64,000 bases of DNA from Verrucomicrobia bacterium SCGC AAA164-M04 (GTDB taxonomy: Bacteria; Verrucomicrobiota; Verrucomicrobiae; Verrucomicrobiales; Akkermansiaceae): contig KB912070.1 of NCBI GenBank assembly GCA_000383735.1, positions 69,334 through 133,333 of the forward strand. The letters run 5' to 3'. The notes under the pieces are model-generated. The model was not told where the DNA came from. It made no database searches and saw nothing but the letters and a program-made list of their open reading frames with translations. Made by a program: the position numbers and the translations under genes. Shown here piece by piece: positions 1-64,000 of the stretch (the stretch's first letter is position 1; each line of letters starts with the position of its first letter).

Positions 1-151
1 AGGTTCAAGAGTGCTCCTCTTAGAAGTTAAAGAATCTCTTGCCGTATTACACAGGGGAAATTGATTGCGGTGTCTGAGCTGGGGCATAAAGGGCTTAAGG
101 CCCAACGTTATTGTTTTATTGGGTATCTTTTTGTGATAAGACCTCTCATCT

Positions 152-778
152 ATGAGAATTTTAGCATCCACCTTAACTCTATTGTTTGTCTGCACTCTCC
201 TTTCCTGCGCAGCGGACGGGTTCACGACGATTTTTGACGGAAAGGACCTTTCGAAGATTGAGACTACCGGTAATTGGAAGATCCAGAAAGATGGCTCACT
301 TTACCTGGAGCCAAGGCCCGGCGAGAAGGGGTGGACGCGTTACGGTTCCTATTTGTGGCTCAAGGATGATTACAAGGACTTTGTTTTCGACTTTGAGTAT
401 AAGCACGAAAAAGGAGGCAATTCAGGTCTCTATTTTAGGATTTACGATGAGGCTGACCCAACTGTTCACGGCTTCGAGGTTCAGATTCTTGATTGCTTCG
501 GCAAGAAGAAGCTTGGTCAGCATGACCTTGGAGGAGTGATCCAGACTGCCGGCCCGCTGGCTAATGGCTCGAAGCCTGCCGGTGAATGGAATCGTATGGT
601 GGTGACAATGAAGAAGGGGAAATTGAGCGTCGTTTTGAACGGTAAGACAGTACAGGACAAGCTGGATCTGGCGGCCAGTAAACCAAAGAGCAAAAAGTTG
701 GCGGATTCGGGTAAGATCGCCATTCAGGATCACGGCCAGAAGTTTTGGGTGCGTAACTTGAGGGTCAAGAGGTTATAG
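152..778 (+). CDS. Secreted DUF1080 (3-keto-disaccharide hydrolase-like) lipoprotein
   Basis: The 208-residue product starts with a signal peptide ending in an LLSC lipobox near residue 19, so it is probably an outer-membrane or periplasmic lipoprotein. The rest is one DUF1080 domain, a concanavalin-like jelly roll recognised by 'FTTIFDGKDLS' at the start, 'GNSGLYFRIY' in the middle, 'GEWNRMVV' and the terminal 'KFWVRNLRVKRL'. Members are expanded in Planctomycetes and Verrucomicrobia, and some act on glycosides or 3-keto-disaccharides; the substrate here is unknown. It stands alone, followed by a GDSL esterase on the same strand after a 190-base gap. The family call is firm and the function is inferred. 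Confidence 0.88.
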   Translation: MRILASTLTLLFVCTLLSCAADGFTTIFDGKDLSKIETTGNWKIQKDGSLYLEPRPGEKGWTRYGSYLWLKDDYKDFVFDFEYKHEKGGNSGLYFRIYDEADPTVHGFEVQILDCFGKKKLGQHDLGGVIQTAGPLANGSKPAGEWNRMVVTMKKGKLSVVLNGKTVQDKLDLAASKPKSKKLADSGKIAIQDHGQKFWVRNLRVKRL

Positions 779-968
779 CTCAGACTCCTCTGTCGGCCGG
801 GCTTTGATAAGACGCTTGGCGAAGTCGTGCGGTTCCTGCTCGTTCTGGGCGAGGGGCCTTCGTGATTGGGCGGATAAGGGTTGTCTAGGAATTCCCCCCG
901 GTGGTCTTGGCTAGAAACTTCTGATCTATTTTGCTGTATTACCCATCAAATCAAATAAAACTATACGT

Positions 969-1673
969 ATGAAGCTAAGATCTATTCCCTCCGCCTTACT
1001 CGTCGCTGCAACATTCAGTTTTTCGGCTGCATACGCTGGCGAGATTCAAATCAAAGATGGTCAGACCATCGGATTTCTCGGTGACTCCATCACGGCTGCT
1101 GGCGCTCGTTCAGGCGGCTATTGTAATCTTTTTATTCAGGCCCTCAAGGCTGAGGGCATCACCGCCAAGCCAATCTATAAAGGAATCGGGGGCCACAAAT
1201 CCAACCAAATGCTCGAGCGTGTCGATAGAGATATTTTGCAGCACAAGCCTGACTGGATGACTCTTAGTTGCGGGGTTAATGATGTGTGGCACGGTAAAAA
1301 CGGGGTGAACCTCGAAGACTACAAAAAAAATATAACAGCGATAGTCGATAAGGCTCAGGCCGCTGGCGTCAAGGTGTTGATTCTCACATCAACGATGATC
1401 AAAGAGGACCAGAGCGGCGACCTGAATCAGAAGCTTATTCCCTACAATGATTTTCTGCGTGAACTTGCCAAAGAAAAGAAGTGCCTGCTCGCTGACCTCA
1501 ATGCAGATATGCAAGAAGCGTTGAAGACCGCTCCTGCCGATCGCCCCAAAGGAAAAAAACTCACAGGCGACGGGGTCCATATGAACCCTCATGGTAATGT
1601 CATGATGGCGCGCGGTGTTGCGAAGGCCTTGGGTTTCAGCGACGGACAACTGGCTAAGATCGTAACGAGGTAG
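969..1673 (+). CDS. Secreted SGNH/GDSL-family hydrolase
   Basis: The 234-residue product has a signal peptide (about 23 residues, ending AYAGE). Block I is 'GFLGDSITAAG', with the nucleophile Ser at about residue 40. Block III is 'SCGVNDVWHG', a GxND element, and block V is 'DGVHMNPHGN' near residue 201, supplying the Asp/His of the triad. These are diagnostic of SGNH hydrolases, which deacylate esters, often O-acetyl groups on polysaccharides in this phylum. A second member of the superfamily lies at 26649-27416. The actual ester substrate cannot be told from sequence. Confidence 0.9.
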   Translation: MKLRSIPSALLVAATFSFSAAYAGEIQIKDGQTIGFLGDSITAAGARSGGYCNLFIQALKAEGITAKPIYKGIGGHKSNQMLERVDRDILQHKPDWMTLSCGVNDVWHGKNGVNLEDYKKNITAIVDKAQAAGVKVLILTSTMIKEDQSGDLNQKLIPYNDFLRELAKEKKCLLADLNADMQEALKTAPADRPKGKKLTGDGVHMNPHGNVMMARGVAKALGFSDGQLAKIVTR

Positions 1674-1885
1674 TCAATGAGTTCTTCCCAGTAGCAGGCG
1701 GTCGAAAGACCCTTTGCGCAACTGCATGGCAATCTCTGCGTCGGGGTTATAGATCGGCCAAAGATTGCTTGCCATATTACGTTTAAGGGTTTGCTAGAAA
1801 TCCCCTTAGGCTGGGAAGGTTGCATCAGCCTCGGAATCATACATCCACTTAAGGACCACCCACAGGTCTGATAAAGGCTAGGACA

Positions 1886-3226
1886 TCAGGGTGTGGCTAA
1901 TCTGAAGTAGTTTTTCGAAATCTCGGTCGCCGAGAACACCATTTCGCGATCTCCTTGAGAGTTGGGAATGTTTTGCCAAGAACTAGGGGCCAAACTTTCC
2001 GAGTGTTGTAGAACCGCGTCTGTGTTCTCCCAGCTTAAGGTGACCATGCCATCGACGGGGCCATTAATGGTAATTACTCCTAGATTAGAGGATAAAACCT
2101 CGGGCTCGTGCACCATATTACCGAACTGGTCGACGGGCAGGGGGTAATTTCCAGTCTCACGGATATAGCGGATGTGATTATTCTGGAAATCGGCTTCGCT
2201 ATCCTCGCCATTGATGGAGAACTTGTATTCTATTCTTTTAGGTTGGCCGGCTAGGGCTTGGAATTTGATGCTGTAGATTCCATCCCCCTCCACGGCATCT
2301 CCTGATTCGGCAGTTCCATCGTCGAGGAGTTCGAAGCCATCCGGTGGAAATGACCATTCCCACCAGGTGAATTCGGAAAACTCACCATTGATATAGACCC
2401 TATCCGTTTCCAAATTAAAGGGCGTCCCATTCAAGGCGAGAGCGTTGTTCATGTTTACTGAAATGACGATCTTGGTGTCTTCGGTGAGACTTGAATCGGG
2501 TCTAATATCGCTAAAGTAGCGGATGGGAAGGACCTGGAGGGCCTGCTCCGCTAGGATAAATTTCCGGTTACTGCCATTTTCCCACTGTCCACCGTTATAG
2601 ACGTATTTGTATTCGACGCTGTCGCCGGGAGCGATGGATTTAATGGTAGTAGATCCGGCGTAGATCGGCGATCCCTCCGATATGGGCTCAAGTTCGAATC
2701 CGGCCGCCCAGCTATTGAACGCACCACGCACCTCCAACCAATCGAACTCAGGCAGAAAAAGTCCGTCTTGAAGAAGTGGGGCCATATTGACCTGAAAAGT
2801 GACTTTGACTCCTCCGCCAGGGTTTGTCTCGAGATCATCAAAGAAGACGGTTTCGAGAATTTGCCCTCCAGCCTGATAGTTAAACCTGCGATTACCGTTT
2901 TCGCCTGTGCCTACGTTGCCTTCCCAGATGTCGCCGGAGGTAACACTGGCGATAAAGAACTTGAAGTCAGCCTGAGCTCCGTCCGTCTCAAAAATATCGA
3001 TCTCAGCTTCGTAGATAAAGTTACTGCCGGCCACAAAGGTTAAGTCAGTGCCGACCCAACTATTGAAGGGCCCCCGGACCATAAGTAGATCGTTGCCCGG
3101 ATCGTAGCGTCCAATCGCGATTTGAACCGACATGTCTACTCGGAAGGTAGTGGTCTGTGCTTCGGCGAGGAAAGAAAAGAGGCAAGGGAGTATAACCAAG
3201 CCGAGCTTAGAGAGGAAGCAACGCAT
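1886..3226 (-). CDS. Secreted protein with three carbohydrate-binding-like beta-sandwich repeats
   Basis: The 446-residue protein has an N-terminal signal peptide ending LAEAQ. Three related blocks follow. They open 'FRVDMSVQIAIG', 'VTFQVNMAPLLQ' and 'IVISVNMNNALA', and each contains a tract like 'VRGPFNSWVG', 'VRGAFNSWAA' or 'INGEFSEFTWWEW', then 'YKYVYNGGQWENG'-type text. This resembles starch-binding or CBM-like sandwich domains; I infer polysaccharide binding. The last about 70 residues form the 'WENTDAVLQHSESLAPSSWQNI..FFRL' type of tail common at the C terminus of verrucomicrobial secreted proteins. It is divergent from the serine hydrolase at 3332, sharing a 105-base AT-rich spacer. 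Confidence 0.75.
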   Translation of the reverse strand: MRCFLSKLGLVILPCLFSFLAEAQTTTFRVDMSVQIAIGRYDPGNDLLMVRGPFNSWVGTDLTFVAGSNFIYEAEIDIFETDGAQADFKFFIASVTSGDIWEGNVGTGENGNRRFNYQAGGQILETVFFDDLETNPGGGVKVTFQVNMAPLLQDGLFLPEFDWLEVRGAFNSWAAGFELEPISEGSPIYAGSTTIKSIAPGDSVEYKYVYNGGQWENGSNRKFILAEQALQVLPIRYFSDIRPDSSLTEDTKIVISVNMNNALALNGTPFNLETDRVYINGEFSEFTWWEWSFPPDGFELLDDGTAESGDAVEGDGIYSIKFQALAGQPKRIEYKFSINGEDSEADFQNNHIRYIRETGNYPLPVDQFGNMVHEPEVLSSNLGVITINGPVDGMVTLSWENTDAVLQHSESLAPSSWQNIPNSQGDREMVFSATEISKNYFRLATP

Positions 3227-3331
3227 TTCTTCAAGGTAGTGATGAGGGAGAATGAGGGAAGAGAAAATTAAGGGTCTACAAGGATTAAAAAAACTCTTTT
3301 GTTATTTAAAGAATTTGGGATTCTTTGATTA

Positions 3332-4840
3332 ATGAAGGAGGTAGGTTTTTTTAAGGTTTTTAGCTCATTCTTTGGAATCCTATTTTGTGCTGGAGCACTT
3401 GCACAGAATCCTGTTTCGCTACCGTCTAGTCCTCCCGAGAAAGAAGGGGTTCCCTCAGCTGCTATCTTGTCTTTTATCGAACGGCTGGAGAAAGATATTG
3501 ATGCGGTTCATAGCTTTATGATTCTTCGTCGCGGCAAACGGATCGCACAAGGATGGTGGGCACCATTTGATGAAACGACGCCGCATCTCATGCATTCGCT
3601 GAGCAAGAGCTTCACTTCTACAGCTGTTGGATTAGCGATTGAGGAGGGCCAGCTGTCACTTAATGATCCGGTGATTTCATTTTTTCCAGATGATACGCCA
3701 GCCGATCCAAGTTGGCAGCTCAAGGCTATGCGCATTCGGGATTTACTTACAATGACGACTGGGCATCGCAAGGAACCGCTACTTTTCAATACGGAGTCTC
3801 ATTGGGTGAGGGCTTTTCTTCATTCGGAAATAGAGTTCAAGCCAGGAACTCATTTTCAATACAACTCCGCGGCTACCTATATGCTCTCGGCGATTGTGCA
3901 ATCGGTTACAGGTGAAATGGTTGTGGACTATCTGGACGAACGTCTCTTTCAACCGTTGGGGATTAAGAAGCCTGATTGGGATCGCTCACCAGACGGAATC
4001 AATACGGGCGGTTGGGGGCTCAGGGTTACTACTGAGGATATTGCGAAGTTAGGTCAGCTCTACCTTCAGAAGGGGATGTGGCAGGGGAAACGTATCCTTT
4101 CAGAAGCCTGGGTTCAGGAGGCAACCTCGAAACAAACTTCTAATGGGAGTAACCCCGATAATGATTGGGATCAGGGATATGGGTTTCAATTTTGGCGTTG
4201 TCGAAACAACTGTTACCGCGGGGATGGTGCATTCGGACAATTCTGCATCGTTATTCCCGAGCACGAAATGGTGGTGGCGATTACATCGGGAACGAATGAT
4301 ATGGGAGGGGTAATGGAAGCTGTATGGGAAATCCTCCTGCCGGCCATGGCGCCAAAGCCTATTGAGCCCGATACTACGACCTTTCAATCTCTGGCGGCTA
4401 AATTGAATGACTTAAGCCTCCCATTAGTTGAGGGTGAATCTCAATCTCCAGTATCGGAACAACTCGCTCAAAGAAAATTTAAAGTTTTTGATAATGAAGC
4501 TGGTGTTAATTCAGTTTCTTTTGATTTCCACGGAAAGAACCATCGGATCACGATAGAAATGGAACATGGAATGGAAATCCTTTACCTAGGAAGTGATAAT
4601 TACACCACTTCCAAATTGAATGATCACCTGCCCTACACACAGAATATGAGAAGCCGAATTGGCGCCAGTGGTGCTTGGGTTGAACCGAATGAGTATCAGG
4701 CAAAGATCTATCTCACTGAGACCCCGGCAAGTATTCTGTATACCTTCCGCTTCGAGAATAACCGTATGAATTGGACAAGCCAATTACGTCACGCACTATT
4801 TGGGCCTAGGAAATTGAAAATCTTGAAAGGGGAATTCTAG
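3332..4840 (+). CDS. Secreted serine hydrolase of the beta-lactamase (class C/PBP-like) family
   Basis: The 502-residue protein has a signal peptide ending ALAQN. Residues about 35-340 form a beta-lactamase-related domain: the S-x-x-K motif is 'HSLSKSFTS' (Ser89, Lys92), the second element is 'FQYNSAATYM' (Tyr-x-Asn near residue 177), and 'GGWGLRVTTEDIAKLGQLYL' is the usual fold landmark. The family includes esterases, D-aminopeptidases and penicillin-binding proteins as well as lactamases, so antibiotic hydrolysis should not be assumed. The C-terminal about 150 residues form an accessory domain typical of larger family members. Confidence 0.87.
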   Translation: MKEVGFFKVFSSFFGILFCAGALAQNPVSLPSSPPEKEGVPSAAILSFIERLEKDIDAVHSFMILRRGKRIAQGWWAPFDETTPHLMHSLSKSFTSTAVGLAIEEGQLSLNDPVISFFPDDTPADPSWQLKAMRIRDLLTMTTGHRKEPLLFNTESHWVRAFLHSEIEFKPGTHFQYNSAATYMLSAIVQSVTGEMVVDYLDERLFQPLGIKKPDWDRSPDGINTGGWGLRVTTEDIAKLGQLYLQKGMWQGKRILSEAWVQEATSKQTSNGSNPDNDWDQGYGFQFWRCRNNCYRGDGAFGQFCIVIPEHEMVVAITSGTNDMGGVMEAVWEILLPAMAPKPIEPDTTTFQSLAAKLNDLSLPLVEGESQSPVSEQLAQRKFKVFDNEAGVNSVSFDFHGKNHRITIEMEHGMEILYLGSDNYTTSKLNDHLPYTQNMRSRIGASGAWVEPNEYQAKIYLTETPASILYTFRFENNRMNWTSQLRHALFGPRKLKILKGEF

Positions 4841-5155
4841 GGGGGTGCCCTTAATTGGGGAAGTCGCAATTAGACCGAAGTTGATTAGAAAGAAAAGGGA
4901 TTTCTTGGATCAATTAGAACGAAAGAAATAAGGACCCTTAAATACGCTCAAGCCGTCTTTTAACTATCATGGAGCTCTGAGGTTTGTTGGTTAGCAAGCA
5001 AAAGAAAAACACCCACGCTATTTCCGAGATAACTAGACACGGCTTGATAACTCGCCTTACGTTTTCTTGTTCTTCGCATCTCTCCTAAGCCGATTTCTGG
5101 CGTTAAGGTTTCCTTGTTTAGGCCTTTTAAAATGTAGCACTGACTGTTCCCGGTT
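4841..5155. other. Intergenic region between convergent genes
   Basis: This 315-base stretch separates the ends of the serine hydrolase (+) and the phytanoyl-CoA dioxygenase (-). I see no open frame with a credible start and no clear intrinsic terminator; only short imperfect inverted repeats are present. Confidence 0.5.
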
Positions 5156-5998
5156 TCATGAGGATTGATTTTGTGTCAGGCTTTTAGCACTCGTATCGTC
5201 CCGATTAAGGTCAGCAAACTCGGTGTGCATACGGCTGGCATGGTTAGTTTCGATAGCAAGAATACGATTATCTTCGACCTTTTCCAACTTGGTGTATCTG
5301 GGATGATGGGAATCCTTGTATGGATCATTAGAGGCCGCATTATAACAGCAAATCATAGCCCAGCGTGGATGATCAGACTCATTGGCATCGGAAGCATGTA
5401 ATGTGTTGGAATGGAAAAATAAGGCATCGCCCGGGTCCATTGTGACATGAACGAGATCCAGTCTCTTCTTTGCTTCTTCGACCCGTTCCATATCAGCCCC
5501 GGCCTGATCTCCTGAAAGAATATGGTTAATCCTACCCAACTTATGGGATCCTTTAATGACCTGCATACAACCGTTCTCAATCGTTGACTGGTCCACCGCT
5601 ATCATAACACTGCATAGGTTTGGGGAGAGTACGCCATTCTGATACCAGTATCCATAGTCCTGATGCCAAGCCCAAGCTCCGCCCACTTTCGCATCTTTTA
5701 ATATCATTTTTGAATGGTAATGGTATGCCTCCTCTTTGAGTATTTCTTCAACGCGATCAACCATCTTACGGCAACGGGCAAACATTCCGTAGATTCCATC
5801 GCCTGGATGATTCCATAAAGCTAGGCGAACTGCGTTGCCTTCTCCGTCGTCTCTTTGAGTGGATGATTTATCCATTTCGTTATCGCTACGGGCAGCATGT
5901 CCAAGTGAGTCAATTTCGTCTTTGGAAAAGAGATTGCGAACCACGATGTAACCATCATGGTCATAATCGCTTAATTGTTCTTCTGTAAGTAATTTCAT
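5156..5998 (-). CDS. Phytanoyl-CoA dioxygenase (PhyH) family Fe(II)/2-oxoglutarate oxygenase
   Basis: The 280-residue cytoplasmic protein starts 'LTEEQLSDYDHDGYIVV', the typical PhyH opening. The iron-binding facial triad is visible as His112 and Asp114 in 'AWHQDYGYW' and a distal His in 'HSNTLHASDAN' (about residue 201). Arg212 in 'DHPRWAM' is the probable 2-oxoglutarate carboxylate ligand. Known members hydroxylate small molecules such as phytanoyl-CoA or ectoine. Verrucomicrobia and planctomycetes carry many uncharacterised copies, so the substrate is open. It has no operon partner: it ends convergently with the upstream gene, and its promoter region faces the esterase at 6222. Confidence 0.9.
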   Translation of the reverse strand: MKLLTEEQLSDYDHDGYIVVRNLFSKDEIDSLGHAARSDNEMDKSSTQRDDGEGNAVRLALWNHPGDGIYGMFARCRKMVDRVEEILKEEAYHYHSKMILKDAKVGGAWAWHQDYGYWYQNGVLSPNLCSVMIAVDQSTIENGCMQVIKGSHKLGRINHILSGDQAGADMERVEEAKKRLDLVHVTMDPGDALFFHSNTLHASDANESDHPRWAMICCYNAASNDPYKDSHHPRYTKLEKVEDNRILAIETNHASRMHTEFADLNRDDTSAKSLTQNQSS

Positions 5999-6221
5999 TT
6001 TCGAATTTTTTTATACTTTTTTTTCAAGGTGTTAGGAATTCATTTTTGTTGTGGTGGGTTTGTTGGCTGAAGTGGAGGAGGGTTAAATAATAAAAGAGTG
6101 TCGTATTTTTTCTGATGATTCAGATAGTGACAAGGCGAGAACCGAAATACGATTCACATTCATTTTAAAGATCTGCGTTTTAGCTTTTCAATGTTTTCAC
6201 GGAGCTTAAATTTTCGAAGAG

Positions 6222-7328
6222 ATGGGAGTAGTCTTAATCAAAATCATTCGAAGCCTGTTTTGCTTTTTATTGCTGATTTCTGGTGTGGGAATTGTTCAGG
6301 GACAGGAGACTCTAAACAAAACACTTAATTTAGGCGGCCTTGATCGGCAATTCATTGTGTATTTACCCAAGAATTTCAGTCATACCGAATCGCTTCCTGT
6401 GCTTTTCTGCTTTCACTCAGGGGGCGGTTCAGCAGACGGGATGATGCGCTTCACGGCTGATTTTCGTCCTCTTGCAGATGATCAACGATTTATCGTCGTT
6501 TATCCCCAAGGTGCAGTAATCCGAGATGAAAAGGACCCGCAAGGTTCATCTAATTGGAATACCATAGGACCGTATGACAATGGCACTGACGATATAGGTT
6601 TTACAGGAGCAATGATCGATTTTCTTGAAATGGATTACGCCGTAAATTCGAGTAGGATTTATGCATGTGGCTTTTCACTAGGGGGGAATTTCGTATGGGA
6701 TCTGGCGTGTTACCTTGGCGATCGGTTTGCCGCAGTATCCTCCGTGGCAGCCAGTATGTGGCAATGGACCCTTGAGGAATGCACCAGTAATCATCGCGTA
6801 GGAATACTTTCAATTCATGGGACAAATGATTTTTATAATCCTTATAATGGGAACCAATACTCCGTTTCGATGAACCAACTCAGTGAACACTGGGTTTTAA
6901 AAAATGGAAGTGAGGAGACTCCTGTGACTAGCCAGTTTGCTCCGGGGGTAACTCGATTTTTATGGAATAGAGGAGACGCTTGCTATGATGTTGCACATTA
7001 CCGTGTTCAAAACGGAGAACATGCTTGGCCGTCTTTCGCTACCCAAGCGATCTGGGATTATGTTTCTCGTTACACCAGCTCAGGATTACTCGGGTGTATT
7101 CCAGTGGAGCTGTCTGTAAATTCCTACAACGAAGAAAGTGAGGAAGTCACCATCACCGTGAACAATCTTCCTGAGGGAAACTTTGAAATCCGTAGCTCCA
7201 CGGGTGGGAGGCCCTTTCAACCGTTGAGCCCCGGAATCAGTATAAATCAAAACACAGTTTTTCCGCTTACCATTTCTGAGGTCCGAGATGATAAACTCCT
7301 CTTGCAGGTCTGGAAAAAGGCTTTGTAG
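6222..7328 (+). CDS. Secreted PHB-depolymerase/feruloyl-esterase-like alpha/beta hydrolase (LpqC/CE1 type)
   Basis: The 368-residue protein has a signal peptide ending IVQGQ. The LpqC-like hydrolase core runs from about residue 35 to 290: 'VLFCFHSGGGSADGM' is the oxyanion region, 'ACGFSLGGNF' the nucleophile elbow (Ser152), 'SIHGTNDFYNPY' the acid, and 'NGEHAWP' the catalytic His. The last about 70 residues form an extra C-terminal beta domain. Relatives cleave feruloyl or acetyl esters on plant or algal polysaccharides, or short polyesters. The start at 6222 sits just after a GAAGAG stretch and gives the full signal peptide. Confidence 0.86.
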   Translation: MGVVLIKIIRSLFCFLLLISGVGIVQGQETLNKTLNLGGLDRQFIVYLPKNFSHTESLPVLFCFHSGGGSADGMMRFTADFRPLADDQRFIVVYPQGAVIRDEKDPQGSSNWNTIGPYDNGTDDIGFTGAMIDFLEMDYAVNSSRIYACGFSLGGNFVWDLACYLGDRFAAVSSVAASMWQWTLEECTSNHRVGILSIHGTNDFYNPYNGNQYSVSMNQLSEHWVLKNGSEETPVTSQFAPGVTRFLWNRGDACYDVAHYRVQNGEHAWPSFATQAIWDYVSRYTSSGLLGCIPVELSVNSYNEESEEVTITVNNLPEGNFEIRSSTGGRPFQPLSPGISINQNTVFPLTISEVRDDKLLLQVWKKAL

Positions 7329-7486
7329 GCAGCTAAGAGTCTCCCATGATTTTGTGCGAGAGTTCTTTCAGGTAGAATTCTCTTGGCTAATATCCAGTTT
7401 GAAAAATGGAACCAGGCCGCCTTTGGCTCGGATTAGATTATGAGGAGGGAAGGCTTTTCGATACGAGTTGGTATTCCTTTGACGGA

Positions 7487-8791
7487 CTATTTTAACCCTA
7501 GATCCCATCCTTTTTTAAAAGTGGGTTTAATGAAGGCTTGAGATTTAGGGGCATTTTTGCAAATCAAATTTCCCGAATCCCAATCGAACTCTTCTTTAGT
7601 GCGGAAGGCGTTGTTGGCCAGTAGAACAGTTTCGGTTAAAGGGCCTGTGTAGGCAAAGTTACAGGTAGGAGGTGTCTTGTCGCCTTTGCAGGCATTTATG
7701 AATTCATTATGGAAACCTGGTGAAGCTGGAATACTTTGATCTGGGTATTTGAAATCTTCGTAGTTTTCTTCAGGTAAGAGTTTGTGCTGGTCAAATCCTG
7801 TGATGAGCATGCCTTTGGAGCCAATAAAGAGTGTATTAGCGCCTTTTGAAGAAAGACTGAGTTCTTTCAAGATCGCTGGCCCGGCTTTGGTCTGATGCCA
7901 ATAGAGTTTTACGGGCACTTGCTTTCCACGGGCAGGGAACTCAAACCATGAGGTCATACTCTTTGTGGTCATTTCTGGATGGGCTTCGGGCCCGCTGGCA
8001 CTACAACGTGTAGGATATTTTAGGTCCAGTGCCCAATAGGGTATATCGAGGATGTGACAGCCCCAGTTGCCCGTTTCACCGGTGCCGTAATCCCACCAAA
8101 AGCGCCATCCGTAGGGGGTGATTTGAGAATCGTACGGCGTGTCTTTGGCTGGTCCAAGCCACAGGTCGTAGTCGAGGGTATTGGGAATGTTTTGTGGCTC
8201 AATCAAGCGGGGTTTCATTCCACGGCCGCTGCTGACCCAAGAGTGAACCTCGGAGACATCACCTATAGCGCCCGACTGAATCAACTCAACCACGCGATGC
8301 ATATTGGATTTGGTATGGCGTTGAGAACCGAGCTGAGTGACTAAATTGTTTTCCTGTGCCTTCTTGGTTAGCGTCCGGACTTCCCATACGGAGTGAGCCA
8401 GAGGCTTTTCGAGGTAAACATGTTTATCGAGATCCATCGCGATATAGGCGGGGTGGAAGTGAGAATGATCGGGGGTAGAGATTGCTACGGCATCAATTGA
8501 TTTGTGCATCTTGTCGAACATTTGGCGGTAATCCGTAAATTTGGCCTTGCTATCAAATTCTGCGAAAATTTTACCGGCGCGCACAGAGTCTACGTCACAC
8601 ATGGCGACAATATTTTCGCCTTTGAGGCCATTGTATTGGAAGTTACCTTGCCCCCCAAGACCAATGAGTGCGACGTTCAGCTTCTCATTGGCATTCCGTG
8701 TTTTTGCGATAGCTGGGCTGGCAATGCTGAATGCCGCTGCGGATTTCACAAAACTACGGCGTGTAATATGTTTCGAAATGCTTTGTCTCAT
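7487..8791 (-). CDS. Tat-exported Gfo/Idh/MocA-family oxidoreductase
   Basis: The 434-residue product begins with a twin-arginine signal, 'TRRSFVKSAAAFSIASPAIA'. A Rossmann NAD(P) fold opens at 'KLNVALIGLGGQGNF' (GxGGxG). 'AVAISTPDHSHFHPAYIAM' and 'HVYLEKPLAHSVWEV' carry the EKP motif typical of the family, and the 'WGCHILDIPYWALDL' block belongs to the C-terminal substrate domain. Exported family members in this phylum oxidise or epimerise sugars or inositols. A second, divergent copy sits at 13931-15241. It is transcribed alone, with 281 bases upstream. Confidence 0.9.
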   Translation of the reverse strand: MRQSISKHITRRSFVKSAAAFSIASPAIAKTRNANEKLNVALIGLGGQGNFQYNGLKGENIVAMCDVDSVRAGKIFAEFDSKAKFTDYRQMFDKMHKSIDAVAISTPDHSHFHPAYIAMDLDKHVYLEKPLAHSVWEVRTLTKKAQENNLVTQLGSQRHTKSNMHRVVELIQSGAIGDVSEVHSWVSSGRGMKPRLIEPQNIPNTLDYDLWLGPAKDTPYDSQITPYGWRFWWDYGTGETGNWGCHILDIPYWALDLKYPTRCSASGPEAHPEMTTKSMTSWFEFPARGKQVPVKLYWHQTKAGPAILKELSLSSKGANTLFIGSKGMLITGFDQHKLLPEENYEDFKYPDQSIPASPGFHNEFINACKGDKTPPTCNFAYTGPLTETVLLANNAFRTKEEFDWDSGNLICKNAPKSQAFIKPTFKKGWDLGLK

Positions 8792-9072
8792 AACGGCTCG
8801 ATGTAAATGTAGGAGTTTATTTTTATACTTTGGAGATGATTTATCGAAAAATATTTCACGAGTTATTAGGAAAGTTTCTTTAGAGGAAAGGGGAGGGAAT
8901 CCGGCGTTGAGCAGGCCAGGTGAGGCGAAAAGAGGGGTGATAAATACCGCTCAAGTAATGTTCTGAATCTGCGTCTTTCTATTTATCTCTAGTCAATTCC
9001 TTAATCAATCTGCTCATCTTTCTTCTTAATCATTTCACTTTCTTTAGATGTTACGAGGAGACATCAGTGGGC

Positions 9073-10050
9073 TCATCGAGGCTGCTTCTGAGACTGAAAA
9101 GCGAATTTGACCCATGCGTTCGCAACTTCTTGATTGGGATACCACGAGGCAGTTGATTTATCGCCTTCGAACTTTGCGTAGGGAGCTAGATTTCCTGAAT
9201 CGATCGACCCAAGCCAGCCCTTTTCTATTTTTATATTGCGCAGCTTTACTGGGTTTTGCTTCGCATTTTCTCCGGTTGGCAGGCGAAGTTGAATCATAGC
9301 TTCGGTCCAGGGAATTACCACGTCATTGGCAGCCCAGGCGCGCCAATCTTTGGGAGTCGTCTCATTCTTTTTGAAGTGCATGCCTCTGGGCCAGTGGCTT
9401 TGACTTGGTAGCCAAATCCAAGCACGGGGTGATTTTGCTTCACGGGAATGGTGGAAGTGCTTGCGAATGTCTTCCGGTTTCTTGTCGATCTCTCCCATTA
9501 GGTAAAGCCCGGGAACCTTTATGCTGTTCGCCTCTTCTTGCATGAATTCGGCATCACTCGGATTAGCCCGCAGCGCAATGTGGAACGCTAGGACTCGCGA
9601 AGGTTGAAATCGGACAAAATCCTGCGCGACCCGACCTCCCATCGAATGCCCCCAAAGAACAAAGGGAGCGTGCTTTAGTTCGGGACGATTTACTTCAATG
9701 GCGAATTGGTCGCACGCCTTAATTATCGACACTCCGTAGCCATTTTTCTGAACACCGTGCGCCTCAAATTCACAAAACAAAATCGCTGAATGGGTACGTT
9801 TGGCTAATGCTCGCCACTCTTGATCTTGTTCAAAGAGATGCCTCCCGGCTCCGCGCATGTTGATTGCAAAGATACATTGCACAGAAGAGATGGATTCGGG
9901 GATCCAAATGGAATATTTCGATCCAGCGATGAGCGGCTCCTTAGAATCCTTGACGTCAGTTTGGAAAGTTTCACCTTTCGTGTCCGTGGTATCCGCAGAT
10001 ACTAAACCAGCGACGATAGCGAATACCGCGATTGGAATCAGTTTCTTCAT
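9073..10050 (-). CDS. Secreted alpha/beta hydrolase
   Basis: The start is placed at 10050 rather than the longer frame start at 10098 because 'MKKLIPIAVFAIVAGLVSA' then becomes a normal signal peptide. That gives 325 residues. The fold is shown by 'HAPFVLWGHSMGGRVAQDF' with the GHSMG nucleophile elbow, and 'YLMGEIDKKPEDIRKHF' as the acid region. The last about 70 residues, with 'YAKFEGDKSTASWYPN', match a tail seen on planctomycete hydrolases. It lies 99 bases downstream of the DUF1592 gene and may be transcribed with it. The substrate is unknown. Confidence 0.8.
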   Translation of the reverse strand: MKKLIPIAVFAIVAGLVSADTTDTKGETFQTDVKDSKEPLIAGSKYSIWIPESISSVQCIFAINMRGAGRHLFEQDQEWRALAKRTHSAILFCEFEAHGVQKNGYGVSIIKACDQFAIEVNRPELKHAPFVLWGHSMGGRVAQDFVRFQPSRVLAFHIALRANPSDAEFMQEEANSIKVPGLYLMGEIDKKPEDIRKHFHHSREAKSPRAWIWLPSQSHWPRGMHFKKNETTPKDWRAWAANDVVIPWTEAMIQLRLPTGENAKQNPVKLRNIKIEKGWLGSIDSGNLAPYAKFEGDKSTASWYPNQEVANAWVKFAFQSQKQPR

Positions 10051-10149
10051 AGGATTATCGCTAGAAATTTTCGTGTTTCGGGAATGGGCTGAAGTCACAT
10101 TTGGACCGGAGCAGCCAGTAGAGAAGGAGGAGTTGTAGATAGCTCAGTA

Positions 10150-12621
10150 CTATCGTCTGCTAAAGTAGTCTGACGATACGATCTCTAACAAAATGTCTCG
10201 AAGGCCGAAGTTGGTCTTAGCGGACTGCTTGTAAAGCTGTTCAATATTCTCACGGTCGAGAAAGTTAAGCTCACGAGCCATTGCATAGGACAACATACTC
10301 TCTAGGAATGTCTTGAAAAACCTCTCTTTGTCTTCCTTCAGAATTGACTTTAGGCCCTGTGGTCCTTCAAAGGCCCGGCCGTCCATATGGACAGTTCTTG
10401 CATCCACTGGAAAACGTTCTCCCTTCGTATTGTTCTTTGGGGCATAGTTGCTTACGTCAGTGTATTGGTCCCGCCAGCGTCCTAGGACGTCGAAGTTTTC
10501 GAGGGCGATCCCAAGAGGATCCATCTTCTTATGACAGATATTACAGCTGGTATCTGCTCGATGTGCATCGATCGTTTCCTTGATGCTTTCCGTTTTAGTA
10601 GGGGGGTTGAGTGCGGAAATCTCAAGGTCATCCGGGGTCTCTAGATGGTCGCCGTAAAAACTCTTCAAGACCCACGCTCCTCGATAAAACGGGTTGGTAT
10701 ATTCCCCGTTGTTAGTTGTCATCAGCATGAAACCTGCCTGTGAAAGTAGGCCTCCACGAAATCGGTCTTTTTTGCTCAGTATTACTTTAGAAAATTCTGA
10801 TGTGATTTCTTTAGGCCTATAATCTTTCGGTGAAATTTTATTAGCGCCAGGTCTTTTGCTAGGCGACGCAACTGGATGTCCTTCGATTCGATAGATGTAG
10901 TTAAGCTCTTGCGTTATCATCACGAAATCGGAATCAATAAAATTCAATAAGCTCAAATTGCTCGCGAGCAATTCCCTGAAGAACTCAACTGGTTCTTCTT
11001 TGATCTGATTCCGGACAAGGTCAAATTCATCAACAGAGAAAATGCTAAGGTCTGGTTCGACGATCTTGAGTTTTTCAAGATCGAGCCATTGATGAACATA
11101 GTCTCTGATAAAGCGATCAGTTCTTGCGTCCTGTAGCATTCGGAGCGCCTGATCACGACGGGTTTTGGGGTCCTTTAGTTTCCCCTGTTTCGCCAGCTCG
11201 TAGAGGAACTCGTCGGGCAAAGAATTCCACAGGAAATACGACATGCGTGCAGCGATTGCGAAATCATCCAAAGTCTCTAATTCCCCTTCTTGCTTAAACA
11301 GGAATTTCGGGGAACATAATATTCCGCGAATGCCTGCCTGAAGACCTGAGAAAATGCTTTGGTCTTGGGTAAACGCTTTCGTGGCAAGCTTATAGAAATG
11401 CTTCATCTCAGCGTCGGAGACCGGACCGCGAAATAGTTTGCGAGCAAGCTTCCTTAAAATCGTCTGGCAGGCCTCTGAGTCAGCAGATGCATCTATGTCT
11501 TTGCAGTAGGTTTTATAAAAATGTGTATCCGGTGGCCATGAATCATAAACTGGTCCTGTAATAGTCGCTGTTTCAATACAGAACATCTGCTGAAGCCCCC
11601 CTCCTTTGACCGAATTACATCTGAGAACAATCGTGTCATCTGACGACAGTTTCGTTGTGAAACCGATGCTGGGATCGAAGTCTTGCCAAGCAGCATTTTT
11701 GGGGATGACAGTGACGATACTTTGTCCTACGCCAGAGTTTTTACGGAGGAAATAGCTCATTGAATGGTCGGTCGCCGATTTTTCGTTAGCATTAATCTCT
11801 GAGATTTCCTTAACGGCGGGCAACCTTTCTTCAGCTCGGTTTCCTGCAACAAAATTGGCTTGAATATAGAACCCCTCTGGAACAATCCGATAAACACCAC
11901 TCGTTTTGACCGATGGGTTGATTTTTATTTGGATGGACTGGGTTGCAAATACCAGGGGTCGTGAATTTAGGGACAGCGTAGGTGCAAAACCGTTGGTGTT
12001 GTCCTTGTGGCTGTGCGTATCAATGTCTGTGTCTTTCGTCGAGTAGACAATGGTACGTGGAGCAGGTTTATCGCTGACAACACTCTCGGAAATAAAGTTC
12101 GCAACATTGAAGTAGGACTCCATATCGACAACCGACATATGAAGGTTGTCGGCGTTGTTATTAAAGCCAGCTTCGATGCTATCAAGTGGCAACCGGTCGA
12201 TCAGTGAGAAGTCGGTTCCAAAGACATCATTCACCGTGTTTTGATATTCGATTCGACTCAGCCGTTTTAGCATTCCCGGCTTTTGCTCCTCCGTGAGTCG
12301 GTACAGTTGATTTCCCAATACCTTCTCTAATAGTTTGATTTGATCGATTTCTGGACGCTTAGGTGCATCTTCCGGCGGCATCTCTTCAGATTCGATTGCT
12401 GTATAAATATCATCTAAGAGACTGGGATCGTTCCATTTTTTCAGGTCAATCTGATCCAGACGGAGGCCACCCTTACTCTTCTCTGGTCCGTGACAAGAAA
12501 CACAAAACGTATTGAAGAAATGTTGCGATTGCATCCGCTCATCTGCGACGATGCTCGAAATCTGGGCACCGGTAACGAGCAGCAATAAAACTGCAAGCTT
12601 TGTGATTCTTTGATTCAGCAT
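10150..12621 (-). CDS. DUF1587/DUF1592/DUF1588/DUF1585 cytochrome-like secreted protein
   Basis: The start is set at 12621 (MLNQRITKL...), giving a signal peptide ending SSIVADE and 823 residues; the in-frame extension to 12786 overlaps the upstream gene and is unlikely. A c-type haem motif is seen at 'FCVSCHGPEKSKGGLRLD', then the DUF1587 block 'RLSRIEYQNTVNDVFGTDF', DUF1595/DUF1592 with 'ARMSYFLWNSLPDEFL', DUF1588 with 'CNICHKKMDPLGIALENFD' (a second CxxCH), and DUF1585 at the C terminus. These proteins are confined mainly to Planctomycetes and Verrucomicrobia and occur with DUF1552 partners, as here, 4 bases upstream. The role is unproven; periplasmic electron transfer linked to polymer breakdown is the common guess. 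Confidence 0.9.
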   Translation of the reverse strand: MLNQRITKLAVLLLLVTGAQISSIVADERMQSQHFFNTFCVSCHGPEKSKGGLRLDQIDLKKWNDPSLLDDIYTAIESEEMPPEDAPKRPEIDQIKLLEKVLGNQLYRLTEEQKPGMLKRLSRIEYQNTVNDVFGTDFSLIDRLPLDSIEAGFNNNADNLHMSVVDMESYFNVANFISESVVSDKPAPRTIVYSTKDTDIDTHSHKDNTNGFAPTLSLNSRPLVFATQSIQIKINPSVKTSGVYRIVPEGFYIQANFVAGNRAEERLPAVKEISEINANEKSATDHSMSYFLRKNSGVGQSIVTVIPKNAAWQDFDPSIGFTTKLSSDDTIVLRCNSVKGGGLQQMFCIETATITGPVYDSWPPDTHFYKTYCKDIDASADSEACQTILRKLARKLFRGPVSDAEMKHFYKLATKAFTQDQSIFSGLQAGIRGILCSPKFLFKQEGELETLDDFAIAARMSYFLWNSLPDEFLYELAKQGKLKDPKTRRDQALRMLQDARTDRFIRDYVHQWLDLEKLKIVEPDLSIFSVDEFDLVRNQIKEEPVEFFRELLASNLSLLNFIDSDFVMITQELNYIYRIEGHPVASPSKRPGANKISPKDYRPKEITSEFSKVILSKKDRFRGGLLSQAGFMLMTTNNGEYTNPFYRGAWVLKSFYGDHLETPDDLEISALNPPTKTESIKETIDAHRADTSCNICHKKMDPLGIALENFDVLGRWRDQYTDVSNYAPKNNTKGERFPVDARTVHMDGRAFEGPQGLKSILKEDKERFFKTFLESMLSYAMARELNFLDRENIEQLYKQSAKTNFGLRDILLEIVSSDYFSRR

Positions 12622-12625
12622 AATA

Positions 12626-13855
12626 TCACAATGCGATACTCTTCTTGCTATTGCCGAACCGATCTCGTTCGATGCCAAATTGCTGAAGTATTGAGAGATA
12701 GATGTCACAGGTCGTCTCACCTTTGCGAATGATATGACCGCCGTGATTTGCGAATTTTCCGCCTGCAACGAATACCGGGATTTCATTTCCGTTGTGAGGC
12801 CCCATTCTCTGGCTCACGCTATTGTTCCCTGTCGAAACGCTGATCGTCTCGTCCATCAGAGAGCCTCCGGATTCGGTTCTCGTACTGGCGAGCTTATCAT
12901 AGAAGTTTGCCATTAGTGAAAAGAACGAGGAGTCATATTTCGTTAGACTTGCGCGTGCTTCCTCGGATTTGCTTATGTTGTGCGTCGTGAGGTGATGGTC
13001 ATTGTCGAGTCCTGTCATATAGAAATTGACTACGCGTGTGACATCAAACTTGAAGGCCTTGTAAACCATGTCGAATGCGATGCCGCGTTGAATCTGACGT
13101 GGGTTTGTCAGGAATCTTTGTTTATCGATATCGGTTGCGAGAAATTCATTCTCAAATGAGGGGGCGATAGGGAATTCGACATCCTGACGAGACCGGCTGA
13201 GCCACTCGATAGATTTGTTGAGTTCCTGCTCCGATTCACGTAAAGCCGCAAAATACTCTTCTAGTCTCTGCTTGTCGCGGCCCGAGACCCGTGCCATCAG
13301 TGATTTCGCTTCCTCAAGGGAGCCATCAAGGACGCTTTTCTTATTCGCCAGAAGTCGCTCCTCTGTCTTCCTGTCAGTCTTGGCGAAGAGAGTTTCAAAC
13401 AGCACCCTTGTCGATTGAATTGGCATAACAGGAAGTCTATTTCGCCAGGAAGCAACGATATGATGATGGGCATGACTGATGAAGGTCACCACGTTTCTAA
13501 CGCGGGTTAAATGTCCAACGTGGTCCGCTACAAGTTGGTCTAGAGAGTCCGGGTTCGTGGTGGTATTTCCGACAAAACACCGGTGGTCATTGTGATGGTT
13601 CCCGCCAAACCTCATTTTTGAATAGAGCGTGAAATAGTCCCTGTGTTTTTTAAGAGGCTCCATGTGGTCGCTGAATACGTAGTCCGCACCATCAGTCTGC
13701 GGCAGGACGTCGGTGAATAGGCCGTAGCCCATACTCACACAGAAAAGTCGTTTTACATCAGCTTCATCCGGCGTAGATCGATTCTTCCCGAAGCTCTCAA
13801 GAGACGGAAGGAAAAGTGTGCAACCAGCGGTTTTTAAAATCTCTCGACGTTTCAT
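12626..13855 (-). CDS. DUF1552 secreted protein
   Basis: The 409-residue protein opens 'MKRREILKTAGCTLFLPSLE', a short Tat-like signal. DUF1552 landmarks are 'LFCVSMGYGLFTDVLPQTDG', 'HRCFVGNTTTNPDSLDQLVA' and 'HNGNEIPVFVAGGKFANHGG' near the C terminus. The fold is related to alkaline phosphatase/sulfatase-like DUF1501 proteins. It ends 4 bases before the start of the DUF1592 gene, so the pair is one transcription unit and probably one functional complex. The upstream Gfo/Idh gene ends 75 bases before this start and may belong to the same operon. Confidence 0.9.
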   Translation of the reverse strand: MKRREILKTAGCTLFLPSLESFGKNRSTPDEADVKRLFCVSMGYGLFTDVLPQTDGADYVFSDHMEPLKKHRDYFTLYSKMRFGGNHHNDHRCFVGNTTTNPDSLDQLVADHVGHLTRVRNVVTFISHAHHHIVASWRNRLPVMPIQSTRVLFETLFAKTDRKTEERLLANKKSVLDGSLEEAKSLMARVSGRDKQRLEEYFAALRESEQELNKSIEWLSRSRQDVEFPIAPSFENEFLATDIDKQRFLTNPRQIQRGIAFDMVYKAFKFDVTRVVNFYMTGLDNDHHLTTHNISKSEEARASLTKYDSSFFSLMANFYDKLASTRTESGGSLMDETISVSTGNNSVSQRMGPHNGNEIPVFVAGGKFANHGGHIIRKGETTCDIYLSILQQFGIERDRFGNSKKSIAL

Positions 13856-13930
13856 AATAATATTGCCAGGAATTTTCTTGTGATTGAGTTTTTTGGGGAG
13901 CGATTGAGGTGGTCTACTAAGAAGTTTGTC

Positions 13931-15241
13931 TTATAAGCCTTCGACTTCCCAGCCCTTTCGGTAGGCCTGTCGTATAAGTGTATTCGCTTCTGAGTTGTTT
14001 GAAAATTTAAGCTTATCGCTATCCCAGCGCAAACTCTGTCCCGGAAAACGGCAAGCAATCGTTCCTAGAAGCACTGTTTCGGTCATTGGGCCCGAATAGT
14101 CGAAGTTTGAGGTCGGAGTTCCTTCGCCTCGAATTGCCGAAACCCACTGACCGTAGTGATCATCACTCTCGGGGTTTTTGAGCGGGTAATTGAGCTTCTT
14201 TCCATCGACATAAAAGTCCGGAAGATGACCACTTCCGTGTTTTGTTATCAGGCTTGCTTTTTCTCCGACCAAAATGACTCCGTTGTCCGGGATCTTGGTC
14301 TTCGATGGGAAGCCTGCCTCTTCGGCCGTTGGCCTCTTTTTTCCATCATACCAAATCATTTGAAAATTCTTACCCGAAGTATGCTTCGTGCCGGCAAAAT
14401 CGTAGTAGATACGCTCCCACTCAGGAAAGGTTTCCTTCATCGGAGAGGGACCTTCATGCTTCACGCTTCGCGCCGGCCCAAGCTCGAGCGCCCAGACCAC
14501 AGGATCGATGATGTGACATCCCATGTCACCGAGCGCACCCGCCCCAAAATCATACCAGCCACGCCATGCGAAAGGATGATAGATCTTCTTTTGAAAAGGA
14601 CGCTCCGGGGCCACGCCAAGCCAAAGATCCCAATGGAGCCCATCAGGAATCTTACCGGAGCCTTTCGGCCGCCGGTGACCCTGAGGCCAAATCGGGCGAT
14701 TTGACCAAGTATACGCCCGCTTAATCTTCCCGAGAAGGCCGGAGCGAACTAGGTCCACGAGACCCTTGTAGTTAGCCCCGCTGTGATTCTGGTTGCCCAT
14801 CTGAGTCGCCACTTTCGCCTCGCGCGCCGCTAAAGTGAGAGCGCGTGCTTCGTACACCGTACGCGTGAGGGGCTTCTGTGTGTAGGGCGAGATTCCGAGT
14901 TTAAGCGCGGTCATCGTGACCGGCGCGTGCATGTGATCAGGCGTCGATACCGTGACACCATCGAGGTTCTCCTTTTCAAGCATCTCACGCCAATCGGTGT
15001 AGCGTTTCGCCTTCGGCCACTTTTTGGCCGCCTCAATAAATCCTCCTTTTCGGTCCTTTCCGAGTTCATCGACGTCACAAAAGGCTGCGATTTCTCCGTG
15101 CCTCGATGCCCCGAGTGTATCGGCCCACCCCTTTCCTCCGACCCCAACTGCGCCGAGGGTTGGTCGTTCGTTCGGTCCGCCCTTAGCGCCAGGTAGACTC
15201 AGGACTCCGGCGCCATATCCCAGAAAAATTCTCCGTTTCAT
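13931..15241 (-). CDS. Exported Gfo/Idh/MocA-family oxidoreductase, second copy
   Basis: The 436-residue product starts with the Tat-like 'MKRRIFLGYGAGVLSLPGAKG'. The Rossmann motif is 'LGAVGVGGKGW', and 'GVTVSTPDHMHAPVTM' and 'YTQKPLTRTVYEA' follow; the usual EKP is changed to QKP. 'DMGCHIIDPVVWALELG' marks the C-terminal domain. By eye its codon use is richer in G and C than its neighbours, with many CGC and GGC runs on the coding strand. It is 75 bases upstream of the DUF1552-DUF1592 pair and likely co-transcribed. A sugar dehydrogenase role is inferred from family. Confidence 0.88.
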   Translation of the reverse strand: MKRRIFLGYGAGVLSLPGAKGGPNERPTLGAVGVGGKGWADTLGASRHGEIAAFCDVDELGKDRKGGFIEAAKKWPKAKRYTDWREMLEKENLDGVTVSTPDHMHAPVTMTALKLGISPYTQKPLTRTVYEARALTLAAREAKVATQMGNQNHSGANYKGLVDLVRSGLLGKIKRAYTWSNRPIWPQGHRRPKGSGKIPDGLHWDLWLGVAPERPFQKKIYHPFAWRGWYDFGAGALGDMGCHIIDPVVWALELGPARSVKHEGPSPMKETFPEWERIYYDFAGTKHTSGKNFQMIWYDGKKRPTAEEAGFPSKTKIPDNGVILVGEKASLITKHGSGHLPDFYVDGKKLNYPLKNPESDDHYGQWVSAIRGEGTPTSNFDYSGPMTETVLLGTIACRFPGQSLRWDSDKLKFSNNSEANTLIRQAYRKGWEVEGL

Positions 15242-15358
15242 AATCCAAGTAAACGATCTCGCCGGCGTGATCCTTTCGTCCTGATACCTTGGAATTTACT
15301 TTTGGTGAGATGGATCTGAAAATAGCGTGGGTTTGAACCAGAAAAGGAAGAGAGAGGC

Positions 15359-15961
15359 TTAGTCAAAAGCTTTCCATCCACCGCCGATCAATAGCAATCG
15401 GCACTCAGGCATTTGGAGGTTACCTTCGGCGATTCTAAGAGTGACCTTGTAGGATTTCCCGCTTTCCGGTGTGAACTTGGTCTTGGTAGTATAAAGGTCA
15501 CTTTTGGAAGCTCCGACCGAGCCCGACCAAGTCCAGTTTTTCAGAGGAGCCTTCTCCTTAAAGATTCTTTTGCCGTCGCTCTCATCCAAGGAAATTTCGA
15601 CTATCATATCACCCGCGTTAAACTCCTGAGGTTTTCCTGAAGCTGGAAGGGGATGTGCGATCCGCAAATAAGAAACGAATCCAACCTCTGGAAGTCCTTC
15701 CAACTCGTATCTCCGTATGCTGGCTTCCTTGAAATCAACCGCACCGAGATCCAAGGCGAACCGTTGAATGCCAGACTGTCTTCCACGATCCGTAAAGTTT
15801 CCATCTCCGGTGTAATTTAGGTTTGGAAACTCGCGGTCCATACCAAAACGGGCGGCTTTATCATTTGGTATGAATTGTTTGATTTCTTGACAACCAAAGG
15901 TGAAAAAACAGCCGAGGAAGCATGCAGTAAACAAACTCTTCTTTCTTCCAATAAATCTCAT
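15359..15961 (-). CDS. Hypothetical lipoprotein
   Basis: The start is set at 15961, where 'MRFIGRKKSLFTACFLGCFF' begins a lipoprotein signal with a Cys in 'FTFGCQEIK'. That gives 200 residues, and the 15 extra in-frame residues upstream lie inside an inverted repeat. The remainder looks like a single beta-rich domain with 'YLRIAHPLPASGKPQEF', 'MIVEISLDESDGKRIF' and the ending 'ECRLLLIGGGWKAFD'. I do not recognise a family. Gene spacing suggests its own promoter in the 16007-16186 gap. Confidence 0.7.
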   Translation of the reverse strand: MRFIGRKKSLFTACFLGCFFTFGCQEIKQFIPNDKAARFGMDREFPNLNYTGDGNFTDRGRQSGIQRFALDLGAVDFKEASIRRYELEGLPEVGFVSYLRIAHPLPASGKPQEFNAGDMIVEISLDESDGKRIFKEKAPLKNWTWSGSVGASKSDLYTTKTKFTPESGKSYKVTLRIAEGNLQMPECRLLLIGGGWKAFD

Positions 15962-15997
15962 GACCGGGTGATTATAGGACTCCCTCCTTAGGGTCAA

Positions 15998-16033
15998 ATC
16001 GATCATTTCGATGCGACCATCAAAATGATCGAT
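15998..16033. repeat. 11-bp perfect inverted repeat followed by a T run
   Basis: ATCGATCATTT at 15998-16008 is mirrored by AAATGATCGAT at 16023-16033, with a 14-base loop. On the plus strand it is followed by G and six T, a terminator-like shape, yet no plus-strand gene precedes it. On the minus strand it lies between the end of the gene at 16187 and the start of the lipoprotein at 15961, so it could be a weak terminator or an operator for the latter. Confidence 0.6.
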
Positions 16034-16186
16034 GTTTTTTAGACGAACGCTAGGCGACTTTCTTTAGCGCCCTCCGTTCTGGTTTAATCAATATTTGAAA
16101 AAAACCGTCTCAAGATTAGCAGAAATACGGATTTCAGGTCTTTCGAAATTAGGATGATTTCTCATTATTTAATTTTCTTTCACGCG

Positions 16187-16939
16187 TTAAGTCGGTTTTT
16201 CAGTTTTTGCCTTCTTTGTTTGCAGCGGAGTTAATCTTGTGATCTTTGCTTCGTCTAATCTCACGTCAAAAACAGGGTTAGGATTACCTTCTAAATAGTA
16301 GATCGCGACGAGTCCTGTAGCTTTGCCATATCCTTTTTTAAAACGAGAAAAATCGTCAATCAAAGCTTGGAGCCTGATCCGATCGCCGGCTTTGAAAGGG
16401 CCAGCATCTGTTTCTGCAATATTGATGACGAATCGAAATTGTTCACGCTTTTCTTTATTGTCATTGTTGATGACAGCAACCTTAGGGACGAGTGTCATTG
16501 AATCATTCCAGGAGGCTTTAGCACCCTTTGGAAGTTCGAATTCCCAGTCGATATACGGTCCACCGGATCCTATCAACTTGTTGGCTTCATACTGGATTGT
16601 GCCTGGTGCAGCATTAAAATCGACTACGCCGCCATAGCCGTCGGTAATCACCTCAAGCCAATCAGATTTGCTCTCAATTCGCCTTTTTAAATCGTCTTCT
16701 TGGGGAAGATTTGCCGTCTTGGCTAGTGTCTCAAGCATGCCATTGAAATGGACAATGTTCTTTTGCCACTTATTCCATACGGCAACGTATTTGGTTGTTT
16801 TGTTTTTGTTCTCATCAAGTGGTGTCTGGGTTAGGGATTTGCCAGGCTCCGGTTCAGCACCAGCAACGTGAAGATATCCCGCCCCGAGGAGTGTTATTGT
16901 AGCGAGCGCAAATTGGTGAAATGCCTTCTTTGTTTGCAT
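16187..16939 (-). CDS. Hypothetical secreted protein
   Basis: The 250-residue protein has a signal peptide ending LHVAGAEPE. A helical stretch follows ('VAVWNKWQKNIVHFNGMLET'), then a beta-rich half with 'SGGPYIDWEFELPKGA' and 'KAGDRIRLQALIDDFSRF'. I do not recognise the family; the second half has the feel of a carbohydrate-binding module. It is on the same strand as the neighbours on both sides, 86 bases after the end of the gene at 17026. Confidence 0.65.
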   Translation of the reverse strand: MQTKKAFHQFALATITLLGAGYLHVAGAEPEPGKSLTQTPLDENKNKTTKYVAVWNKWQKNIVHFNGMLETLAKTANLPQEDDLKRRIESKSDWLEVITDGYGGVVDFNAAPGTIQYEANKLIGSGGPYIDWEFELPKGAKASWNDSMTLVPKVAVINNDNKEKREQFRFVINIAETDAGPFKAGDRIRLQALIDDFSRFKKGYGKATGLVAIYYLEGNPNPVFDVRLDEAKITRLTPLQTKKAKTEKPT

Positions 16940-17025
16940 GGGAACACTTTAACTTTTTTGAGGAGTCAGGGTGAACTTTTTTATCAGGTGAATTGCTTTG
17001 GTAGTAATAATTCGAGCATGCAATT

Positions 17026-18051
17026 TTACTTGGGTGTTCTTTCCACTCGAAAGAAAATTCTACCATCAGGGCTTGCGATATCGCCGATGGGGAAGATCCG
17101 GGTGGTGGATTCTCCGGCGTCCGCTGGGACAGAGTCGTCGAGATCACCACTCCAGTCTATGAGATCGGTTGAGTAGACAATCGAATAGTTCCGCCCTTCG
17201 CGTGAATCCCAAGTGAGGGAAAGTGAGTTGTCTGCGGGGGAGTATTCGATTTGGGTGATCTGAAATGTCTGCGGGGATCCCGGGAAGGAGCCAGTCTGAA
17301 GTCTGACATCATCGAAGGCGACCCATCCAGCGAGTGAGTCGTCTTCCGGATTCACGGGTGTTTCGAGGGCGCAAAGGCGAATTTGAAGGGGCTGACCGTC
17401 GTGGATGCGGTCTTCCGGATTCGGGTTATAGATTACCGTTGAGGTGACAAATTCGTTTTCGGGAATCTCCAGGATGTTATCATCTTCCGCCAAAACTATT
17501 CCTTCAGAAACCTGTCCAGCGAAGGTGGCGCCATCAATGTTTGTTCCGCCGACGACAAGCTGGACTTTGTAGCCAAACCACTGGGGTGTGTAGTTGGGGC
17601 TCCCGCCTTGATCTGGTTGAGGAAGGCGCCCGACTTGTGCTGATAGCGTATAGGCCTTGGTCGAATCGAAGGTTTCCGTGAGGATTTGGGCGACTGCTTC
17701 AAATTTTCGAGAGGGGTCGTTTTCTCGACTTCTGACGAGCATCACATATTTGCCTTCAGGAGCGTTACCATCAAAAGCGACATCTAGAGCTCCCTGACCG
17801 GTCTCATCGGCTCCCGGCGCCCCGGGGTTCCAGATCCTTAGTGGGCCGCCGTTAGCTGAAATCTCAAAGTGCCTCCAAAATTCCCTCCTCCACTGAGGAT
17901 ACTTGTCGGTGGATTCAGGGAAGGAGTCGAAGGTTTCTCTCTCTTCAAACCCGGCGTTGGGGACTGCGATGGGTTCTGCTTGGATGTTTGGAAATGGGAT
18001 CGTTATGGCTAGGAGCAATGGGAACGTTTTGTTCAGAGTGATTTTTTGCAT
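17026..18051 (-). CDS. Secreted protein with N-terminal jelly-roll domain and verrucomicrobial C-terminal tail
   Basis: The start is set at 18051 (MQKITLNKTF...), giving a signal peptide ending NIQAEP and 341 residues; the 12-residue extension to 18087 is disfavoured. 'VPNAGFEERETFDSFPES' opens a domain resembling the 'PNAGFEE' jelly rolls of PEP-CTERM and HpiC1-like secreted proteins. 'GWVAFDDVRLQTGSF' closes it. The C terminus, 'LTWDSREGRNYSIVYSTDL' through 'GRIFFRVERTPK', is the repeated-use tail of Verrucomicrobia secreted proteins. A binding or adhesion role is inferred. Confidence 0.7.
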   Translation of the reverse strand: MQKITLNKTFPLLLAITIPFPNIQAEPIAVPNAGFEERETFDSFPESTDKYPQWRREFWRHFEISANGGPLRIWNPGAPGADETGQGALDVAFDGNAPEGKYVMLVRSRENDPSRKFEAVAQILTETFDSTKAYTLSAQVGRLPQPDQGGSPNYTPQWFGYKVQLVVGGTNIDGATFAGQVSEGIVLAEDDNILEIPENEFVTSTVIYNPNPEDRIHDGQPLQIRLCALETPVNPEDDSLAGWVAFDDVRLQTGSFPGSPQTFQITQIEYSPADNSLSLTWDSREGRNYSIVYSTDLIDWSGDLDDSVPADAGESTTRIFPIGDIASPDGRIFFRVERTPK

Positions 18052-18516
18052 GAATTTTTTACGGAGGTGCACGGGACTTGATTTCACTGTGACTTAAATC
18101 CGCACTACCCGCGATGGGGAAGGTTGGTTAGAGTATTGAGAGATACCGGTAGGGGATAGAGGCTCAACCGTCTTCGATCCGGTAGGAATGAGAGCTTTCC
18201 CAAAAATAGAAATTCACCGATTTAACGGAAAAGGCTCAAAGCCACCTCAGAGCTCAAGTGGAGTGCGCTGAAGTTTCTGTCGAACACAAAGTGTTTTTGG
18301 GGTGAGCTCGCCGTAGATGATGAGATTTTCTATGATGGAAGGCTTAGAAAAAACCCTCGTAATTCGAGTGATGAAAAAATTACAAACTCCGAAACACCCT
18401 GGAATTTAGTTTGTGAACAACACGCGGGCTCTTATTTGAAAAAAGATTCACCTATGTATACTTGTAACAAGTAAGGATCAAAAACCCATAAACCAAAGTC
18501 GCCAGCGAGGTTCGGA
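18052..18516. other. Intergenic region upstream of a minus-strand secreted protein
   Basis: The 465 bases hold no convincing conventional gene. A 30-codon plus-strand frame beginning at about 18315 has no ribosome-binding site. A small hairpin AACAC-AAA-GTGTT followed by T residues lies near 18284-18300 and could end plus-strand transcription, but nothing known is upstream of it. Confidence 0.4.
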
Positions 18517-18693
18517 GTGATTATACTATTGATAGTTATTTCTTTGAAAATTACAGCCTTGGTTGTGGGTGAATTGATGGGATTCATTTTATTTGGGCTG
18601 CTGAGCGTTATGCTCTGGGCGATTTTATTGTCTACTGTGAGGGGGAGATGGAATTTAAACACTGGGGAAGACAAGGATGATAAGCACATTTGA
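18517..18693 (+). CDS. Possible small membrane protein (58 residues, GTG start)
   Basis: Reading from GTG at 18517 gives 58 residues starting V-I-I-L-L-I-V-I-S-L. Two hydrophobic stretches are joined by a Gly-rich turn and end in the polar tail 'NLNTGEDKDDKHI'. A GAGG sequence sits six bases before the GTG, a good ribosome-binding site. The shape, TM segments with a charged C-terminal tail, is that of a small membrane protein. The opposite-strand frame over the same bases has no such features. I do not recognise a family, and no homolog evidence is available here. Confidence 0.42.
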   Translation: MIILLIVISLKITALVVGELMGFILFGLLSVMLWAILLSTVRGRWNLNTGEDKDDKHI

Positions 18694-18744
18694 TGTCGTT
18701 TCTAGAACGTCATGGCGCGGGAGGTGAAGAAAGATGGATAATCG

Positions 18745-19692
18745 CTAATCTTTTAAAATAATCTTTCTCCGATCGCCGTGCTGTTGATGTGCGCGGTCCT
18801 TACATTGTAATTTCAAGTCAGCGAATGTTTCCGTAAGCTTCATGTCGAGCCAGCCGTGGGCATGGCCTTTCCCAAAATAATAACTAACGGCTGGTTGGTT
18901 TACGAGATGAAGGTGTTCTTTTTGATGGTGCTGCCATTCGTGAGTATGGCCATAGAGATAAGCCCGAGCGTGTTTTCTTTTGGTAAGTATTTTTAAGAGA
19001 GATTGTCCATCGCTCATTCCCCTGATGGGACGTATGCCACGATTGGGAAACGGATTGTAGTGACCGAAGACAAGAGCTGGCTTATCGGCTCGCGTGTCGA
19101 GTTGTTTAGCAAGCCAGTTCAACTGACTTTCTCCTAAAGAGCCCCTTTTTCCTGAATCCAATAGAATGAAGTTTGCATGAGGCAATTCAATGACACTCGC
19201 CTGAATACCCAGCTGTTCTTTTTTTAGAAAGGGGAGTAAGCTCCACAGGTTGTTCCGATTGTCGTGATTTCCAATCGTCACATGAACGGTGATACCAACA
19301 AGACGAATTGGTTCAAGGATCTTGATGAGCTCACGGTATTCGGCCTCTGTCCCTCTGCTGTGAGTGCAGTCGCCGTTGATGATCAAGTTGGCGGGTCTGG
19401 GATTGAGTGCGATGACGTCTTCAACTACCTTTGCGAGAGATTGTGCCATATTTACACTTTCGTGTTCGTCCTCACTGACTGGAGACCCCGGCCATTTTGT
19501 TCCTGGGTATGCAAGATTTGGATCATCACTGATATGGGTGTCCGCAAGCAATGCGACGCGGCTCTGATCTAACTTAGGGGTAATATTCTCAGCGGCGTCT
19601 AATCTCCGCGCTGCGATCATTGCGCTTCCTCCAAGAGCAAGGGAACTCTTGATGAATTCACGACGTGCGATGGGCGGTAGTGCTATTGGCAT
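18745..19692 (-). CDS. Tat-exported calcineurin-like metallophosphoesterase
   Basis: The 315-residue product has a Tat signal 'ARREFIKSSLALGGSAMIAA'. All metallophosphoesterase blocks are present: 'VALLADTHISDD' (D-x-H), 'LIINGDCTHS' (GD), 'VTIGNHDNR' (GNHD), 'ALVFGHYNPF' (GH) and 'AYLYGHTHEWQ' (GHTH), giving the dinuclear metal site. Exported members hydrolyse nucleotides, phosphodiesters or sugar phosphates. The end is 52 bases past a possible small plus-strand gene, and the start lies 23 bases downstream of the mscS stop, so the two minus-strand genes may form an operon. Confidence 0.9.
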   Translation of the reverse strand: MPIALPPIARREFIKSSLALGGSAMIAARRLDAAENITPKLDQSRVALLADTHISDDPNLAYPGTKWPGSPVSEDEHESVNMAQSLAKVVEDVIALNPRPANLIINGDCTHSRGTEAEYRELIKILEPIRLVGITVHVTIGNHDNRNNLWSLLPFLKKEQLGIQASVIELPHANFILLDSGKRGSLGESQLNWLAKQLDTRADKPALVFGHYNPFPNRGIRPIRGMSDGQSLLKILTKRKHARAYLYGHTHEWQHHQKEHLHLVNQPAVSYYFGKGHAHGWLDMKLTETFADLKLQCKDRAHQQHGDRRKIILKD

Positions 19693-19715
19693 TTTGAACT
19701 AATTATGGTGTTCGC

Positions 19716-20549
19716 CTACTCATTAGCGCTTCCTTTTAAATGCACGTCCCTTTGAGGGTAAGGAATTGAAATTCCAGCTTCGTCGAGTGCAAGTTTGACG
19801 TTCTTTGTGAAATCCAACTTGGCCTGCCACCAGTCTTCTCGCTTATACCATGCTTGTATAATAATATTTACTGAGCTGTCGCCAAGCGACACGACATCGA
19901 CGCGAGTTGGCTCGTCCTTGAGAACACGGATGTCACCGTCGATGACCGATTGTATCGTTTTAAACGCCTTTTCGATGTCGTCTTCGTAAGCGATTCCGAC
20001 TGTTTCGTTAAGACGGCGCATGTCTCTATCGGTCACGGTATAGTTAATGATTTCGCTGCCCCAGATTTTGCTGTTGGGGATCATGACGGATGGTCCATCC
20101 GCTTCGTGTGCCTGAGTAACGAATAATCCGAGTTCGTCGATGATGATGACCTTACCCCCGATGTTTACTGAATGTCCTACGCTAAAAGGCCGTAAAGCCA
20201 GAAGCATGATACCGGAGGCTACGTTACTGAGGGTTCCTTGGAGGGCCAAGCCGACTGCGATACCTGAGGCGCCGAGCAGTGCGATAAAGCTGGTTGTTTC
20301 AACACCGAACTGCCCAAGGACGGTGATGATTGTAAGGGCGATAACGAGAAGATAAACACATCGGACCATTACTTTTTCAATAAGTGGATCGAGGTTAACT
20401 TTGCTTTCCATCAGCTTCGCAGTCGCACGGGATAGGATTTTCGCCAGCCAGAAGCCGATGATAAGAATTAAGACTGCTCCCAATACTCTCATGCCGTGCT
20501 CGACAGTAAAGTCGGTGAGCTTCTCTAAAAGTGCCTCTTTCGTGATCAT
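19716..20549 (-). CDS. mscS: Small-conductance mechanosensitive channel (MscS family)
   Basis: The 277-residue membrane protein has three N-terminal membrane helices (about residues 20-40, 62-85, 88-115). The third is the Gly/Ala-rich pore helix 'LLGASGIAVGLALQGTLSNV'. The cytoplasmic beta and alpha/beta domains follow, with 'ALRPFSVGHSVNIGGKVI', 'VMIPNSKIWGSEIINYTV' and the end 'GISIPYPQRDVHL'. This matches E. coli MscS in length (286) and layout. It releases solutes during osmotic down-shock. The start has a 408-base upstream region. Confidence 0.95.
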   Translation of the reverse strand: MITKEALLEKLTDFTVEHGMRVLGAVLILIIGFWLAKILSRATAKLMESKVNLDPLIEKVMVRCVYLLVIALTIITVLGQFGVETTSFIALLGASGIAVGLALQGTLSNVASGIMLLALRPFSVGHSVNIGGKVIIIDELGLFVTQAHEADGPSVMIPNSKIWGSEIINYTVTDRDMRRLNETVGIAYEDDIEKAFKTIQSVIDGDIRVLKDEPTRVDVVSLGDSSVNIIIQAWYKREDWWQAKLDFTKNVKLALDEAGISIPYPQRDVHLKGSANE

Positions 20550-20958
20550 ACTTGTGTTTACTTACTAGGAATTTTCTTTCAACGAATTGGGGGGAACGGT
20601 CTTGTTAAGTGAAGAAACGGTGGGGAAAATGACAAGAAATCGGGAAGATGTTGCCGAGGTCAATATCTCGCCCTAGCGGCTTTCGATTTGATAACTTTTC
20701 ATTTTTCACGGTCCATTATTCTACTTGATTGTTCACATTGACTTCAACAACTAATCAGAGCTCTTTGAAAATGAATCAGTGAATTCAATTCATTCGATTT
20801 ATCATAGTATTAAGAATATTTTATAGGGAATAATGAGATGAAAGTGGTAAGCCGTAGAAACTATTTGAGAGCCCTTTAGATGGCAAGATTTCGATCTTAT
20901 GTCATCGAGGTAGTGCTTTCGATAGTGTTTGGATCTCCGGAGGCGCCGCTGCCGTCAA
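20550..20958. other. AT-rich intergenic region upstream of mscS
   Basis: The 409 bases between the symporter stop and the mscS start (both minus strand) become strongly AT-rich near 20740-20840. A small palindromic element, TGAAT-TCA-ATTCA type, occurs around 20775-20795. I see no gene or clear terminator. It presumably carries the mscS promoter. Confidence 0.4.
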
Positions 20959-22461
20959 TTAAGGTGAGTGCGACGGTGTCTTTTTTGAGATCATAAACGT
21001 GCTTACAAACAACCCGGCCAGAAAAATGGTTAAGGTTCCGACGACAATCGTGAGGTTGCTGTGAATCATGGGTTGGAGTTTCTCAGGAATCCACGAGGAG
21101 CTGAGCCAGAAAATCACGATGACACCCAAGGTCACTCCGGTGGCTGCGGCTGCGTTTCCTGCCCTCTTCACGATGAGTCCGAGCAGAAACAGACCCAGCA
21201 TGCCACCGGCGAAGATACCTGACAGTTGCCACCAGATATCGAGGATGTTCTTGGTCTTACTGGTGAGGAGTAGAGCTGTGCTGGTTCCGATGACGCCCCA
21301 GACTATGGTTGAAACTCTCAAGACCAATATCGCCTCTCTTTCAGTTACGGCTTGCGCACGGCGAAATAGCCGGGTCCAAAGATCTTTGAGTGTGATTGTA
21401 GCCGAGCTGTTCAGGCTTGTGTCGATGGTGCTCATGGCTGCGGCAGCAAGTGCGGCGATGATGAGTCCGCCAAGACCGGTTGGGAGGTGATGAGCCATGA
21501 AGTGAGGGAGGATTGAGTCTTCAAACTTGCCTTCTCCGGCCATTTTCTCGATGGCTGCGATCTCCTCGGGCATGGCCTTGTAAAAGCTGAAGAGCAGGGA
21601 CCCGATCAGGAAGAATAGGAGTGAAACTGGGAGGTAAAGCATTGCACCGATCCACAGCGAACGGTTTGCGGCGGCGTCGTTTTGCGCGGTATGGTAGCGC
21701 TGGATGTAGTTTTGATCGATGCCGAAATTTGTCAGGTTGATGAAAAGTCCGTATACCAAGACGATCCAAACAGTGGAGGTGACTAGGTCGGTTATGTTCC
21801 AGCTGCCGAGTGAGAATTTTTCGTTGTCGACTGCGATCGCAAGCGCGCTTGATACGCCATCTGGATGCTTGGCGAGGATAGTGATAATTACCAAAATCGC
21901 TCCCAACGTGAGAACGATCGATTGGATGGCATCGGTCCAGATCACCGCTTCGATTCCTCCGATCAAGGTATAGGCGGTAACTAGTATTCCGGAAACAAGG
22001 ATGATGCTGGTGAGATCCCAGCCGGTGATTTGCTGTAAACCGATAGCTACTCCAAGCATGATGGTTGCGGTGCGCGCGATTTGGGTCAGGAGATAGCAGA
22101 TTACGGCATAGATCCGAGCCCAGACGCCAAAGCGTTTTTCGAGGTGCTCGTAGGCCGAAATTTCGCCGGTGTCGCGGTAGAATTTCACGAACCACTTCGT
22201 CGCGATGAGGATCGCGATCGGAATGGAGAGTGAAAACACGAAGGCGTTCCAGTTTCCAGCATAGGCTTTTCCGGGGACGCCGATGAAGGTATTCGAAGAG
22301 AGATAGGTTCCGAAGAGGCTGAGCCCGATGACCCATCCGGGTAAGCGTCCGTCTGCTTTCATAAAGCTCTCAGAAGTTTTGCTCCGGCGAGCGAAACAGC
22401 ACCCAATGCCTAAGACGATGGCGAGATAGGCAGTGAGGACGATGATGTCGGCTGTCTTCAT
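20959..22461 (-). CDS. Sodium:solute symporter (SSS family), coupled to the sialidase gene
   Basis: About 500 residues with roughly 13 membrane segments. Family landmarks are 'SNTFIGVPGKAYAGNWNAFV', 'YTLIGGIEAVIWTDAIQS' (the SSS signature region) and 'LAAAAMSTIDTSLNSSATI', which lines the sodium site. The start is chosen at 22461 because the ATG overlaps the sialidase stop as ATGA, the usual arrangement for translational coupling; an ATG nine bases earlier (22470) is possible. Coupling suggests import of a monosaccharide released by the sialidase-like enzyme, possibly sialic acid or another acidic sugar. That substrate is inferred. Confidence 0.9.
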   Translation of the reverse strand: MKTADIIVLTAYLAIVLGIGCCFARRSKTSESFMKADGRLPGWVIGLSLFGTYLSSNTFIGVPGKAYAGNWNAFVFSLSIPIAILIATKWFVKFYRDTGEISAYEHLEKRFGVWARIYAVICYLLTQIARTATIMLGVAIGLQQITGWDLTSIILVSGILVTAYTLIGGIEAVIWTDAIQSIVLTLGAILVIITILAKHPDGVSSALAIAVDNEKFSLGSWNITDLVTSTVWIVLVYGLFINLTNFGIDQNYIQRYHTAQNDAAANRSLWIGAMLYLPVSLLFFLIGSLLFSFYKAMPEEIAAIEKMAGEGKFEDSILPHFMAHHLPTGLGGLIIAALAAAAMSTIDTSLNSSATITLKDLWTRLFRRAQAVTEREAILVLRVSTIVWGVIGTSTALLLTSKTKNILDIWWQLSGIFAGGMLGLFLLGLIVKRAGNAAAATGVTLGVIVIFWLSSSWIPEKLQPMIHSNLTIVVGTLTIFLAGLFVSTFMISKKTPSHSP

Positions 22462-25394
22462 TCCGGCCACGCCCCCTCATTCAGGACCACGCCAGGCTGC
22501 AGGTTTTCGGGATTAATGATCACGTGCTTTACCCGCTTGCGGTTCCAGGTGTAAGTCATGTGAACAAGCCCATCCTTAGTTTGAATCATCGCCGGGTAGG
22601 AAAATTCTCCTTCTTTTGCTTTTTCGATCACTGCCAGAGCTTTCCACACGATTCCGTCATCGCTGACTGCTAGATGGATGGCATGCCGTTTGCCCCAGCC
22701 ATTGTTGCCTTGCCCGCCGAGGTGATTGTAGAGGAGGAGATGTCGACCGTTGGCTAGAGTCAGAGCTTCGATGCCTGAGTTGTTGTTGGGAAGGCCGAGC
22801 TTTTTAAGGGGGCTCCAGCTTTCTCCGCCGTCCTTTGATTCGTTCGTGATGATGGCCCCATGTTTAGAGCGATAAAGGGCCTGGATCCTTTGGCCGGAGT
22901 GGGTGAGCAGGGTTGGTTGAATGACCTGAAAGAGCTGCTGTTGTGGCTCAAAGCGGGACCATTTACCGTCGTTTAGTTTTTCAAAGTGAAAACGCCACTC
23001 ATCATCGTGCTCTGTGGATGAGGGGCAGAGCATCGTGCCATCTTTGAGTCGTATTGGTTTTGATCGAACTGGCCCATCAATCCCTTCGGGAAGGCGTTGC
23101 GCGGGTTGGAAAGAGCGGCCGCGGTCGTGGCTCAGCATCAGTTCACCCCACCATTCCCGAGGGTTGGGGCCGACCTTGAAAAAGAGCATGAGCGGCTCAT
23201 TAGCTTCCGGTTGGTAAAGGACAGGATTCCAGCAGGGGTAGCGAAGGTTTTTGTGCTGCAAGCCGTCAGCCCATTGGCGGGGGGACGACCAGCGCTTCCC
23301 GTCGTGGTAACTCGACCAGATGCCGACATCCGGGTTTTTTTCTTTGGTGCCTCCGAACCAAGCGGCAACTAGACCGCGCGAGGTTTGTGCGAGTGTCGAG
23401 GCATGGCATTCCTTATGGGGGGCATTTTGGAAGATGAACTCTTCGCTAATGAGACCTGAGAAACGTGAGGGAGTGATTTCTTTCGGCTTACGAGGTTTCA
23501 GTGTTGAGGGTGGATAAGACACGCAGTCTTCATGCTTGATGAAGTAAAGTCGCCCGTTCTCTGATCCGACGATCAGGTCCGGTTTTCCGTTCCTATCAAA
23601 GTCGCAAACCGTCGGACTGCTGGTATGGCCGGACACATTTCGTTTTGCGAGATTGCCGATCTTTTTAAGTATGACCTTCCCATCTCCGGTATCCTGGCAA
23701 TTTCTCCACCAAGTCGTATTTTGGGAATTCGTAAGGATGTCGAGCCGCCCGTCCCTGTCCCAGTCGACCACCGCGAGTTTTACCCGGCCTGAGCCTCCTG
23801 CTGTGACGGCGTTGAGTCTCACCGGATGAAGATCTTCATCAAGAAAGATGCGGGTTTCCATTCGGGCCCGGCTCTGGCAGGTGAGGAATCCCTCTTGGTC
23901 GAGTATGACGAGATCAAGCTTTCCGTCCGCATCAAAATCCGTTGCGAGTGGGGTGGTTCGCCATTGAGTCTGCAGGTTTTCAGCAAGGTTTTGCCACCAG
24001 TAGAAGGCGGGTGGTAGCTCCTTTGACCAAAAGGAAAGAGGTTCTTGAGTAAGGCCGCTTCCGGTGTTGCGTAGCAACTGAAGCTTGGGCCAGATGGAGT
24101 TGACTAGGATATCGTCGTGACCGTCATCATTCCAGTCTGCAACCGATAGAGTGGTGTAGCCCCACTTTGCTTCGGCAGGCCCCTGGATCGAACCATTTGC
24201 CCCCGCCATAATCCGAAACACCTTATGGTCAGCTTTTAGTAATTCCGGAGCCGACCATTTCGTGCCTTTGCCATCGATGTTAGTGAAGAGAGCAATATTG
24301 CCGGCGGTATTTCCGCAAAGAATATCTTCGTCACCGTCTTTATCCCAATCGTGAGCAAATGGTGTGGCGAGTGCGCCGAACTTCAGCTCGTCTGCTTCTT
24401 GTTGGAAGTAAATCGGTTGCTTGAAGACCGGAAGACTCGCCCCTTCTGGAGAGACATTTTCTACTAAGGCGACGCGTCCGTCTTCGTCACCGACAATAAG
24501 ATCAAAGTCGCCGTCTTTGTCCCAATCGAGCGCAGTGGGCGTGATCATTTGCAAGTGCATCGCGAGAGCCTGTCCATCTGCGCCCACTAGTTTTAAGCCG
24601 GCGCCGTATTCTGGGTTGGTGGCGGAGCCGATATTTTGGAAATAGGTGAAGCCATCGAGGAACTCTCCGCATAGCAAGTCAAGGTCACCGTCTCCATCAA
24701 AGTCCGCGAAGTTCGGGCTTGGCCAGCCATAGACGTCAATTGGTGCGCCGCCAGCTTCGATTTTCACGGGATTCTTTGTGTATTTACCGCCCTCGTTCTT
24801 GATCAGATATACCCAACCGTGCAATGGGCCATTCTGCCAGCGGCCTTGCGCATCATAGGCGTGATCCCACTCGTAGTCCGACCAGTCGCCGATTCCCACG
24901 ATGAGGTCCTGATCACCATCCTGTTCCCAATCGATGTAACGCCACATGTTCGCGCGGGTGCGGCCTTTGCCTTGGTGAATTTTTGAAGTGGGATAGACTT
25001 TGTCGAGTCGGCTGAATTGGTTGGTACGAAAGTCGATATATTCCCGGTTTTCGCGCAGGATACGTGCTTCACCTTTGACATAGCTGATCTGAATATTGTG
25101 ACCGGTTTTTGCGATGTGGACGCCCGGTCTAAAAACCGGCATTTTGACTGAGGAATCTTGTGTTGGGTTTTCAAAAAAATAGAGGCCGTTGCTGGGTTTG
25201 TCTGGGCATGAGACGATCAAATCTAAGTCACCATCCCCATCGTAGTCCATCGGCAGGGGCCAGGCCCAAAGTCCGACGCCGAGATCGACGATGAGATCGG
25301 GATTATTATACTTCAGAGGCTGGAGTTTCCAGTTTTCGGCAAGTATCGCGCCAGAGAGTAGAAAGAGTAAGATGGGGGCGAGAATAAAGTTCAT
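22458..25394 (-). CDS. Secreted FG-GAP/VCBS repeat protein fused to a sialidase-family domain
   Basis: The 978-residue product has a signal peptide ending AILAE. Residues about 40-640 hold nine calcium-loop repeats of the form D-x-D-x-D-G-D-x-D, for example 'DYDGDGDLDLIV', 'DFDGDGDLDLLC', 'DWDKDGDFDLIV' and 'DFDRNGKPDLIV', as in FG-GAP/integrin-like beta-propellers. From about residue 650 a sialidase_2/BNR domain begins ('CHASTLAQTSRGLVAAWFGG', 'LMLSHDRGRSFQ', 'TNESKDGGESWSPLKKLG', with Asp-box S-x-D-x-G-x-x-W motifs). The fusion would make a wide propeller-propeller secreted glycosidase or lectin. It is coupled to the symporter by an ATGA overlap. Confidence 0.88.
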   Translation of the reverse strand: MNFILAPILLFLLSGAILAENWKLQPLKYNNPDLIVDLGVGLWAWPLPMDYDGDGDLDLIVSCPDKPSNGLYFFENPTQDSSVKMPVFRPGVHIAKTGHNIQISYVKGEARILRENREYIDFRTNQFSRLDKVYPTSKIHQGKGRTRANMWRYIDWEQDGDQDLIVGIGDWSDYEWDHAYDAQGRWQNGPLHGWVYLIKNEGGKYTKNPVKIEAGGAPIDVYGWPSPNFADFDGDGDLDLLCGEFLDGFTYFQNIGSATNPEYGAGLKLVGADGQALAMHLQMITPTALDWDKDGDFDLIVGDEDGRVALVENVSPEGASLPVFKQPIYFQQEADELKFGALATPFAHDWDKDGDEDILCGNTAGNIALFTNIDGKGTKWSAPELLKADHKVFRIMAGANGSIQGPAEAKWGYTTLSVADWNDDGHDDILVNSIWPKLQLLRNTGSGLTQEPLSFWSKELPPAFYWWQNLAENLQTQWRTTPLATDFDADGKLDLVILDQEGFLTCQSRARMETRIFLDEDLHPVRLNAVTAGGSGRVKLAVVDWDRDGRLDILTNSQNTTWWRNCQDTGDGKVILKKIGNLAKRNVSGHTSSPTVCDFDRNGKPDLIVGSENGRLYFIKHEDCVSYPPSTLKPRKPKEITPSRFSGLISEEFIFQNAPHKECHASTLAQTSRGLVAAWFGGTKEKNPDVGIWSSYHDGKRWSSPRQWADGLQHKNLRYPCWNPVLYQPEANEPLMLFFKVGPNPREWWGELMLSHDRGRSFQPAQRLPEGIDGPVRSKPIRLKDGTMLCPSSTEHDDEWRFHFEKLNDGKWSRFEPQQQLFQVIQPTLLTHSGQRIQALYRSKHGAIITNESKDGGESWSPLKKLGLPNNNSGIEALTLANGRHLLLYNHLGGQGNNGWGKRHAIHLAVSDDGIVWKALAVIEKAKEGEFSYPAMIQTKDGLVHMTYTWNRKRVKHVIINPENLQPGVVLNEGAWPE

Positions 25395-25491
25395 TGCGCA
25401 ATATTGTGCTCAAAAAGTGCCAACCATCGCAGCCTGAGATGCGCAATGATTTTGGACTTCCTATCGGGTATTTGATAAATATTTTTTTCCG

Positions 25492-26460
25492 TCAGTTCTT
25501 CTTCGCCTCCCTGATGAGCTTCGTTAAAGTCTTATCTAGATCTTCTTTCAACTGCCCCACGTGCCTGATTATTCCTTTATGATCCAATACGTAGATGGTT
25601 GGCCAGCCTACGATGTCCCATTTGCTTGAAATCGGCCCCCCTGCTTTCCCATCTCGAAAATTACGCCAAGTAATCGTGCCATTTTTGACATACTTTGAGA
25701 GCCGCTCTGGAGGGTCAGTGTTTACACCGACCAAAGCAAAAGGTTCGTCTTCCCACTTTTCAACGAGCGACCGCTCGTAGGGAAACATCGATCTGCAGGG
25801 CCCTCACCAGATACCCCAAAACGGCAGGAGAACTACTTTTCCCCGATAATCGCTCAGGCGGAATCTTTTGCCGTCTTGATCGAAACCTTCAATCTCTGGC
25901 GCTTCACAACCCACCACCAAGTGGGTGACCTTATATCTTAAATCCTTGATCCAGCGCTGGAGAAATTCATCTAAATCATCCTCTTTTTCCAGCTTATCTA
26001 AAATGTTCACGACTGTCTGATTCTCCTTAGCACGTTCGGTATCTGTTAGCGTTAAGTCTCTTTGCGCGTCCTCTGCTATTAATAAGGCGAGTCGAAATTT
26101 GGCCCTTTGGTGCACGTTCCCACTGGGCAATTTCTTTATCACTGCTTCTAGTTGTTCCCTTTCCCCATAAAACCCCAAGATTTTTACATACTTCACCATC
26201 AATTGATCATTCTCGGGGATCGACCAGATTAGATCTCCGACCTTCTTCCTTTCTTGGGCGTAGCCATTCTCGATGACCCACTCGATGACCTTAGTTACTC
26301 CTTCCTCCTTTAAATCACTCACCACTAGGTCAAGGACTGCCATAGCCTCCACGTCATTTTTCCTAGACTGACTGATCAGTTTGTTCGCCTCCGCCACGCC
26401 ATCTCCAAGAGCCACCTTTATTAATAGGGCCATGATCGCTATTGCCAATCGTGAGTTCAT
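25492..26460 (-). CDS. TlpA/thioredoxin-like protein with probable selenocysteine (UGPC motif)
   Basis: Read through an in-frame TGA at 25804-25806, the gene encodes 322 residues. The start at 26460 gives a signal peptide 'MNSRLAIAIMALLIKVALG', so it acts outside the cytoplasm. Residues about 20-175 are helical and unassigned. A TlpA/AhpC-TSA thioredoxin fold follows: 'CEAPEIEGFDQDGKRFRLSD', 'GKVVLLPFWGIW', then TGA (residue 219), G-P-C-R-S-M-F-P, 'ALVGVNTDPPERL', and the cis-Pro loop 'GWPTIYVLD'. Relatives read W-C-G-P-C, so the TGA replaces the nucleophilic Cys exactly, with the resolving Cys222 kept. A hairpin with a GGUC loop begins 26 nt after the TGA. Conventional calling would split it into a 218-residue protein without an active site and a 98-residue orphan. 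A nonsense mutation is the alternative. Confidence 0.85.
25763..25778 (-). promoter_or_regulatory. Putative bacterial SECIS hairpin of the TlpA-like gene
   Basis: On the coding (minus) strand ACGAGC and GCUCGU form a perfect 6-bp stem closed by the loop GGUC. There are 31 nt between the UGA and the loop, inside the usual 16-37 nt window for bacterial SECIS elements. The GGUC loop contains the GU pair that SelB recognises in E. coli fdhF. The upper stem GAGC/GCUC is identical to that after the MiaB TGA. Confidence 0.75.
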
Positions 26461-26648
26461 TCTAGGATGATACCAATTTCCCCCTAATAAAGAAACATCC
26501 AAGTCCACGAGAAATATTTCTCTTTTTTGGGTGGTGATTCTAAAAATTAAGCTTGGGGAGGAGTGCAGGATTAAGTCTTCGTCGCGCTTGAGATCTAAAG
26601 AGGAGAACAAGACGCGTTCCCAGTTACTAAAGGGAAGAAGATCCTACT

Positions 26649-27416
26649 TTAGTTGCCCGTCATTTCTTTGAGCTTGGGGATAATCGACTTGGCCCAGATT
26701 TCGTGCGCCTTTTCACTTGGGTGGGTTGTGTCGGGCATCATCTCCCTTGAAAGAACTCCCTTCTCATCGAGAAATTCGGCCCCAATATCCATGAAGCTGA
26801 CGTTTGGGATATCTTTAAGTAAGTCGGGTAGGTAGGAGTTGAGTTCTACAATTTGCCTGCGGTGTGGGTGATTGGGTTGCTCCCGGCGAGGAAAAACACC
26901 CAAGACAAGTATTTTCATCTCGGGATACATAGCGTTGAGTTTTCGGGTGATTTCTTGGACTCCTTCGGCAGCTTGTTTGGGCTTGTCGCTACCCCAGCAA
27001 ATGTTGTTGGTGCCAATCATCAATGAGGCAGCCAAAGGGGCTGGTTTTATTTTGGGAAGGTGGTCGAGGCGCCAAAGAACATGATTGGTGCGATCTCCTC
27101 CAAAGCCCAAGTTCAGTGCGTTGAGCGGAGCGAAGTGTTTTTTCCAGACCGGCTCGCCGGGGCCCTTTTTGTCAAAGTTGTTTGTGATAGAATCACCTAT
27201 TATAAGCAGTTCGACCTTTCGTTCATCTTTTGGATTATTGGACTTCTCAATCTCGGCGATCTTCTCCGCGTGACGGTTGAACCACCAGGAGGCTATGCGA
27301 ACCTCGGGAGTGGTGGATGGGTGCACCTTTGCTTGCTCTTCTGCCGCTACAGCTTGAAAGCTCAAAGTAAAAGAGGCGGTAAATGTGGCTACAAAGCGAG
27401 TCGACAACATTTTCAT
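26649..27416 (-). CDS. Secreted GDSL-family acylhydrolase (PAF-acetylhydrolase IB-like)
   Basis: The start at 27416 gives 'MKMLSTRFVATFTASFTLSF', a signal peptide, and about 255 residues. SGNH blocks are 'LLIIGDSITNNFDKKG' (catalytic Ser), 'LNLGFGGDRTNHVLWRL', 'ASLMIGTNNICWGSDKP' (GxNN) and 'DTTHPSEKAHEIWA' (Asp/His). This pattern matches the platelet-activating-factor acetylhydrolase beta/gamma-like subgroup widely used by planctomycetes and Verrucomicrobia for sugar ester removal. The gene upstream is the Sec-containing TlpA-like gene, which reads the same way but in a separate unit. Confidence 0.9.
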   Translation of the reverse strand: MKMLSTRFVATFTASFTLSFQAVAAEEQAKVHPSTTPEVRIASWWFNRHAEKIAEIEKSNNPKDERKVELLIIGDSITNNFDKKGPGEPVWKKHFAPLNALNLGFGGDRTNHVLWRLDHLPKIKPAPLAASLMIGTNNICWGSDKPKQAAEGVQEITRKLNAMYPEMKILVLGVFPRREQPNHPHRRQIVELNSYLPDLLKDIPNVSFMDIGAEFLDEKGVLSREMMPDTTHPSEKAHEIWAKSIIPKLKEMTGN

Positions 27417-27705
27417 TTCGTCAATGTGAGGGTTTTGCAATGTCTCACAAGCTTAAGATTCAGAGCAATTAAGAGATCGTATTTCAGATCTTTCTCGATT
27501 TTAGATCGGCGCTATCTAAAAATAGAGGACTTTAAAAGAGTCGATCCTCCTTTGGTTGTTGGCGTAGTGTTGGGATCCGTTCTGTTTTACCCGAATCTCT
27601 GGGAGGTATGGTTTTTACGATAGACCTGTAAACGCTAATCAGATCGGTAATGAAGAGGGTATTTACGCATCCAAAAAAAATAGTCTGCGAGCTTGCTGTG
27701 CGGGA

Positions 27706-28599
27706 TTAGCGGTATTGCTCGCTGCCGCTGGCGGGTGAGTAGGGTTGTTGCGGTTCGAAGTAATCCCACAGGATCTTGGAGATGTCCCTTAGGAGTGAAA
27801 AGCCCTGGTTGTCATGTTTCCATGACTGATCTTTCTGGTTTTTGGTTATAATACAAAACACGTAGTCTCCGTGTGGAGCATGGACCAATACAACCTCGCT
27901 ACGCGACGCATTGATTGCCCCCTGCTTACTTATCGTTGCGATCGATGGTGGAACTGATGAAAGAGCTTCGCCGTCCCAGTAGATTCGGCCCATAGCGCGT
28001 GCCATCTCCTCGTCAGCCGCGGCCGAAATAAGCTTACGGTTGCGAATGCGTATCAGCAGCTGTGCCATTTCACGCGGAGTTGTTTGCCCCCATCCGTAGC
28101 GGTCCCGTGCGTCTGTACGTCCGGGCGTGCGAGAGTTGAGGCGTGTGCGCGAGAATCCTTTTTCCTTAAGCCAAGTGTTGATGGTCGTGCCAGTCCCTGC
28201 TAATTCCTGACACCAGGCTGCAGCGGTGTTGTCGCTGGTTGTGATCATAAGGAAAACTAACTTTTCGAGCGTCAACTTTTGGTTGTTAGCGAATGAGCCA
28301 AGTAAATCTTCACCGGGGTAGAGGCGGTCTTTGGTGTAGGTCAATTTGTCTTGGTAGCCAAGTTTGTCGCGCTCTACCTTGTCGAGGATCGAGGCTAGGA
28401 TGGGGATCTTTATCATACTGGCTGCGGGGAATAGCTCGTCCGCATTTATGAGGACCGAGTGATTCTTCTGCAGGTGGTGGACGTAAAGTCCGACCTCACC
28501 GTCTAGCTCGGCGACCCTTGTTTCTAGCTTCGTTGCTAGTGTCACTGGTCCAGGTGGACCATGGCATGATGTTAGGAGTATATTTCCCAATATTCCCAT
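27706..28599 (-). CDS. Lipoprotein serine hydrolase of the class A beta-lactamase fold
   Basis: The start is placed at 28599, where 'MGILGNILLTSCHGPPG' forms a lipoprotein signal with an LTSC lipobox; an in-frame extension to 28797 would hide the signal and is Ser/Pro-rich with no recognisable content. About 297 residues. Motifs of the penicilloyl-serine fold: S-x-x-K in 'AASMIKIPIL', S-D-N in 'ITTSDNTAAAW', and K-x-G as 'ISKQGAINAS' in place of the usual K-T-G. The omega-loop Glu is not evident, so beta-lactam hydrolysis is uncertain; a peptidase or esterase role is possible. Confidence 0.78.
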   Translation of the reverse strand: MGILGNILLTSCHGPPGPVTLATKLETRVAELDGEVGLYVHHLQKNHSVLINADELFPAASMIKIPILASILDKVERDKLGYQDKLTYTKDRLYPGEDLLGSFANNQKLTLEKLVFLMITTSDNTAAAWCQELAGTGTTINTWLKEKGFSRTRLNSRTPGRTDARDRYGWGQTTPREMAQLLIRIRNRKLISAAADEEMARAMGRIYWDGEALSSVPPSIATISKQGAINASRSEVVLVHAPHGDYVFCIITKNQKDQSWKHDNQGFSLLRDISKILWDYFEPQQPYSPASGSEQYR

Positions 28600-28771
28600 G
28601 AGGGACAGTAATATCTTTTGAGTGGGGAGGGAAAAGAAGTCAGAGTCGTGAGGATTGGGAGTAGGGCTTATTGAGGAAGTGGGGGGACTGCTATTGCTGT
28701 TGGTATCGGATATCACAGGACCAGGCCATTCCCTCGCTTGTCGAGTAATGATAGGATTTCGAGGGTTATGC

Positions 28772-28873
28772 ATGATAAACAAAATACCCAAGGTCATCGT
28801 CCTTCTTATAGTTTTTTCGATTGGCCTACAATGCGAACAAAACCCTACAGTAAAGGTAGTCTCGCAAAGATAA
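28772..28873 (+). CDS. Possible 33-residue exported or membrane peptide
   Basis: An ATG at 28772 follows a GAGGG sequence by six bases. The frame reads M-I-N-K-I-P-K then a hydrophobic stretch 'VIVLLIVFSIGLQC' and a short polar tail ending V-S-Q-R. It resembles a small secreted or lipoprotein-like peptide, though the residue before the Cys is Gln, unlike a normal lipobox. It lies in the 357-base gap upstream of the serine hydrolase on the other strand. No family recognised; it may be chance. Confidence 0.25.
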   Translation: MINKIPKVIVLLIVFSIGLQCEQNPTVKVVSQR

Positions 28874-28956
28874 TACCAGTCCGAGAAACTCTCTGGGTAA
28901 AGTGGTTGGTTTTCTTCCTGAGAGGCCGCGTAAAAGAGTTATTGTAAACTAAAATC

Positions 28957-30087
28957 TCAACTGATGTGAGCGCCTTTTGTCTCTGTATACATCGAGTAAA
29001 CCGAAGTGCTGGCGGTCATAAAGAGCCGATTTCGCTTGGTTCCGCCGAAGCAGACGTTTGAGCAAATTTCTGGAAGTAAAATTTGTCCAATTCGCTGTCC
29101 GTCCTCATTCGCGAAGATGTGGACACCATCGTAACCGTCTCCCACCCAGCCGGCGCTGGCCCAAATATTACCGTATTCATCGGCGCGGATTCCGTCAGCA
29201 AAACCAGCTTTTTTCTCGCCGTCGACTTCCAGCGTCATGGAGGCAAACTCGCGGCCGTTCTTCAGTCTCTTTGTACTTTCGATATCCCAAACTTTAATAT
29301 TTTTCGGAGCATCTGGATAATGACTTGCACCAGTGTCAGCGACGTAGAGCTTTTTGTAGTCTGGCGAAAAACAGAGGCCATTTGGCTTGAAGATTTCGTC
29401 GGTCAGCTTCGTAATCTTTCCGTCTTGAGCATCAATGCGATAGACTGCCTCCTTTTGATACGGACGGACTGAGCCGTTTGTCGCGCGAGTGCCTTCGTAA
29501 TTCATGAGGCCGCCATAACCCGGATCCGTAAACCAAATCGAGCCGTCTTCCGGGTGGACGATTGCGTCATTCGGTGCGTTGAGTGATTTGCCTTCGAATT
29601 TCTCGGCAAGCACTGTAACCGTGCCATCGTATTCATAGCGAACGACCTTTCGCGGGCCGTGTTGACAAGAAATCTGCCGTCCTTGGAAATCAAAAGTGTT
29701 GCCGTTGCTGTTACCGCTCGGGTAGCGAAATTGCTTGGTGACATGGCCGTCTTCTTCTAGCCAACGGTGCTGAACATTATTCGGGATATCGCTCCACAAG
29801 AGATAACGGCCCACGCCGTTCCAAGCTGGCCCTTCGGCCCAGAGCATGTCCGGTGAATGGTAAATGCGTTGGATCGGAGTGTTGCCAAGCTTGAGCTTAT
29901 TGAAGCGATCGTCGAGTGAAACAATATCGGGGTCAGGATAGCGCGTCGGGATAACGCCCGTCCAATCGCGCGGCGTTTCGGCAGCGGTTTTTTTGGCGGT
30001 GATCGCGGCAGCCATTGCGGCGGTCGCTCCGGTAATGAAATTACGGCGCCCTGTTGAGGAAATGCTCGAATCTGGTTTTTCGTTCAT
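28957..30087 (-). CDS. Tat-exported SMP-30/gluconolactonase-like protein
   Basis: The 376-residue product starts 'TGRRNFITGATAAMAAAITA', a Tat signal. It carries an SMP-30/gluconolactonase/LRE-like six-bladed propeller: 'WAEGPAWNGVGRYLLWSDIP', 'GNSNGNTFDFQGRQISCQHG', 'APNDAIVHPEDGSIWFTDPG', 'KPNGLCFSPDYKKLYVADTG' and 'FADGIRADEYGNIWASAG'. The Glu, Asn and Asp residues in these blocks form the divalent metal site. It would open a sugar lactone in the periplasm, which fits the Gfo/Idh dehydrogenases in this window that could form such lactones; that link is inference. It has its own upstream region of about 260 bases. Confidence 0.92.
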   Translation of the reverse strand: MNEKPDSSISSTGRRNFITGATAAMAAAITAKKTAAETPRDWTGVIPTRYPDPDIVSLDDRFNKLKLGNTPIQRIYHSPDMLWAEGPAWNGVGRYLLWSDIPNNVQHRWLEEDGHVTKQFRYPSGNSNGNTFDFQGRQISCQHGPRKVVRYEYDGTVTVLAEKFEGKSLNAPNDAIVHPEDGSIWFTDPGYGGLMNYEGTRATNGSVRPYQKEAVYRIDAQDGKITKLTDEIFKPNGLCFSPDYKKLYVADTGASHYPDAPKNIKVWDIESTKRLKNGREFASMTLEVDGEKKAGFADGIRADEYGNIWASAGWVGDGYDGVHIFANEDGQRIGQILLPEICSNVCFGGTKRNRLFMTASTSVYSMYTETKGAHIS

Positions 30088-30350
30088 GAACTGAATAATA
30101 GAAAACGCATCGCTAAACTCCAGAAATTTTGAATGTGCTTTGTGTAGGAACTTTGAGTGACTCTTAGGAGGTTACTTTCAGGGGGGTAGGTTACCCTGAA
30201 TTTACTAGGGGAAGGGTATGATTTTGGCCGGGGAATCTCATAAAAGATAGAGATCTTTCGTTTTGAGAAATCTTGATGACACAAAATTGATCATATCTAC
30301 GCATGAACAAATGAGACGCCATTGGAATTATCTCTCAAAAATAAAACGTA

Positions 30351-30920
30351 ATGAAAAAAATGAAAAAATTGCTTCTTTCGGCGCTTCTGAGCGTGACTTC
30401 CATGAGTTCTGTTTTTGCTGATCATCACGAAAAATTATCGGTGAAGACTTCGACTCTTAAAGAGTTCAGGGAACTGTGTGGGCTCCTCGAGGGACGTTGG
30501 AATACAGATATCCTTTGGATAAACGAGTGGCCAGGTGCAAATGCGGTTCGAGGAGAGACGGTCAAGGGCCACACCAAGGTTACTCGTATCCTAGACGGGG
30601 CTGCTTTGGAGATGAAATCGATGCAGGGGACAGAGGAAAGCGCTTGGAGGTTATACTACCATCCGTCCACATCTCAGATCCGAAGTCTATACCTTACGAG
30701 TGGCGGAACGGTTGGCTATGGGACGCTCTTTAAGATAAGCGATACGGAGTATGGCGAGAAAGTTGATGGTGCCCAGAAAGGTGGTGGGGTGATTACTGGT
30801 GATATAAAATGGGTTTTTTCGAAAGATGGGAGATCGTTTATGCTAAGGTCGAAAAATATTAAGCTGGATGGGAAACCACTTGGTGAGCTCAAAGATCTCT
30901 ACAAGAAGGTATCTCCCTGA
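30351..30920 (+). CDS. Hypothetical secreted protein
   Basis: The 189-residue product has a signal peptide 'MKKMKKLLLSALLSVTSMSS' ending VFADHHEK. The mature part is one beta-rich domain: 'LEGRWNTDILWINEWPGA', 'TRILDGAALEMKSM', 'AWRLYYHPSTSQIRSLYLTS' and 'ITGDIKWVFSKDGRSFMLRS'. It resembles the DUF1579-like group of small beta-barrel proteins in which W-x-G-x-W opens a lipocalin-style fold; the assignment is tentative. It stands alone between divergent and convergent neighbours. Confidence 0.7.
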   Translation: MKKMKKLLLSALLSVTSMSSVFADHHEKLSVKTSTLKEFRELCGLLEGRWNTDILWINEWPGANAVRGETVKGHTKVTRILDGAALEMKSMQGTEESAWRLYYHPSTSQIRSLYLTSGGTVGYGTLFKISDTEYGEKVDGAQKGGGVITGDIKWVFSKDGRSFMLRSKNIKLDGKPLGELKDLYKKVSP

Positions 30921-31274
30921 TCCTTCTGCTTTCTTTTTTTATTGTCGATTGCGCGCGGGGCTGGGCTTGGTAGCGCTCTTGACCATGCCTTTTGTTTGCC
31001 GTGATGCGCTGATAGAGATAAAGCTGCGGGAGCGATCCGAGGGATGAGAGTCGTAGCCAATCCGCTCGATCCTCACAATTTCGGCGAGTGTTTTTTGATC
31101 TGGTTCGTGGATCCTGTGAGGAGAGAGATCATTAGGTCTAGGAGTTTGTGCGCGGTTAGCGAGGATGCTTTTTGAAGTTACGCTCTCGGGATTTTCTTTT
31201 GGTGGAATAGACCTAGTTCAAGACTGGTGACCAAATTGGTGTGGATTGTCAGGAATCAAAAACTATTTTGATCA
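30921..31274. other. Intergenic region between convergent genes, possible gene remnant
   Basis: These 354 bases separate two convergent genes. A minus-strand open frame of about 70 codons (roughly 31180 to 30950, ending in a TAA) reads like protein ('KTLAEIVRIERIGYDSHPSD') but has no ATG and only an internal GTG. I treat it as a decayed gene end or chance. No terminator hairpin with a U run was found. Confidence 0.35.
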
Positions 31275-31682
31275 CTAGTGTTCGTAGAGATTGAATAGCT
31301 TCAATGATCCTTTTTTGGTGACAATATCGACCGTAATATCGACGTAATTCTGATCTTCAATACCGATCGCGTCATCCAAGCTATGAATGCGAAAATTTGG
31401 GCCGCTTCGTTTCCATACTCCAGAAAGTGTCCCCTGTATTGAACCACCGTCATTAAGAACAGTCCTAGCGAACCCTGTAAAGCTACCCTTTGTTTCTCGT
31501 GAATCAGAGGGGGTCAATTTATGATTAAAATAGACATGTCCATATTTACCGATCTCCCCTTCATAATTGAGGGTGATTCGGTCTTTTTCCATAAACACCC
31601 CCGTAAGGGTGACATCTGCTTCAATTGCAAGTCTCATAAGCTCAATGGTTAAAGGGTTTTGCTCCACGACGCTGTTGGGCAA
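31275..31682 (-). CDS. Hypothetical protein, 135 residues
   Basis: No family recognised. The product has no signal peptide. Its beta-rich text includes 'ADVTLTGVFMEKDRITLNYE', 'YGHVYFNHKLTPSDSRETKG' and 'SIQGTLSGVWKRSGPNFRIH'. The 31682 start is a TTG; an ATG at 31637 (MRLAIEADV) is an alternative that would shorten it to 120 residues. It sits downstream of the I78-like gene on the same strand with a 74-base gap. Confidence 0.55.
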   Translation of the reverse strand: MPNSVVEQNPLTIELMRLAIEADVTLTGVFMEKDRITLNYEGEIGKYGHVYFNHKLTPSDSRETKGSFTGFARTVLNDGGSIQGTLSGVWKRSGPNFRIHSLDDAIGIEDQNYVDITVDIVTKKGSLKLFNLYEH

Positions 31683-31756
31683 CCCCTCATTGGGTTAAAG
31701 CGAAAAGCGAATGAGCTTTGTGTCACTCAAATTTGAATCACGATAGCAGTGGTCGG

Positions 31757-32329
31757 CTAACCTTTGTTAACTCGAATAATCTTTCCATTTTTGATAGAAA
31801 AATTGAGGCGCTCTGGGCGATGATCTGCCGTTACGCCTTGCGGTTCCCCGTCGATTTCGATCACTCGAGATCGTAGTTTGTTAATCTTCGCAAGATCTTG
31901 AGCTTCCTTTTGAGTTAGCCCAATAAAAGATTTTTCATTAAGTTGTTTGGGAGACGAATAAACTTCAGACGCGGTAATAAGTAATTTTGCTAACTCCTCA
32001 TCTGTAACAACCTTATATCCTTCACTATAATTCCAAGTCTGACCCGTGACATAGACTTCACGAGGAAGTTTTTGGAACTTTCTTGGGATATTTACGGATG
32101 TTTTAGCCTTTGACATTACAGCTGCAGCTAAACCTTCTTGTTTCCGAGCTTCGCACACGACGAGTAGCGTGTTCGCTTTTTTGTAGATCCTGCTGATCTT
32201 GATCGTCCAAGCTGGGCTGGGAACATCAATAGAAACTGCTACGGGCGTTAATGAAGGCACCTTAGAGCCAAAAGAAAGTGAAGCTAGTCCTATGCTTAAA
32301 GAACAAAGAATGATTTTGGGTTGAACCAT
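31757..32329 (-). CDS. Secreted protein with C-terminal I78-type peptidase-inhibitor motif
   Basis: The 190-residue product has a signal peptide through 'SIGLASLSFGSKVPS'. The middle region is unassigned. The C-terminal about 55 residues match the I78 inhibitor family: 'FIGLTQKEAQDLAKINK', 'SRVIEIDGEPQGVTADH' and 'RPERLNFSIKNGKIIRV'. I78 proteins resemble potato inhibitor I and block serine proteases in the periplasm. Here the inhibitor domain follows a longer N-terminal half, which is not the usual small single-domain form. It is divergent from the SlyB-like lipoprotein. Confidence 0.75.
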   Translation of the reverse strand: MVQPKIILCSLSIGLASLSFGSKVPSLTPVAVSIDVPSPAWTIKISRIYKKANTLLVVCEARKQEGLAAAVMSKAKTSVNIPRKFQKLPREVYVTGQTWNYSEGYKVVTDEELAKLLITASEVYSSPKQLNEKSFIGLTQKEAQDLAKINKLRSRVIEIDGEPQGVTADHRPERLNFSIKNGKIIRVNKG

Positions 32330-32552
32330 AGACTAGATTAGACGAGCGGAGAGGCCTTTGCGAGGAAGTTTCTTCCAGCGTAAGGAGAGGGCGACTCCAT
32401 AGAAGGTTGTCAGCAGAGTTGGCTGTAATATGGGGGGCTGATTGTCGTTATTAATTGGAAATACTGACGAGCTTGTCCGCCATTTTAAGGGAACACAATG
32501 AGTAGATTGGCATGAGATTGACTTGCGACAGTCCTCTTAGTAGATTTCAACT

Positions 32553-33044
32553 ATGTCACTCACATTTTTAAGCCGACTACTCTGCGGAGCTTTGGTATTT
32601 CAACTGTTAAGTTGCGTTCCGGCGACCCAAACTGGCACTAGTTATTCGCGTGGTGAAGCCCGTGTTTTGCAACAGGTTAAAATTGGTAAAGTCTTAGACG
32701 TGGCCGAAGTCGCTATTGAAGGGACAAAAAGTGGTGCAGGAGAGATCGTTGGTGGCGCTGTGGGTGGGATCGCTGGCCGCAACACCGGCAGCGGTGCAGG
32801 TGGGAAGATTGCGGCCGTGTTGGGCGGGGCTGTGGGTTCAGTTGTGGGTGCGAAAATAGAAGAAGCCAGAACGCGCTCTCGTGGTCATGAATACACTATT
32901 CGCCTGGACAAAGGTGAGGTGATCTCGGTGGTGCAAGCAATTGATCCCAAGGCGGTTCCAATCGTTGCGGGTGATGAGGTCAAGTTATTGTCGCAAGGGG
33001 CTACCTATCGCGTCACCCGGCTCAACACTGCAGGTCGGCCCTGA
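32553..33044 (+). CDS. SlyB/Pcp-like glycine-zipper outer-membrane lipoprotein
   Basis: The 163-residue product has a lipoprotein signal with the LLSC lipobox in 'VFQLLSCVPATQTG'. 'YSRGEARVLQQVKIGKVLDV' is the SlyB-type conserved opening. A glycine-zipper double segment follows, 'GGAVGGIAGRNTGSGAGG' and 'VLGGAVGSVVGAKIEE'. The end 'YTIRLDKGEVISVVQ' through 'GATYRVTRL' also matches SlyB, a lipoprotein that stabilises outer-membrane proteins under stress. It stands alone on the plus strand. Confidence 0.9.
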   Translation: MSLTFLSRLLCGALVFQLLSCVPATQTGTSYSRGEARVLQQVKIGKVLDVAEVAIEGTKSGAGEIVGGAVGGIAGRNTGSGAGGKIAAVLGGAVGSVVGAKIEEARTRSRGHEYTIRLDKGEVISVVQAIDPKAVPIVAGDEVKLLSQGATYRVTRLNTAGRP

Positions 33045-33118
33045 TTCAATAATTCCCCCTAGAAGAGCCAATAAATTGAGATTGATCTAGGATTTTTTCC
33101 GGCCCTAGCCGATCGTTT

Positions 33119-33847
33119 CTAGCGTCTGCGGCGAAGGCCTGCCAAGATTCCTGTGAACCCAATCAAGAGTGTTGAGCCAGTCTCCGGAACTGCCGTTAGT
33201 CCCCAGCTGCTGGTCGCAGGGATAGTAGCTGGAGCAGCTTCGTTAACATAAAGGTTTCCAGCAAGTGAGCCTGCTCCCAAAATATCTGTGCCAGTTCCTT
33301 TGAAGGAAGCTCCATTGAATTGAAGCAGACCGGCGTCTTCGTCAATCCCCGCAAGATCAGCCGCCGTCATTCCGAAGCCAGTGTCGTTCCCTCCAGCAAT
33401 ATTGACAACGTCGCCGGGAAGGGTGAATGCATTGGTGACCGTTGATGATCCATCTGTTGCAGTGACCGTTAAAATGTCGATTGGAGTGGAAAGATCCGCA
33501 TCGAGTCGAATTGAGATTACGGAACCCAAAAATTCCGAAATATCGACGGAGAACATGGAGTCATTTGCGGGTGAGGCGGCCAAATAATCTCCCCGATCTT
33601 GGTAGACTGTTAGGTCGGAACCGATTACGACAAGTGCCACGCCCGTTCCGTCTCCTCCTGCTTCAAAAATCACATCATTGGTCCCATCAACCGCGTATCC
33701 AGCATCAAGTGTCCAATCTGCGACATTAGTTACCGGGTCGTCAGTTCTAGAGGCGCCCGGGACTAGATTGATGATGGCACCCTCCACTGGAAGAAGTGCG
33801 GATGAGGCTGAAAGAAAAACGAGAACAAATCCTAGGTGACCCTTCAT
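33119..33847 (-). CDS. PEP-CTERM sorting domain protein (VPETGS variant)
   Basis: The 242-residue secreted protein has a signal peptide ending LLPVEGA and a beta-rich middle with 'AGYAVDGTNDVIFEAGGDG' and 'VSIRLDADLSTPIDILTVTA'. The C terminus is the tripartite sorting signal: 'AVPETGSTLL' (the V-P-E-P-G-S motif with T in place of the second P), a hydrophobic helix 'LIGFTGILAGL', and the basic tail RRRR. PEP-CTERM proteins are handled by exosortase and are common in Verrucomicrobia; they often serve the extracellular matrix. No exosortase gene is in this window. Confidence 0.88.
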   Translation of the reverse strand: MKGHLGFVLVFLSASSALLPVEGAIINLVPGASRTDDPVTNVADWTLDAGYAVDGTNDVIFEAGGDGTGVALVVIGSDLTVYQDRGDYLAASPANDSMFSVDISEFLGSVISIRLDADLSTPIDILTVTATDGSSTVTNAFTLPGDVVNIAGGNDTGFGMTAADLAGIDEDAGLLQFNGASFKGTGTDILGAGSLAGNLYVNEAAPATIPATSSWGLTAVPETGSTLLIGFTGILAGLRRRR

Positions 33848-33937
33848 GACCAGAGTTTAACGTTTTTGCTGTCAGGAGTCAAAGTCAGGTCTTCTTTTTT
33901 TCGCGAACTCAGGGATTTGGCGGGGGCCGTTGACGAT

Positions 33938-34669
33938 TTAGTTGATGATGCGGCGGAGGAGAAATGGATCAGATTGATCCTTACTGTCATAAGCAAAGGG
34001 TTCCCAGCCTGCAGGAATCTTCTGTCCATTGGATGTTTTAACTTCCCATTTCTGCTTTGAATCCCAATTTCCTGTCGTGCACCGGCGGAGAAGAAACGGA
34101 TCAGATTGATCTTCCCAATCATACCCAAAGGGTTCCCAACCTTCAGGAATCTCTAGCCCGTTTGAAGTCGTTACCTCCCACATTTGTTCGTTGTCCCATT
34201 TTCCAGAAGTACAACGGCGGAGAAGAAACGGATCGGATTGATCTTTACTGTCGTATGAGAAGGGCTCCCAGCCTGCTGGAATTTTGAGCCCCGCCGTCTT
34301 GATTTCCCATTTTTGCTTGAGATCCCACAGGGTTGAAGAGCTCTGGCGCAGGAGGACCGGGTCTGATTCATCGTTTCCGTCGTAGCCAAACGGTTCCCAC
34401 CCCGCCGGAATTGTTAATCCGGTTGTCATGATTTTCCAACTTTGCTTTTTATCCCACTTAGATGAAGAGCTGCGACGAAGGAGGAAGGGATCCTGTTCAT
34501 CAAAACTATCAAAATTAAAAGGTTCCCAGCCTGCAGGAATCTTTTGGCCATTAGATGTTTTAATTTGCCAGCCATCCGTCAAGACAGTCTCTGACTTCAG
34601 AGCGTCCTCTTCACACTGGATGGCCAAGGTTGAGAATGCTAGGATAGGTATTAATGAAGTTATTTTCAT
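33938..34669 (-). CDS. Secreted protein of five tandem WEPF repeats
   Basis: The start at 34669 (MKITSLIPIL...) gives a signal peptide 'MKITSLIPILAFSTLAIQC'; an ATG six bases earlier is equally possible. The mature part is almost wholly five copies of a 43-45-residue unit, each with 'IPAGWEPF', a Y-D or F-D acidic loop, 'DPFLLRR' and 'WDxxQ'. The units are close to identical in the middle. I know no function; the W-E-P-F core and acidic loops suggest a small beta-sheet calcium or sugar-binding module. It reads away from the GH3 gene. Confidence 0.7.
   Translation of the reverse strand: MKITSLIPILAFSTLAIQCEEDALKSETVLTDGWQIKTSNGQKIPAGWEPFNFDSFDEQDPFLLRRSSSSKWDKKQSWKIMTTGLTIPAGWEPFGYDGNDESDPVLLRQSSSTLWDLKQKWEIKTAGLKIPAGWEPFSYDSKDQSDPFLLRRCTSGKWDNEQMWEVTTSNGLEIPEGWEPFGYDWEDQSDPFLLRRCTTGNWDSKQKWEVKTSNGQKIPAGWEPFAYDSKDQSDPFLLRRIIN
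33941..34570 (-). repeat. Five tandem WEPF repeats inside a secreted protein gene
   Basis: Units of 43-45 codons, each opening W-x-I/V-x-T, followed by 'KIPAGWEPF'-type text. Units 2 and 3 lack the two residues S-N before the IPAG block. The last unit is truncated after 'FLLRR'. Near-identical units suggest recent tandem duplication or homogenisation. Confidence 0.8.
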
Positions 34670-34762
34670 AGCCATAAATTGCGTATACCCTATCAGACAG
34701 CCTTTTACAAGGAGGTTTTAGCAAAAAAGACGCGAGCGGAATTTTATTGAATGGCAGATAGG

Positions 34763-35830
34763 CTAGTAATCCTCGACGGGGCTTTGGCTGGGCCGATCTA
34801 GCTCAAAGCGTTCTTTTCCGATAACTTCACGAGTCAATTGGCTCATTTTCTCGTTTAAATTCTTCCACTTTGAGGGAGCAAAATCGGTTGGGCTCCGTAG
34901 GTTAAAACGTTGGTTTTCGATACGGAGAAGAGAATCGGGATCCTCAGCAATCTGAAGACCATTTAGAACCTCAGGGAGATTGGCCATATTGTGACAGACT
35001 AGGGCAATATCAGCTCCGGCTTCGAGGGCCAATTTGATATCGTTGCCTCGTCCGTAATGATTCACGATGGCGCCCATGTCGAGGTCGTCGGTGAGGATGA
35101 GTCCATTATAACCAAGTTGATCTCGAAGCAATCCTGTGAGGATGATTCGGCTGAGTGAGGCCGGCATTTCTGGATCTATTTTGGGAAAGTGGAGGTGGCA
35201 TGCCATGATTGCGTCCAACTCTGGCATGAGCGCGGTGTATGGAAGAAGATCTGCTTCTAATAAATCTTCTTTGCTCGCATGAGCTACTGGGAGGTCATGA
35301 TGGGGGTCGCTCAGAGCAAGTCCGTTTGTGGGGAAGTGTTTGCCGCAGGAAAGAATGGACTGCTTTCGCATCCAGCGATTAAAAATGCCTGCGTTATTAA
35401 TGACAGTCTGTGAGTGATTTCCCCAACATCTTCCACGGAGTCCATTGTTTTGTTCTGGAAAATGATCAAGATCAAGGACGGGAGCGAAATTTAGATTGAT
35501 GCCAAGAATTTGGAGGAGCTGGCCGGTAAGAGCCCCAAATTGTGCAATTTGACGGGGCGTTGCTTTTTTAGAAAAGGTTGTGGCGTCCGGTGGTGCACAG
35601 CTAAATTCGCGGGTGCGCCAGACACGTCCCCCTTCCTGGTCAATCGAGATGAAAGGGCGGTGTTGTGAGATCGAATTGAGCGAATCAGTGAGTCCTCGAA
35701 TCTGTTCGGCTGAGACCAGATTTCGCGAGAAGAGGATGTAGCCAGCCGGTTGGATCTCACGGAAAAGAGATTTTTCCCCTGATGTGAGTTCAGGGCCGGA
35801 AAGGCCAACAATCAACCGAGAGGCATTCAT
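34763..35830 (-). CDS. nagZ: Glycoside hydrolase family 3, NagZ-like beta-N-acetylhexosaminidase
   Basis: The 355-residue cytoplasmic enzyme reads 'RLIVGLSGPELTSGEKSLF' at the start and holds the NagZ landmarks 'FISIDQEGGRVWRTRE', the 'CGKHFPTNG' loop, 'SDPHHDLPVA' with the catalytic Asp-His dyad, and 'LILTDDLDMGAI' with the nucleophile Asp. NagZ removes GlcNAc from muropeptides in cell-wall recycling. The usual KHFPGHG reads KHFPTNG here, a departure worth noting. Its ATG overlaps the pyrG stop by four bases (ATGA), so translation is coupled to pyrG. Confidence 0.88.
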   Translation of the reverse strand: MNASRLIVGLSGPELTSGEKSLFREIQPAGYILFSRNLVSAEQIRGLTDSLNSISQHRPFISIDQEGGRVWRTREFSCAPPDATTFSKKATPRQIAQFGALTGQLLQILGINLNFAPVLDLDHFPEQNNGLRGRCWGNHSQTVINNAGIFNRWMRKQSILSCGKHFPTNGLALSDPHHDLPVAHASKEDLLEADLLPYTALMPELDAIMACHLHFPKIDPEMPASLSRIILTGLLRDQLGYNGLILTDDLDMGAIVNHYGRGNDIKLALEAGADIALVCHNMANLPEVLNGLQIAEDPDSLLRIENQRFNLRSPTDFAPSKWKNLNEKMSQLTREVIGKERFELDRPSQSPVEDY

Positions 35831-37431
35831 GAATTCTCGAGAGAGGCTGCGATGAGTCCTGAGAAAAGCGGGTGGGGTTGATTTGGTTTAGATTTAAACT
35901 CGGGATGAAATTGAGCTCCGATGAAAAAAGGATGGTCCGCAATTTCGATAATTTCGACAAGGCCCTCGTTTTGCGAAACCGAAGCGACAGTGAGGCCGCA
36001 TTTCTCGAGCTTTTCACGATAGGCCGGATTGAATTCCCAGCGATGGCGATGGCGTTCGTGGATCGTGTCGGTCTGACCATAAAAATCGAAAGATTTTGTC
36101 CCTGGGTAGACGGTCGAAGAGCACGATCCTAGCCGCATGGACGCTCCCATGTCGACGACGCCTTGTTGCTCTTCCTGAAGGCTGATCACGGGGTGCTCGG
36201 TTTCCTTATTGAATTCGGTCGAATTGGCTTCGGCTAAACCACAAACATTTCGGGCGAACTCGATCGTGGCAATCTGCATACCAAGACATATCCCAAGGTA
36301 AGGGATTTTATTTTCGCGGGCATATTGGGCAGCCAAAATTTTCCCCTCGGTACCCCGTTCTCCAAAGCCGCCTGGAACGAGGATACCATTGACATTGCCG
36401 ATGATGGTTTGCGCGCTCTCCGTTTCGAGATCTTCCGCATCGATCTTGATGATGTTGACTCTAGTGTCGTGCTCGGCACCGGCGATCGTAAGTGATTCGT
36501 AAATTGATTTATAAGCGTCGTTGAGTTCGATGTATTTACCAACAACCGCGATCGAAGTCGATTTGGAGGGGCTAACTAAGCGGTCTACAAAGCTCTGCCA
36601 CTTTGAGAGATCGGGAGTTTCTGATTGTAGCCCGAGAGAGTCGACAACAAGTCGATCAATTTTGTCTTTGCGAAGGTCGAGAGGGCATTCGTAAATGGTG
36701 TTTTCGACATCACGAAAAGCGACGACATTTTTCTTCCCGATATTGCAAAACATCGCAATCTTCCGTCGATTGTCATCGTCAAGATGGTGCTCGGTTCGGC
36801 AGATAATGATATCTGGTTGAATTCCAATTTCGCGAAGCTTTGCGACCGATTGTTGGGTTGGCTTGGTTTTGATTTCTCCGGCGGCTTTCACCATTGGAAG
36901 GAGGGTGACGTGAATGAAGCAGACGTTTTTATCGCCAACTTCGAGGGCGAACTGGCGGAGTGCTTCAAGGAAAAGATGGCCCTCGATATCTCCAACCGTT
37001 CCACCAATCTCGGTGATGATGACGTCGGAATCGCTGTTGAGCTCAGTGGCCGTCTTGAGTCGCCCCTTAATCTCGTCCGTGACATGGGGGATGAATTGAA
37101 CGGTGGCACCGAGGTATTTACCCGCTCGCTCGTTTTTTATGACGTTTTCAAAGACCTGCCCAGAACTCAGGCTGTTGACCTGGGAAAGGTTACCGTGGGT
37201 AAATCTTTCATAGTGCCCTAAATCAAGATCAGTTTCAGCTCCGTCATCTAGCACGTAAACCTCTCCGTGTTGATAGGGAGACATTGTGCCAGGGTCGACG
37301 TTGAGGTAGGGATCAAATTTTTGAAGGGTGACGTTCAGTCCCCGGTGTTCGAGGAGGGTCCCAATAGAGGCTGCAGCGAGCCCTTTTCCAAGTGAGGAGA
37401 CGACTCCTCCGGTGACGAAGATATATTTCAT
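35827..37431 (-). CDS. pyrG: CTP synthase
   Basis: The 534-residue enzyme makes CTP from UTP, ATP and glutamine. The N-terminal synthetase domain opens 'KYIFVTGGVVSSLGKGLAAA' (P-loop) and continues 'DPYLNVDPGTMSPYQHGEVY'. The C-terminal class I glutamine amidotransferase holds 'PYLGICLGMQIA' (catalytic Cys) and 'FFIGAQFHPEF' (His, Glu). Length and motifs are standard. It overlaps kdsB upstream and the GH3 gene downstream by ATGA, making a kdsB-pyrG-GH3 transcription unit. Confidence 0.98.
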   Translation of the reverse strand: MKYIFVTGGVVSSLGKGLAAASIGTLLEHRGLNVTLQKFDPYLNVDPGTMSPYQHGEVYVLDDGAETDLDLGHYERFTHGNLSQVNSLSSGQVFENVIKNERAGKYLGATVQFIPHVTDEIKGRLKTATELNSDSDVIITEIGGTVGDIEGHLFLEALRQFALEVGDKNVCFIHVTLLPMVKAAGEIKTKPTQQSVAKLREIGIQPDIIICRTEHHLDDDNRRKIAMFCNIGKKNVVAFRDVENTIYECPLDLRKDKIDRLVVDSLGLQSETPDLSKWQSFVDRLVSPSKSTSIAVVGKYIELNDAYKSIYESLTIAGAEHDTRVNIIKIDAEDLETESAQTIIGNVNGILVPGGFGERGTEGKILAAQYARENKIPYLGICLGMQIATIEFARNVCGLAEANSTEFNKETEHPVISLQEEQQGVVDMGASMRLGSCSSTVYPGTKSFDFYGQTDTIHERHRHRWEFNPAYREKLEKCGLTVASVSQNEGLVEIIEIADHPFFIGAQFHPEFKSKPNQPHPLFSGLIAASLENS

Positions 37432-38183
37432 TGAGACAAGGTGAGCAGGGATTCGATGAGCGGGATTTGATCAGGAGAGTCGAGGCCAATGGCTTCGTGT
37501 TCGGTGAGGTGGACGCGGATCGTTGCGCTATTTTCGAGGGCACGCAGCTGTTCTAGCCCTTCGGCTATTTCTAAGGGCGAGGGGGGGAGATTGATGAAGT
37601 GCTTGAGGAAGTCGACTTGGTAGCCGTAAATTCCCAAATGGCGGTAGGTTGGAAGAGAGGGGGTGTCATTTCTGCGAAAGGGAATGGGAGAACGAGAAAA
37701 GTAGAGCGCGTTCTGGTTTTGATCGATGACCAGTTTTACGACGTTTGAATCCGAAATTAGCTCGGGGTTATCAAGGGGACTGCCGGCAGTAATCATGGGG
37801 AGGTCGCAGTTATTGCGTAACTCTCTAGCAAGGGCGTCGACTAGATCCGGCTCCAATAAAGGTTCGTCGCCTTGAATATTGATGACATGGGTAGCGGCTT
37901 CGCATTGTTGGGCGGCTTCGGCTATGCGGTCTGTTCCGGTGGGGTGATCGGATCGGGTGTGGATCACTTTGGCTCCAATCGTTTTGCACAGAGCGGCGAT
38001 ACGATCGTCATCGGTTGCGATAACCAGTTCGTCCAGTTCGCTACAGAGTGTCGCCCGTTCGAAAACGTGTTGGAGGAGTGGTTTCCCTAAAAGCGGATGA
38101 AGGGGCTTTCCGGGGAAGCGGGAGGAGGCCCAGCGGGCCGGGATGATGCCAATAATATGAGATTTCTCTTTTTCCCTGCTCAA
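37428..38183 (-). CDS. kdsB: 3-deoxy-manno-octulosonate cytidylyltransferase
   Basis: The 251-residue enzyme activates KDO with CTP for lipopolysaccharide synthesis. 'IGIIPARWASSRFPGKPL' is the nucleotide-binding signature, with 'VIATDDDRI' and 'HVINIQGDEPLLEPDLVDAL' following and the substrate loop 'RSPIPFRRND' near residue 170. It precedes pyrG by an ATGA overlap; CTP made by PyrG is the co-substrate of KdsB, so the coupling makes functional sense. Presence implies an LPS-type outer membrane. Confidence 0.97.
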   Translation of the reverse strand: MSREKEKSHIIGIIPARWASSRFPGKPLHPLLGKPLLQHVFERATLCSELDELVIATDDDRIAALCKTIGAKVIHTRSDHPTGTDRIAEAAQQCEAATHVINIQGDEPLLEPDLVDALARELRNNCDLPMITAGSPLDNPELISDSNVVKLVIDQNQNALYFSRSPIPFRRNDTPSLPTYRHLGIYGYQVDFLKHFINLPPSPLEIAEGLEQLRALENSATIRVHLTEHEAIGLDSPDQIPLIESLLTLSQ

Positions 38184-38204
38184 TATAATCGTGGTTTCAC
38201 GAGA

Positions 38205-38264
38205 TTATGCAGAGGTCCTCAACCTCACAAGGCTATTCATGTGGTTGAGACATTTTGTGGATAA
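38205..38264. promoter_or_regulatory. DnaA-box-like sites in the kdsB-symporter gap
   Basis: A perfect reverse DnaA box, TGTGGATAA, is at 38256-38264, and a one-mismatch forward box, TTATGCAGA, at 38205-38213. They sit in the divergent 119-base spacer between kdsB and the symporter, 1.9 kb before dnaA. Two sites are few for an origin; they could also serve DnaA-dependent regulation or be chance. Confidence 0.4.
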
Positions 38265-38302
38265 GTGGTCATCGACAGACTGGTTGAGGTTTGTAGGTTC
38301 CT

Positions 38303-39868
38303 ATGATGGAATTTACGGGATTGGATTGGGCCGTGGTAGTTGGCTATATGGTTTTGACAACTTGGATTGGGCATCGCATGTCGGGGAGCCAAGCCAATAT
38401 CAAAGACTTTTTCTTGGGCGGGAAGACCTTACCGTGGTGGTCGGTGAGTGGCTCGATGATTGCGACTGAGATCAGCGCGCTGACATTTATTGGTGTCCCC
38501 GGAATGGTTTATGCATTGGAGGGCGACTGGACCTATTTGCAATGGGGGCTAGGATCGATCATTGCCCGATTTGCCGTGGCTCAATGGCTTGTTCCTCTCT
38601 ACTACGAAAAAGAGATTTATAGTCCTTATGACTTTATTGGTGACCGCCTAGGTGAGGTGGCGCGTTGGTTGGTAACTGGTCTTTTTTCGTTGGGATCAAT
38701 TTTGGGTCAGAGCGTGCGAGTTCTGGTGACGGCTATCATTCTTCAGGTGGTCACAGGGCTCGACGCCCGGCTCTGTATTGTCGTGATTGGAGTGATTGCG
38801 ATTCTTTGGACTTTTATGGGTGGGATGAGAACAGTGATCTGGACCGATGTGATGCAATTTGTGCTCTTTATTTGCGGAGGAGTTCTGGCACTGGGTTTGC
38901 TAATCTATCATATTGGGTGGAGTGAGGTTGTTCAGTTAAATCAAGTGGTAGTGGATGGTAGAGAAGTAGATAAGATGAAAGTCTTCAATTTGACCTCTGT
39001 TTTTCAGGAGCCAGGTCTGCGCTACACTCTGTGGGTTGGATTGCTGGCTATGCCGTTTCAGAATTTCACGGCGTTTGGAGTGGACCAGCTTAATACGCAA
39101 AGGATGTTTTGTTGCGGGAATATAGAGGATGCTCGCAAGGCGATGCGATGGAGTAGCATTTCAATTGTAATTACCGTTTTAATGCTAGCGGTAGGAGCTG
39201 GTCTGTTTGCCTGGTATCAAAAATTTGTCCCTGATGCCGACCTTGCGGCGAAGTTTGGAGAGAATTCAAATTTTGTATTTCCAACTTGGATCGTAAACGA
39301 AGTCCCGATGGGGATTAGTGGGTTGATCCTTGCTGGTGCCTTTGCGGCAGCAATCTCAAGTCTGGATTCGATCCTGGCGGCGCTCAGTCAAACTAGTTTA
39401 TCGATAATCTATGGTCGCAATCGAATGGAGAGTGAGGGTGAAGGGGCAGAAATGGTCAAAAAGTCTCGGGTCGCCGTTTGTATATGGGGAGTTGTTTTAA
39501 CTTTGGCCGGACTCGTGCTTTGGTGGATCTACTCAAATAATGAGGACAGTGATCTCATTGGGCTGGCCTTCGGAATGGTTGCCTACACATACGGGCCGTT
39601 GTTGGGAGTTTTGATGGCGGCTCTGCTGCCTCGGAAGTCTTCAACTTGGGGTCTAATCGTTGGAACAGTTATGTCGGTTTTGTTAGTGGCATGGTTTCGC
39701 CCAGAATTGATGATCGTTCTTGAAAGTATTGGGATGCGGGGCATCGCAGAGAGTTTGATGGAGATGCGGCCCAAGCTGGCATCTGAGTGGTTTTTCCCAT
39801 TAAATGCAGCGATCACTTACTTTTGTGGTTGGTTCGGTGGCTTTATCGCGAAGAAAGATGGCACCTAG
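38303..39868 (+). CDS. Sodium:solute symporter (SSS family)
   Basis: The 521-residue protein has about 13 membrane segments. Landmarks: 'DFFLGGKTLPWWSVSGSMIA' with 'TEISALTFIGVPG', 'LWTFMGGMRTVIWTDVMQF' (SSS signature) and 'AFAAAISSLDSILAALSQTS' for the sodium site. It is a different branch from the sialidase-coupled symporter at 20959. The substrate is not evident. It is divergent from kdsB and 292 bases before dnaA on the same strand. Confidence 0.92.
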   Translation: MMEFTGLDWAVVVGYMVLTTWIGHRMSGSQANIKDFFLGGKTLPWWSVSGSMIATEISALTFIGVPGMVYALEGDWTYLQWGLGSIIARFAVAQWLVPLYYEKEIYSPYDFIGDRLGEVARWLVTGLFSLGSILGQSVRVLVTAIILQVVTGLDARLCIVVIGVIAILWTFMGGMRTVIWTDVMQFVLFICGGVLALGLLIYHIGWSEVVQLNQVVVDGREVDKMKVFNLTSVFQEPGLRYTLWVGLLAMPFQNFTAFGVDQLNTQRMFCCGNIEDARKAMRWSSISIVITVLMLAVGAGLFAWYQKFVPDADLAAKFGENSNFVFPTWIVNEVPMGISGLILAGAFAAAISSLDSILAALSQTSLSIIYGRNRMESEGEGAEMVKKSRVAVCIWGVVLTLAGLVLWWIYSNNEDSDLIGLAFGMVAYTYGPLLGVLMAALLPRKSSTWGLIVGTVMSVLLVAWFRPELMIVLESIGMRGIAESLMEMRPKLASEWFFPLNAAITYFCGWFGGFIAKKDGT

Positions 39869-40160
39869 ATCACGGATCAATTCTGCATTTTTCAGGTGAT
39901 CCAATCAGGATGCATTTACCCCCTTGGTGGAGGGCTCATTGGGACAAAAATGAAACACTGATTAAGGTGCCTTAAGAAATCAGGATAGAGTATTTTTTTT
40001 CAAAAAACCGTGGATCGCTTGTGGAACAATGGATCTTGTTTTTTAAAAAAATTATCGAAGGTTTTTGATTTTCGAATGGGAGCCTTCGGGACATTTTTTA
40101 GGAGGTCGGCAGATCGAAGCCAGGAGCAGCTTAACGCCGATCTAATAAAAGAGAATCTGT
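39869..40160. other. dnaA upstream region, AT-rich
   Basis: The 292 bases before dnaA include an AT-rich tract at 39985-40060 and several GATC sites. The palindrome TTAAGG-TG-CCTTAA is at 39962-39975. A two-mismatch DnaA-box-like sequence, TGTGGAACA, is near 40020. No perfect DnaA box is seen. It presumably contains the dnaA promoter and may be part of the chromosomal origin, but this is not shown. Confidence 0.4.
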
Positions 40161-41660
40161 TTGAAAGCACACCCAATGACTAAGGAAAAGGAAGGAGGCC
40201 AAGAAAATGACAACGAAAATCACGGCGATCAAAATAATTCCCAAACGTGGAATTTGGTCAGAGAAAAATTAAGCGAATATATTAGCGGTGATGCATTTTC
40301 CCGCTGGTTTAAAAACGCCGAATTAGTCGACCCGGAGCAACAGGACGGGCTGGTTGCTGTTCAGTCAGACATGCACCAGATTTGGATCGAAACAAACTAT
40401 ATGGACGAATTGCGGGCTGCCTTTGCTGAGGGAGCAGGAATTCATTGTAGTCCACAGATTGTTGTGAAAGGGGACGTTGAGGCGGATTTACCAAAAGCCG
40501 TTGTAGGAAAGATTCCACTGCAGGAAGACAATCAGAAGATTGCAGTGCGTGGTGCTCGAGCAAACAGTTCGGTAAAGGTTGTTACTCCAAATTTAGAAGA
40601 GAAGACTCAGGCCTTTCAACGGAAGCTAAAACGTCTCGGTATCAATCCGGACTTTGACTTTGAGAGCTTTGTTGTTGGGGATAACAGTCAGTTTGCTCAC
40701 GCCGCTTGCTCTGCGGTAGCTCATCAGGAGGGACGTAGTTTCAATCCACTCTTTATTCACGGTCGGGCTGGATTAGGTAAGACTCACTTGATGTCTGCGG
40801 TGGCCCAGCAACTTTTGGCAAATGATCCTAAGGCAAAGGTTGTCTTTTTGACTGCCGAACATTTTGCAAATGAGTTTATTGAGGCTGTGCGAAAGGGAAA
40901 TTTAGACGCGTTTCGAAAGGCCTATCGGCATGTTGATGCAATGTTGATTGATGATATTCAATTCATCGCGGGGAAAGAACGCACGCAGGACGAATTTTTT
41001 CATACCTTCAACGCGCTTCTTAATTCTCAAACCCAGGTCATTTTAACCTGTGATTGCCCGGCGCCGGAAATCCAGACCCTCGAACCTCGCCTCATTAGTC
41101 GCTTTGAAAGCGGCCTAACGGTGGAACTTCAGCCTCCAGGCTTCGAGACGCGAGTCGCTATTTTGCGTCGCAAAATGGAACAGTGGAAGGTGGAACTTGA
41201 GAATAACATTGTTGTTCATATCGCAAATCAAATCAAAAGTAATGTGAGACGGCTTGAAGGAGCTCTCACGAGGGTTGCGAGCTACAGCTTTTTATCGCCT
41301 GAGAATATGTCGATTGAGAAGGTCGATGAGCTTTTGGGGGATCTAGTGCGCGACGAGAATACCCATCTTGTTACGATTGAGCAGATCCAAAAAGCGGTTG
41401 CCGACTATTATAATTTAAATCTCTCAGACATGAGTAGCCGCCGTCGTCCTGCTAGTATTGCCTTTCCTCGCCAAATCGCGATGTATTTAGCGCGCAAGCT
41501 AACGAAGCTTTCCTTAGTGGATATTGGAGATGGCTTCGGGAAGCGGGATCACGGGACCGTAATTCATGCCTGTAAGAAGGTGAAATCTGATATTGAGACC
41601 GATCCTGAGGTCAGGGGAGCTGTAGAAAAGCTCAACGCAGCGTTAGAGCGACGAAATTAG
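40161..41660 (+). CDS. dnaA: Chromosomal replication initiator protein DnaA
   Basis: About 499 residues. Domain I is at the N terminus ('WNLVREKLSEYISGDAFSRW'), followed by a linker and the AAA+ domain III with Walker A 'GRAGLGKTHLMSA' (near residue 203), Walker B 'AMLIDDIQFIAGKE' (near residue 262), and sensor elements 'LISRFESGLTVEL'. Domain IV has the DNA-binding signature 'DIGDGFGKRDHGTVIHACKK'. The first codon at 40161 is TTG; ATG at 40176 is an alternative. dnaN follows 85 bases on. It opens duplex DNA at the origin. Confidence 0.98.
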   Translation: MKAHPMTKEKEGGQENDNENHGDQNNSQTWNLVREKLSEYISGDAFSRWFKNAELVDPEQQDGLVAVQSDMHQIWIETNYMDELRAAFAEGAGIHCSPQIVVKGDVEADLPKAVVGKIPLQEDNQKIAVRGARANSSVKVVTPNLEEKTQAFQRKLKRLGINPDFDFESFVVGDNSQFAHAACSAVAHQEGRSFNPLFIHGRAGLGKTHLMSAVAQQLLANDPKAKVVFLTAEHFANEFIEAVRKGNLDAFRKAYRHVDAMLIDDIQFIAGKERTQDEFFHTFNALLNSQTQVILTCDCPAPEIQTLEPRLISRFESGLTVELQPPGFETRVAILRRKMEQWKVELENNIVVHIANQIKSNVRRLEGALTRVASYSFLSPENMSIEKVDELLGDLVRDENTHLVTIEQIQKAVADYYNLNLSDMSSRRRPASIAFPRQIAMYLARKLTKLSLVDIGDGFGKRDHGTVIHACKKVKSDIETDPEVRGAVEKLNAALERRN

Positions 41661-41745
41661 TTTCTAATTCCTAAGTAAATACTTGCCAAGAATTGCAACG
41701 AGGGGCATTTTCCATCTACGTAGCTCTGACGGGCGCGTTTGCATT

Positions 41746-42843
41746 ATGAAGTTCAGAATCGCAAAGGAAGCCTTTTTAGACGGGTTGCAGCAGGTACAGC
41801 ATGTGGTTAGCAGTCGAACGACTCTCCCTATCCTCTCTAATGTTTTGATTGAAGCCTCGGAAGAGGGTCTTCGCTTAACTACCACGGATTTAGATGTGGG
41901 TGTGAGTGGTACCGCCCAAGCCGAAGTTTCTAAGACTGGCGCTACGACTCTCCCCGTAAAGCGACTTGTGAATATTATTAGGGAACTGCCATCTGCTGAA
42001 ATTGAGGTTTCGGTCGATGGTAAAAACGTGGCTTCCATCAAGAGTGGTCCTAGTTTCTTTAAGATTATCGGGCTGCCTGATGGCGAGTTCCCACCACTTG
42101 CTGGATTTAGCGAGGCTAAGGAATACAAGATCCCACAAGCTATTTTTAGAAATGCACTTAAAAAAACCTCCTATGCGATTTCAACAGATGAAACTCGTTA
42201 TGTCTTAAATGGGATCTTTTCTTCCTTTAAGGAGGGCAAATTGACTCTTGTTGCCACTGATGGACGGCGTCTTGCAATGGTTGATCATGAGCTTGAATTT
42301 CCGTCAAGCCATGAAACTGATTTCATCATTCCCAGCAAGGCTGTTCAGGAACTGCAAAGACTGCTAGGCACTGAGGGTGATATGATTCTTAAGCTATCGG
42401 ATAACCAAGTCTGTTTTGAAATTGGTTCTAGCATCATTGTAAGTAAGCTCATTGAAGGGAATTACCCAAATTACAGGCAAGTGATCCCTGGCGACTCAAA
42501 GGAGCGCTTAACGTTAAGTAGGGAGCAACTTCTTGAGACCACCCGGCGTGTTTCGCTCTTGTCGTCTGAAAAATCTAATTCAGTAAAACTGACTTTTGGT
42601 CCAAATCAAGTCGATGTGATGGCAAATAGCCCGGATATCGGTGAGGCCAATGAGAGTCTTGACGTTAAGTATGAAGGCAAAGAATTTTCAATCGCCTTCA
42701 ATCCGGAATTCCTTATGGCCCCGTTAAAGAGCCTCGAGGAGGATGAAGTCCACCTCGACCTGATCGATGAGATGAGTCCAGGAGTGCTGCGCACTGAGGA
42801 TGCATTTCTCTATGTCCTCATGCCAATGCGAGTGACGTCATAG
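41746..42843 (+). CDS. dnaN: DNA polymerase III beta subunit (sliding clamp)
   Basis: The start is set at the ATG at 41746 (MKFRIAKEAF...), since this is where family members begin; the 21-residue upstream extension is not conserved-looking. The 365-residue product shows the three clamp domains, with 'VVSSRTTLPILSNVLIEAS', 'GIFSSFKEGKLTLVATDGRR' and the terminal 'LYVLMPMRV'. It follows dnaA, the standard order near bacterial origins. It rings DNA and tethers polymerase III. Confidence 0.97.
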   Translation: MKFRIAKEAFLDGLQQVQHVVSSRTTLPILSNVLIEASEEGLRLTTTDLDVGVSGTAQAEVSKTGATTLPVKRLVNIIRELPSAEIEVSVDGKNVASIKSGPSFFKIIGLPDGEFPPLAGFSEAKEYKIPQAIFRNALKKTSYAISTDETRYVLNGIFSSFKEGKLTLVATDGRRLAMVDHELEFPSSHETDFIIPSKAVQELQRLLGTEGDMILKLSDNQVCFEIGSSIIVSKLIEGNYPNYRQVIPGDSKERLTLSREQLLETTRRVSLLSSEKSNSVKLTFGPNQVDVMANSPDIGEANESLDVKYEGKEFSIAFNPEFLMAPLKSLEEDEVHLDLIDEMSPGVLRTEDAFLYVLMPMRVTS

Positions 42844-42868
42844 GATCTCCAAGTTTAGACGAGATCTT
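42842..42868. terminator. Possible convergent terminator between dnaN and the coiled-coil gene
   Basis: AGGATCTC at 42842-42849 pairs with GAGATCTT at 42861-42868 (one G-U pair) around an 11-base loop, in the 27-base gap between converging genes. It lacks a proper U run on either side, so efficiency is doubtful. Confidence 0.35.
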
Positions 42869-42870
42869 GC

Positions 42871-43746
42871 TTACCTTCCAAGCCTGTCCACGAGTTTTTG
42901 ATTGAGGTCAATGGATTGTCTCAGGAGGCGTGTTTGCTCCTTAATTTCTTCGTGATCTTGGCAAGCTTCGCGGCAGTCGATACGCATGAAGTTGATGTTT
43001 AGAAATCTTCCAACCTCATGGAATAAAATGGCTTGTTCTTCTTGAATAAGGCCCAAATCTGCTCGGTGCTTCGTAATATCGCGGTTTGCTTGGCTAATAA
43101 GAGAGAAAACCTCGGATGCTCCGTTCATGGGGCGAGATGCAAGGTCTATTTTCTCTTGGTTTCTAGTTAGTTGATCTTTTAGCTGATCTAATTGCGTATC
43201 GATGAGGTCCAACCTACTTTTATCGGCCGCAAAAAAATTCCGAAGAGCCGCAAGTTCATTTCGAGCCTCGTGAATCTCTGGGCCTTCATGAGCTTCGTCT
43301 TCCTCTTGAAGAACTTTGACCTTCATCTTTAGAGCTGAATGTCTTTTCTTGGTTTTAGCGGCCTCAGCTATGATAAGATCTCGATCGTTATTGAGTTCTT
43401 CAATCGACTCAAAGAGTGTCGTGCGCTCACCGAGGAAGGCCTCGCCTAAGTCTATTGAGCGGTCAACTTCTGACGCCCGCTGCTTTTGAGCCGATGCTAA
43501 AATATTTTCGGCATCTTTGATCTGAGACAGAATGCTTTTCTCTCCAAGCTTAAGTCGTCGGAGACTCCAATACTGCATCGAGAGTTCCTCGATATGTTCA
43601 ATCTTCTCCCAACAGTATGCGCCTAGGATTTCTTCACCATCTTGCATTAAGTGTGTTTCAAAAGCAGCATCAGTCATTCGCTTGGTTTTTCGCCTCACTC
43701 CAAAGTGCTGGAGAAACGATGCGATAAGATAATGGCCTGTGGTCAT
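42871..43746 (-). CDS. Hypothetical coiled-coil protein
   Basis: The 291-residue cytoplasmic protein has no signal and is strongly helical between residues 50 and 240, with long heptad stretches such as 'IEELNNDRDLIIAEAAKTKK' and 'DLIDTQLDQLKDQLTRNQEK'. The N terminus, 'MTDAAFETHLMQDGEEILGA', may be the true start (residue 24). A C-terminal 'CREACQDHEEIKEQTRLLRQ' patch follows. I do not recognise a family. It lies 15 bases after acs and is likely co-transcribed with it. Confidence 0.7.
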   Translation of the reverse strand: MTTGHYLIASFLQHFGVRRKTKRMTDAAFETHLMQDGEEILGAYCWEKIEHIEELSMQYWSLRRLKLGEKSILSQIKDAENILASAQKQRASEVDRSIDLGEAFLGERTTLFESIEELNNDRDLIIAEAAKTKKRHSALKMKVKVLQEEDEAHEGPEIHEARNELAALRNFFAADKSRLDLIDTQLDQLKDQLTRNQEKIDLASRPMNGASEVFSLISQANRDITKHRADLGLIQEEQAILFHEVGRFLNINFMRIDCREACQDHEEIKEQTRLLRQSIDLNQKLVDRLGR

Positions 43747-43761
43747 TCGGAGAGTTGAGTG

Positions 43762-45720
43762 CTACTTTTTGAGCTGTGCTTGAAGATCTGTGATAACTTG
43801 ATGATCTTCGAGCGTGGTAATATTCCCCGAGACTTCTCCGGTCGCAACTAATTCCTTCAGGAGTCTACGCATGATTTTTCCTGAGCGTGTTTTGGGAAGG
43901 GCGGGGGCAAAATAGACCTCATCGGGCTTAGCGATCGCTCCGATGACTTTTCCAACATGGTTTCTGAGTTCCTTCGCAAGAGAGTCAGAGGTTTTGGAGT
44001 CACCTTTGACTGTTACAAATGCCACAACTCCCTGTCCTTTGATCTCGTGAGGTCTCCCAACGACTGCCGCTTCAGCAACTATTTTGTGAGCAACTAGGGC
44101 GCTTTCGACTTCGGCTGTCCCAAGGCGATGTCCCGATACGTTAAGCACGTCGTCTAGGCGTCCTACTATCCAGAAGTTTCCCTCTTTGTCGGTTCGGGCC
44201 CCATCGCCAGCGGTATACATACCTAAGTAATCATTCCAATAGGTGTCGCGGTAGCGTTTTTTGTCACCATAAATGGTTCGCAGCATGGATGGCCACGGCT
44301 TGCGAATCACTAATTTCCCTCCCTCATTGGGTCCGCATTCTTGTCCAGTTTCGTCTAGAATAGAGGCGTCGACACCGAAAAATGGAAGAGTTGCCGTGCC
44401 GGGCTTTGTTGGAGTGCAACCAGGAAGGGGCGAAATCATAATGGCACCAGTTTCGGTCTGCCACCAAGTGTCTACGATGGGGCATCTGCTGCCACCGATT
44501 GTTTCGTGATACCACATCCAAGCTTCTGGATTGATTGGTTCTCCTACGGTCCCAAGCAGTCGGAGCGAGGAAAGGTCGCGGGATTCTGGGAAATGATTAC
44601 CAGCCTTGATGAAGGCTCGGATTGCCGTCGGAGCAGTATAGAAAATGCTAACACTATATTTTTCAACGATGTCCCAGAAGCGTCCAAAATCGGGGTGATT
44701 GGGCGCCCCTTCATACATGACTTGAGTCACACCATTGGCGAGCGGGCCATAAGTAATATACGAATGCCCCGTGATCCAGCCAACATCAGCAGTGCACCAG
44801 TAGACATCGTCTTCCTGCATATCAAAAATGTATTTGCAGGTGGTATAGGTTCCGGTGAGGTAGCCTCCTGTTGTGTGGAGGATTCCTTTTGGTTTTCCCG
44901 TTGAGCCTGAGGTGTAAAGAATGAACAGTGGGTGCTCGCTGTCGAAAGCTTTTGCTTCGTGGGTTGAGGTCACCTTGGCGGCTTCCTTATGCCACCAAAA
45001 ATCGCGGTCCCGTCTCATCTTTACTGGCGCCTCTTCTTTGCCAATTCTTTGGTGAACGATGACCGTTTCAACTTCTTTATACTTTTTAAGTGCGTCATCG
45101 ACGTTCTTCTTAAGGTGGACAACTCCGCCTCGCCGGTAACCTCCGTCGCTCGTAATGACGGCTTTGGCTTTACAGTCTTCAAGGCGATCAACAATCGAGT
45201 CTGCTGAAAATCCTCCAAAAATGACGGAGTGAACAGCTCCTATTCGCGCGCAGGCGAGCATCGCAATGACAGCTTCCGGAGTCATCGGCATATAGATCAT
45301 GACACGGTCTTTTGGCTTGATTCCTTTTGCGAGAAGCACATTAGAAAAACTGCAAATCTCACGGTGAAGCTGACGATAAGTAAGGGTGCGATTTTCGCCT
45401 GGTTCACCCTCCCAGATAATAGCGGCTTTATTGGCACGGCCGTTCTTGAGATGTTGATCAACGCAGCTTTCGCAGACATTGAGTTTACCTCCCACAAACC
45501 ATTTTGCGTAAGGAGCTTTCCAGTCGAGAGCCTTAGTCCATTTTTTTTGCCAGACGAGCTCTTTTGCTTCTCGCGCCCAGAAGACGCCGGGTTTGTCTAT
45601 AGACTCCCGATACATGCGCTTGTATTGCGCCATGCTCTTGACACGGGCTTTTTTTGAAAACTCCTTGGATGGTTTGAAGACTCGGTCTTCGCTGAGGTGG
45701 CTTTCGATGTTCTTGCTCAT
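43762..45720 (-). CDS. acs: Acetyl-CoA synthetase (AMP-forming)
   Basis: The start at 45720 ([10 protein letters not shown]...) gives 652 residues, the standard family length; the 13-residue extension to 45759 is dropped. The enzyme makes acetyl-CoA from acetate, ATP and CoA. Motifs: '[20 protein letters not shown]' (P-loop A3), '[14 protein letters not shown]' (A5), '[20 protein letters not shown]' (A7-A8), and '[17 protein letters not shown]' with the conserved catalytic Lys that is acetylated in relatives. It heads an operon with the coiled-coil gene. Confidence 0.97.
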
Positions 45721-45802
45721 TACGATCTTGAAGTAACAAATTCGTGGCCCAATCGACAATGACTGATTAAGCTCATTGCTAGGGGAATTCCGTCCGCGCG
45801 TG

Positions 45803-46537
45803 CTATTTTCTAGATCCTCGCTTCTTCTCGGAAAGAGCCATGAGTGCTTCTCGCTCGGACTTTCCCAAAACGCGCCATTTTCCGAGCTTCAGGGTGTCGA
45901 GCGTAAGTTCGCCGATCTTGAGCCTAACGAGGCGTTTCACGCGATGTCCGACAGCTTGGATCATATAGCGAATTTGACGTTTCAGTCCGGTATTGAGAAC
46001 CATTTCGAGTCGACGCGATGAGATTCGCTTTACTGACACGGCGCGCGCTTTTCCGACCTCTGTAAAAACACCTTTCTCAAGCTGATTGAGGATGGAGTTT
46101 TCGAAGGCGTTTTCGGTTGTTACTTGATAAAGTTTTTCGATTTTGTGACTCGGGTGAGTGAGGGCTTGGGTGAGTTCGCCATCATTGCTTAGAATCAAGA
46201 GGCCTTCGGAATCAAGATCAAGGCGACCGACGTGGGCGAGATGATGGAGACGCGGAGGAAGCAATTCGTAAATGGTCGCTCTATTATTTTCGTCGCTCCG
46301 AGTGCAAACCAGTCCGGCTGGCTTGTGTAAAACGATTGATTGGATCTCCAAAGGTTCGATCCTACGCCCGTTAACTTTAATGAAATCCTCGGGTTGAACT
46401 CGGTAGCCTGGGGATAGGCAGGTTTCACCATTAATGACCACTTCGCCTTGTTGGACCATGGTGTCGCATGCCCTGCGTGAGCCTATACCCGCTGAAGCGA
46501 GGTATTTATTAAGCCGGATTCCTTGAGGTTGGTTCAT
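45803..46537 (-). CDS. Ribosomal pseudouridine synthase, RsuA/RluB/RluF family
   Basis: The 244-residue enzyme has an N-terminal S4 RNA-binding domain, '[20 protein letters not shown]', and a catalytic domain with '[20 protein letters not shown]' (catalytic Asp), '[11 protein letters not shown]' and '[20 protein letters not shown]'. These enzymes modify 16S or 23S rRNA; which one cannot be decided by eye, so no symbol is assigned. Immediately upstream a strong intrinsic terminator ends six bases before the start codon region, so expression would need read-through or a promoter inside the leader. Confidence 0.92.
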
Positions 46538-46543
46538 GGCAAG

Positions 46544-46574
46544 AAAAAAGGCGGAACCAAGAAATGGCCCCGCC
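46544..46574 (-). terminator. Strong intrinsic terminator after the small basic protein gene
   Basis: On the minus strand GGCGGGGCC (46574-46566) pairs with GGTTCCGCC (46558-46550) through nine pairs, two of them G-U, around a seven-base loop, then six T (46549-46544). The U tract ends only six bases before the ATG of the pseudouridine synthase (46537). It ends the small-basic-protein transcript and could attenuate the next gene. Confidence 0.85.
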
Positions 46575-46609
46575 AGAAATTAGATTGATCCACCCGCGGT
46601 GGGCGGGGG

Positions 46610-46765
46610 TTATCCTTCGGCCTTAGTCTTTGGGAGGCCGATGGCACTTTGTCCTTCTTTCCAATCACCACGCTCTTTCATGAGTTTGACGCGCTCAAAG
46701 CGCTTCATGACTGAGCGTTTACCGGTTGCGCCGCCTTTGCGTTTAAGAGAGTTGTGCTTGGACAT
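46610..46765 (-). CDS. Chlamydiae/Verrucomicrobia small basic protein
   Basis: A 51-residue product, starting M-S-K-H-N-S-L-K-R-K and continuing 'RSVMKRFERVKLMKER', 'GDWKEGQSAIGLPKTK'. This is the pattern of the small basic protein family (TIGR04137) found in Verrucomicrobia and Chlamydiae: a basic N-terminal third, then R-x-E-R-x-x-x-L and the closing G-L-P-K. It is probably an rRNA-associated factor, though the function is unproven. It is too short for usual length cut-offs. A strong terminator lies just downstream. Confidence 0.9.
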   Translation of the reverse strand: MSKHNSLKRKGGATGKRSVMKRFERVKLMKERGDWKEGQSAIGLPKTKAEG

Positions 46766-46962
46766 AAATTCAGGATTTGAGTTTCCGAGGCGGAAGCTAG
46801 GAGTCGGTCAACGCTTTGGCAAGGATGAACTTTGCCTTAATTGCTGGTTTTTAGGGAAATTGCCGCAAGTCGCCGAAAAGTCAGCCAGCTTTAGTAAATC
46901 ACCCCTTTTGCCACGCTTTCTGTGAAGGATCGCGGACCCAAAGCTGTTATTTGCGGGGCTGC

Positions 46963-48381
46963 TTAAATTTCGGGAAGGCTGGCAGCAGCGATGGCTTGCC
47001 CATGACGCTTCATCTTTTCATCAGGTGTGCTCAGGGAAATCTTTTTTCCTAGTTCGGGAAACTCGTCACGGAGCACTTCCTCGGCTTTTGAAATAATGAG
47101 TTCACCACCTTTTCCAGTCAGGACGCGTCCCAACAAAAGCATGTGCTTGATATCGTAAAATCTCGCGAATTGAGGAATTGCGTAGCCAAGATAAGTCCCA
47201 ATGGTTCTGTAAATTGCAGCTGCTTTATCGTCGCCAGCCTCCATCGCTTCTTGAACAAGGATCAATTTTTCGGGCTTTCCAAGAGCTGGATCGATTTTAA
47301 GTCCGGATGGTTCAATGAGTCTGGAAACGGCTTGCTGGCTGAAATAATTAACGGCGCAGCCGATATCACCGGACCATTCGTCTTGGGCGGCGTTCTCGCT
47401 AAAATCGATAGGCACGAAGGCGAGTTCGGAAATCCAGGGGGTGATTCGGGAATTGGTATCGGCGTATCCGGCGGCTGCACTCGTTCCCATTGCAAGCCCA
47501 AGGACACATCCATCATTCAGCGAGATTGCGCCGGCGAGGGCCGTAACGTCTCCGTCATTCACGACTCGGATTGGGACATTCCATTCTTCGGCGATTTCAA
47601 AGAAAATGTTCTCAACATGTTCACTGAAAAGCTCATCGGGTACACCTCGGAAGAGTGAAGCAGCGCGAACCTTGCTATCGACATAGACTCCGGCAGCTGA
47701 TCCGCCAATAGCATCGACTTTTGGAAGATGCGCAGCAGCAAGCCGGATACTATCGATAATTCCCTCTCGATGGTATGCGGGGTCACTTTCAAAGTAAGGA
47801 TCCCAGGTAACCTCTTCAGAAAAGACGACTTCGCCATCGATAACCGCCGCACATTTGCGATCGGATCCACCGAGATCGAAGCCAATCCGATTTCCTTTCA
47901 GTCCGATTTGGCTCTCAGACTTCTCAGTGACCCGTGGGATGGGGAATGTTTCAGTTGATTCCGATGAAAAAGTCAAAGTGTCGCCAAAAAAACGATTTGA
48001 GTAATTAACGTCGAAGTCACGCTTGCCCCTTTTACAATACTGATCCGAGAGAGCTTGAGCTAGGGAAGGGGCATCTTCGAGAACGATCTGTGTCCCGCCG
48101 CAGCTCCAGAGGAGGAATTTTACAATACGTTCAATGAGTCGGAAGTTGAGGGTGGCGAATTCCTCGTCCGTCAAGATGCGCTCGGTGTGGATCGTCCCCG
48201 TTCCGTCAGGGCGTAGTATCGCAATCTTGATTTCGCGACTATTCTCGTCGGAACATTTCGCTCTAAATGCCTGGTTCCAAAGTGAGGCCGGCATAAACCC
48301 AGGATCAAGTTCAGGACTATGTTTTAGGGCGGGAACCGTAAGATTAAACATTAGAATTAAGATATGGCGTTTGGATGACAC
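46963..48381 (-). CDS. ROK-family sugar kinase with a long N-terminal extension
   Basis: The 472-residue protein has about 160 residues of unassigned N-terminal sequence. The ROK domain follows with the phosphate loop 'RIGFDLGGSDRKCAAVIDGE', 'AIGGSAAGVYVDSKVRA', 'VRVVNDGDVTALAGAIS' (catalytic Asp) and 'LGLAMGTSAAAGYAD'. ROK kinases phosphorylate glucose, mannose, N-acetylmannosamine or similar. The typical Cys-rich zinc motif C-x-C-G-x-x-G-C-x-E is not visible, so it is an atypical member. A start at 48351 is a possible alternative to 48381. Confidence 0.82.
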   Translation of the reverse strand: MSSKRHILILMFNLTVPALKHSPELDPGFMPASLWNQAFRAKCSDENSREIKIAILRPDGTGTIHTERILTDEEFATLNFRLIERIVKFLLWSCGGTQIVLEDAPSLAQALSDQYCKRGKRDFDVNYSNRFFGDTLTFSSESTETFPIPRVTEKSESQIGLKGNRIGFDLGGSDRKCAAVIDGEVVFSEEVTWDPYFESDPAYHREGIIDSIRLAAAHLPKVDAIGGSAAGVYVDSKVRAASLFRGVPDELFSEHVENIFFEIAEEWNVPIRVVNDGDVTALAGAISLNDGCVLGLAMGTSAAAGYADTNSRITPWISELAFVPIDFSENAAQDEWSGDIGCAVNYFSQQAVSRLIEPSGLKIDPALGKPEKLILVQEAMEAGDDKAAAIYRTIGTYLGYAIPQFARFYDIKHMLLLGRVLTGKGGELIISKAEEVLRDEFPELGKKISLSTPDEKMKRHGQAIAAASLPEI

Positions 48382-48516
48382 ATAATTTTTGAGGGCTTTA
48401 CCAAAGTTATCAATAAGGATTTTGGAGAATTTGTTGTTTTTGGTTAGGATTCAGCGGAAACGACTCATTTTACATTTGAGTGGGAGAGACCGGTTAGAAG
48501 GGGCGTAGAAGCTAAA

Positions 48517-49317
48517 ATGAGGATTTTCGTTATTTTGACCCTTATTTTACCAACCTTACTCGCTGAGGAACTCCGATTGGTGGCCTACAATATCCATCAT
48601 GGCGAAGGAATGGATGGGAAGTTGGACTTGGAGCGAATCGCAAAGGTGATTGCAGCGGAGAAGCCGGATCTCGTGGCGCTTCAGGAAGTCGATAAGGGAT
48701 GTAAGCGCAGTGGCGGAGTCGATCAAGCCGTAGAGCTAGCCAAAATACTTAAAATGGAGCAACGGTTTGGTAAATTTATGGATTACCAAGGTGGGGAATA
48801 TGGCATGGCAGTCCTTTCGAGACTGCCCATTGTGGAGACGATTATTCACAAGCTACCCAAAGGTGCTGAGCCGCGGATTGCCCTCGAGGTCGTGGTGAAG
48901 TCACCGAAGTGGCCTGGGAAATTTTCCTTTATAAGTATTCACAATGATTGGATTAAAGAACCCCTTCGTGTGAAGCAAATTAAGGTTCTACAGGCAGGCC
49001 TTAAGAATTGTAAGCATCCGGTGATTCTTGCCGGAGATTTTAATGCCGAACCAAAAAGCGATTCACTCATGGCGCTAGAAGAAAATGGATGGAAGATGCT
49101 CCGTGAAGGTCGTAAGAACACTTGGTCAGCTTCGAAACCGAAAGTTGAGATTGATTTCTTTTTTGCCAAAGGTCTCCCGGTTTCTCAATTTCAGGACACC
49201 GTGATCGCGGAGAAGGTCGCTTCGGATCACCGTCCAATCGCGGTCGTGATTACCGCAAATGCAGAGAAAAATGCTAAGCCAGAATCGGCCTTACCACTTG
49301 ACCATGGACATCAGTAA
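48517..49317 (+). CDS. Secreted endonuclease/exonuclease/phosphatase-family protein
   Basis: The 266-residue product has a signal peptide ending LPTLLAEE. EEP-fold motifs: 'RLVAYNIHHGEGMDGKLDLE', 'PDLVALQEVD' (Glu metal ligand), 'FISIHNDWIKEP', 'VILAGDFNAEPKSDSL' (Asp, Asn) and 'VASDHRPIAVVI' (Asp, His). It is a secreted hydrolase, possibly a phosphodiesterase. Its last 44 bases overlap the 3' end of the convergent DUF1501 gene. Confidence 0.88.
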   Translation: MRIFVILTLILPTLLAEELRLVAYNIHHGEGMDGKLDLERIAKVIAAEKPDLVALQEVDKGCKRSGGVDQAVELAKILKMEQRFGKFMDYQGGEYGMAVLSRLPIVETIIHKLPKGAEPRIALEVVVKSPKWPGKFSFISIHNDWIKEPLRVKQIKVLQAGLKNCKHPVILAGDFNAEPKSDSLMALEENGWKMLREGRKNTWSASKPKVEIDFFFAKGLPVSQFQDTVIAEKVASDHRPIAVVITANAEKNAKPESALPLDHGHQ

Positions 49318-50725
49318 GTCGGTAGTGACGCCCTTGAAATTTATAGGTGAGAGCGGTGTGATCGATGCCTAGGAGATGCAGGATCGTAGCTTGTAGGTCA
49401 TGGACATGAACCGCATTCTCATCGTATTTGTGTTTGTCCGGAGAGATGGGTGTCCCTGATTTATCGACAATGTTGTAGCCGTAATCGTCGGTTTTACCAA
49501 AGGAGATCCCGGGCTTGATGCCGCCGCCGGCCATCCACAGGGAGAAGCAGCGCGGGTGGTGGTCGCGACCAAATCCGCTTGTGCTGAGTTTCCCCTGAGA
49601 GTAGTTAGTTCTTCCGAATTCTCCGCCCCAAACAACGAGGGTGTCATCGAGCATCCCACGTTGTTTGAGATCCTTAATGAGAGCGGCCGAAGCTTGATCT
49701 GTTTCCTTGCACTGACGACTGATCCCGCCTTTCAGCCCGCCATGTTGATCCCAGCCTTGATGATAGAGTTGGATGAATTTAACCCCGCGCTCGGCGAGCC
49801 GTCGGGCCATGAGACAATTCGCGGCAAATGAACCGGGGTTCTTAGCTTCCTTACCGTAAAGGTCGTAAATCGACTCGGGTTCCTTCTTAAGATCTGCGAC
49901 CTCGGGAACACTCGATTGCATGTTGAAGGCCATCTCATATTGCTTGATGCGATCTTGGATTGCTCCGTCAGGTGAGAGCCCATGTTGGTGCGAGTGAAGT
50001 TCGGCAAGCCGATCAAGGAGCATCCGTCGAGATTTCTCCGAGATTCCATCCGGGTTGGTTAAATAGAGAACGGGATCCTTGCCAGACCGAAAGCGGACGC
50101 CTTGATATTCCGATGGCAAAAAACCGGATCCCCAGAGGCGGGACAAGAGGGGTTGGCCACCCTTGTTCTTGGTCACGAGAACGACAAAAGACGGAAGATT
50201 GTTGTTGGAAGTGCCGAGCCCATATTGAAGCCAGGCTCCCATCGAGGGGCGTCCGGCAAGTTGCGATCCAGTTTGTAGATAGGTGACGCCGGGTCCGTGA
50301 TTGATGGCCTCGGTGTAGATGTTTTTTACGATGCAAAGATCGTCGGCAATCTTGGCGGTGTGCGGAAGAATTTCGGAGAACCACTGCCCTGACTGGCCGT
50401 GACGTGCGAATTTAAAAGGCGATCCCGCGAGGGGAATTGAGGACTGGTTTCCCGACATGGTCGAGAGGCGCTGTCCGCCACGGACGTCATCTGGAAGTTG
50501 CTCGCCGTGTTTTTTATTAAGGAGAGGTTTCGGGTCGTAAAGATCAAGCTGTGATGGTCCGCCGGACTGGAAAAGAAAGATGACTCGTTTGGCTTTTATC
50601 GGAAGCTTCGGCGAGGCAAGAGAGGAATTTTCGGCCTGCAAAAGATCGGCCAAAGCAAGAGAGCCGAATCCAAGAGCTGAGTTCCGGAGGACCTCACGTC
50701 GGTTGAGAAGAGGGGGGGTAATCAT
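49274..50725 (-). CDS. DUF1501 secreted protein
   Basis: The 483-residue protein has a Tat-like start 'LNRREVLRNSALGFGSLALA'. DUF1501 landmarks: 'FLFQSGGPSQLDLYDPKP', 'VKNIYTEAINHGPGVTYLQT', 'LVVWGGEFGRTNYSQGKLS' and 'GRDHHPRCFSLWMAGGG'. The fold is sulfatase/phosphatase-like, but the substrate is unknown. It starts 5 bases after the stop of the DUF1549/DUF1553 gene on the same strand, the standard planctomycete-verrucomicrobial pair. Confidence 0.94.
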   Translation of the reverse strand: MITPPLLNRREVLRNSALGFGSLALADLLQAENSSLASPKLPIKAKRVIFLFQSGGPSQLDLYDPKPLLNKKHGEQLPDDVRGGQRLSTMSGNQSSIPLAGSPFKFARHGQSGQWFSEILPHTAKIADDLCIVKNIYTEAINHGPGVTYLQTGSQLAGRPSMGAWLQYGLGTSNNNLPSFVVLVTKNKGGQPLLSRLWGSGFLPSEYQGVRFRSGKDPVLYLTNPDGISEKSRRMLLDRLAELHSHQHGLSPDGAIQDRIKQYEMAFNMQSSVPEVADLKKEPESIYDLYGKEAKNPGSFAANCLMARRLAERGVKFIQLYHQGWDQHGGLKGGISRQCKETDQASAALIKDLKQRGMLDDTLVVWGGEFGRTNYSQGKLSTSGFGRDHHPRCFSLWMAGGGIKPGISFGKTDDYGYNIVDKSGTPISPDKHKYDENAVHVHDLQATILHLLGIDHTALTYKFQGRHYRLTDVHGQVVRPILA

Positions 50726-50730
50726 ATCAG

Positions 50731-53691
50731 CTATTGCTTTGTGTTCACCTCGTAAAGATTGAGGATCGCTTGTGCTACTGTGGTGAGGGCGGCGAGTTCG
50801 GATGTTGGAGATTTGGTCTTGGTGTGGCCCTGCGAAAGGAAGCGCTTGGCTTCTTCGGGATGGGCTTTGAAGTGAGCAAGCTGTTCTTCAAAAATCGCCG
50901 AGAGGATTTTAATCTCTTTTTCGTCGGGATGCCTTGAGGCGAGGCGAAGATACATTTCTTGGATTGCTACTTTTATTTTAGTCGGGTGCTTTTGCAGGGT
51001 TTTTTCGGCGAGATGGCGCGAGGTTTCCACAAATTGAATTCCGTTTAGAAGGACAAGTGCTTGAAGTGGGGTTGAAGTCGTTTCGCGCTTCGCAGAGCAG
51101 ACATCACGCTTCACAGCATCGAATGCCATCATGGCAGGTGAGGGGCCGGTGCGTTTCCAGTAAGTGTAAAGTGACCGGCGATAAAGCCCTTCACCCATCG
51201 TCGGTTTGGAAGGCTTGAAGGATTCGGCAAGATCATAGGGGTGAACCGAGGGCCCGCCGACTTTGGGAACGAGTAGTCCGGAGGCCGTAAGAGCTTGATC
51301 ACGAATTTGTTCGGCAGGAAGCCGGTGGCGAGGGCCGCGAGCTAAAAGGCGATTTGCAGGATCTTTTTCCAACTCGAGTGAGTTGGCGAATGAGTCTTGT
51401 TGGTAAACCCGAGACATCGCGATGTCCTTCATGAGCCGTTTCGTGTCCCATCCTGAAGCGACAAAGCGCGCGGAGAGTTCGTCTAGGAGTTCACGATGCT
51501 CGGGCCGTTCTCCTTGCATTCCGAAGTCTTCGGAGGTGCCAACGAGTCCGCGTCCGAAGAGGGATTGCCAGAAGCGATTTACGATGACTCGCGAGGTGAG
51601 CGGATGTTCGGGATGGGTGAGCCACTTTGCAAGCGAGAGTCGATTGGTGGGTTTCATGCCAAAGCTTGGGAGGAACTCGGGGAAGGCGGCTTCGACTTCT
51701 TTGCCGCGGTTCTCGTAAGATCCCCGATTAAGAATGTATGCTTGTTTGGGCTTCCGAGATTCCTCCATGACCATGATTTCGGGAATCGATTCCTCGAGGC
51801 GATTATAAGCGGAGCGAGCGGTTTGCAGTTCCTTAAGTGCAGTTTTGTAGGAAGGGTCACTTTTCAAGTTTGATTTCAAAGGTCTTGGATCAACCGGGAA
51901 AAGAAGATCACTGATTTCTTGGTCCGAAAGTTTGCTCCCGAAGACTCGAAATTCGTCGATCAACCCTTCCTTGAAACCGCGATCGCGCATGCGCTCGCCG
52001 AGGCGGATATGCGGATTCCCACCGCCCTTAATCGCTCGGGTTAGATGATCATATCTAATTTCGGTATTTGCTGGTTTCCCATTGATATAGATTTGTAGCC
52101 CTCGCGCCGATGAGGATCCATCGTTGGTCACCGTGACGTGAACCCATTCGCCAGGTTTGACTGGATCTTTGGTTTTGACTGAAATGGCGTTGCCGGGCCA
52201 AAAGTGAATGAGCGACCATTGTAAGTGATTGTCGACCAGTAGGAGTTCATAGCCCCGTGAGGCGGCATCATGCCAAGCTTTTGAGCGTGAAAAAATGACT
52301 GCGCGATCTTTAAGATCGGGCGTTTGAAGCCAGAGTGAGACTGTGAAAGGTTGCTCGCGGTGGAAATCGCCAACTTTCGTTCCTATAGCGTCATCTCCGG
52401 TCAGTTTGATGGCTTGTCCAAGCTTGCCGGGAACCGCTTTATTGGCACCCTTGTCTTTGCCATCGTCAAAGGAAAGATGGAGAAGTTGGGCGGGCTTGAG
52501 GCTTGGTTGATCTTTCGAGTCGACCTGAGTTGGCGTGAACTCCTTTACTGTTTTTTCAAGCTTGGCACTGGCGCTTGCGATGTCTGCTTTTCGTTCGGCC
52601 AGCTGTTGCTCTTGGGCTTCATTCGGAAGGGGCATTGCAGGGGTTGGCGTTGCTTCAGAATTGAAGTATGAGTAGAGCCCAGATTCATCGATATCGTCGA
52701 AGAAAGCAAACAGGGAATAGTAGTCCTTCGCAGTGGTGGGATCATATTTATGATCATGGCATCGGGAGCATTCCATGGTCAGTCCCAAGAAGGTTGTTCC
52801 AAAAGTGTGGACGCGATCGGCAACGTATTCGACACGAAATTCTTCGGGAACCGAGCCGCCTTCGACCTTTTGTTGGTGCAGGCGCGAGAAGGTGGTGGCG
52901 ATGCGGGACTCGCGGGAGGCTTCTGGAAGGAGATCGCCCGCAATTTGCTCAAGGATGAATTGGTCGAAGGGTTTGTTGGAGGTAAAGGCGTCAATGACGT
53001 AGTCGCGATAGGGCCAGACACGACGGTTTAGATCCTGCTGGAATCCGTAACTGTCGGCGTAACGGGCTACGTCAAGCCACGGAGTCGCCATTTGCTCGCC
53101 ATAAGCAGGTGAAGCGAGGAGTTCGTCGATAAAGGGTTCGGTTTTTTTTGGATCAAATTTCTCGATCTGTTTTGGTGTTGGTGGGAGTCCGGTAAGATCG
53201 AATGTGAGGCGGCGAAGGAGCTGGTGGGGCTTTGCTCTGGCCTTAAGCTCCGTCCCTTCCTTGGCAAGATGATCGGAGACGATGGTGTCGATCGATTTGC
53301 CAGTCTCTCTGGGTAGCTTTGTGAATGCCCAATGTTCGCTATATTCAGCTCCTTCCTTGATCCATCGAGCTAACAGATCTTTTTGCTCTGCAGTGAGCTT
53401 TCGATTTGAATCCGGTGGCGGCATGAGATCGTCTGGATCCTTTGAGTGGATTCGATCAATGAGCTCTGACTTCTCAGGTTTTTCCGGAACGATTGCACCT
53501 ATATCGAGGGCATCTTCGCGAAGGTCAAGGCGGAGATCTCCTTCGCGGTGTTTTGGATCAGTTCCATGGCAATAGTAGCAATTCTCAGAAAGGATAGGCT
53601 GAATATCGCGATCGAAAGAAATAGTTTTTTCGCCAAACACATTGAGGAAGAGAAGGGCGGTGAGAGTGAGAATACGCACGGATTTCGGCAT
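50731..53691 (-). CDS. PSCyt1/DUF1549/LamG/DUF1553 secreted protein
   Basis: The 986-residue protein has a signal peptide (LFLNVFGEKT). Domains in order: PSCyt1 haem region 'ENCYYCHGTDPKHREGDLRL' with C-x-x-C-H; DUF1549 with 'EQIAGDLLPEAS' and a second 'CSRCHDHKYDP'; a LamG/concanavalin-like jelly roll at about residues 410-600 ('LHLSFDDGKDKGANKAVPGK', 'GLIDEFRVFG'); and DUF1553 at the C-terminal end with 'NRFWQSLFGRGLVGTSEDFG' and 'RSLYTYWKRTGPSPAMMAFD'. It forms an operon with the DUF1501 gene. A role in periplasmic breakdown of complex polysaccharides is the usual inference. Confidence 0.94.
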   Translation of the reverse strand: MPKSVRILTLTALLFLNVFGEKTISFDRDIQPILSENCYYCHGTDPKHREGDLRLDLREDALDIGAIVPEKPEKSELIDRIHSKDPDDLMPPPDSNRKLTAEQKDLLARWIKEGAEYSEHWAFTKLPRETGKSIDTIVSDHLAKEGTELKARAKPHQLLRRLTFDLTGLPPTPKQIEKFDPKKTEPFIDELLASPAYGEQMATPWLDVARYADSYGFQQDLNRRVWPYRDYVIDAFTSNKPFDQFILEQIAGDLLPEASRESRIATTFSRLHQQKVEGGSVPEEFRVEYVADRVHTFGTTFLGLTMECSRCHDHKYDPTTAKDYYSLFAFFDDIDESGLYSYFNSEATPTPAMPLPNEAQEQQLAERKADIASASAKLEKTVKEFTPTQVDSKDQPSLKPAQLLHLSFDDGKDKGANKAVPGKLGQAIKLTGDDAIGTKVGDFHREQPFTVSLWLQTPDLKDRAVIFSRSKAWHDAASRGYELLLVDNHLQWSLIHFWPGNAISVKTKDPVKPGEWVHVTVTNDGSSSARGLQIYINGKPANTEIRYDHLTRAIKGGGNPHIRLGERMRDRGFKEGLIDEFRVFGSKLSDQEISDLLFPVDPRPLKSNLKSDPSYKTALKELQTARSAYNRLEESIPEIMVMEESRKPKQAYILNRGSYENRGKEVEAAFPEFLPSFGMKPTNRLSLAKWLTHPEHPLTSRVIVNRFWQSLFGRGLVGTSEDFGMQGERPEHRELLDELSARFVASGWDTKRLMKDIAMSRVYQQDSFANSLELEKDPANRLLARGPRHRLPAEQIRDQALTASGLLVPKVGGPSVHPYDLAESFKPSKPTMGEGLYRRSLYTYWKRTGPSPAMMAFDAVKRDVCSAKRETTSTPLQALVLLNGIQFVETSRHLAEKTLQKHPTKIKVAIQEMYLRLASRHPDEKEIKILSAIFEEQLAHFKAHPEEAKRFLSQGHTKTKSPTSELAALTTVAQAILNLYEVNTKQ

Positions 53692-54036
53692 AAAAATTGT
53701 CGATTTGTGTGACAGTGTGGGTATTCCCTGTTGCCACGCAATTTGTTACTAGGGATTCAGTGGCTGGTTATCAAAAAGATTGATTCTTGAGTATAGCCGG
53801 ATTGGTTGGTTCTTGGTGGGGTATGGATAGATAAGAGGTGGGGGCTGATCGTTTTAATCTTGGCGCTGTGTTCGCGTTTTTAAGTTCAAAAGGCTTAGGG
53901 TAATCTTTTAGTGGGTTATTTTAATAGTAAGAATGGCAGAATTTGGGGGTTATGGCTGGTTTGTGAAAGTCCGTGCGATTGTTAAATTCTCACTTTATCC
54001 TCGAAAGTCAGGCTCGGTTTAAGGCGTAATGGTCAT
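53692..54036. other. Divergent promoter region
   Basis: The 345 bases between the DUF1549 gene (-) and the coiled-coil operon (+) have no gene. The stretch near 53820-53960 is AT-rich with 'TTTTAATCTTGG' and 'GGTTATTTTAATAG' tracts but no box I can call with confidence. Confidence 0.45.
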
Positions 54037-57000
54037 ATGCAAACTAGGATCCCTCCTGAGATTACTAAAGGTCTCACATCTCTCCGTCGTCGGATCAGGT
54101 GGATTCAGCTCGTTCGGGGTTTGCTCAAAACTGCAAGTGTGGTCCTTATGGGTTTGCTTGTTATTGTGGCCCTCGATTTCTTCCTGGCGCCCTTGCCTTC
54201 GTGGGCGCGGGGCACGCTTTTCTTTGGGTGGCTTACTGCGGCAGGGCTCGCTGCGATTCTTTTTATTGCGAAATCATTATTGACCAAGATCTCGCTTGTG
54301 AAGCTTGCGCGGTGGTTGGAGGAGCGTCATCCGGAGGTTCAAGAGAGAATTAGTACTGCCTTAGAGCTTTCTGATCATCCGGAGGGAATTTCGCCCGAGT
54401 TGCTTTTGGAGCTTTCTAATGAAGCGGCTGCTGATATCGGCACGGTTGATCCGAATGAAGAAGTTGCTGGAAGTCGTGTGCAGCGATCTATGTGGTCGGT
54501 TGCAACCTGTTTGGTGGCAATTATTGCTTTGGTGGCGATTTGGCCTCGTGAGATGAGTCGCCTTTTGACTCGTGCAGTTTCGCCATTCACGGAGTTGGGG
54601 AATGCCGGAGCCTTTCGTTTCGATATTAGTCCAGGAGACCTCGAAGTTCTGGAAGGTGATAAGGTTCAGATCGATCTTACCTATACTGGTGATTTGGAGA
54701 AGCCTCTGCAGTTGGTCATTGAAAAAAATGGGAATCTCATATCCGAGACTCTTGAGCCGAGCTCTTCGGATGGCAATTCCCACCGCTACTCGTACCATCT
54801 GCATTCGGCGGAAGCTGGATTTAAATACTCCGCTCTTGTGGCTGGAAATGAAAGCGATCGCTTCGAGGTGAAGGTTTATCGGCTTCCGCGTCTTTTGGAG
54901 CCCACCGTGAATTTGCAGTACCCTCCTTATACCGAGTGGCCAGATCGAGAAGTTTCGTTGGGAACTGGAATTCAGGCCCTGGCTGGAACTGAGGTAACCT
55001 TGAAGGGGCGTTTTGATACTCCGATTGATCGGGGAGAGGTTCTGTTTGATTCAGGCTCGCTGGGTGAAATAGAGCTGGAACCTACGGCGCGCGGAACGAT
55101 TGTGTCTTGGAGGACGATTTTGCAACCGGGACTTGAAGGCGCTGCCTTAATGAAGGTGGAGCATCGTTTGGGCCGCGAGCTTGATGCCGCGCAGTTTCAG
55201 ATCTTAGCTGAGGAAGATTCTGCTCCGGAAGTGGAGATTTTAACTCCGATTCAAAGGGAGTTTCGGGTGAAACCAACCGAACAGGTGGTTCTGGTCTACT
55301 CTGCCGTTGAGCAGATTGGGATCGCCAAGGTCGAAATCGAGCTCGAAGTGAATGGTAAGCCGGTCGAATCGCTTGCTGAACTCCTTCCGGAGCGAATCGA
55401 TGGTGCGAACGGAAAGCTGTGGGAAGGGGAAGCAATGGTTCTACTGGGAAATATTGTGGCAAAGCACAAAGGCGCGCTACAAGTTAAGATGCGTCTAGCG
55501 GTTAGTGATAATCGCCCTGAATGGCTCTCAGGTCCCGGTATAGGCTACTCGGAGTGGCTTGAATTTAAGCTGGATATGAACGCCGAGTCTCTGGTTCGCC
55601 AAGAATTGCGAAATCAGGACAGTGATCTTAAGAAGGCTATTGAGGATGCGATTAAGAAGGTTCGAGAGGCTAAAAATAAGATGCAAATTGCCAAGGGGCA
55701 ACTAGACAAAGAGCAAGTCAGCGAGCGTGCAGAAGAGGTCCTTGCGCAGGCTCGTGAAAAGTTGGAGGACGCGAAAGAAGATCTTACCGAGCTCAGCGAA
55801 CGGATGAAACAGAGCGTGCAGGAACATCGACGTGATGACGTAGAGCAAGCGGTGGCGAAACTCGATGAGGCAAAGAGGTCAGTTGAAAATGCCCCGCTTC
55901 AAGACAATCCCGAAGCTCGGAGATCTGAGGTCGATAATGCCCTTCGCGAAAGCGAGGATGCGATTAATGATCTTCAGCAATTACGTCAGGAGATTCAAAA
56001 GGACCAGCCTAAGACCAATGATTTGGCTAAGCTTCAGGAAATGGCCCAGAAGCAGGAAGAATTGGCGCGGGAGGCTGCTGAGGAAACTCCCGATCAGGAC
56101 TGGGAGAATGAGCAACGCCAGATGCAAGAGAAGATTCGGCAGGAGGTCGCTCAATCACCTGAAGCAAAAGCTGCTGCGATGAAGGCACAGGCAGATCAAG
56201 CAATGGAACTTTCTAATGAGGCTGAAGAGTTGAAGAAGGCTCAGGAAGGGCTTTCAAAGTTGAGCGAACAAGCTGAGCCGGCTCCTCAAAAGATGAATGG
56301 CGATCAGCTAAAGAATGCGCTCATTCAGGAACAGGAAAATGCTCTGACTGAAGCTCGCCAAGAACTTGCCGAGGCACGCCGGGATAACGAGGCTGAGAGA
56401 GCTGGAGATCTGAACAATGCCATCAATGAGGTTCAAGAAACTACTAATAAAGCACGCCAGTCGAAGCTCGAGCAAGCCGCGGAATTAGCAAAAAAGGCTG
56501 CGGATAAGTTGGCAGAAAGTTCTGATCAATCCCCATCTCAAGAAGCATTGAAGGAAAAGCAGGATAAGCTTTCGGAGGCCTTTGATTCGCTAGCTGAAGG
56601 GAAGACCGAGAAAGCCCAAGATGCTTTGGAAGAGATCCAGGAGATGGTTAACCCTCGTGAGATTGCAAAGGCTTTGGCGAAAGAACAACTAGAGGCCGCT
56701 TATGAAGCTCGACAGGAAATGTCAGAGGCTAAGCGTGATAACGAAGATCGTGCTGAAGATTTGGCTAATGCAGCAAAGGAAGCCACCGAAGCAGCTGAGG
56801 AAGCCCAGAAAAATAATCCTGAGCAAGCCGCGCAAGCTGCTCAAAAAGCAGCCGAGGAACTTGCCAAAAACGCTGAAGCTTCGCCCACTCAAGAGGCGTT
56901 GCGAAATAAGCAAGAAAAAGTCGCCGAAGCTCTAGAGGCTCTTTCTAGTGGAGAAGCTGAGAGAGCTGAGGAAATCCTCGAGGAACTTCAGAATTTGCTC

Positions 57001-58761
57001 AACCCGCGTGAAATCGCCGAGGCGCTTGCGAAGGAACAGAGTGGGGCTGCGCAAGAAGCTCGCGAAGAAATGGTTGAGGCAAAAAAGGCTGGGGAAAGCC
57101 GAGCAGAGGACCTCGCAAAAGCTGCCGAAGAAGGGGGTAAGGCCGCTGATGAAGCTCAGAAAAACAATCCTGAAATGGCGGCCGAAGCAGCGATGAATGC
57201 TGCCGAAGAATTATCGAAAGCTACCGAGAAATCAGGTTCACAGAAGTCTCTTCAAAATAAGCAGGAGAAGTTGGCGGAAGCATTCGAAGCTCTTGCGGAA
57301 GGAAATACGGCGGAGGCTCAAGCAACTCTAGAGGAAGTTCAGAGCATTGCTGATCCGGATAATGTTGCGAACGCTCTTGCGGAAGCTCAGAAAGATATTC
57401 TCGAGGGGGCGAAGGACGAATTGAGTGACGCCCAGAATGGTCAGGAGGCTCGTGCTGAGACTCTTCCAAAAGCAGTTGAGCAGGCTCAGGAGGCTTTCAG
57501 TGAAGCAAGGCAGGCTGATGCCAAAGCTGCCGCTGAAGCGGCTCAGAATGCTGCTGAGGAACTGGCTAAGGGTGCTGAATCGTCGCCGTCTCAACAGTCT
57601 CTTCAAAATCAGCAGGAGGCGCTCGCCGAGGCTTTTGAGGAGCTCGCGGAGGGTAACACCAACGAAGCCCTTCAGGCACTCGAGAAATTGCAGTCCGAGC
57701 GTTTGAATGGAGCCCTTGAACAAGCTTTAGCTCGAGAGCAAGAGGCAATCGTCGAAGGAACCCAGCAGGAGTTGAGCGAAGCGCGTGAGATGCAGGAAGC
57801 GCGTGCCAATGATCTGCCAGAAGCATTGGCCCAAGCGGAGAGTGCGTTACAGGAGGCAATCAAAGGGGACCCACAAGCTGCTGCAGAAGCTGCTCAAACA
57901 GCAGCCTCCGAACTTTCTAAAGGTGCTGAGGTTTCCGACTCTCAAAGTTCTTTGCAAGAGCGTCAGGAGGGGATTGCTGAAGCCTTGCAAGATCTTGCGG
58001 AAGGTCGAGCTGGGGAAGCTCTTGCTGCCCTGCAGGAAATGCAAAGCGAGCGGGCTGCTGATTTAGCTCAAGCGATTGATGATGTTGCAGCGGTCGAGGG
58101 TGATCCATTAAGTCAGGCAAGCCAGATGGCAAATCAGGGGGCTCAGAATGCGAGCCAGGCTTCGCAAGCGCAGCAAGATGGGCAGGCCCAGCAAGCTTCT
58201 CAACAGCATCAAAAGGCGGCTCAAAGATTTGCGCAAGCTCAGCAGTCACTTCAAAGCGCTTCGCAACAGTTAGCTCAGAAAGCTTCTCAGGCTGCAGAGC
58301 AAGGTGAGAATCCCAACCAAGCTCCAGCGCCAGGAGATGCAATGGCTGAAGCCTTGCAGCAGAGTTCACAAGCTGCAAATTCCGCGCAATCCGGACAACA
58401 GCAGCAGGCCGCAGCCCAAGCTCAGGCCGCAGCCGAGGCTTTGAAGCAGGCAGCGAGCGAAGCGATGTCCAATATGAAAAAAGGTGGTAAGCCGGGTGAT
58501 CCAGCTCAGGCGAATCAACCTGGAGAGCCTAGTGATCAAGCGGCTCCTCCTAGTGATGAAGCGAAGGAAGGAGTTCGTCAGGCGCAGGCTAATCAAGGTG
58601 TTCCTGCCGAGCTCGCTAAGCTAGGAATCAATGCTGCGGATTGGGAAAAGATCCAAGCTACTCTCAAGACAGATGTCAGTGGATCCCGCCGCGCAGTAAT
58701 ACCTGAAGATTACCGGGGCCTCGTCCAAAACTACTTTGAGCAAGTCTCTAAAAAGAAATGA
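54037..58761 (+). CDS. Giant membrane-anchored coiled-coil protein (DUF4175-like N terminus)
   Basis: The 1574-residue protein begins with a basic segment and two membrane helices (about residues 28-50 and 60-80), then a helical block 'LARWLEERHPEVQERISTAL', as in DUF4175-like proteins. A third membrane segment is near residue 155. Residues about 190-520 are beta-rich Ig-like repeats. From residue 525 to the end it is almost entirely Ala/Glu/Gln coiled coil. Residues about 760-1350 hold five copies of a 117-118-residue unit. The last about 200 residues are Gln/Ala-rich. The pattern matches the large coiled-coil gene that in Planctomycetes and Verrucomicrobia accompanies BatA/MoxR-type clusters; that context lies outside the window. 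A structural cell-envelope role is inferred. Confidence 0.8.
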   Translation: MQTRIPPEITKGLTSLRRRIRWIQLVRGLLKTASVVLMGLLVIVALDFFLAPLPSWARGTLFFGWLTAAGLAAILFIAKSLLTKISLVKLARWLEERHPEVQERISTALELSDHPEGISPELLLELSNEAAADIGTVDPNEEVAGSRVQRSMWSVATCLVAIIALVAIWPREMSRLLTRAVSPFTELGNAGAFRFDISPGDLEVLEGDKVQIDLTYTGDLEKPLQLVIEKNGNLISETLEPSSSDGNSHRYSYHLHSAEAGFKYSALVAGNESDRFEVKVYRLPRLLEPTVNLQYPPYTEWPDREVSLGTGIQALAGTEVTLKGRFDTPIDRGEVLFDSGSLGEIELEPTARGTIVSWRTILQPGLEGAALMKVEHRLGRELDAAQFQILAEEDSAPEVEILTPIQREFRVKPTEQVVLVYSAVEQIGIAKVEIELEVNGKPVESLAELLPERIDGANGKLWEGEAMVLLGNIVAKHKGALQVKMRLAVSDNRPEWLSGPGIGYSEWLEFKLDMNAESLVRQELRNQDSDLKKAIEDAIKKVREAKNKMQIAKGQLDKEQVSERAEEVLAQAREKLEDAKEDLTELSERMKQSVQEHRRDDVEQAVAKLDEAKRSVENAPLQDNPEARRSEVDNALRESEDAINDLQQLRQEIQKDQPKTNDLAKLQEMAQKQEELAREAAEETPDQDWENEQRQMQEKIRQEVAQSPEAKAAAMKAQADQAMELSNEAEELKKAQEGLSKLSEQAEPAPQKMNGDQLKNALIQEQENALTEARQELAEARRDNEAERAGDLNNAINEVQETTNKARQSKLEQAAELAKKAADKLAESSDQSPSQEALKEKQDKLSEAFDSLAEGKTEKAQDALEEIQEMVNPREIAKALAKEQLEAAYEARQEMSEAKRDNEDRAEDLANAAKEATEAAEEAQKNNPEQAAQAAQKAAEELAKNAEASPTQEALRNKQEKVAEALEALSSGEAERAEEILEELQNLLNPREIAEALAKEQSGAAQEAREEMVEAKKAGESRAEDLAKAAEEGGKAADEAQKNNPEMAAEAAMNAAEELSKATEKSGSQKSLQNKQEKLAEAFEALAEGNTAEAQATLEEVQSIADPDNVANALAEAQKDILEGAKDELSDAQNGQEARAETLPKAVEQAQEAFSEARQADAKAAAEAAQNAAEELAKGAESSPSQQSLQNQQEALAEAFEELAEGNTNEALQALEKLQSERLNGALEQALAREQEAIVEGTQQELSEAREMQEARANDLPEALAQAESALQEAIKGDPQAAAEAAQTAASELSKGAEVSDSQSSLQERQEGIAEALQDLAEGRAGEALAALQEMQSERAADLAQAIDDVAAVEGDPLSQASQMANQGAQNASQASQAQQDGQAQQASQQHQKAAQRFAQAQQSLQSASQQLAQKASQAAEQGENPNQAPAPGDAMAEALQQSSQAANSAQSGQQQQAAAQAQAAAEALKQAASEAMSNMKKGGKPGDPAQANQPGEPSDQAAPPSDEAKEGVRQAQANQGVPAELAKLGINAADWEKIQATLKTDVSGSRRAVIPEDYRGLVQNYFEQVSKKK
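56314..58085 (+). repeat. Five tandem 117-118-residue coiled-coil repeats
   Basis: Unit starts near 56314, 56668, 57019, 57370 and 57724. Each holds a KEQ-like opening, then 'AQKNNPE'-type or 'EAAQNAAEELAK' text, then 'SLQNKQEKLAEAFEALAEG' and a closing helix. Protein identity is clear, but third-position differences show that the copies are not recent exact duplicates. Confidence 0.8.
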
Positions 58762-59810
58762 AAAAGCTTTTCTCACTCATCCTAGGAGCCTTCCTCGTTG
58801 TAATCACGTCAGGGCAAGAAGTCGCCCCAACCGTTTTCGCCAATTGGAAGGACAAGGTCGATCCATCGGTTGATCGGGGTCTAAATTATTTGGTCCGCTC
58901 TCAGCTGAATGATGGGAGCTACCCTGGGAGTTACGGGAATTCTTGTGGAATTCCAGCCCTCGCAGGAATGGCTTTTTTATCTCGTGGACATCTGCCTACG
59001 GAAGGTCCTTATGCGGATTCGTTGAATAAGATTATCGATTTCTTGATTGGAAGACAGAATCGGGAGGGACTCTACACTGGGGGGCAATACGGTAGCGGTC
59101 CCATGTATGGGCACAATATTGCCACACTTTTTTTATCCGAAGTTTCTGGGATGGTGGATCCGGATCGCCAAAACAAAATTAATGGAAGTCTCCCTCGCGC
59201 GTTGTCTTTAATTCTACGTGCTCAAGCGGTGCAGAAGTCATCACGTCATAAAGGTGGCTGGCGTTACCATCCCAATTCGCGGGATTCGGATACTTCCTGC
59301 AGTGGTTGGGCTCTGATGGCGCTGCGCTCGGCGAAACTCAATGGGGCTGATGTGCCAGACAAGGCTATCGCAGACGCCGTTGCTTATCTTTATGGAAATT
59401 TTTCGGAAAAGAATGGTCACTTTGGCTATTCTAGCCCGCATAATTCCAAGAATTCTCTTACCGGAATGGGGCTTCTTTGTTTGGAGCTTTGTGGAGAACA
59501 CGGGAAGCCGTCGACGATTAAAGCGGCCGATTACATTCTCGAGAGTTTTCGAGCGCTGGAAGGGGCTCAGTTTGAATTCTATGGAAACTACTACAACGCT
59601 CAGGCCATGTTTCAGCTTGGGGGAAAGTATTGGGAAACTTATGCTGACTGGATGTACGAAACATATCTGAAAAAGCAAAAAGACGATGGTTCATGGTATA
59701 GCCGAGAGGCGGGTCAGGTGTATGGAACCGCGATGATGACGCTTGCTTTTACTGTTCCTTATCGCCAATTGCCGATTTACCAGCGTGACGAGACGGTGGA
59801 TGAAGAGTAA
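58758..59810 (+). CDS. Secreted prenyltransferase/squalene-cyclase-fold protein
   Basis: The 350-residue product has a signal peptide 'MKKLFSLILGAFLVVITSGQ'. The alpha/alpha-toroid repeats are seen as 'LNYLVRSQLNDGSYPGSYGN', 'IIDFLIGRQNREGLYTGGQY', 'KGGWRYHPNSRDSDTSCSGW' and 'YLKKQKDDGSWYSREAGQVY', each with the Q-x-x-x-G-x-W/Y QW-type motif. The catalytic DxDD of true squalene-hopene cyclases is not apparent, so an enzyme role in terpenoid synthesis is unlikely; it is probably a periplasmic binding scaffold. Its start overlaps the coiled-coil stop (ATGA), so the two are translated together. Confidence 0.85.
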   Translation: MKKLFSLILGAFLVVITSGQEVAPTVFANWKDKVDPSVDRGLNYLVRSQLNDGSYPGSYGNSCGIPALAGMAFLSRGHLPTEGPYADSLNKIIDFLIGRQNREGLYTGGQYGSGPMYGHNIATLFLSEVSGMVDPDRQNKINGSLPRALSLILRAQAVQKSSRHKGGWRYHPNSRDSDTSCSGWALMALRSAKLNGADVPDKAIADAVAYLYGNFSEKNGHFGYSSPHNSKNSLTGMGLLCLELCGEHGKPSTIKAADYILESFRALEGAQFEFYGNYYNAQAMFQLGGKYWETYADWMYETYLKKQKDDGSWYSREAGQVYGTAMMTLAFTVPYRQLPIYQRDETVDEE

Positions 59811-59819
59811 CTTCCTCGC

Positions 59820-60401
59820 ATGTCCGAAATTGAGGAGCTTTACGAAGTGCTCGAAGAAGCCCGTGAGGCGGATCAGGTCGCGAGTGCCTGTGTGATCTAT
59901 GAAGAGATTCTCACTCAAGAGGATGCTGAGAATGTTATGTCGACTCTCTTGTATGCAACTGATCTGATTGATTTTGGGAATTTTGCGCAAGCAGAAGCCA
60001 CTTTGCTTCGGGTGACAGATTTGTGTGATGAGGCGGAGTCACAGGAATTGCTCTTTTTTAATCTCGCGACTCTTCACGAAAAAAAAGGGGAATTAAGGGA
60101 CGCTGAAAAGCACTATCGCCTCGCCCACGAGCAAAATACGACACGGGGCGAATTACTCTTGATGGCAGCTAATATGGCCTTTCATCAGGGAGAACCTGCC
60201 AAGGCCGAGTATTTGGTGCGGGAGGGATTAAAATATCAGTGCGCACAAGATGAAGCTTATTCTAGCCTTGGTTTCTACCTAGCCAGTCAGCGACGGTTCC
60301 CCGAGGCGAAGAAAGCATTCCAGAAAGTCTTAAAAATTGATCCGGAAAACGAATACGCTATCGAATGGATCGAAGATCTTAATCCGCTACTCCCGGATTA
60401 A
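59820..60401 (+). CDS. TPR-repeat protein
   Basis: The 193-residue cytoplasmic protein has no signal. Tandem helix pairs with TPR spacing include 'YATDLIDFGNFAQAEATLLR', 'LATLHEKKGELRDAEKHYRL', 'AANMAFHQGEPAKAEYLVRE' and 'LGFYLASQRRFPEAKKAFQK', ending 'VLKIDPENEYAIEWIEDLNP'. It lies ten bases after the toroid gene on the same strand, so it completes a coiled-coil/toroid/TPR operon. It probably serves as an adaptor. Confidence 0.88.
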   Translation: MSEIEELYEVLEEAREADQVASACVIYEEILTQEDAENVMSTLLYATDLIDFGNFAQAEATLLRVTDLCDEAESQELLFFNLATLHEKKGELRDAEKHYRLAHEQNTTRGELLLMAANMAFHQGEPAKAEYLVREGLKYQCAQDEAYSSLGFYLASQRRFPEAKKAFQKVLKIDPENEYAIEWIEDLNPLLPD

Positions 60402-60409
60402 ATTTCAGC

Positions 60410-61312
60410 CTACTTGGCTCTTGGGTGAGCTGAGTTATAGGCTTCGCGAAGGCGTTCCTTAGTCACGTGTGTGTAGATTTGCGTGGTCGAAAGCGAGGCG
60501 TGGCCTAAGAGGGATTGAACTGAACGGAGATCGGCACCATGGTCCAGGAGATGGGTTGCGAAAGAGTGTCTCAACTTATGAGGGGTGACGTTAAATGGAA
60601 TACTCGACTGGGCTAGGTATTTTTTGAGAACCGAATTTACCGAACGAGTAGAGATACGTTTGCGAAGTTTGGAAACGAATAGAGGGCCTTCGTGAATAGC
60701 AGCAACACTTCGGTATTTCTGCATCGCTTTCATGGCATGTGAACCAATGGGGACTAAGCGTTCTTTGGATCCTTTTCCGATGACTCGAACTGATTCGTTG
60801 ATGGAATCGATGTCAATTACATCGAGCGAGGCGAGCTCGGCGAGACGAAGGCCAGTGGAATAAAAGAGCTCTAGGATGGCGGCGTCACGCTCACGCATCC
60901 AAGCTGGCGCCTGACCTTGAAGTTCCGATTTCATCGGAAGTTCAAGAAGTTCTTCGATTTGGGTTAAGGTCAGAACGACAGGTAGAGCTTTGTCAGCTTT
61001 CGGAAGTTCAACCTCGGCGACGGGGCTATTTGGATAGCCGCGACGATGGACGAGGAACTTATAAAAGGAGCGGTAGGCTGCGAAGCGAAGGCGCACTGTG
61101 CTTCGAGCAAGGCCGTCTTTTTGGAGTTGAAAGAGATAGGCGCGAAAGTGGTCAGAGGTAAGATCTCGCCATTTTGAAAAGCGATCGCCCAGCCATGTTT
61201 GGAAAAGTCGGATCGCAAGTGTGTAGTTCTCTAGCGTCTTAGGAGAAGAGTTTTTCTCGGTGGTCATGAATTCGATGAAGGCATCGACTTCGCTGTCAGT
61301 ATGAGGGCTCAC
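60410..61312 (-). CDS. Tyrosine recombinase XerC/XerD
   Basis: The 300-residue enzyme has an N-terminal SAM-like core-binding domain ('IEFMTTEKNSSPKTLENYTL', about residues 12-95) and a C-terminal catalytic domain: Arg in 'YSTGLRLAELASLDV', Lys in 'IGKGSKERLVPIG', H-x-x-R in 'TPHKLRHSFATHLLDHG', His in 'LLGHASLSTTQIYTHV', with the nucleophile Tyr in the same block. The chromosome-dimer resolvases XerC and XerD fit this length. I cannot choose between them, so no symbol is given. It converges with the TPR gene, 8 bases away. Confidence 0.94.
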   Translation of the reverse strand: MSPHTDSEVDAFIEFMTTEKNSSPKTLENYTLAIRLFQTWLGDRFSKWRDLTSDHFRAYLFQLQKDGLARSTVRLRFAAYRSFYKFLVHRRGYPNSPVAEVELPKADKALPVVLTLTQIEELLELPMKSELQGQAPAWMRERDAAILELFYSTGLRLAELASLDVIDIDSINESVRVIGKGSKERLVPIGSHAMKAMQKYRSVAAIHEGPLFVSKLRKRISTRSVNSVLKKYLAQSSIPFNVTPHKLRHSFATHLLDHGADLRSVQSLLGHASLSTTQIYTHVTKERLREAYNSAHPRAK

Positions 61313-61591
61313 CGCAGGAGAATATACAGGATTCTAAATATTCGGGAAACCTAAATTCTAGGACGATAGGGGGAGGAGCGATCAAGCTAGGAAGAATCTT
61401 CTCTAAGAATGCTGTTTTGAAGGTGTTTAGAGAACTGAATCAGCGCTTTTTCTAATGTAATAACCATCACTTCATCAGTTGGCCGATTTTAAATTTAGAA
61501 GATTATTGAAAATCGATAGATCGGGTTCGAAACCTCATCTGCTGAATTGGGGATTGGCAAACTCGAAAATGGCGGCTAAGCGATGTGCTCG

Positions 61592-63022
61592 ATGCCAAAG
61601 GTCTTTATTAAAACCTACGGGTGACAGATGAACGAGCGGGATTCCGAGCAGGTTGCTCAGACGTTTGCCGAGCGTGGTTACACTCTTACCCCCAAAGAAC
61701 AGGATGCTGATGCGATCCTGATCAATACCTGTAGTGTCCGCGATCAAGCGGAGCAAAAAGCTTTGGGGAAAATGGGGATGATGGGGAAATACCGCGAAAG
61801 CCGCGATCATGTGGTCTATGGCTTCATGGGGTGCATGGCACAAAGTCGAGGATCAGAGCTTTTTGAACGGGTGCCTCACCTTGATTTAGTTGTAGGAACG
61901 CAAAAGTATCACCGCGTTTTTGATTATGTGGATAGCATTTTAAATCGTCGCCTCCAGACGCGTATGGACGAGGTTGGGGTGGAAATGGTCACGGGACGAG
62001 TCGAGGATGAAATCATTAAGATTAATCAGGATCGGATTATCTCGGCGAGAATGGTTGATACTGAAGAAGAAGAGGGCAGCCAAAATACAATCAAGGACCA
62101 TATCCCTAGAGAGGGCCAGCAAGCAACTTCCTTCGTCAGTATTATGCAGGGGTGTAATATGCGGTGTTCGTTTTGTATTGTGCCGGATACGCGGGGCAAG
62201 GAAAGAGGAAGACCAATTCCCGATATCGTTAGTGAGGTGAGAGATCTCGTAGGCAAGGGGGTGAAAGAGGTCACTCTGCTCGGGCAAATTGTAAATCTTT
62301 ATGGTCGGACCGAGTTCCCCATAGTGGATGGGAAATCTCCATTTGTGCAACTTCTGGAAGCAGTACACGAAATCGAGGGTCTCGAAAGGATCCGCTTTAC
62401 CAGTCCACATCCTATTGGTTACCGCGATGATTTGGTAGAGGCTTTTACTTATCTGCCGAAGCTCTGTTCACATATTCACTTTCCGATGCAGAGCGGGAGC
62501 GATCGGATTCTCAAAAAGATGCGACGACCTTACAAAAACGAGAAATTTCTTACGATCTGTGAAAAGATGCAGGCTGCACGACCGGATCTCGCAATCACTA
62601 CGGACGTTATTGTGGGGTTTCCTGGCGAGACCGAGGAAGATTTTGAGGAGACGGTAGCGTGCATGAAACGAATTGGTTTTGATAACAGCTTCATTTTCCG
62701 ATACTCGAAGCGTAAAGATACTCCGGCCGCCGAGATGGACGAGCAATTGAGCGATAAGGTGAAGGAGGCGCGCAATCAAATCCTCCTTCGAATTCAGGAG
62801 CAATTGACGACCACGAAAAACGCAAAATTAATTGGGACTGTTCAACAAGTGCTCTGCGAAGGTCCGAGTAAAACGAATAAAAAACGCCTTAGCGGCCGAA
62901 CAAGCCAGAACAAGATTGTAATCTTTGATGGTAACGCTGAAAGAATGGCCGGACAGTTGCTTGATGTGAGGATTGAAGACTCAACTGGCTATACCCTTTA
63001 TGGGACGCCCGAGATTCATTAG
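61592..63022 (+). CDS. miaB: MiaB tRNA methylthiotransferase with probable selenocysteine
   Basis: Read from ATG 61592 through an in-frame TGA at 61622-61624, the product is 476 residues: M-P-K-V-F-I-K-T-Y-G-U-Q-M-N-E-R-D. Homologs have 'KTYGCQMNERDS', so the TGA sits at the first Cys (residue 11, E. coli Cys10). The other auxiliary-cluster Cys are at 47 ('INTCSVRDQAE') and 81 ('GFMGCMAQ'). The radical-SAM C-x-x-x-C-x-x-C is 'GCNMRCSFCIVP' (188, 192, 195), and a C-terminal TRAM domain ends 'TGYTLYGTPEIH'. MiaB adds the 2-methylthio group to i6A37 of tRNA. An alternative start is 61583. Starting at ATG 61628 instead would delete a required cluster ligand. An SECIS-like hairpin lies 25 nt downstream of the TGA. 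Confidence 0.88.
61643..61661 (+). promoter_or_regulatory. Putative bacterial SECIS hairpin of miaB
   Basis: Stem GAGC (61646-61649) pairs with GCUC (61655-61658) around the loop AGGUU. The lower stem continues U-A and C-G past one C-A mismatch. There are 25 nt between the UGA and the loop, inside the 16-37 nt range for bacterial SECIS. The loop resembles E. coli fdhF AGGUCU and shares GAGC-GGU-GCUC with the TlpA-like gene hairpin. Confidence 0.7.
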
Positions 63023-63076
63023 GAAGTGCTGATTTAAGCCTTTACCGTTGGGTAGGGGAACCTAGCTTTGCGGCTC

Positions 63077-63685
63077 ATGAAAGAAGGCCCCCATCCTTAC
63101 CAAGAAATCTCGCTCGGAACAGCTGGCTTGATTCTCGGGATTATTTTGGTCGCAGTTTACGGGTTCATGTTTTTGAAAACGGATGCCTCGAAAAAAATCG
63201 CCCAAAAGTTGCCACGTAACGCTGATCTTGGAACCTACTTTATGGGTTTTGGGATGGTGTGGTTTTGGCTGCTAGTTGCGCCGCCTGATAAAGGGATTTT
63301 TTCAGCGTTGAGCATGGACCTGGGTGAGTTTAACAAAGTGAAAACATATCTGATGATTGGAGTTCCTTTGTTCTGTGTTGGGATGATTGTCTATGTGCGC
63401 GAGTTCCTCTTTGTGCGTGGCCTAGGCCTTTGCCTTCTGATGGCTTCTGCTCCACTTCTGTATGCTTCAGATTTTGAGGACGCTCCGCTACAGTTCTTAA
63501 TGCCCGCAGTCTGCTATCTCATGATTATCAAGGGCTTGTATTTTGTGGGGATGCCTTACCTCTTTCGGGATTGGGTGAATTGGGTTACGGCTTCAGATAC
63601 CCGTTGGCGGGGACTTGCACTCGGAGGGTTAGCTCTTGGCCTTGTATTTATGACTCTTGGACTGACCGCTTGGCGTGGCTATTGA
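63077..63685 (+). CDS. Hypothetical membrane protein
   Basis: About 202 residues from the ATG at 63077 (a TTG at 63068 is an alternative). Roughly six hydrophobic helices are visible: 'LGTAGLILGIILVAVYGF', 'FMGFGMVWFWLLVAPP', 'YLMIGVPLFCVGMIVYV', 'LGLCLLMASAPLLYAS', 'FLMPAVCYLMIIKGLYFVG' and 'LALGGLALGLVFMTLGL'. No family recognised. It follows miaB by 54 bases and precedes the pyrophosphatase by 7, so the three form a plus-strand unit. Confidence 0.75.
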   Translation: MKEGPHPYQEISLGTAGLILGIILVAVYGFMFLKTDASKKIAQKLPRNADLGTYFMGFGMVWFWLLVAPPDKGIFSALSMDLGEFNKVKTYLMIGVPLFCVGMIVYVREFLFVRGLGLCLLMASAPLLYASDFEDAPLQFLMPAVCYLMIIKGLYFVGMPYLFRDWVNWVTASDTRWRGLALGGLALGLVFMTLGLTAWRGY

Positions 63686-63692
63686 ACGAATT

Positions 63693-64000
63693 ATGAAGCA
63701 GTCCTGGTTTGTGCTGGGACATCGAAATCCCGATGCAGATGCTATTTGCGCTGCGATCGGCCATGCATCTTATTTACGTGCGACAGGCGATTTAGAGGCG
63801 ATTGCAGCTCGCTGTGGTGAAGTTCCCCCTCGGGTCAAAATCGTTCTCGAACAGGCTGGGCTTGAGCCTCCGGTGTTGGTTGATGATGTTCGTCCGACAG
63901 CTGGCTCGATTTGCCGTAAAACGGTGGTCGCGGTAAGGCAGGACGATACCTTTCTCATGGCCTACCGTCTAATGGTAGATCATGGGGTTCGAGCCGTGCC
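63693..64000 (+). CDS. ppaC: Manganese-dependent inorganic pyrophosphatase, family II with CBS insert (partial)
   Basis: The gene begins at ATG 63693 and runs off the right edge. The first motif, 'GHRNPDADAICAAIGHASYL', is the family II pyrophosphatase DHH-type metal-binding start (H-x-x-P-D-x-D). It is followed by 'GEVPPRVKIVLEQAGLEPPV' and 'MAYRLMVDHGVRAVP', the start of a regulatory CBS-like domain, as in CBS-PPases. It hydrolyses pyrophosphate to phosphate. The rest lies outside the window. Confidence 0.8.
   Translation, partial: MKQSWFVLGHRNPDADAICAAIGHASYLRATGDLEAIAARCGEVPPRVKIVLEQAGLEPPVLVDDVRPTAGSICRKTVVAVRQDDTFLMAYRLMVDHGVRAV

What the first reader, a model, noticed from the sequence alone, without database searches (positions are those of the whole stretch)
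61583..63022. MiaB with TGA at the first cluster-ligating cysteine: probable Sec-containing methylthiotransferase
Seen: upstream of the ATG at 61628 the frame reads M-P-K-V-F-I-K-T-Y-G, TGA, Q-M-N-E-R-D. MiaB proteins have Y-G-C-Q-M-N there; the Cys is one of three ligands of the auxiliary iron-sulfur cluster (here positions 11, 47, 81). Inference: Sec at residue 11, which would give a cluster with one selenolate ligand in an enzyme that inserts sulfur into tRNA. I do not recall such a MiaB form being described. An annotation from the internal ATG would wrongly lack a cluster ligand.
Basis: partly seen in the sequence, partly recalled or inferred. Interest (0 to 1): 0.95.

Follow-up and report, generated by a model that had tools for sequence, protein, structure and literature searches.

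The report
Selenium version of tRNA enzyme MiaB
In this bacterium and dozens of related Verrucomicrobiota, the gene for the tRNA-modifying enzyme MiaB has a UGA codon and a conserved potential RNA hairpin where other bacteria encode a cysteine that holds an iron-sulfur cluster, so the enzyme is predicted to carry selenium on the cluster from which it donates sulfur.

Summary
The frame from ATG 61592 reads MPKVFIKTYG-TGA-QMNERD and continues as an intact MiaB (TIGR01574, 465 bits; cut-off 355). TGA stands at this codon in 60 of 70 records found by a pattern scan of one-genome-per-species contigs, including cultured Rubritalea marina and R. profundi, and in 26 of 52 relatives whose codon could be read; the other 26 have Cys. 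UGA genes carry a potential 8-bp hairpin with a GGU loop 26 bases after the UGA. In 58 of them, Glu and Gln codons of this hairpin are the only invariant ones among 94 conserved two-fold columns; 95.5% of hairpin cells pair, against 48% in 26 Cys genes. SelA, SelB, SelD and tRNA-Sec(UCA) lie in the nearest genome and in R. marina; R. profundi has them too, with selB split between two frames. No second miaB was found in the UGA genomes searched. Sec and Cys exchanged repeatedly on the tree. A 2026 table of 119 prokaryotic selenoprotein families lists no methylthiotransferase. The prediction is a selenolate ligand on MiaB's auxiliary cluster. Se content, ligation and benefit are untested. The window's own assembly is not held.

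The parts
61592..63022 (+). miaB coding region, read through UGA: 476 residues plus stop; predicted Sec at codon 11
   Evidence: TIGR01574 miaB 465.3 bits (cut-off 355.3) for the read-through translation from 61583; UPF0004, Radical_SAM and TRAM domains; start from conservation of MPKVFIKTYG among relatives; length
61622..61624 (+). UGA codon at the first auxiliary-cluster ligand position (residue 11), predicted Sec
   Evidence: aligns with Cys of solved MiaB 7mjv; TGA in 60 of 70 pattern hits from genome contigs
61643..61650 (+). 5' arm of the predicted SECIS hairpin (UCCGAGCA)
   Evidence: pairs 22-40 to 29-33 counted from UGA = 1-3; the GAG codon and the first two bases of the CAG codon, each 58 of 58
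61651..61653 (+). apical loop GGU of the predicted SECIS, 26 bases after the UGA
   Evidence: GGT in 42 of 42 distinct UGA sequences
61654..61661 (+). 3' arm of the predicted SECIS hairpin (UGCUCAGA)
   Evidence: the window forms 7 of the 8 pairs, C24-A38 being a mismatch
61628..61630 (+). internal ATG (Met13 of QMN) used as start by databases; that form lacks the first ligand
   Evidence: the 120 best of 7998 scored database entries, the only ones listed, are 464 aa
61730..61732 (+). Cys47, second auxiliary-cluster ligand
   Evidence: Cys in 58 of 58 UGA and 26 of 26 Cys forms
61832..61834 (+). Cys81, third auxiliary-cluster ligand
   Evidence: Cys in 58 of 58 and 26 of 26
62153..62176 (+). 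radical SAM CX3CX2C motif (Cys188, Cys192, Cys195)
   Evidence: invariant in 58 of 58 and 26 of 26; Radical_SAM PF04055

Best explanation
The gene at 61592-63022 is a miaB whose codon for the first auxiliary-cluster cysteine is UGA, followed by a conserved potential hairpin with a GGU loop, and it is predicted to be translated with selenocysteine at residue 11, which would make one of the three protein ligands of the sulfur-donating [4Fe-4S] cluster a selenolate. Shown here: the UGA, its conservation, codon and pairing constraint on the hairpin in UGA genes only, the intact other ligands, the Sec machinery in close relatives, and repeated Sec/Cys exchange. Inferred: SelB acts on the hairpin and delivers Sec-tRNA(UCA) at UGA; Sec11, Cys47 and Cys81 hold the auxiliary cluster; the enzyme makes ms2i6A37 like other MiaB. 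The likely benefit, untested, is a cluster that is easier to re-form or less easily lost to oxidation, since selenolate is the softer and more reversibly oxidised ligand.
For: Family and ligands: TIGR01574 465.3 bits; alignment to solved MiaB 7mjv puts its Cys at this codon; spacing U-X35-C-X33-C fits the CysX35-36CysX32-33Cys motif given in PMC5352715 (passage). Conservation: TGA in 60 of 70 pattern hits and in 26 of 52 relatives read (codons); 53 of 386 genomes of the order, in 7 genera, match the pattern. SECIS: of 94 two-fold conserved columns only two have a top codon of 98% or more, Glu19 (GAG 58/58) and Gln20 (CAG 58/58); Val21 (GTT 53/58) and Ala22 (GCT 47/58) lead the 75 four-fold columns; 26 Cys genes there use GAA 12, GAG 9; CAG 14, CAA 11; GTG 12, GTC 11, GTT 2 (whose own count starts at 0). 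Pairs: 321 of 336 cells paired in 42 distinct UGA sequences, 100 of 208 in 26 Cys; 7.59 pairs a gene against 4.34 (maximum 4.90 of 300) under synonymous recoding; Cys genes sit within their null (3.85; 2.96-3.92); pair 24-38 is U-A 17, C-G 11, U-G 10, C-A 4. Machinery: SelB over cut-off in 25 of 26 UGA and 10 of 26 Cys relatives (Fisher 1.3e-5, counts entered by hand, kinship not corrected) and in 7 of 7 named UGA genomes; SelA and SelD; tRNA-SeC tca. SelD is itself UGA-coded in 8 of 9. No second miaB found. MiaA in 10 of 10 genomes searched.
Against: Folding alone does not show a special hairpin: z 0.04, -0.48 and -0.58 against shuffles, and Rfam finds nothing in the window. The window forms 7 of 8 pairs; pairs 23-39, 24-38, 26-36 and 29-33 fail in 1, 4, 5 and 5 of 42 sequences. 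Five of 26 UGA relatives (G002, G009, G015, G021, G027) lack a tRNA-Sec over cut-off, as does one of the 7 named UGA genomes (G070), and ARAGORN did not call the one of G067. G009 lacks SelB over cut-off though it has SelA and SelD. R. profundi selB is split between two frames. Most of these are draft genomes. The window's own assembly is not held. Two UGA miaB in other phyla (L070, L085) lack SelB and SelA; they keep only 2 and 4 of the 8 pairs and are probably errors or decayed. A Cys form exists beside SelB in the same genus (G012), so Sec is not indispensable. No protein or selenium data.
Confidence: 0.88

Rival explanations
1. UGA is a real stop of a short leader, and MiaB is made from the internal ATG at 61628, without the first ligand, as databases annotate it.
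For: The 120 best database entries are all 464 aa. The ATG lies three bases after the UGA, so reinitiation is conceivable.
Against: The codons before the UGA are conserved as protein while changing synonymously: Pro2 uses 4 codons, Val4 4, Thr8 3, each 58 of 58 for the residue. Hairpin codons are frozen only in UGA genes. In the same column the 26 other genes have Cys. UGA relatives carry SelB in 25 of 26.
Confidence: 0.04
2. UGA is read through, but as another amino acid (Cys, Trp or other) by a suppressor tRNA or code change.
For: Not directly excluded, since no peptide was seen; whole genomes were not scanned for other UCA tRNAs.
Against: The UCA-anticodon tRNA found is tRNA-SeC; UGA ends 10 of 41 long window ORFs; the Sec-type hairpin and SelA/SelB/SelD are present.
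Confidence: 0.03
3. Sec is inserted, but gives no advantage: Sec and Cys are near-neutral alternatives at this ligand in lineages that keep Sec machinery for SelD and others. This contests the benefit, not the insertion.
For: 7 changes between U and C on the tree; one clade of all UGA forms is rejected (p-AU 7.7e-51; 6e-5 without L092). G012 and G035 have SelB but Cys.
Against: In the genus 23 of 24 genes read keep UGA although one base change would make Cys, and Sec insertion is costlier and less efficient (recalled). No stop is listed at the first ligand of the RimO-like paralogue pieces.
Confidence: 0.3
4. The UGA copies are decaying pseudogenes or sequence errors.
For: Plausible for L070 and L085, single cases without SelB, SelA or the hairpin.
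Against: 60 records with no other stop in the aligned part, at 62-98% identity to the window (about nine are cut by the end of the stretch fetched); the other five cluster cysteines are kept in 84 of 84 genes; no other miaB found.
Confidence: 0.01

Closest known systems
MiaB, cysteine form (TIGR01574; solved 7mjv-7mjz)
   Same: Domains, radical SAM motif, ligand spacing, score over the curated cut-off
   Different: First auxiliary-cluster ligand codon is UGA with a SECIS-like hairpin
Heterodisulfide reductase HdrA, Sec form (CxxU; Table 1 of PMC13188914)
   Same: Sec in an Fe-S protein; recalled, not checked here: Sec as ligand of a [4Fe-4S] cluster
   Different: Energy-metabolism enzyme of methanogens, not a sulfur-inserting radical SAM enzyme
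Radical SAM selenoproteins TIGR04167 and TrsS (Table 1 of PMC13188914)
   Same: Radical SAM family with a Sec residue
   Different: Other families; neither is named a methylthiotransferase there, and neither is among the 25 families shown for P0001 (the list holds at most 25)
HesB-like selenoprotein (UxGP; Table 1 of PMC13188914)
   Same: Sec in an Fe-S related protein (relation to cluster scaffolds recalled)
   Different: Not known to act on tRNA (recalled)
Sec-containing SelD in the same genomes
   Same: UGA gene in the same organisms; in G001 and R. marina its minimum-energy fold also holds an 8-bp stem with a 3-base loop
   Different: Known selenoprotein family

Membership tests
MiaB methylthiotransferase (TIGR01574) | Score over the curated equivalog cut-off | tested here: met
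   465.3 bits, cut-off 355.3
MiaB methylthiotransferase (TIGR01574) | UPF0004 + radical SAM + TRAM domains | tested here: met
   PF00919, PF04055, PF01938 over cut-off
MiaB methylthiotransferase (TIGR01574) | CX3CX2C radical SAM motif | tested here: met
   Cys188, 192, 195 invariant in 84 of 84 genes
MiaB methylthiotransferase (TIGR01574) | CysX35-36CysX32-33Cys auxiliary-cluster motif | tested here: inconclusive
   Spacing and Cys47, Cys81 met; the first position is UGA, which fits only if Sec is inserted
MiaB methylthiotransferase (TIGR01574) | Converts i6A37 to ms2i6A37 in tRNA | not testable with these tools
   MiaA, which makes the substrate, is over cut-off in 10 of 10 genomes searched
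Bacterial selenoprotein (SelB/SECIS dependent) | In-frame UGA aligned with Cys of homologues, conserved flanks on both sides | tested here: met
Bacterial selenoprotein (SelB/SECIS dependent) | Hairpin just after the UGA, with G in the first two loop bases, loop 16-37 bases away (criteria recalled) | tested here: met
   8-bp stem, loop GGU 26 bases after the UGA, conserved in UGA genes only; single-sequence folding not significant
Bacterial selenoprotein (SelB/SECIS dependent) | selA, selB, selD and tRNA-Sec(UCA) in the genome | tested here: met
   Met in nearest genome G001 and R. marina; in R. profundi with selB split between two frames. The window's own assembly is not held
Bacterial selenoprotein (SelB/SECIS dependent) | Selenium in the protein | not testable with these tools
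   needs 75Se or mass spectrometry

The most novel reading that the evidence does not exclude
Selenium-gated tRNA decoding. MiaB activity depends on selenium supply, because without Sec insertion translation stops after ten residues, or restarts three bases later as an enzyme that lacks a cluster ligand. Since the tRNA-Sec of these organisms carries the A36-A37-A38 target of MiaA/MiaB (target motif recalled), the Sec enzyme would also modify the tRNA that reads its own UGA. That closes a feedback loop between selenium status, UGA decoding and the reading of UNN codons.
Probability: 0.13. Interest if true: 0.95.

Novelty: new variant of a known kind. Interest (0 to 1): 0.86.

Why it matters
If confirmed, this is a new selenoprotein family in core translation: a tRNA-modifying enzyme, not a classical oxidoreductase, with a predicted selenolate on a cluster that serves as sulfur donor. 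How MiaB's auxiliary cluster gives up and regains its sulfur is, to my knowledge, an open question, and a natural Se-for-S ligand swap with spectroscopic handles (77Se, Se K-edge) makes it directly testable. The repeated natural Sec/Cys exchanges, one inside the genus, provide matched pairs. Two cultured, named strains carry the gene. The database entries nearest to it are shortened by the first ligand.

Tried and rejected
Folding of the window hairpin alone: not better than shuffles, so the case rests on comparison. Rfam on the window: no match. Viral contigs: 0 hits for the pattern. UGA-MiaB outside Verrucomicrobiota: L070 (Hyphomicrobiales) and L085 (Terriglobus) align as MiaB with TGA, but their genomes have no SelB or SelA over cut-off, their best tRNA-Sec matches are called tRNA-Leu and tRNA-Ser, and they keep 2 and 4 of the 8 hairpin pairs; not counted as selenoproteins. 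L063 and L076 (Elusimicrobia) are 5' fragments upstream of an intact Cys-miaB. L047, L057, L058, L069, L107 and L109 are chance hits or fragments. Wider sampling: 1 of 387 phylum genomes, G001 itself. A sequence form with Trp instead of Tyr/Phe before the Gly (as in E. coli, recalled) was not scanned, so other groups could be missed. Rows dropped: of 122 gene rows, 90 are distinct over the first 60 codons; 4 were too short (L051, L060, L087, L110) and 2 lacked SelB and SelA (L070, L085), leaving 58 UGA + 26 Cys. The tree uses 83 (57 + 26; rows under 330 aa also left out). The first tree held L070 and L085 as very long branches and was replaced; there 8 changes were counted, of which strongly supported branches force 5. 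The table mixes in rows of other phyla and was not used for counts. No structure prediction was run, since solved MiaB already fixes the ligand position.

Full report
Observation. The frame starting at ATG 61592 reads MPKVFIKTYG, then TGA at 61622-61624, then QMNERDSEQVAQ... and runs without further stop to TAG at 63020-63022. The ORF that a plain ORF list gives starts at ATG 61628, and the 120 best of 7998 scored database proteins, the only ones listed, all have that length, 464 aa. The read-through protein scores 465.3 bits against TIGR01574 (cut-off 355.3) and has UPF0004, Radical_SAM and TRAM domains. phmmer alignment to the solved MiaB 7mjv matches IETYGCQMN to our IKTYG-(UGA)-QMN, NTCS to NTCS and GCMA to GCMA. 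PMC5352715 (passages read) gives the auxiliary-cluster motif as CysX35-36CysX32-33Cys; here it is U11-X35-C47-X33-C81. Position 11 is UGA in 58 and Cys in 26 of the 84 genes compared; Cys47, Cys81 and the CX3CX2C cysteines 188, 192, 195 are kept in 84 of 84.

Distribution. The own assembly is not held; the nearest genome is G001, whose MiaB is 98% identical and has the same TGA. Of 58 relatives searched, the codon could be read in 52: TGA in 26 (23 of 24 read in the genus, plus G028, G034 and G054), Cys in 26; the miaB start was not found in G006, G017, G024, G030, G048, G058. A pattern scan of one genome per species gave 70 contigs; 60 are this gene with TGA at this codon. Of those, 59 have record titles of Verrucomicrobiota groups and one is called only 'Bacterium'. 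They include the cultured Rubritalea marina DSM 17716 (L105) and R. profundi SAORIC-165 (L071). In the order, 53 of 386 genomes match the pattern, in 7 of 50 genera, 52 of them in one family; the reversed control pattern matches none. In a phylum-wide sample 1 of 387 matches, which is G001 itself.

Single copy. In the 26 UGA genomes the only other matches (E up to 0.001) are pieces of 26-35% identity that I take for RimO; none of the pieces that cover the first ligand lists a stop. In R. profundi (one 4.16-Mb scaffold) and R. marina the UGA gene is the only match. Most of the others are drafts, so a missing second copy cannot be excluded in each.

RNA-level selection. Number the UGA 1-3. Pairs 22-40 to 29-33 form an 8-bp stem around the loop 30-32, GGU. 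In 58 UGA genes the four codons Glu-Gln-Val-Ala across the loop are GAG 58, CAG 58, GTT 53, GCT 47 + GCC 11. Of 94 conserved two-fold columns in the gene, those Glu and Gln codons are the only ones with a top codon of 98% or more; Val and Ala have the highest codon invariance of 75 conserved four-fold columns. Nearby controls vary: Gln12 is CAG 45/CAA 13, Glu15 GAA 39/GAG 17. The 26 Cys genes use mixed codons there. 321 of 336 pair cells are standard in 42 distinct UGA sequences, against 100 of 208 in 26 Cys sequences. The mean is 7.59 pairs per gene, against 4.34 (maximum 4.90 in 300 draws) when codons are redrawn from each gene's own usage; Cys genes lie inside their null. Pair 24-38, a synonymous Ser position against an Arg/Gln codon, takes U-A 17, C-G 11, U-G 10, C-A 4. 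The Gly codon before the UGA is GGA or GGG in 58 of 58, while Cys genes also use GGC and GGT. Against this: single-sequence folding is not better than shuffles; four of the eight pairs fail in 1, 4, 5 and 5 of 42 sequences, and one of them (24-38) fails in the window itself.

Machinery. SelB is over cut-off in 25 of 26 UGA relatives and 10 of 26 Cys relatives (Fisher 1.3e-5, counts entered by hand, relatedness not corrected), and in 7 of 7 named UGA genomes searched. The exception, G009, has SelA and SelD. In R. profundi selB lies in two overlapping frames of 394 and 309 aa, a read error or a recent break; in R. marina it is one open frame. tRNA-Sec over the Rfam cut-off is found in 21 of the 26 and 6 of the 7, but that cut-off also admits other long tRNAs: matches of 84-86 bases pass it in SelB-less genomes, and five of 14 control genomes pass it. 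ARAGORN calls tRNA-SeC with anticodon TCA in 11 of the 15 loci tested (nine different places), including G001, R. profundi and R. marina, and not in L118 from the UGA genome G067. SelD is over cut-off in 9 of 10 genomes and UGA-coded in 8 of these 9; its folded hairpins are similar in G001 and R. marina and more irregular in others. SelA is over cut-off in 9 of 12; the three without it are one SelB-less Cys genome (G033) and the two odd UGA genomes G061 and G062.

Evolution. On a protein tree of 83 genes with the trait column masked, Sec and Cys need 7 changes; holding all UGA genes as one clade is rejected (p-AU 7.7e-51; 6e-5 without the far L092; quick tree). Many branches are weak: in the first tree, which still held L070 and L085, 8 changes were counted and strongly supported branches force 5. 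G012 in the same genus has Cys, keeps SelB, and its hairpin region still forms 6 of 8 pairs. That is what a recent Sec-to-Cys change would leave.

Mechanism. Shown: UGA codon, hairpin constraint, machinery, ligand positions. Inferred: Sec insertion at 11 by SelB, and a three-ligand auxiliary [4Fe-4S] cluster with two thiolates and one selenolate. MTTases form a methylthio group on this cluster before the radical step (PMC10702137, passages). A softer, more reversibly oxidised ligand could change cluster potential, re-formation or oxygen tolerance; this is untested, and a near-neutral exchange remains possible. The anticodon loop of tRNA-Sec reads UCA-A-A, so A36-A37-A38, the MiaA/MiaB target (recalled), is present in G001 and both Rubritalea. 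MiaA is over cut-off in 10 of 10 genomes. Hence the bold reading of a selenium-gated decoding loop.

Literature. Paper searches (listings seen): selenocysteine+MiaB+selenoprotein+SECIS 0 papers; selenoprotein+methylthiotransferase+selenocysteine 3; MiaB+selenocysteine-containing+radical SAM 3; selenoprotein+MiaB anywhere 14; selenocysteine+iron-sulfur cluster+ligand+selenolate+4Fe-4S 2; Rubritalea+selenoprotein 0; none of the listed titles is on a Sec MiaB. A loose search on selenoproteomes listed 20 of 17,001. The 2026 review PMC13188914 (section 7, parts 1-2 of 3, read) says its table encompasses 119 families, and the table holds no MiaB or other methylthiotransferase; the word MiaB is absent from its main text. 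deep-Sep PMC12013277 (passages and section 7) lists nine new families, none of this kind. MiaB is also absent from PMC9312934, PMC2398784 and PMC1088965 (term searches only). Of PMC10779653 passages only were seen; they name no Sec-ligated [4Fe-4S] cluster. Only open-licence papers were searched, and supplements were not.

Verdict. A new selenoprotein family by sequence evidence: a new variant of a known enzyme, with selenium and function still to be measured.

Noticed in passing
L144 and L158 (genomes of the Elusimicrobia records L076 and L063): A 5' fragment of miaB with TGA at the same codon lies upstream of an intact Cys-miaB (about 265 and 1112 bases between the two motifs) in two Elusimicrobia genomes without SelB over cut-off.
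   Followed up: partly
L070 and L085: MiaB with TGA at the same codon in a Hyphomicrobiales and a Terriglobus MAG that lack SelB and SelA over cut-off and keep 2 and 4 of 8 hairpin pairs; probably error or decay.
   Followed up: partly
window 61592-63022 and relatives: The motif is LLGQIVN in 57 of 58 UGA and 26 of 26 Cys Verrucomicrobiota MiaB, where the solved MiaB 7mjv has LLGQNVN; a clade-wide Asn-to-Ile change.
   Followed up: no
61619-61621: The Gly codon before the UGA is only GGA or GGG in 58 of 58 UGA genes, while Cys genes use all four; an upstream context preference.
   Followed up: partly
L183, L186, L187: tRNA-Sec of G001, R. profundi and R. marina has A36-A37-A38, the recalled recognition motif of MiaA/MiaB.
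   Followed up: no
L188:3795-5701 (R. profundi): selB lies in two overlapping frames (394 and 309 aa): a read error, a break or a frameshift in this cultured strain's genome record.
   Followed up: partly
window 54037-58761: 1574-aa ORF with several long Ala/Glu/Gln-rich repeats and no Pfam match.
   Followed up: no
L185:914-2095 and 3262-5196 (G001): An ORF that looks like a NifS-type cysteine desulfurase or selenocysteine lyase (by eye, not searched) lies about 1.2 kb before selB, with one ORF between; a possible selenium donor.
   Followed up: no
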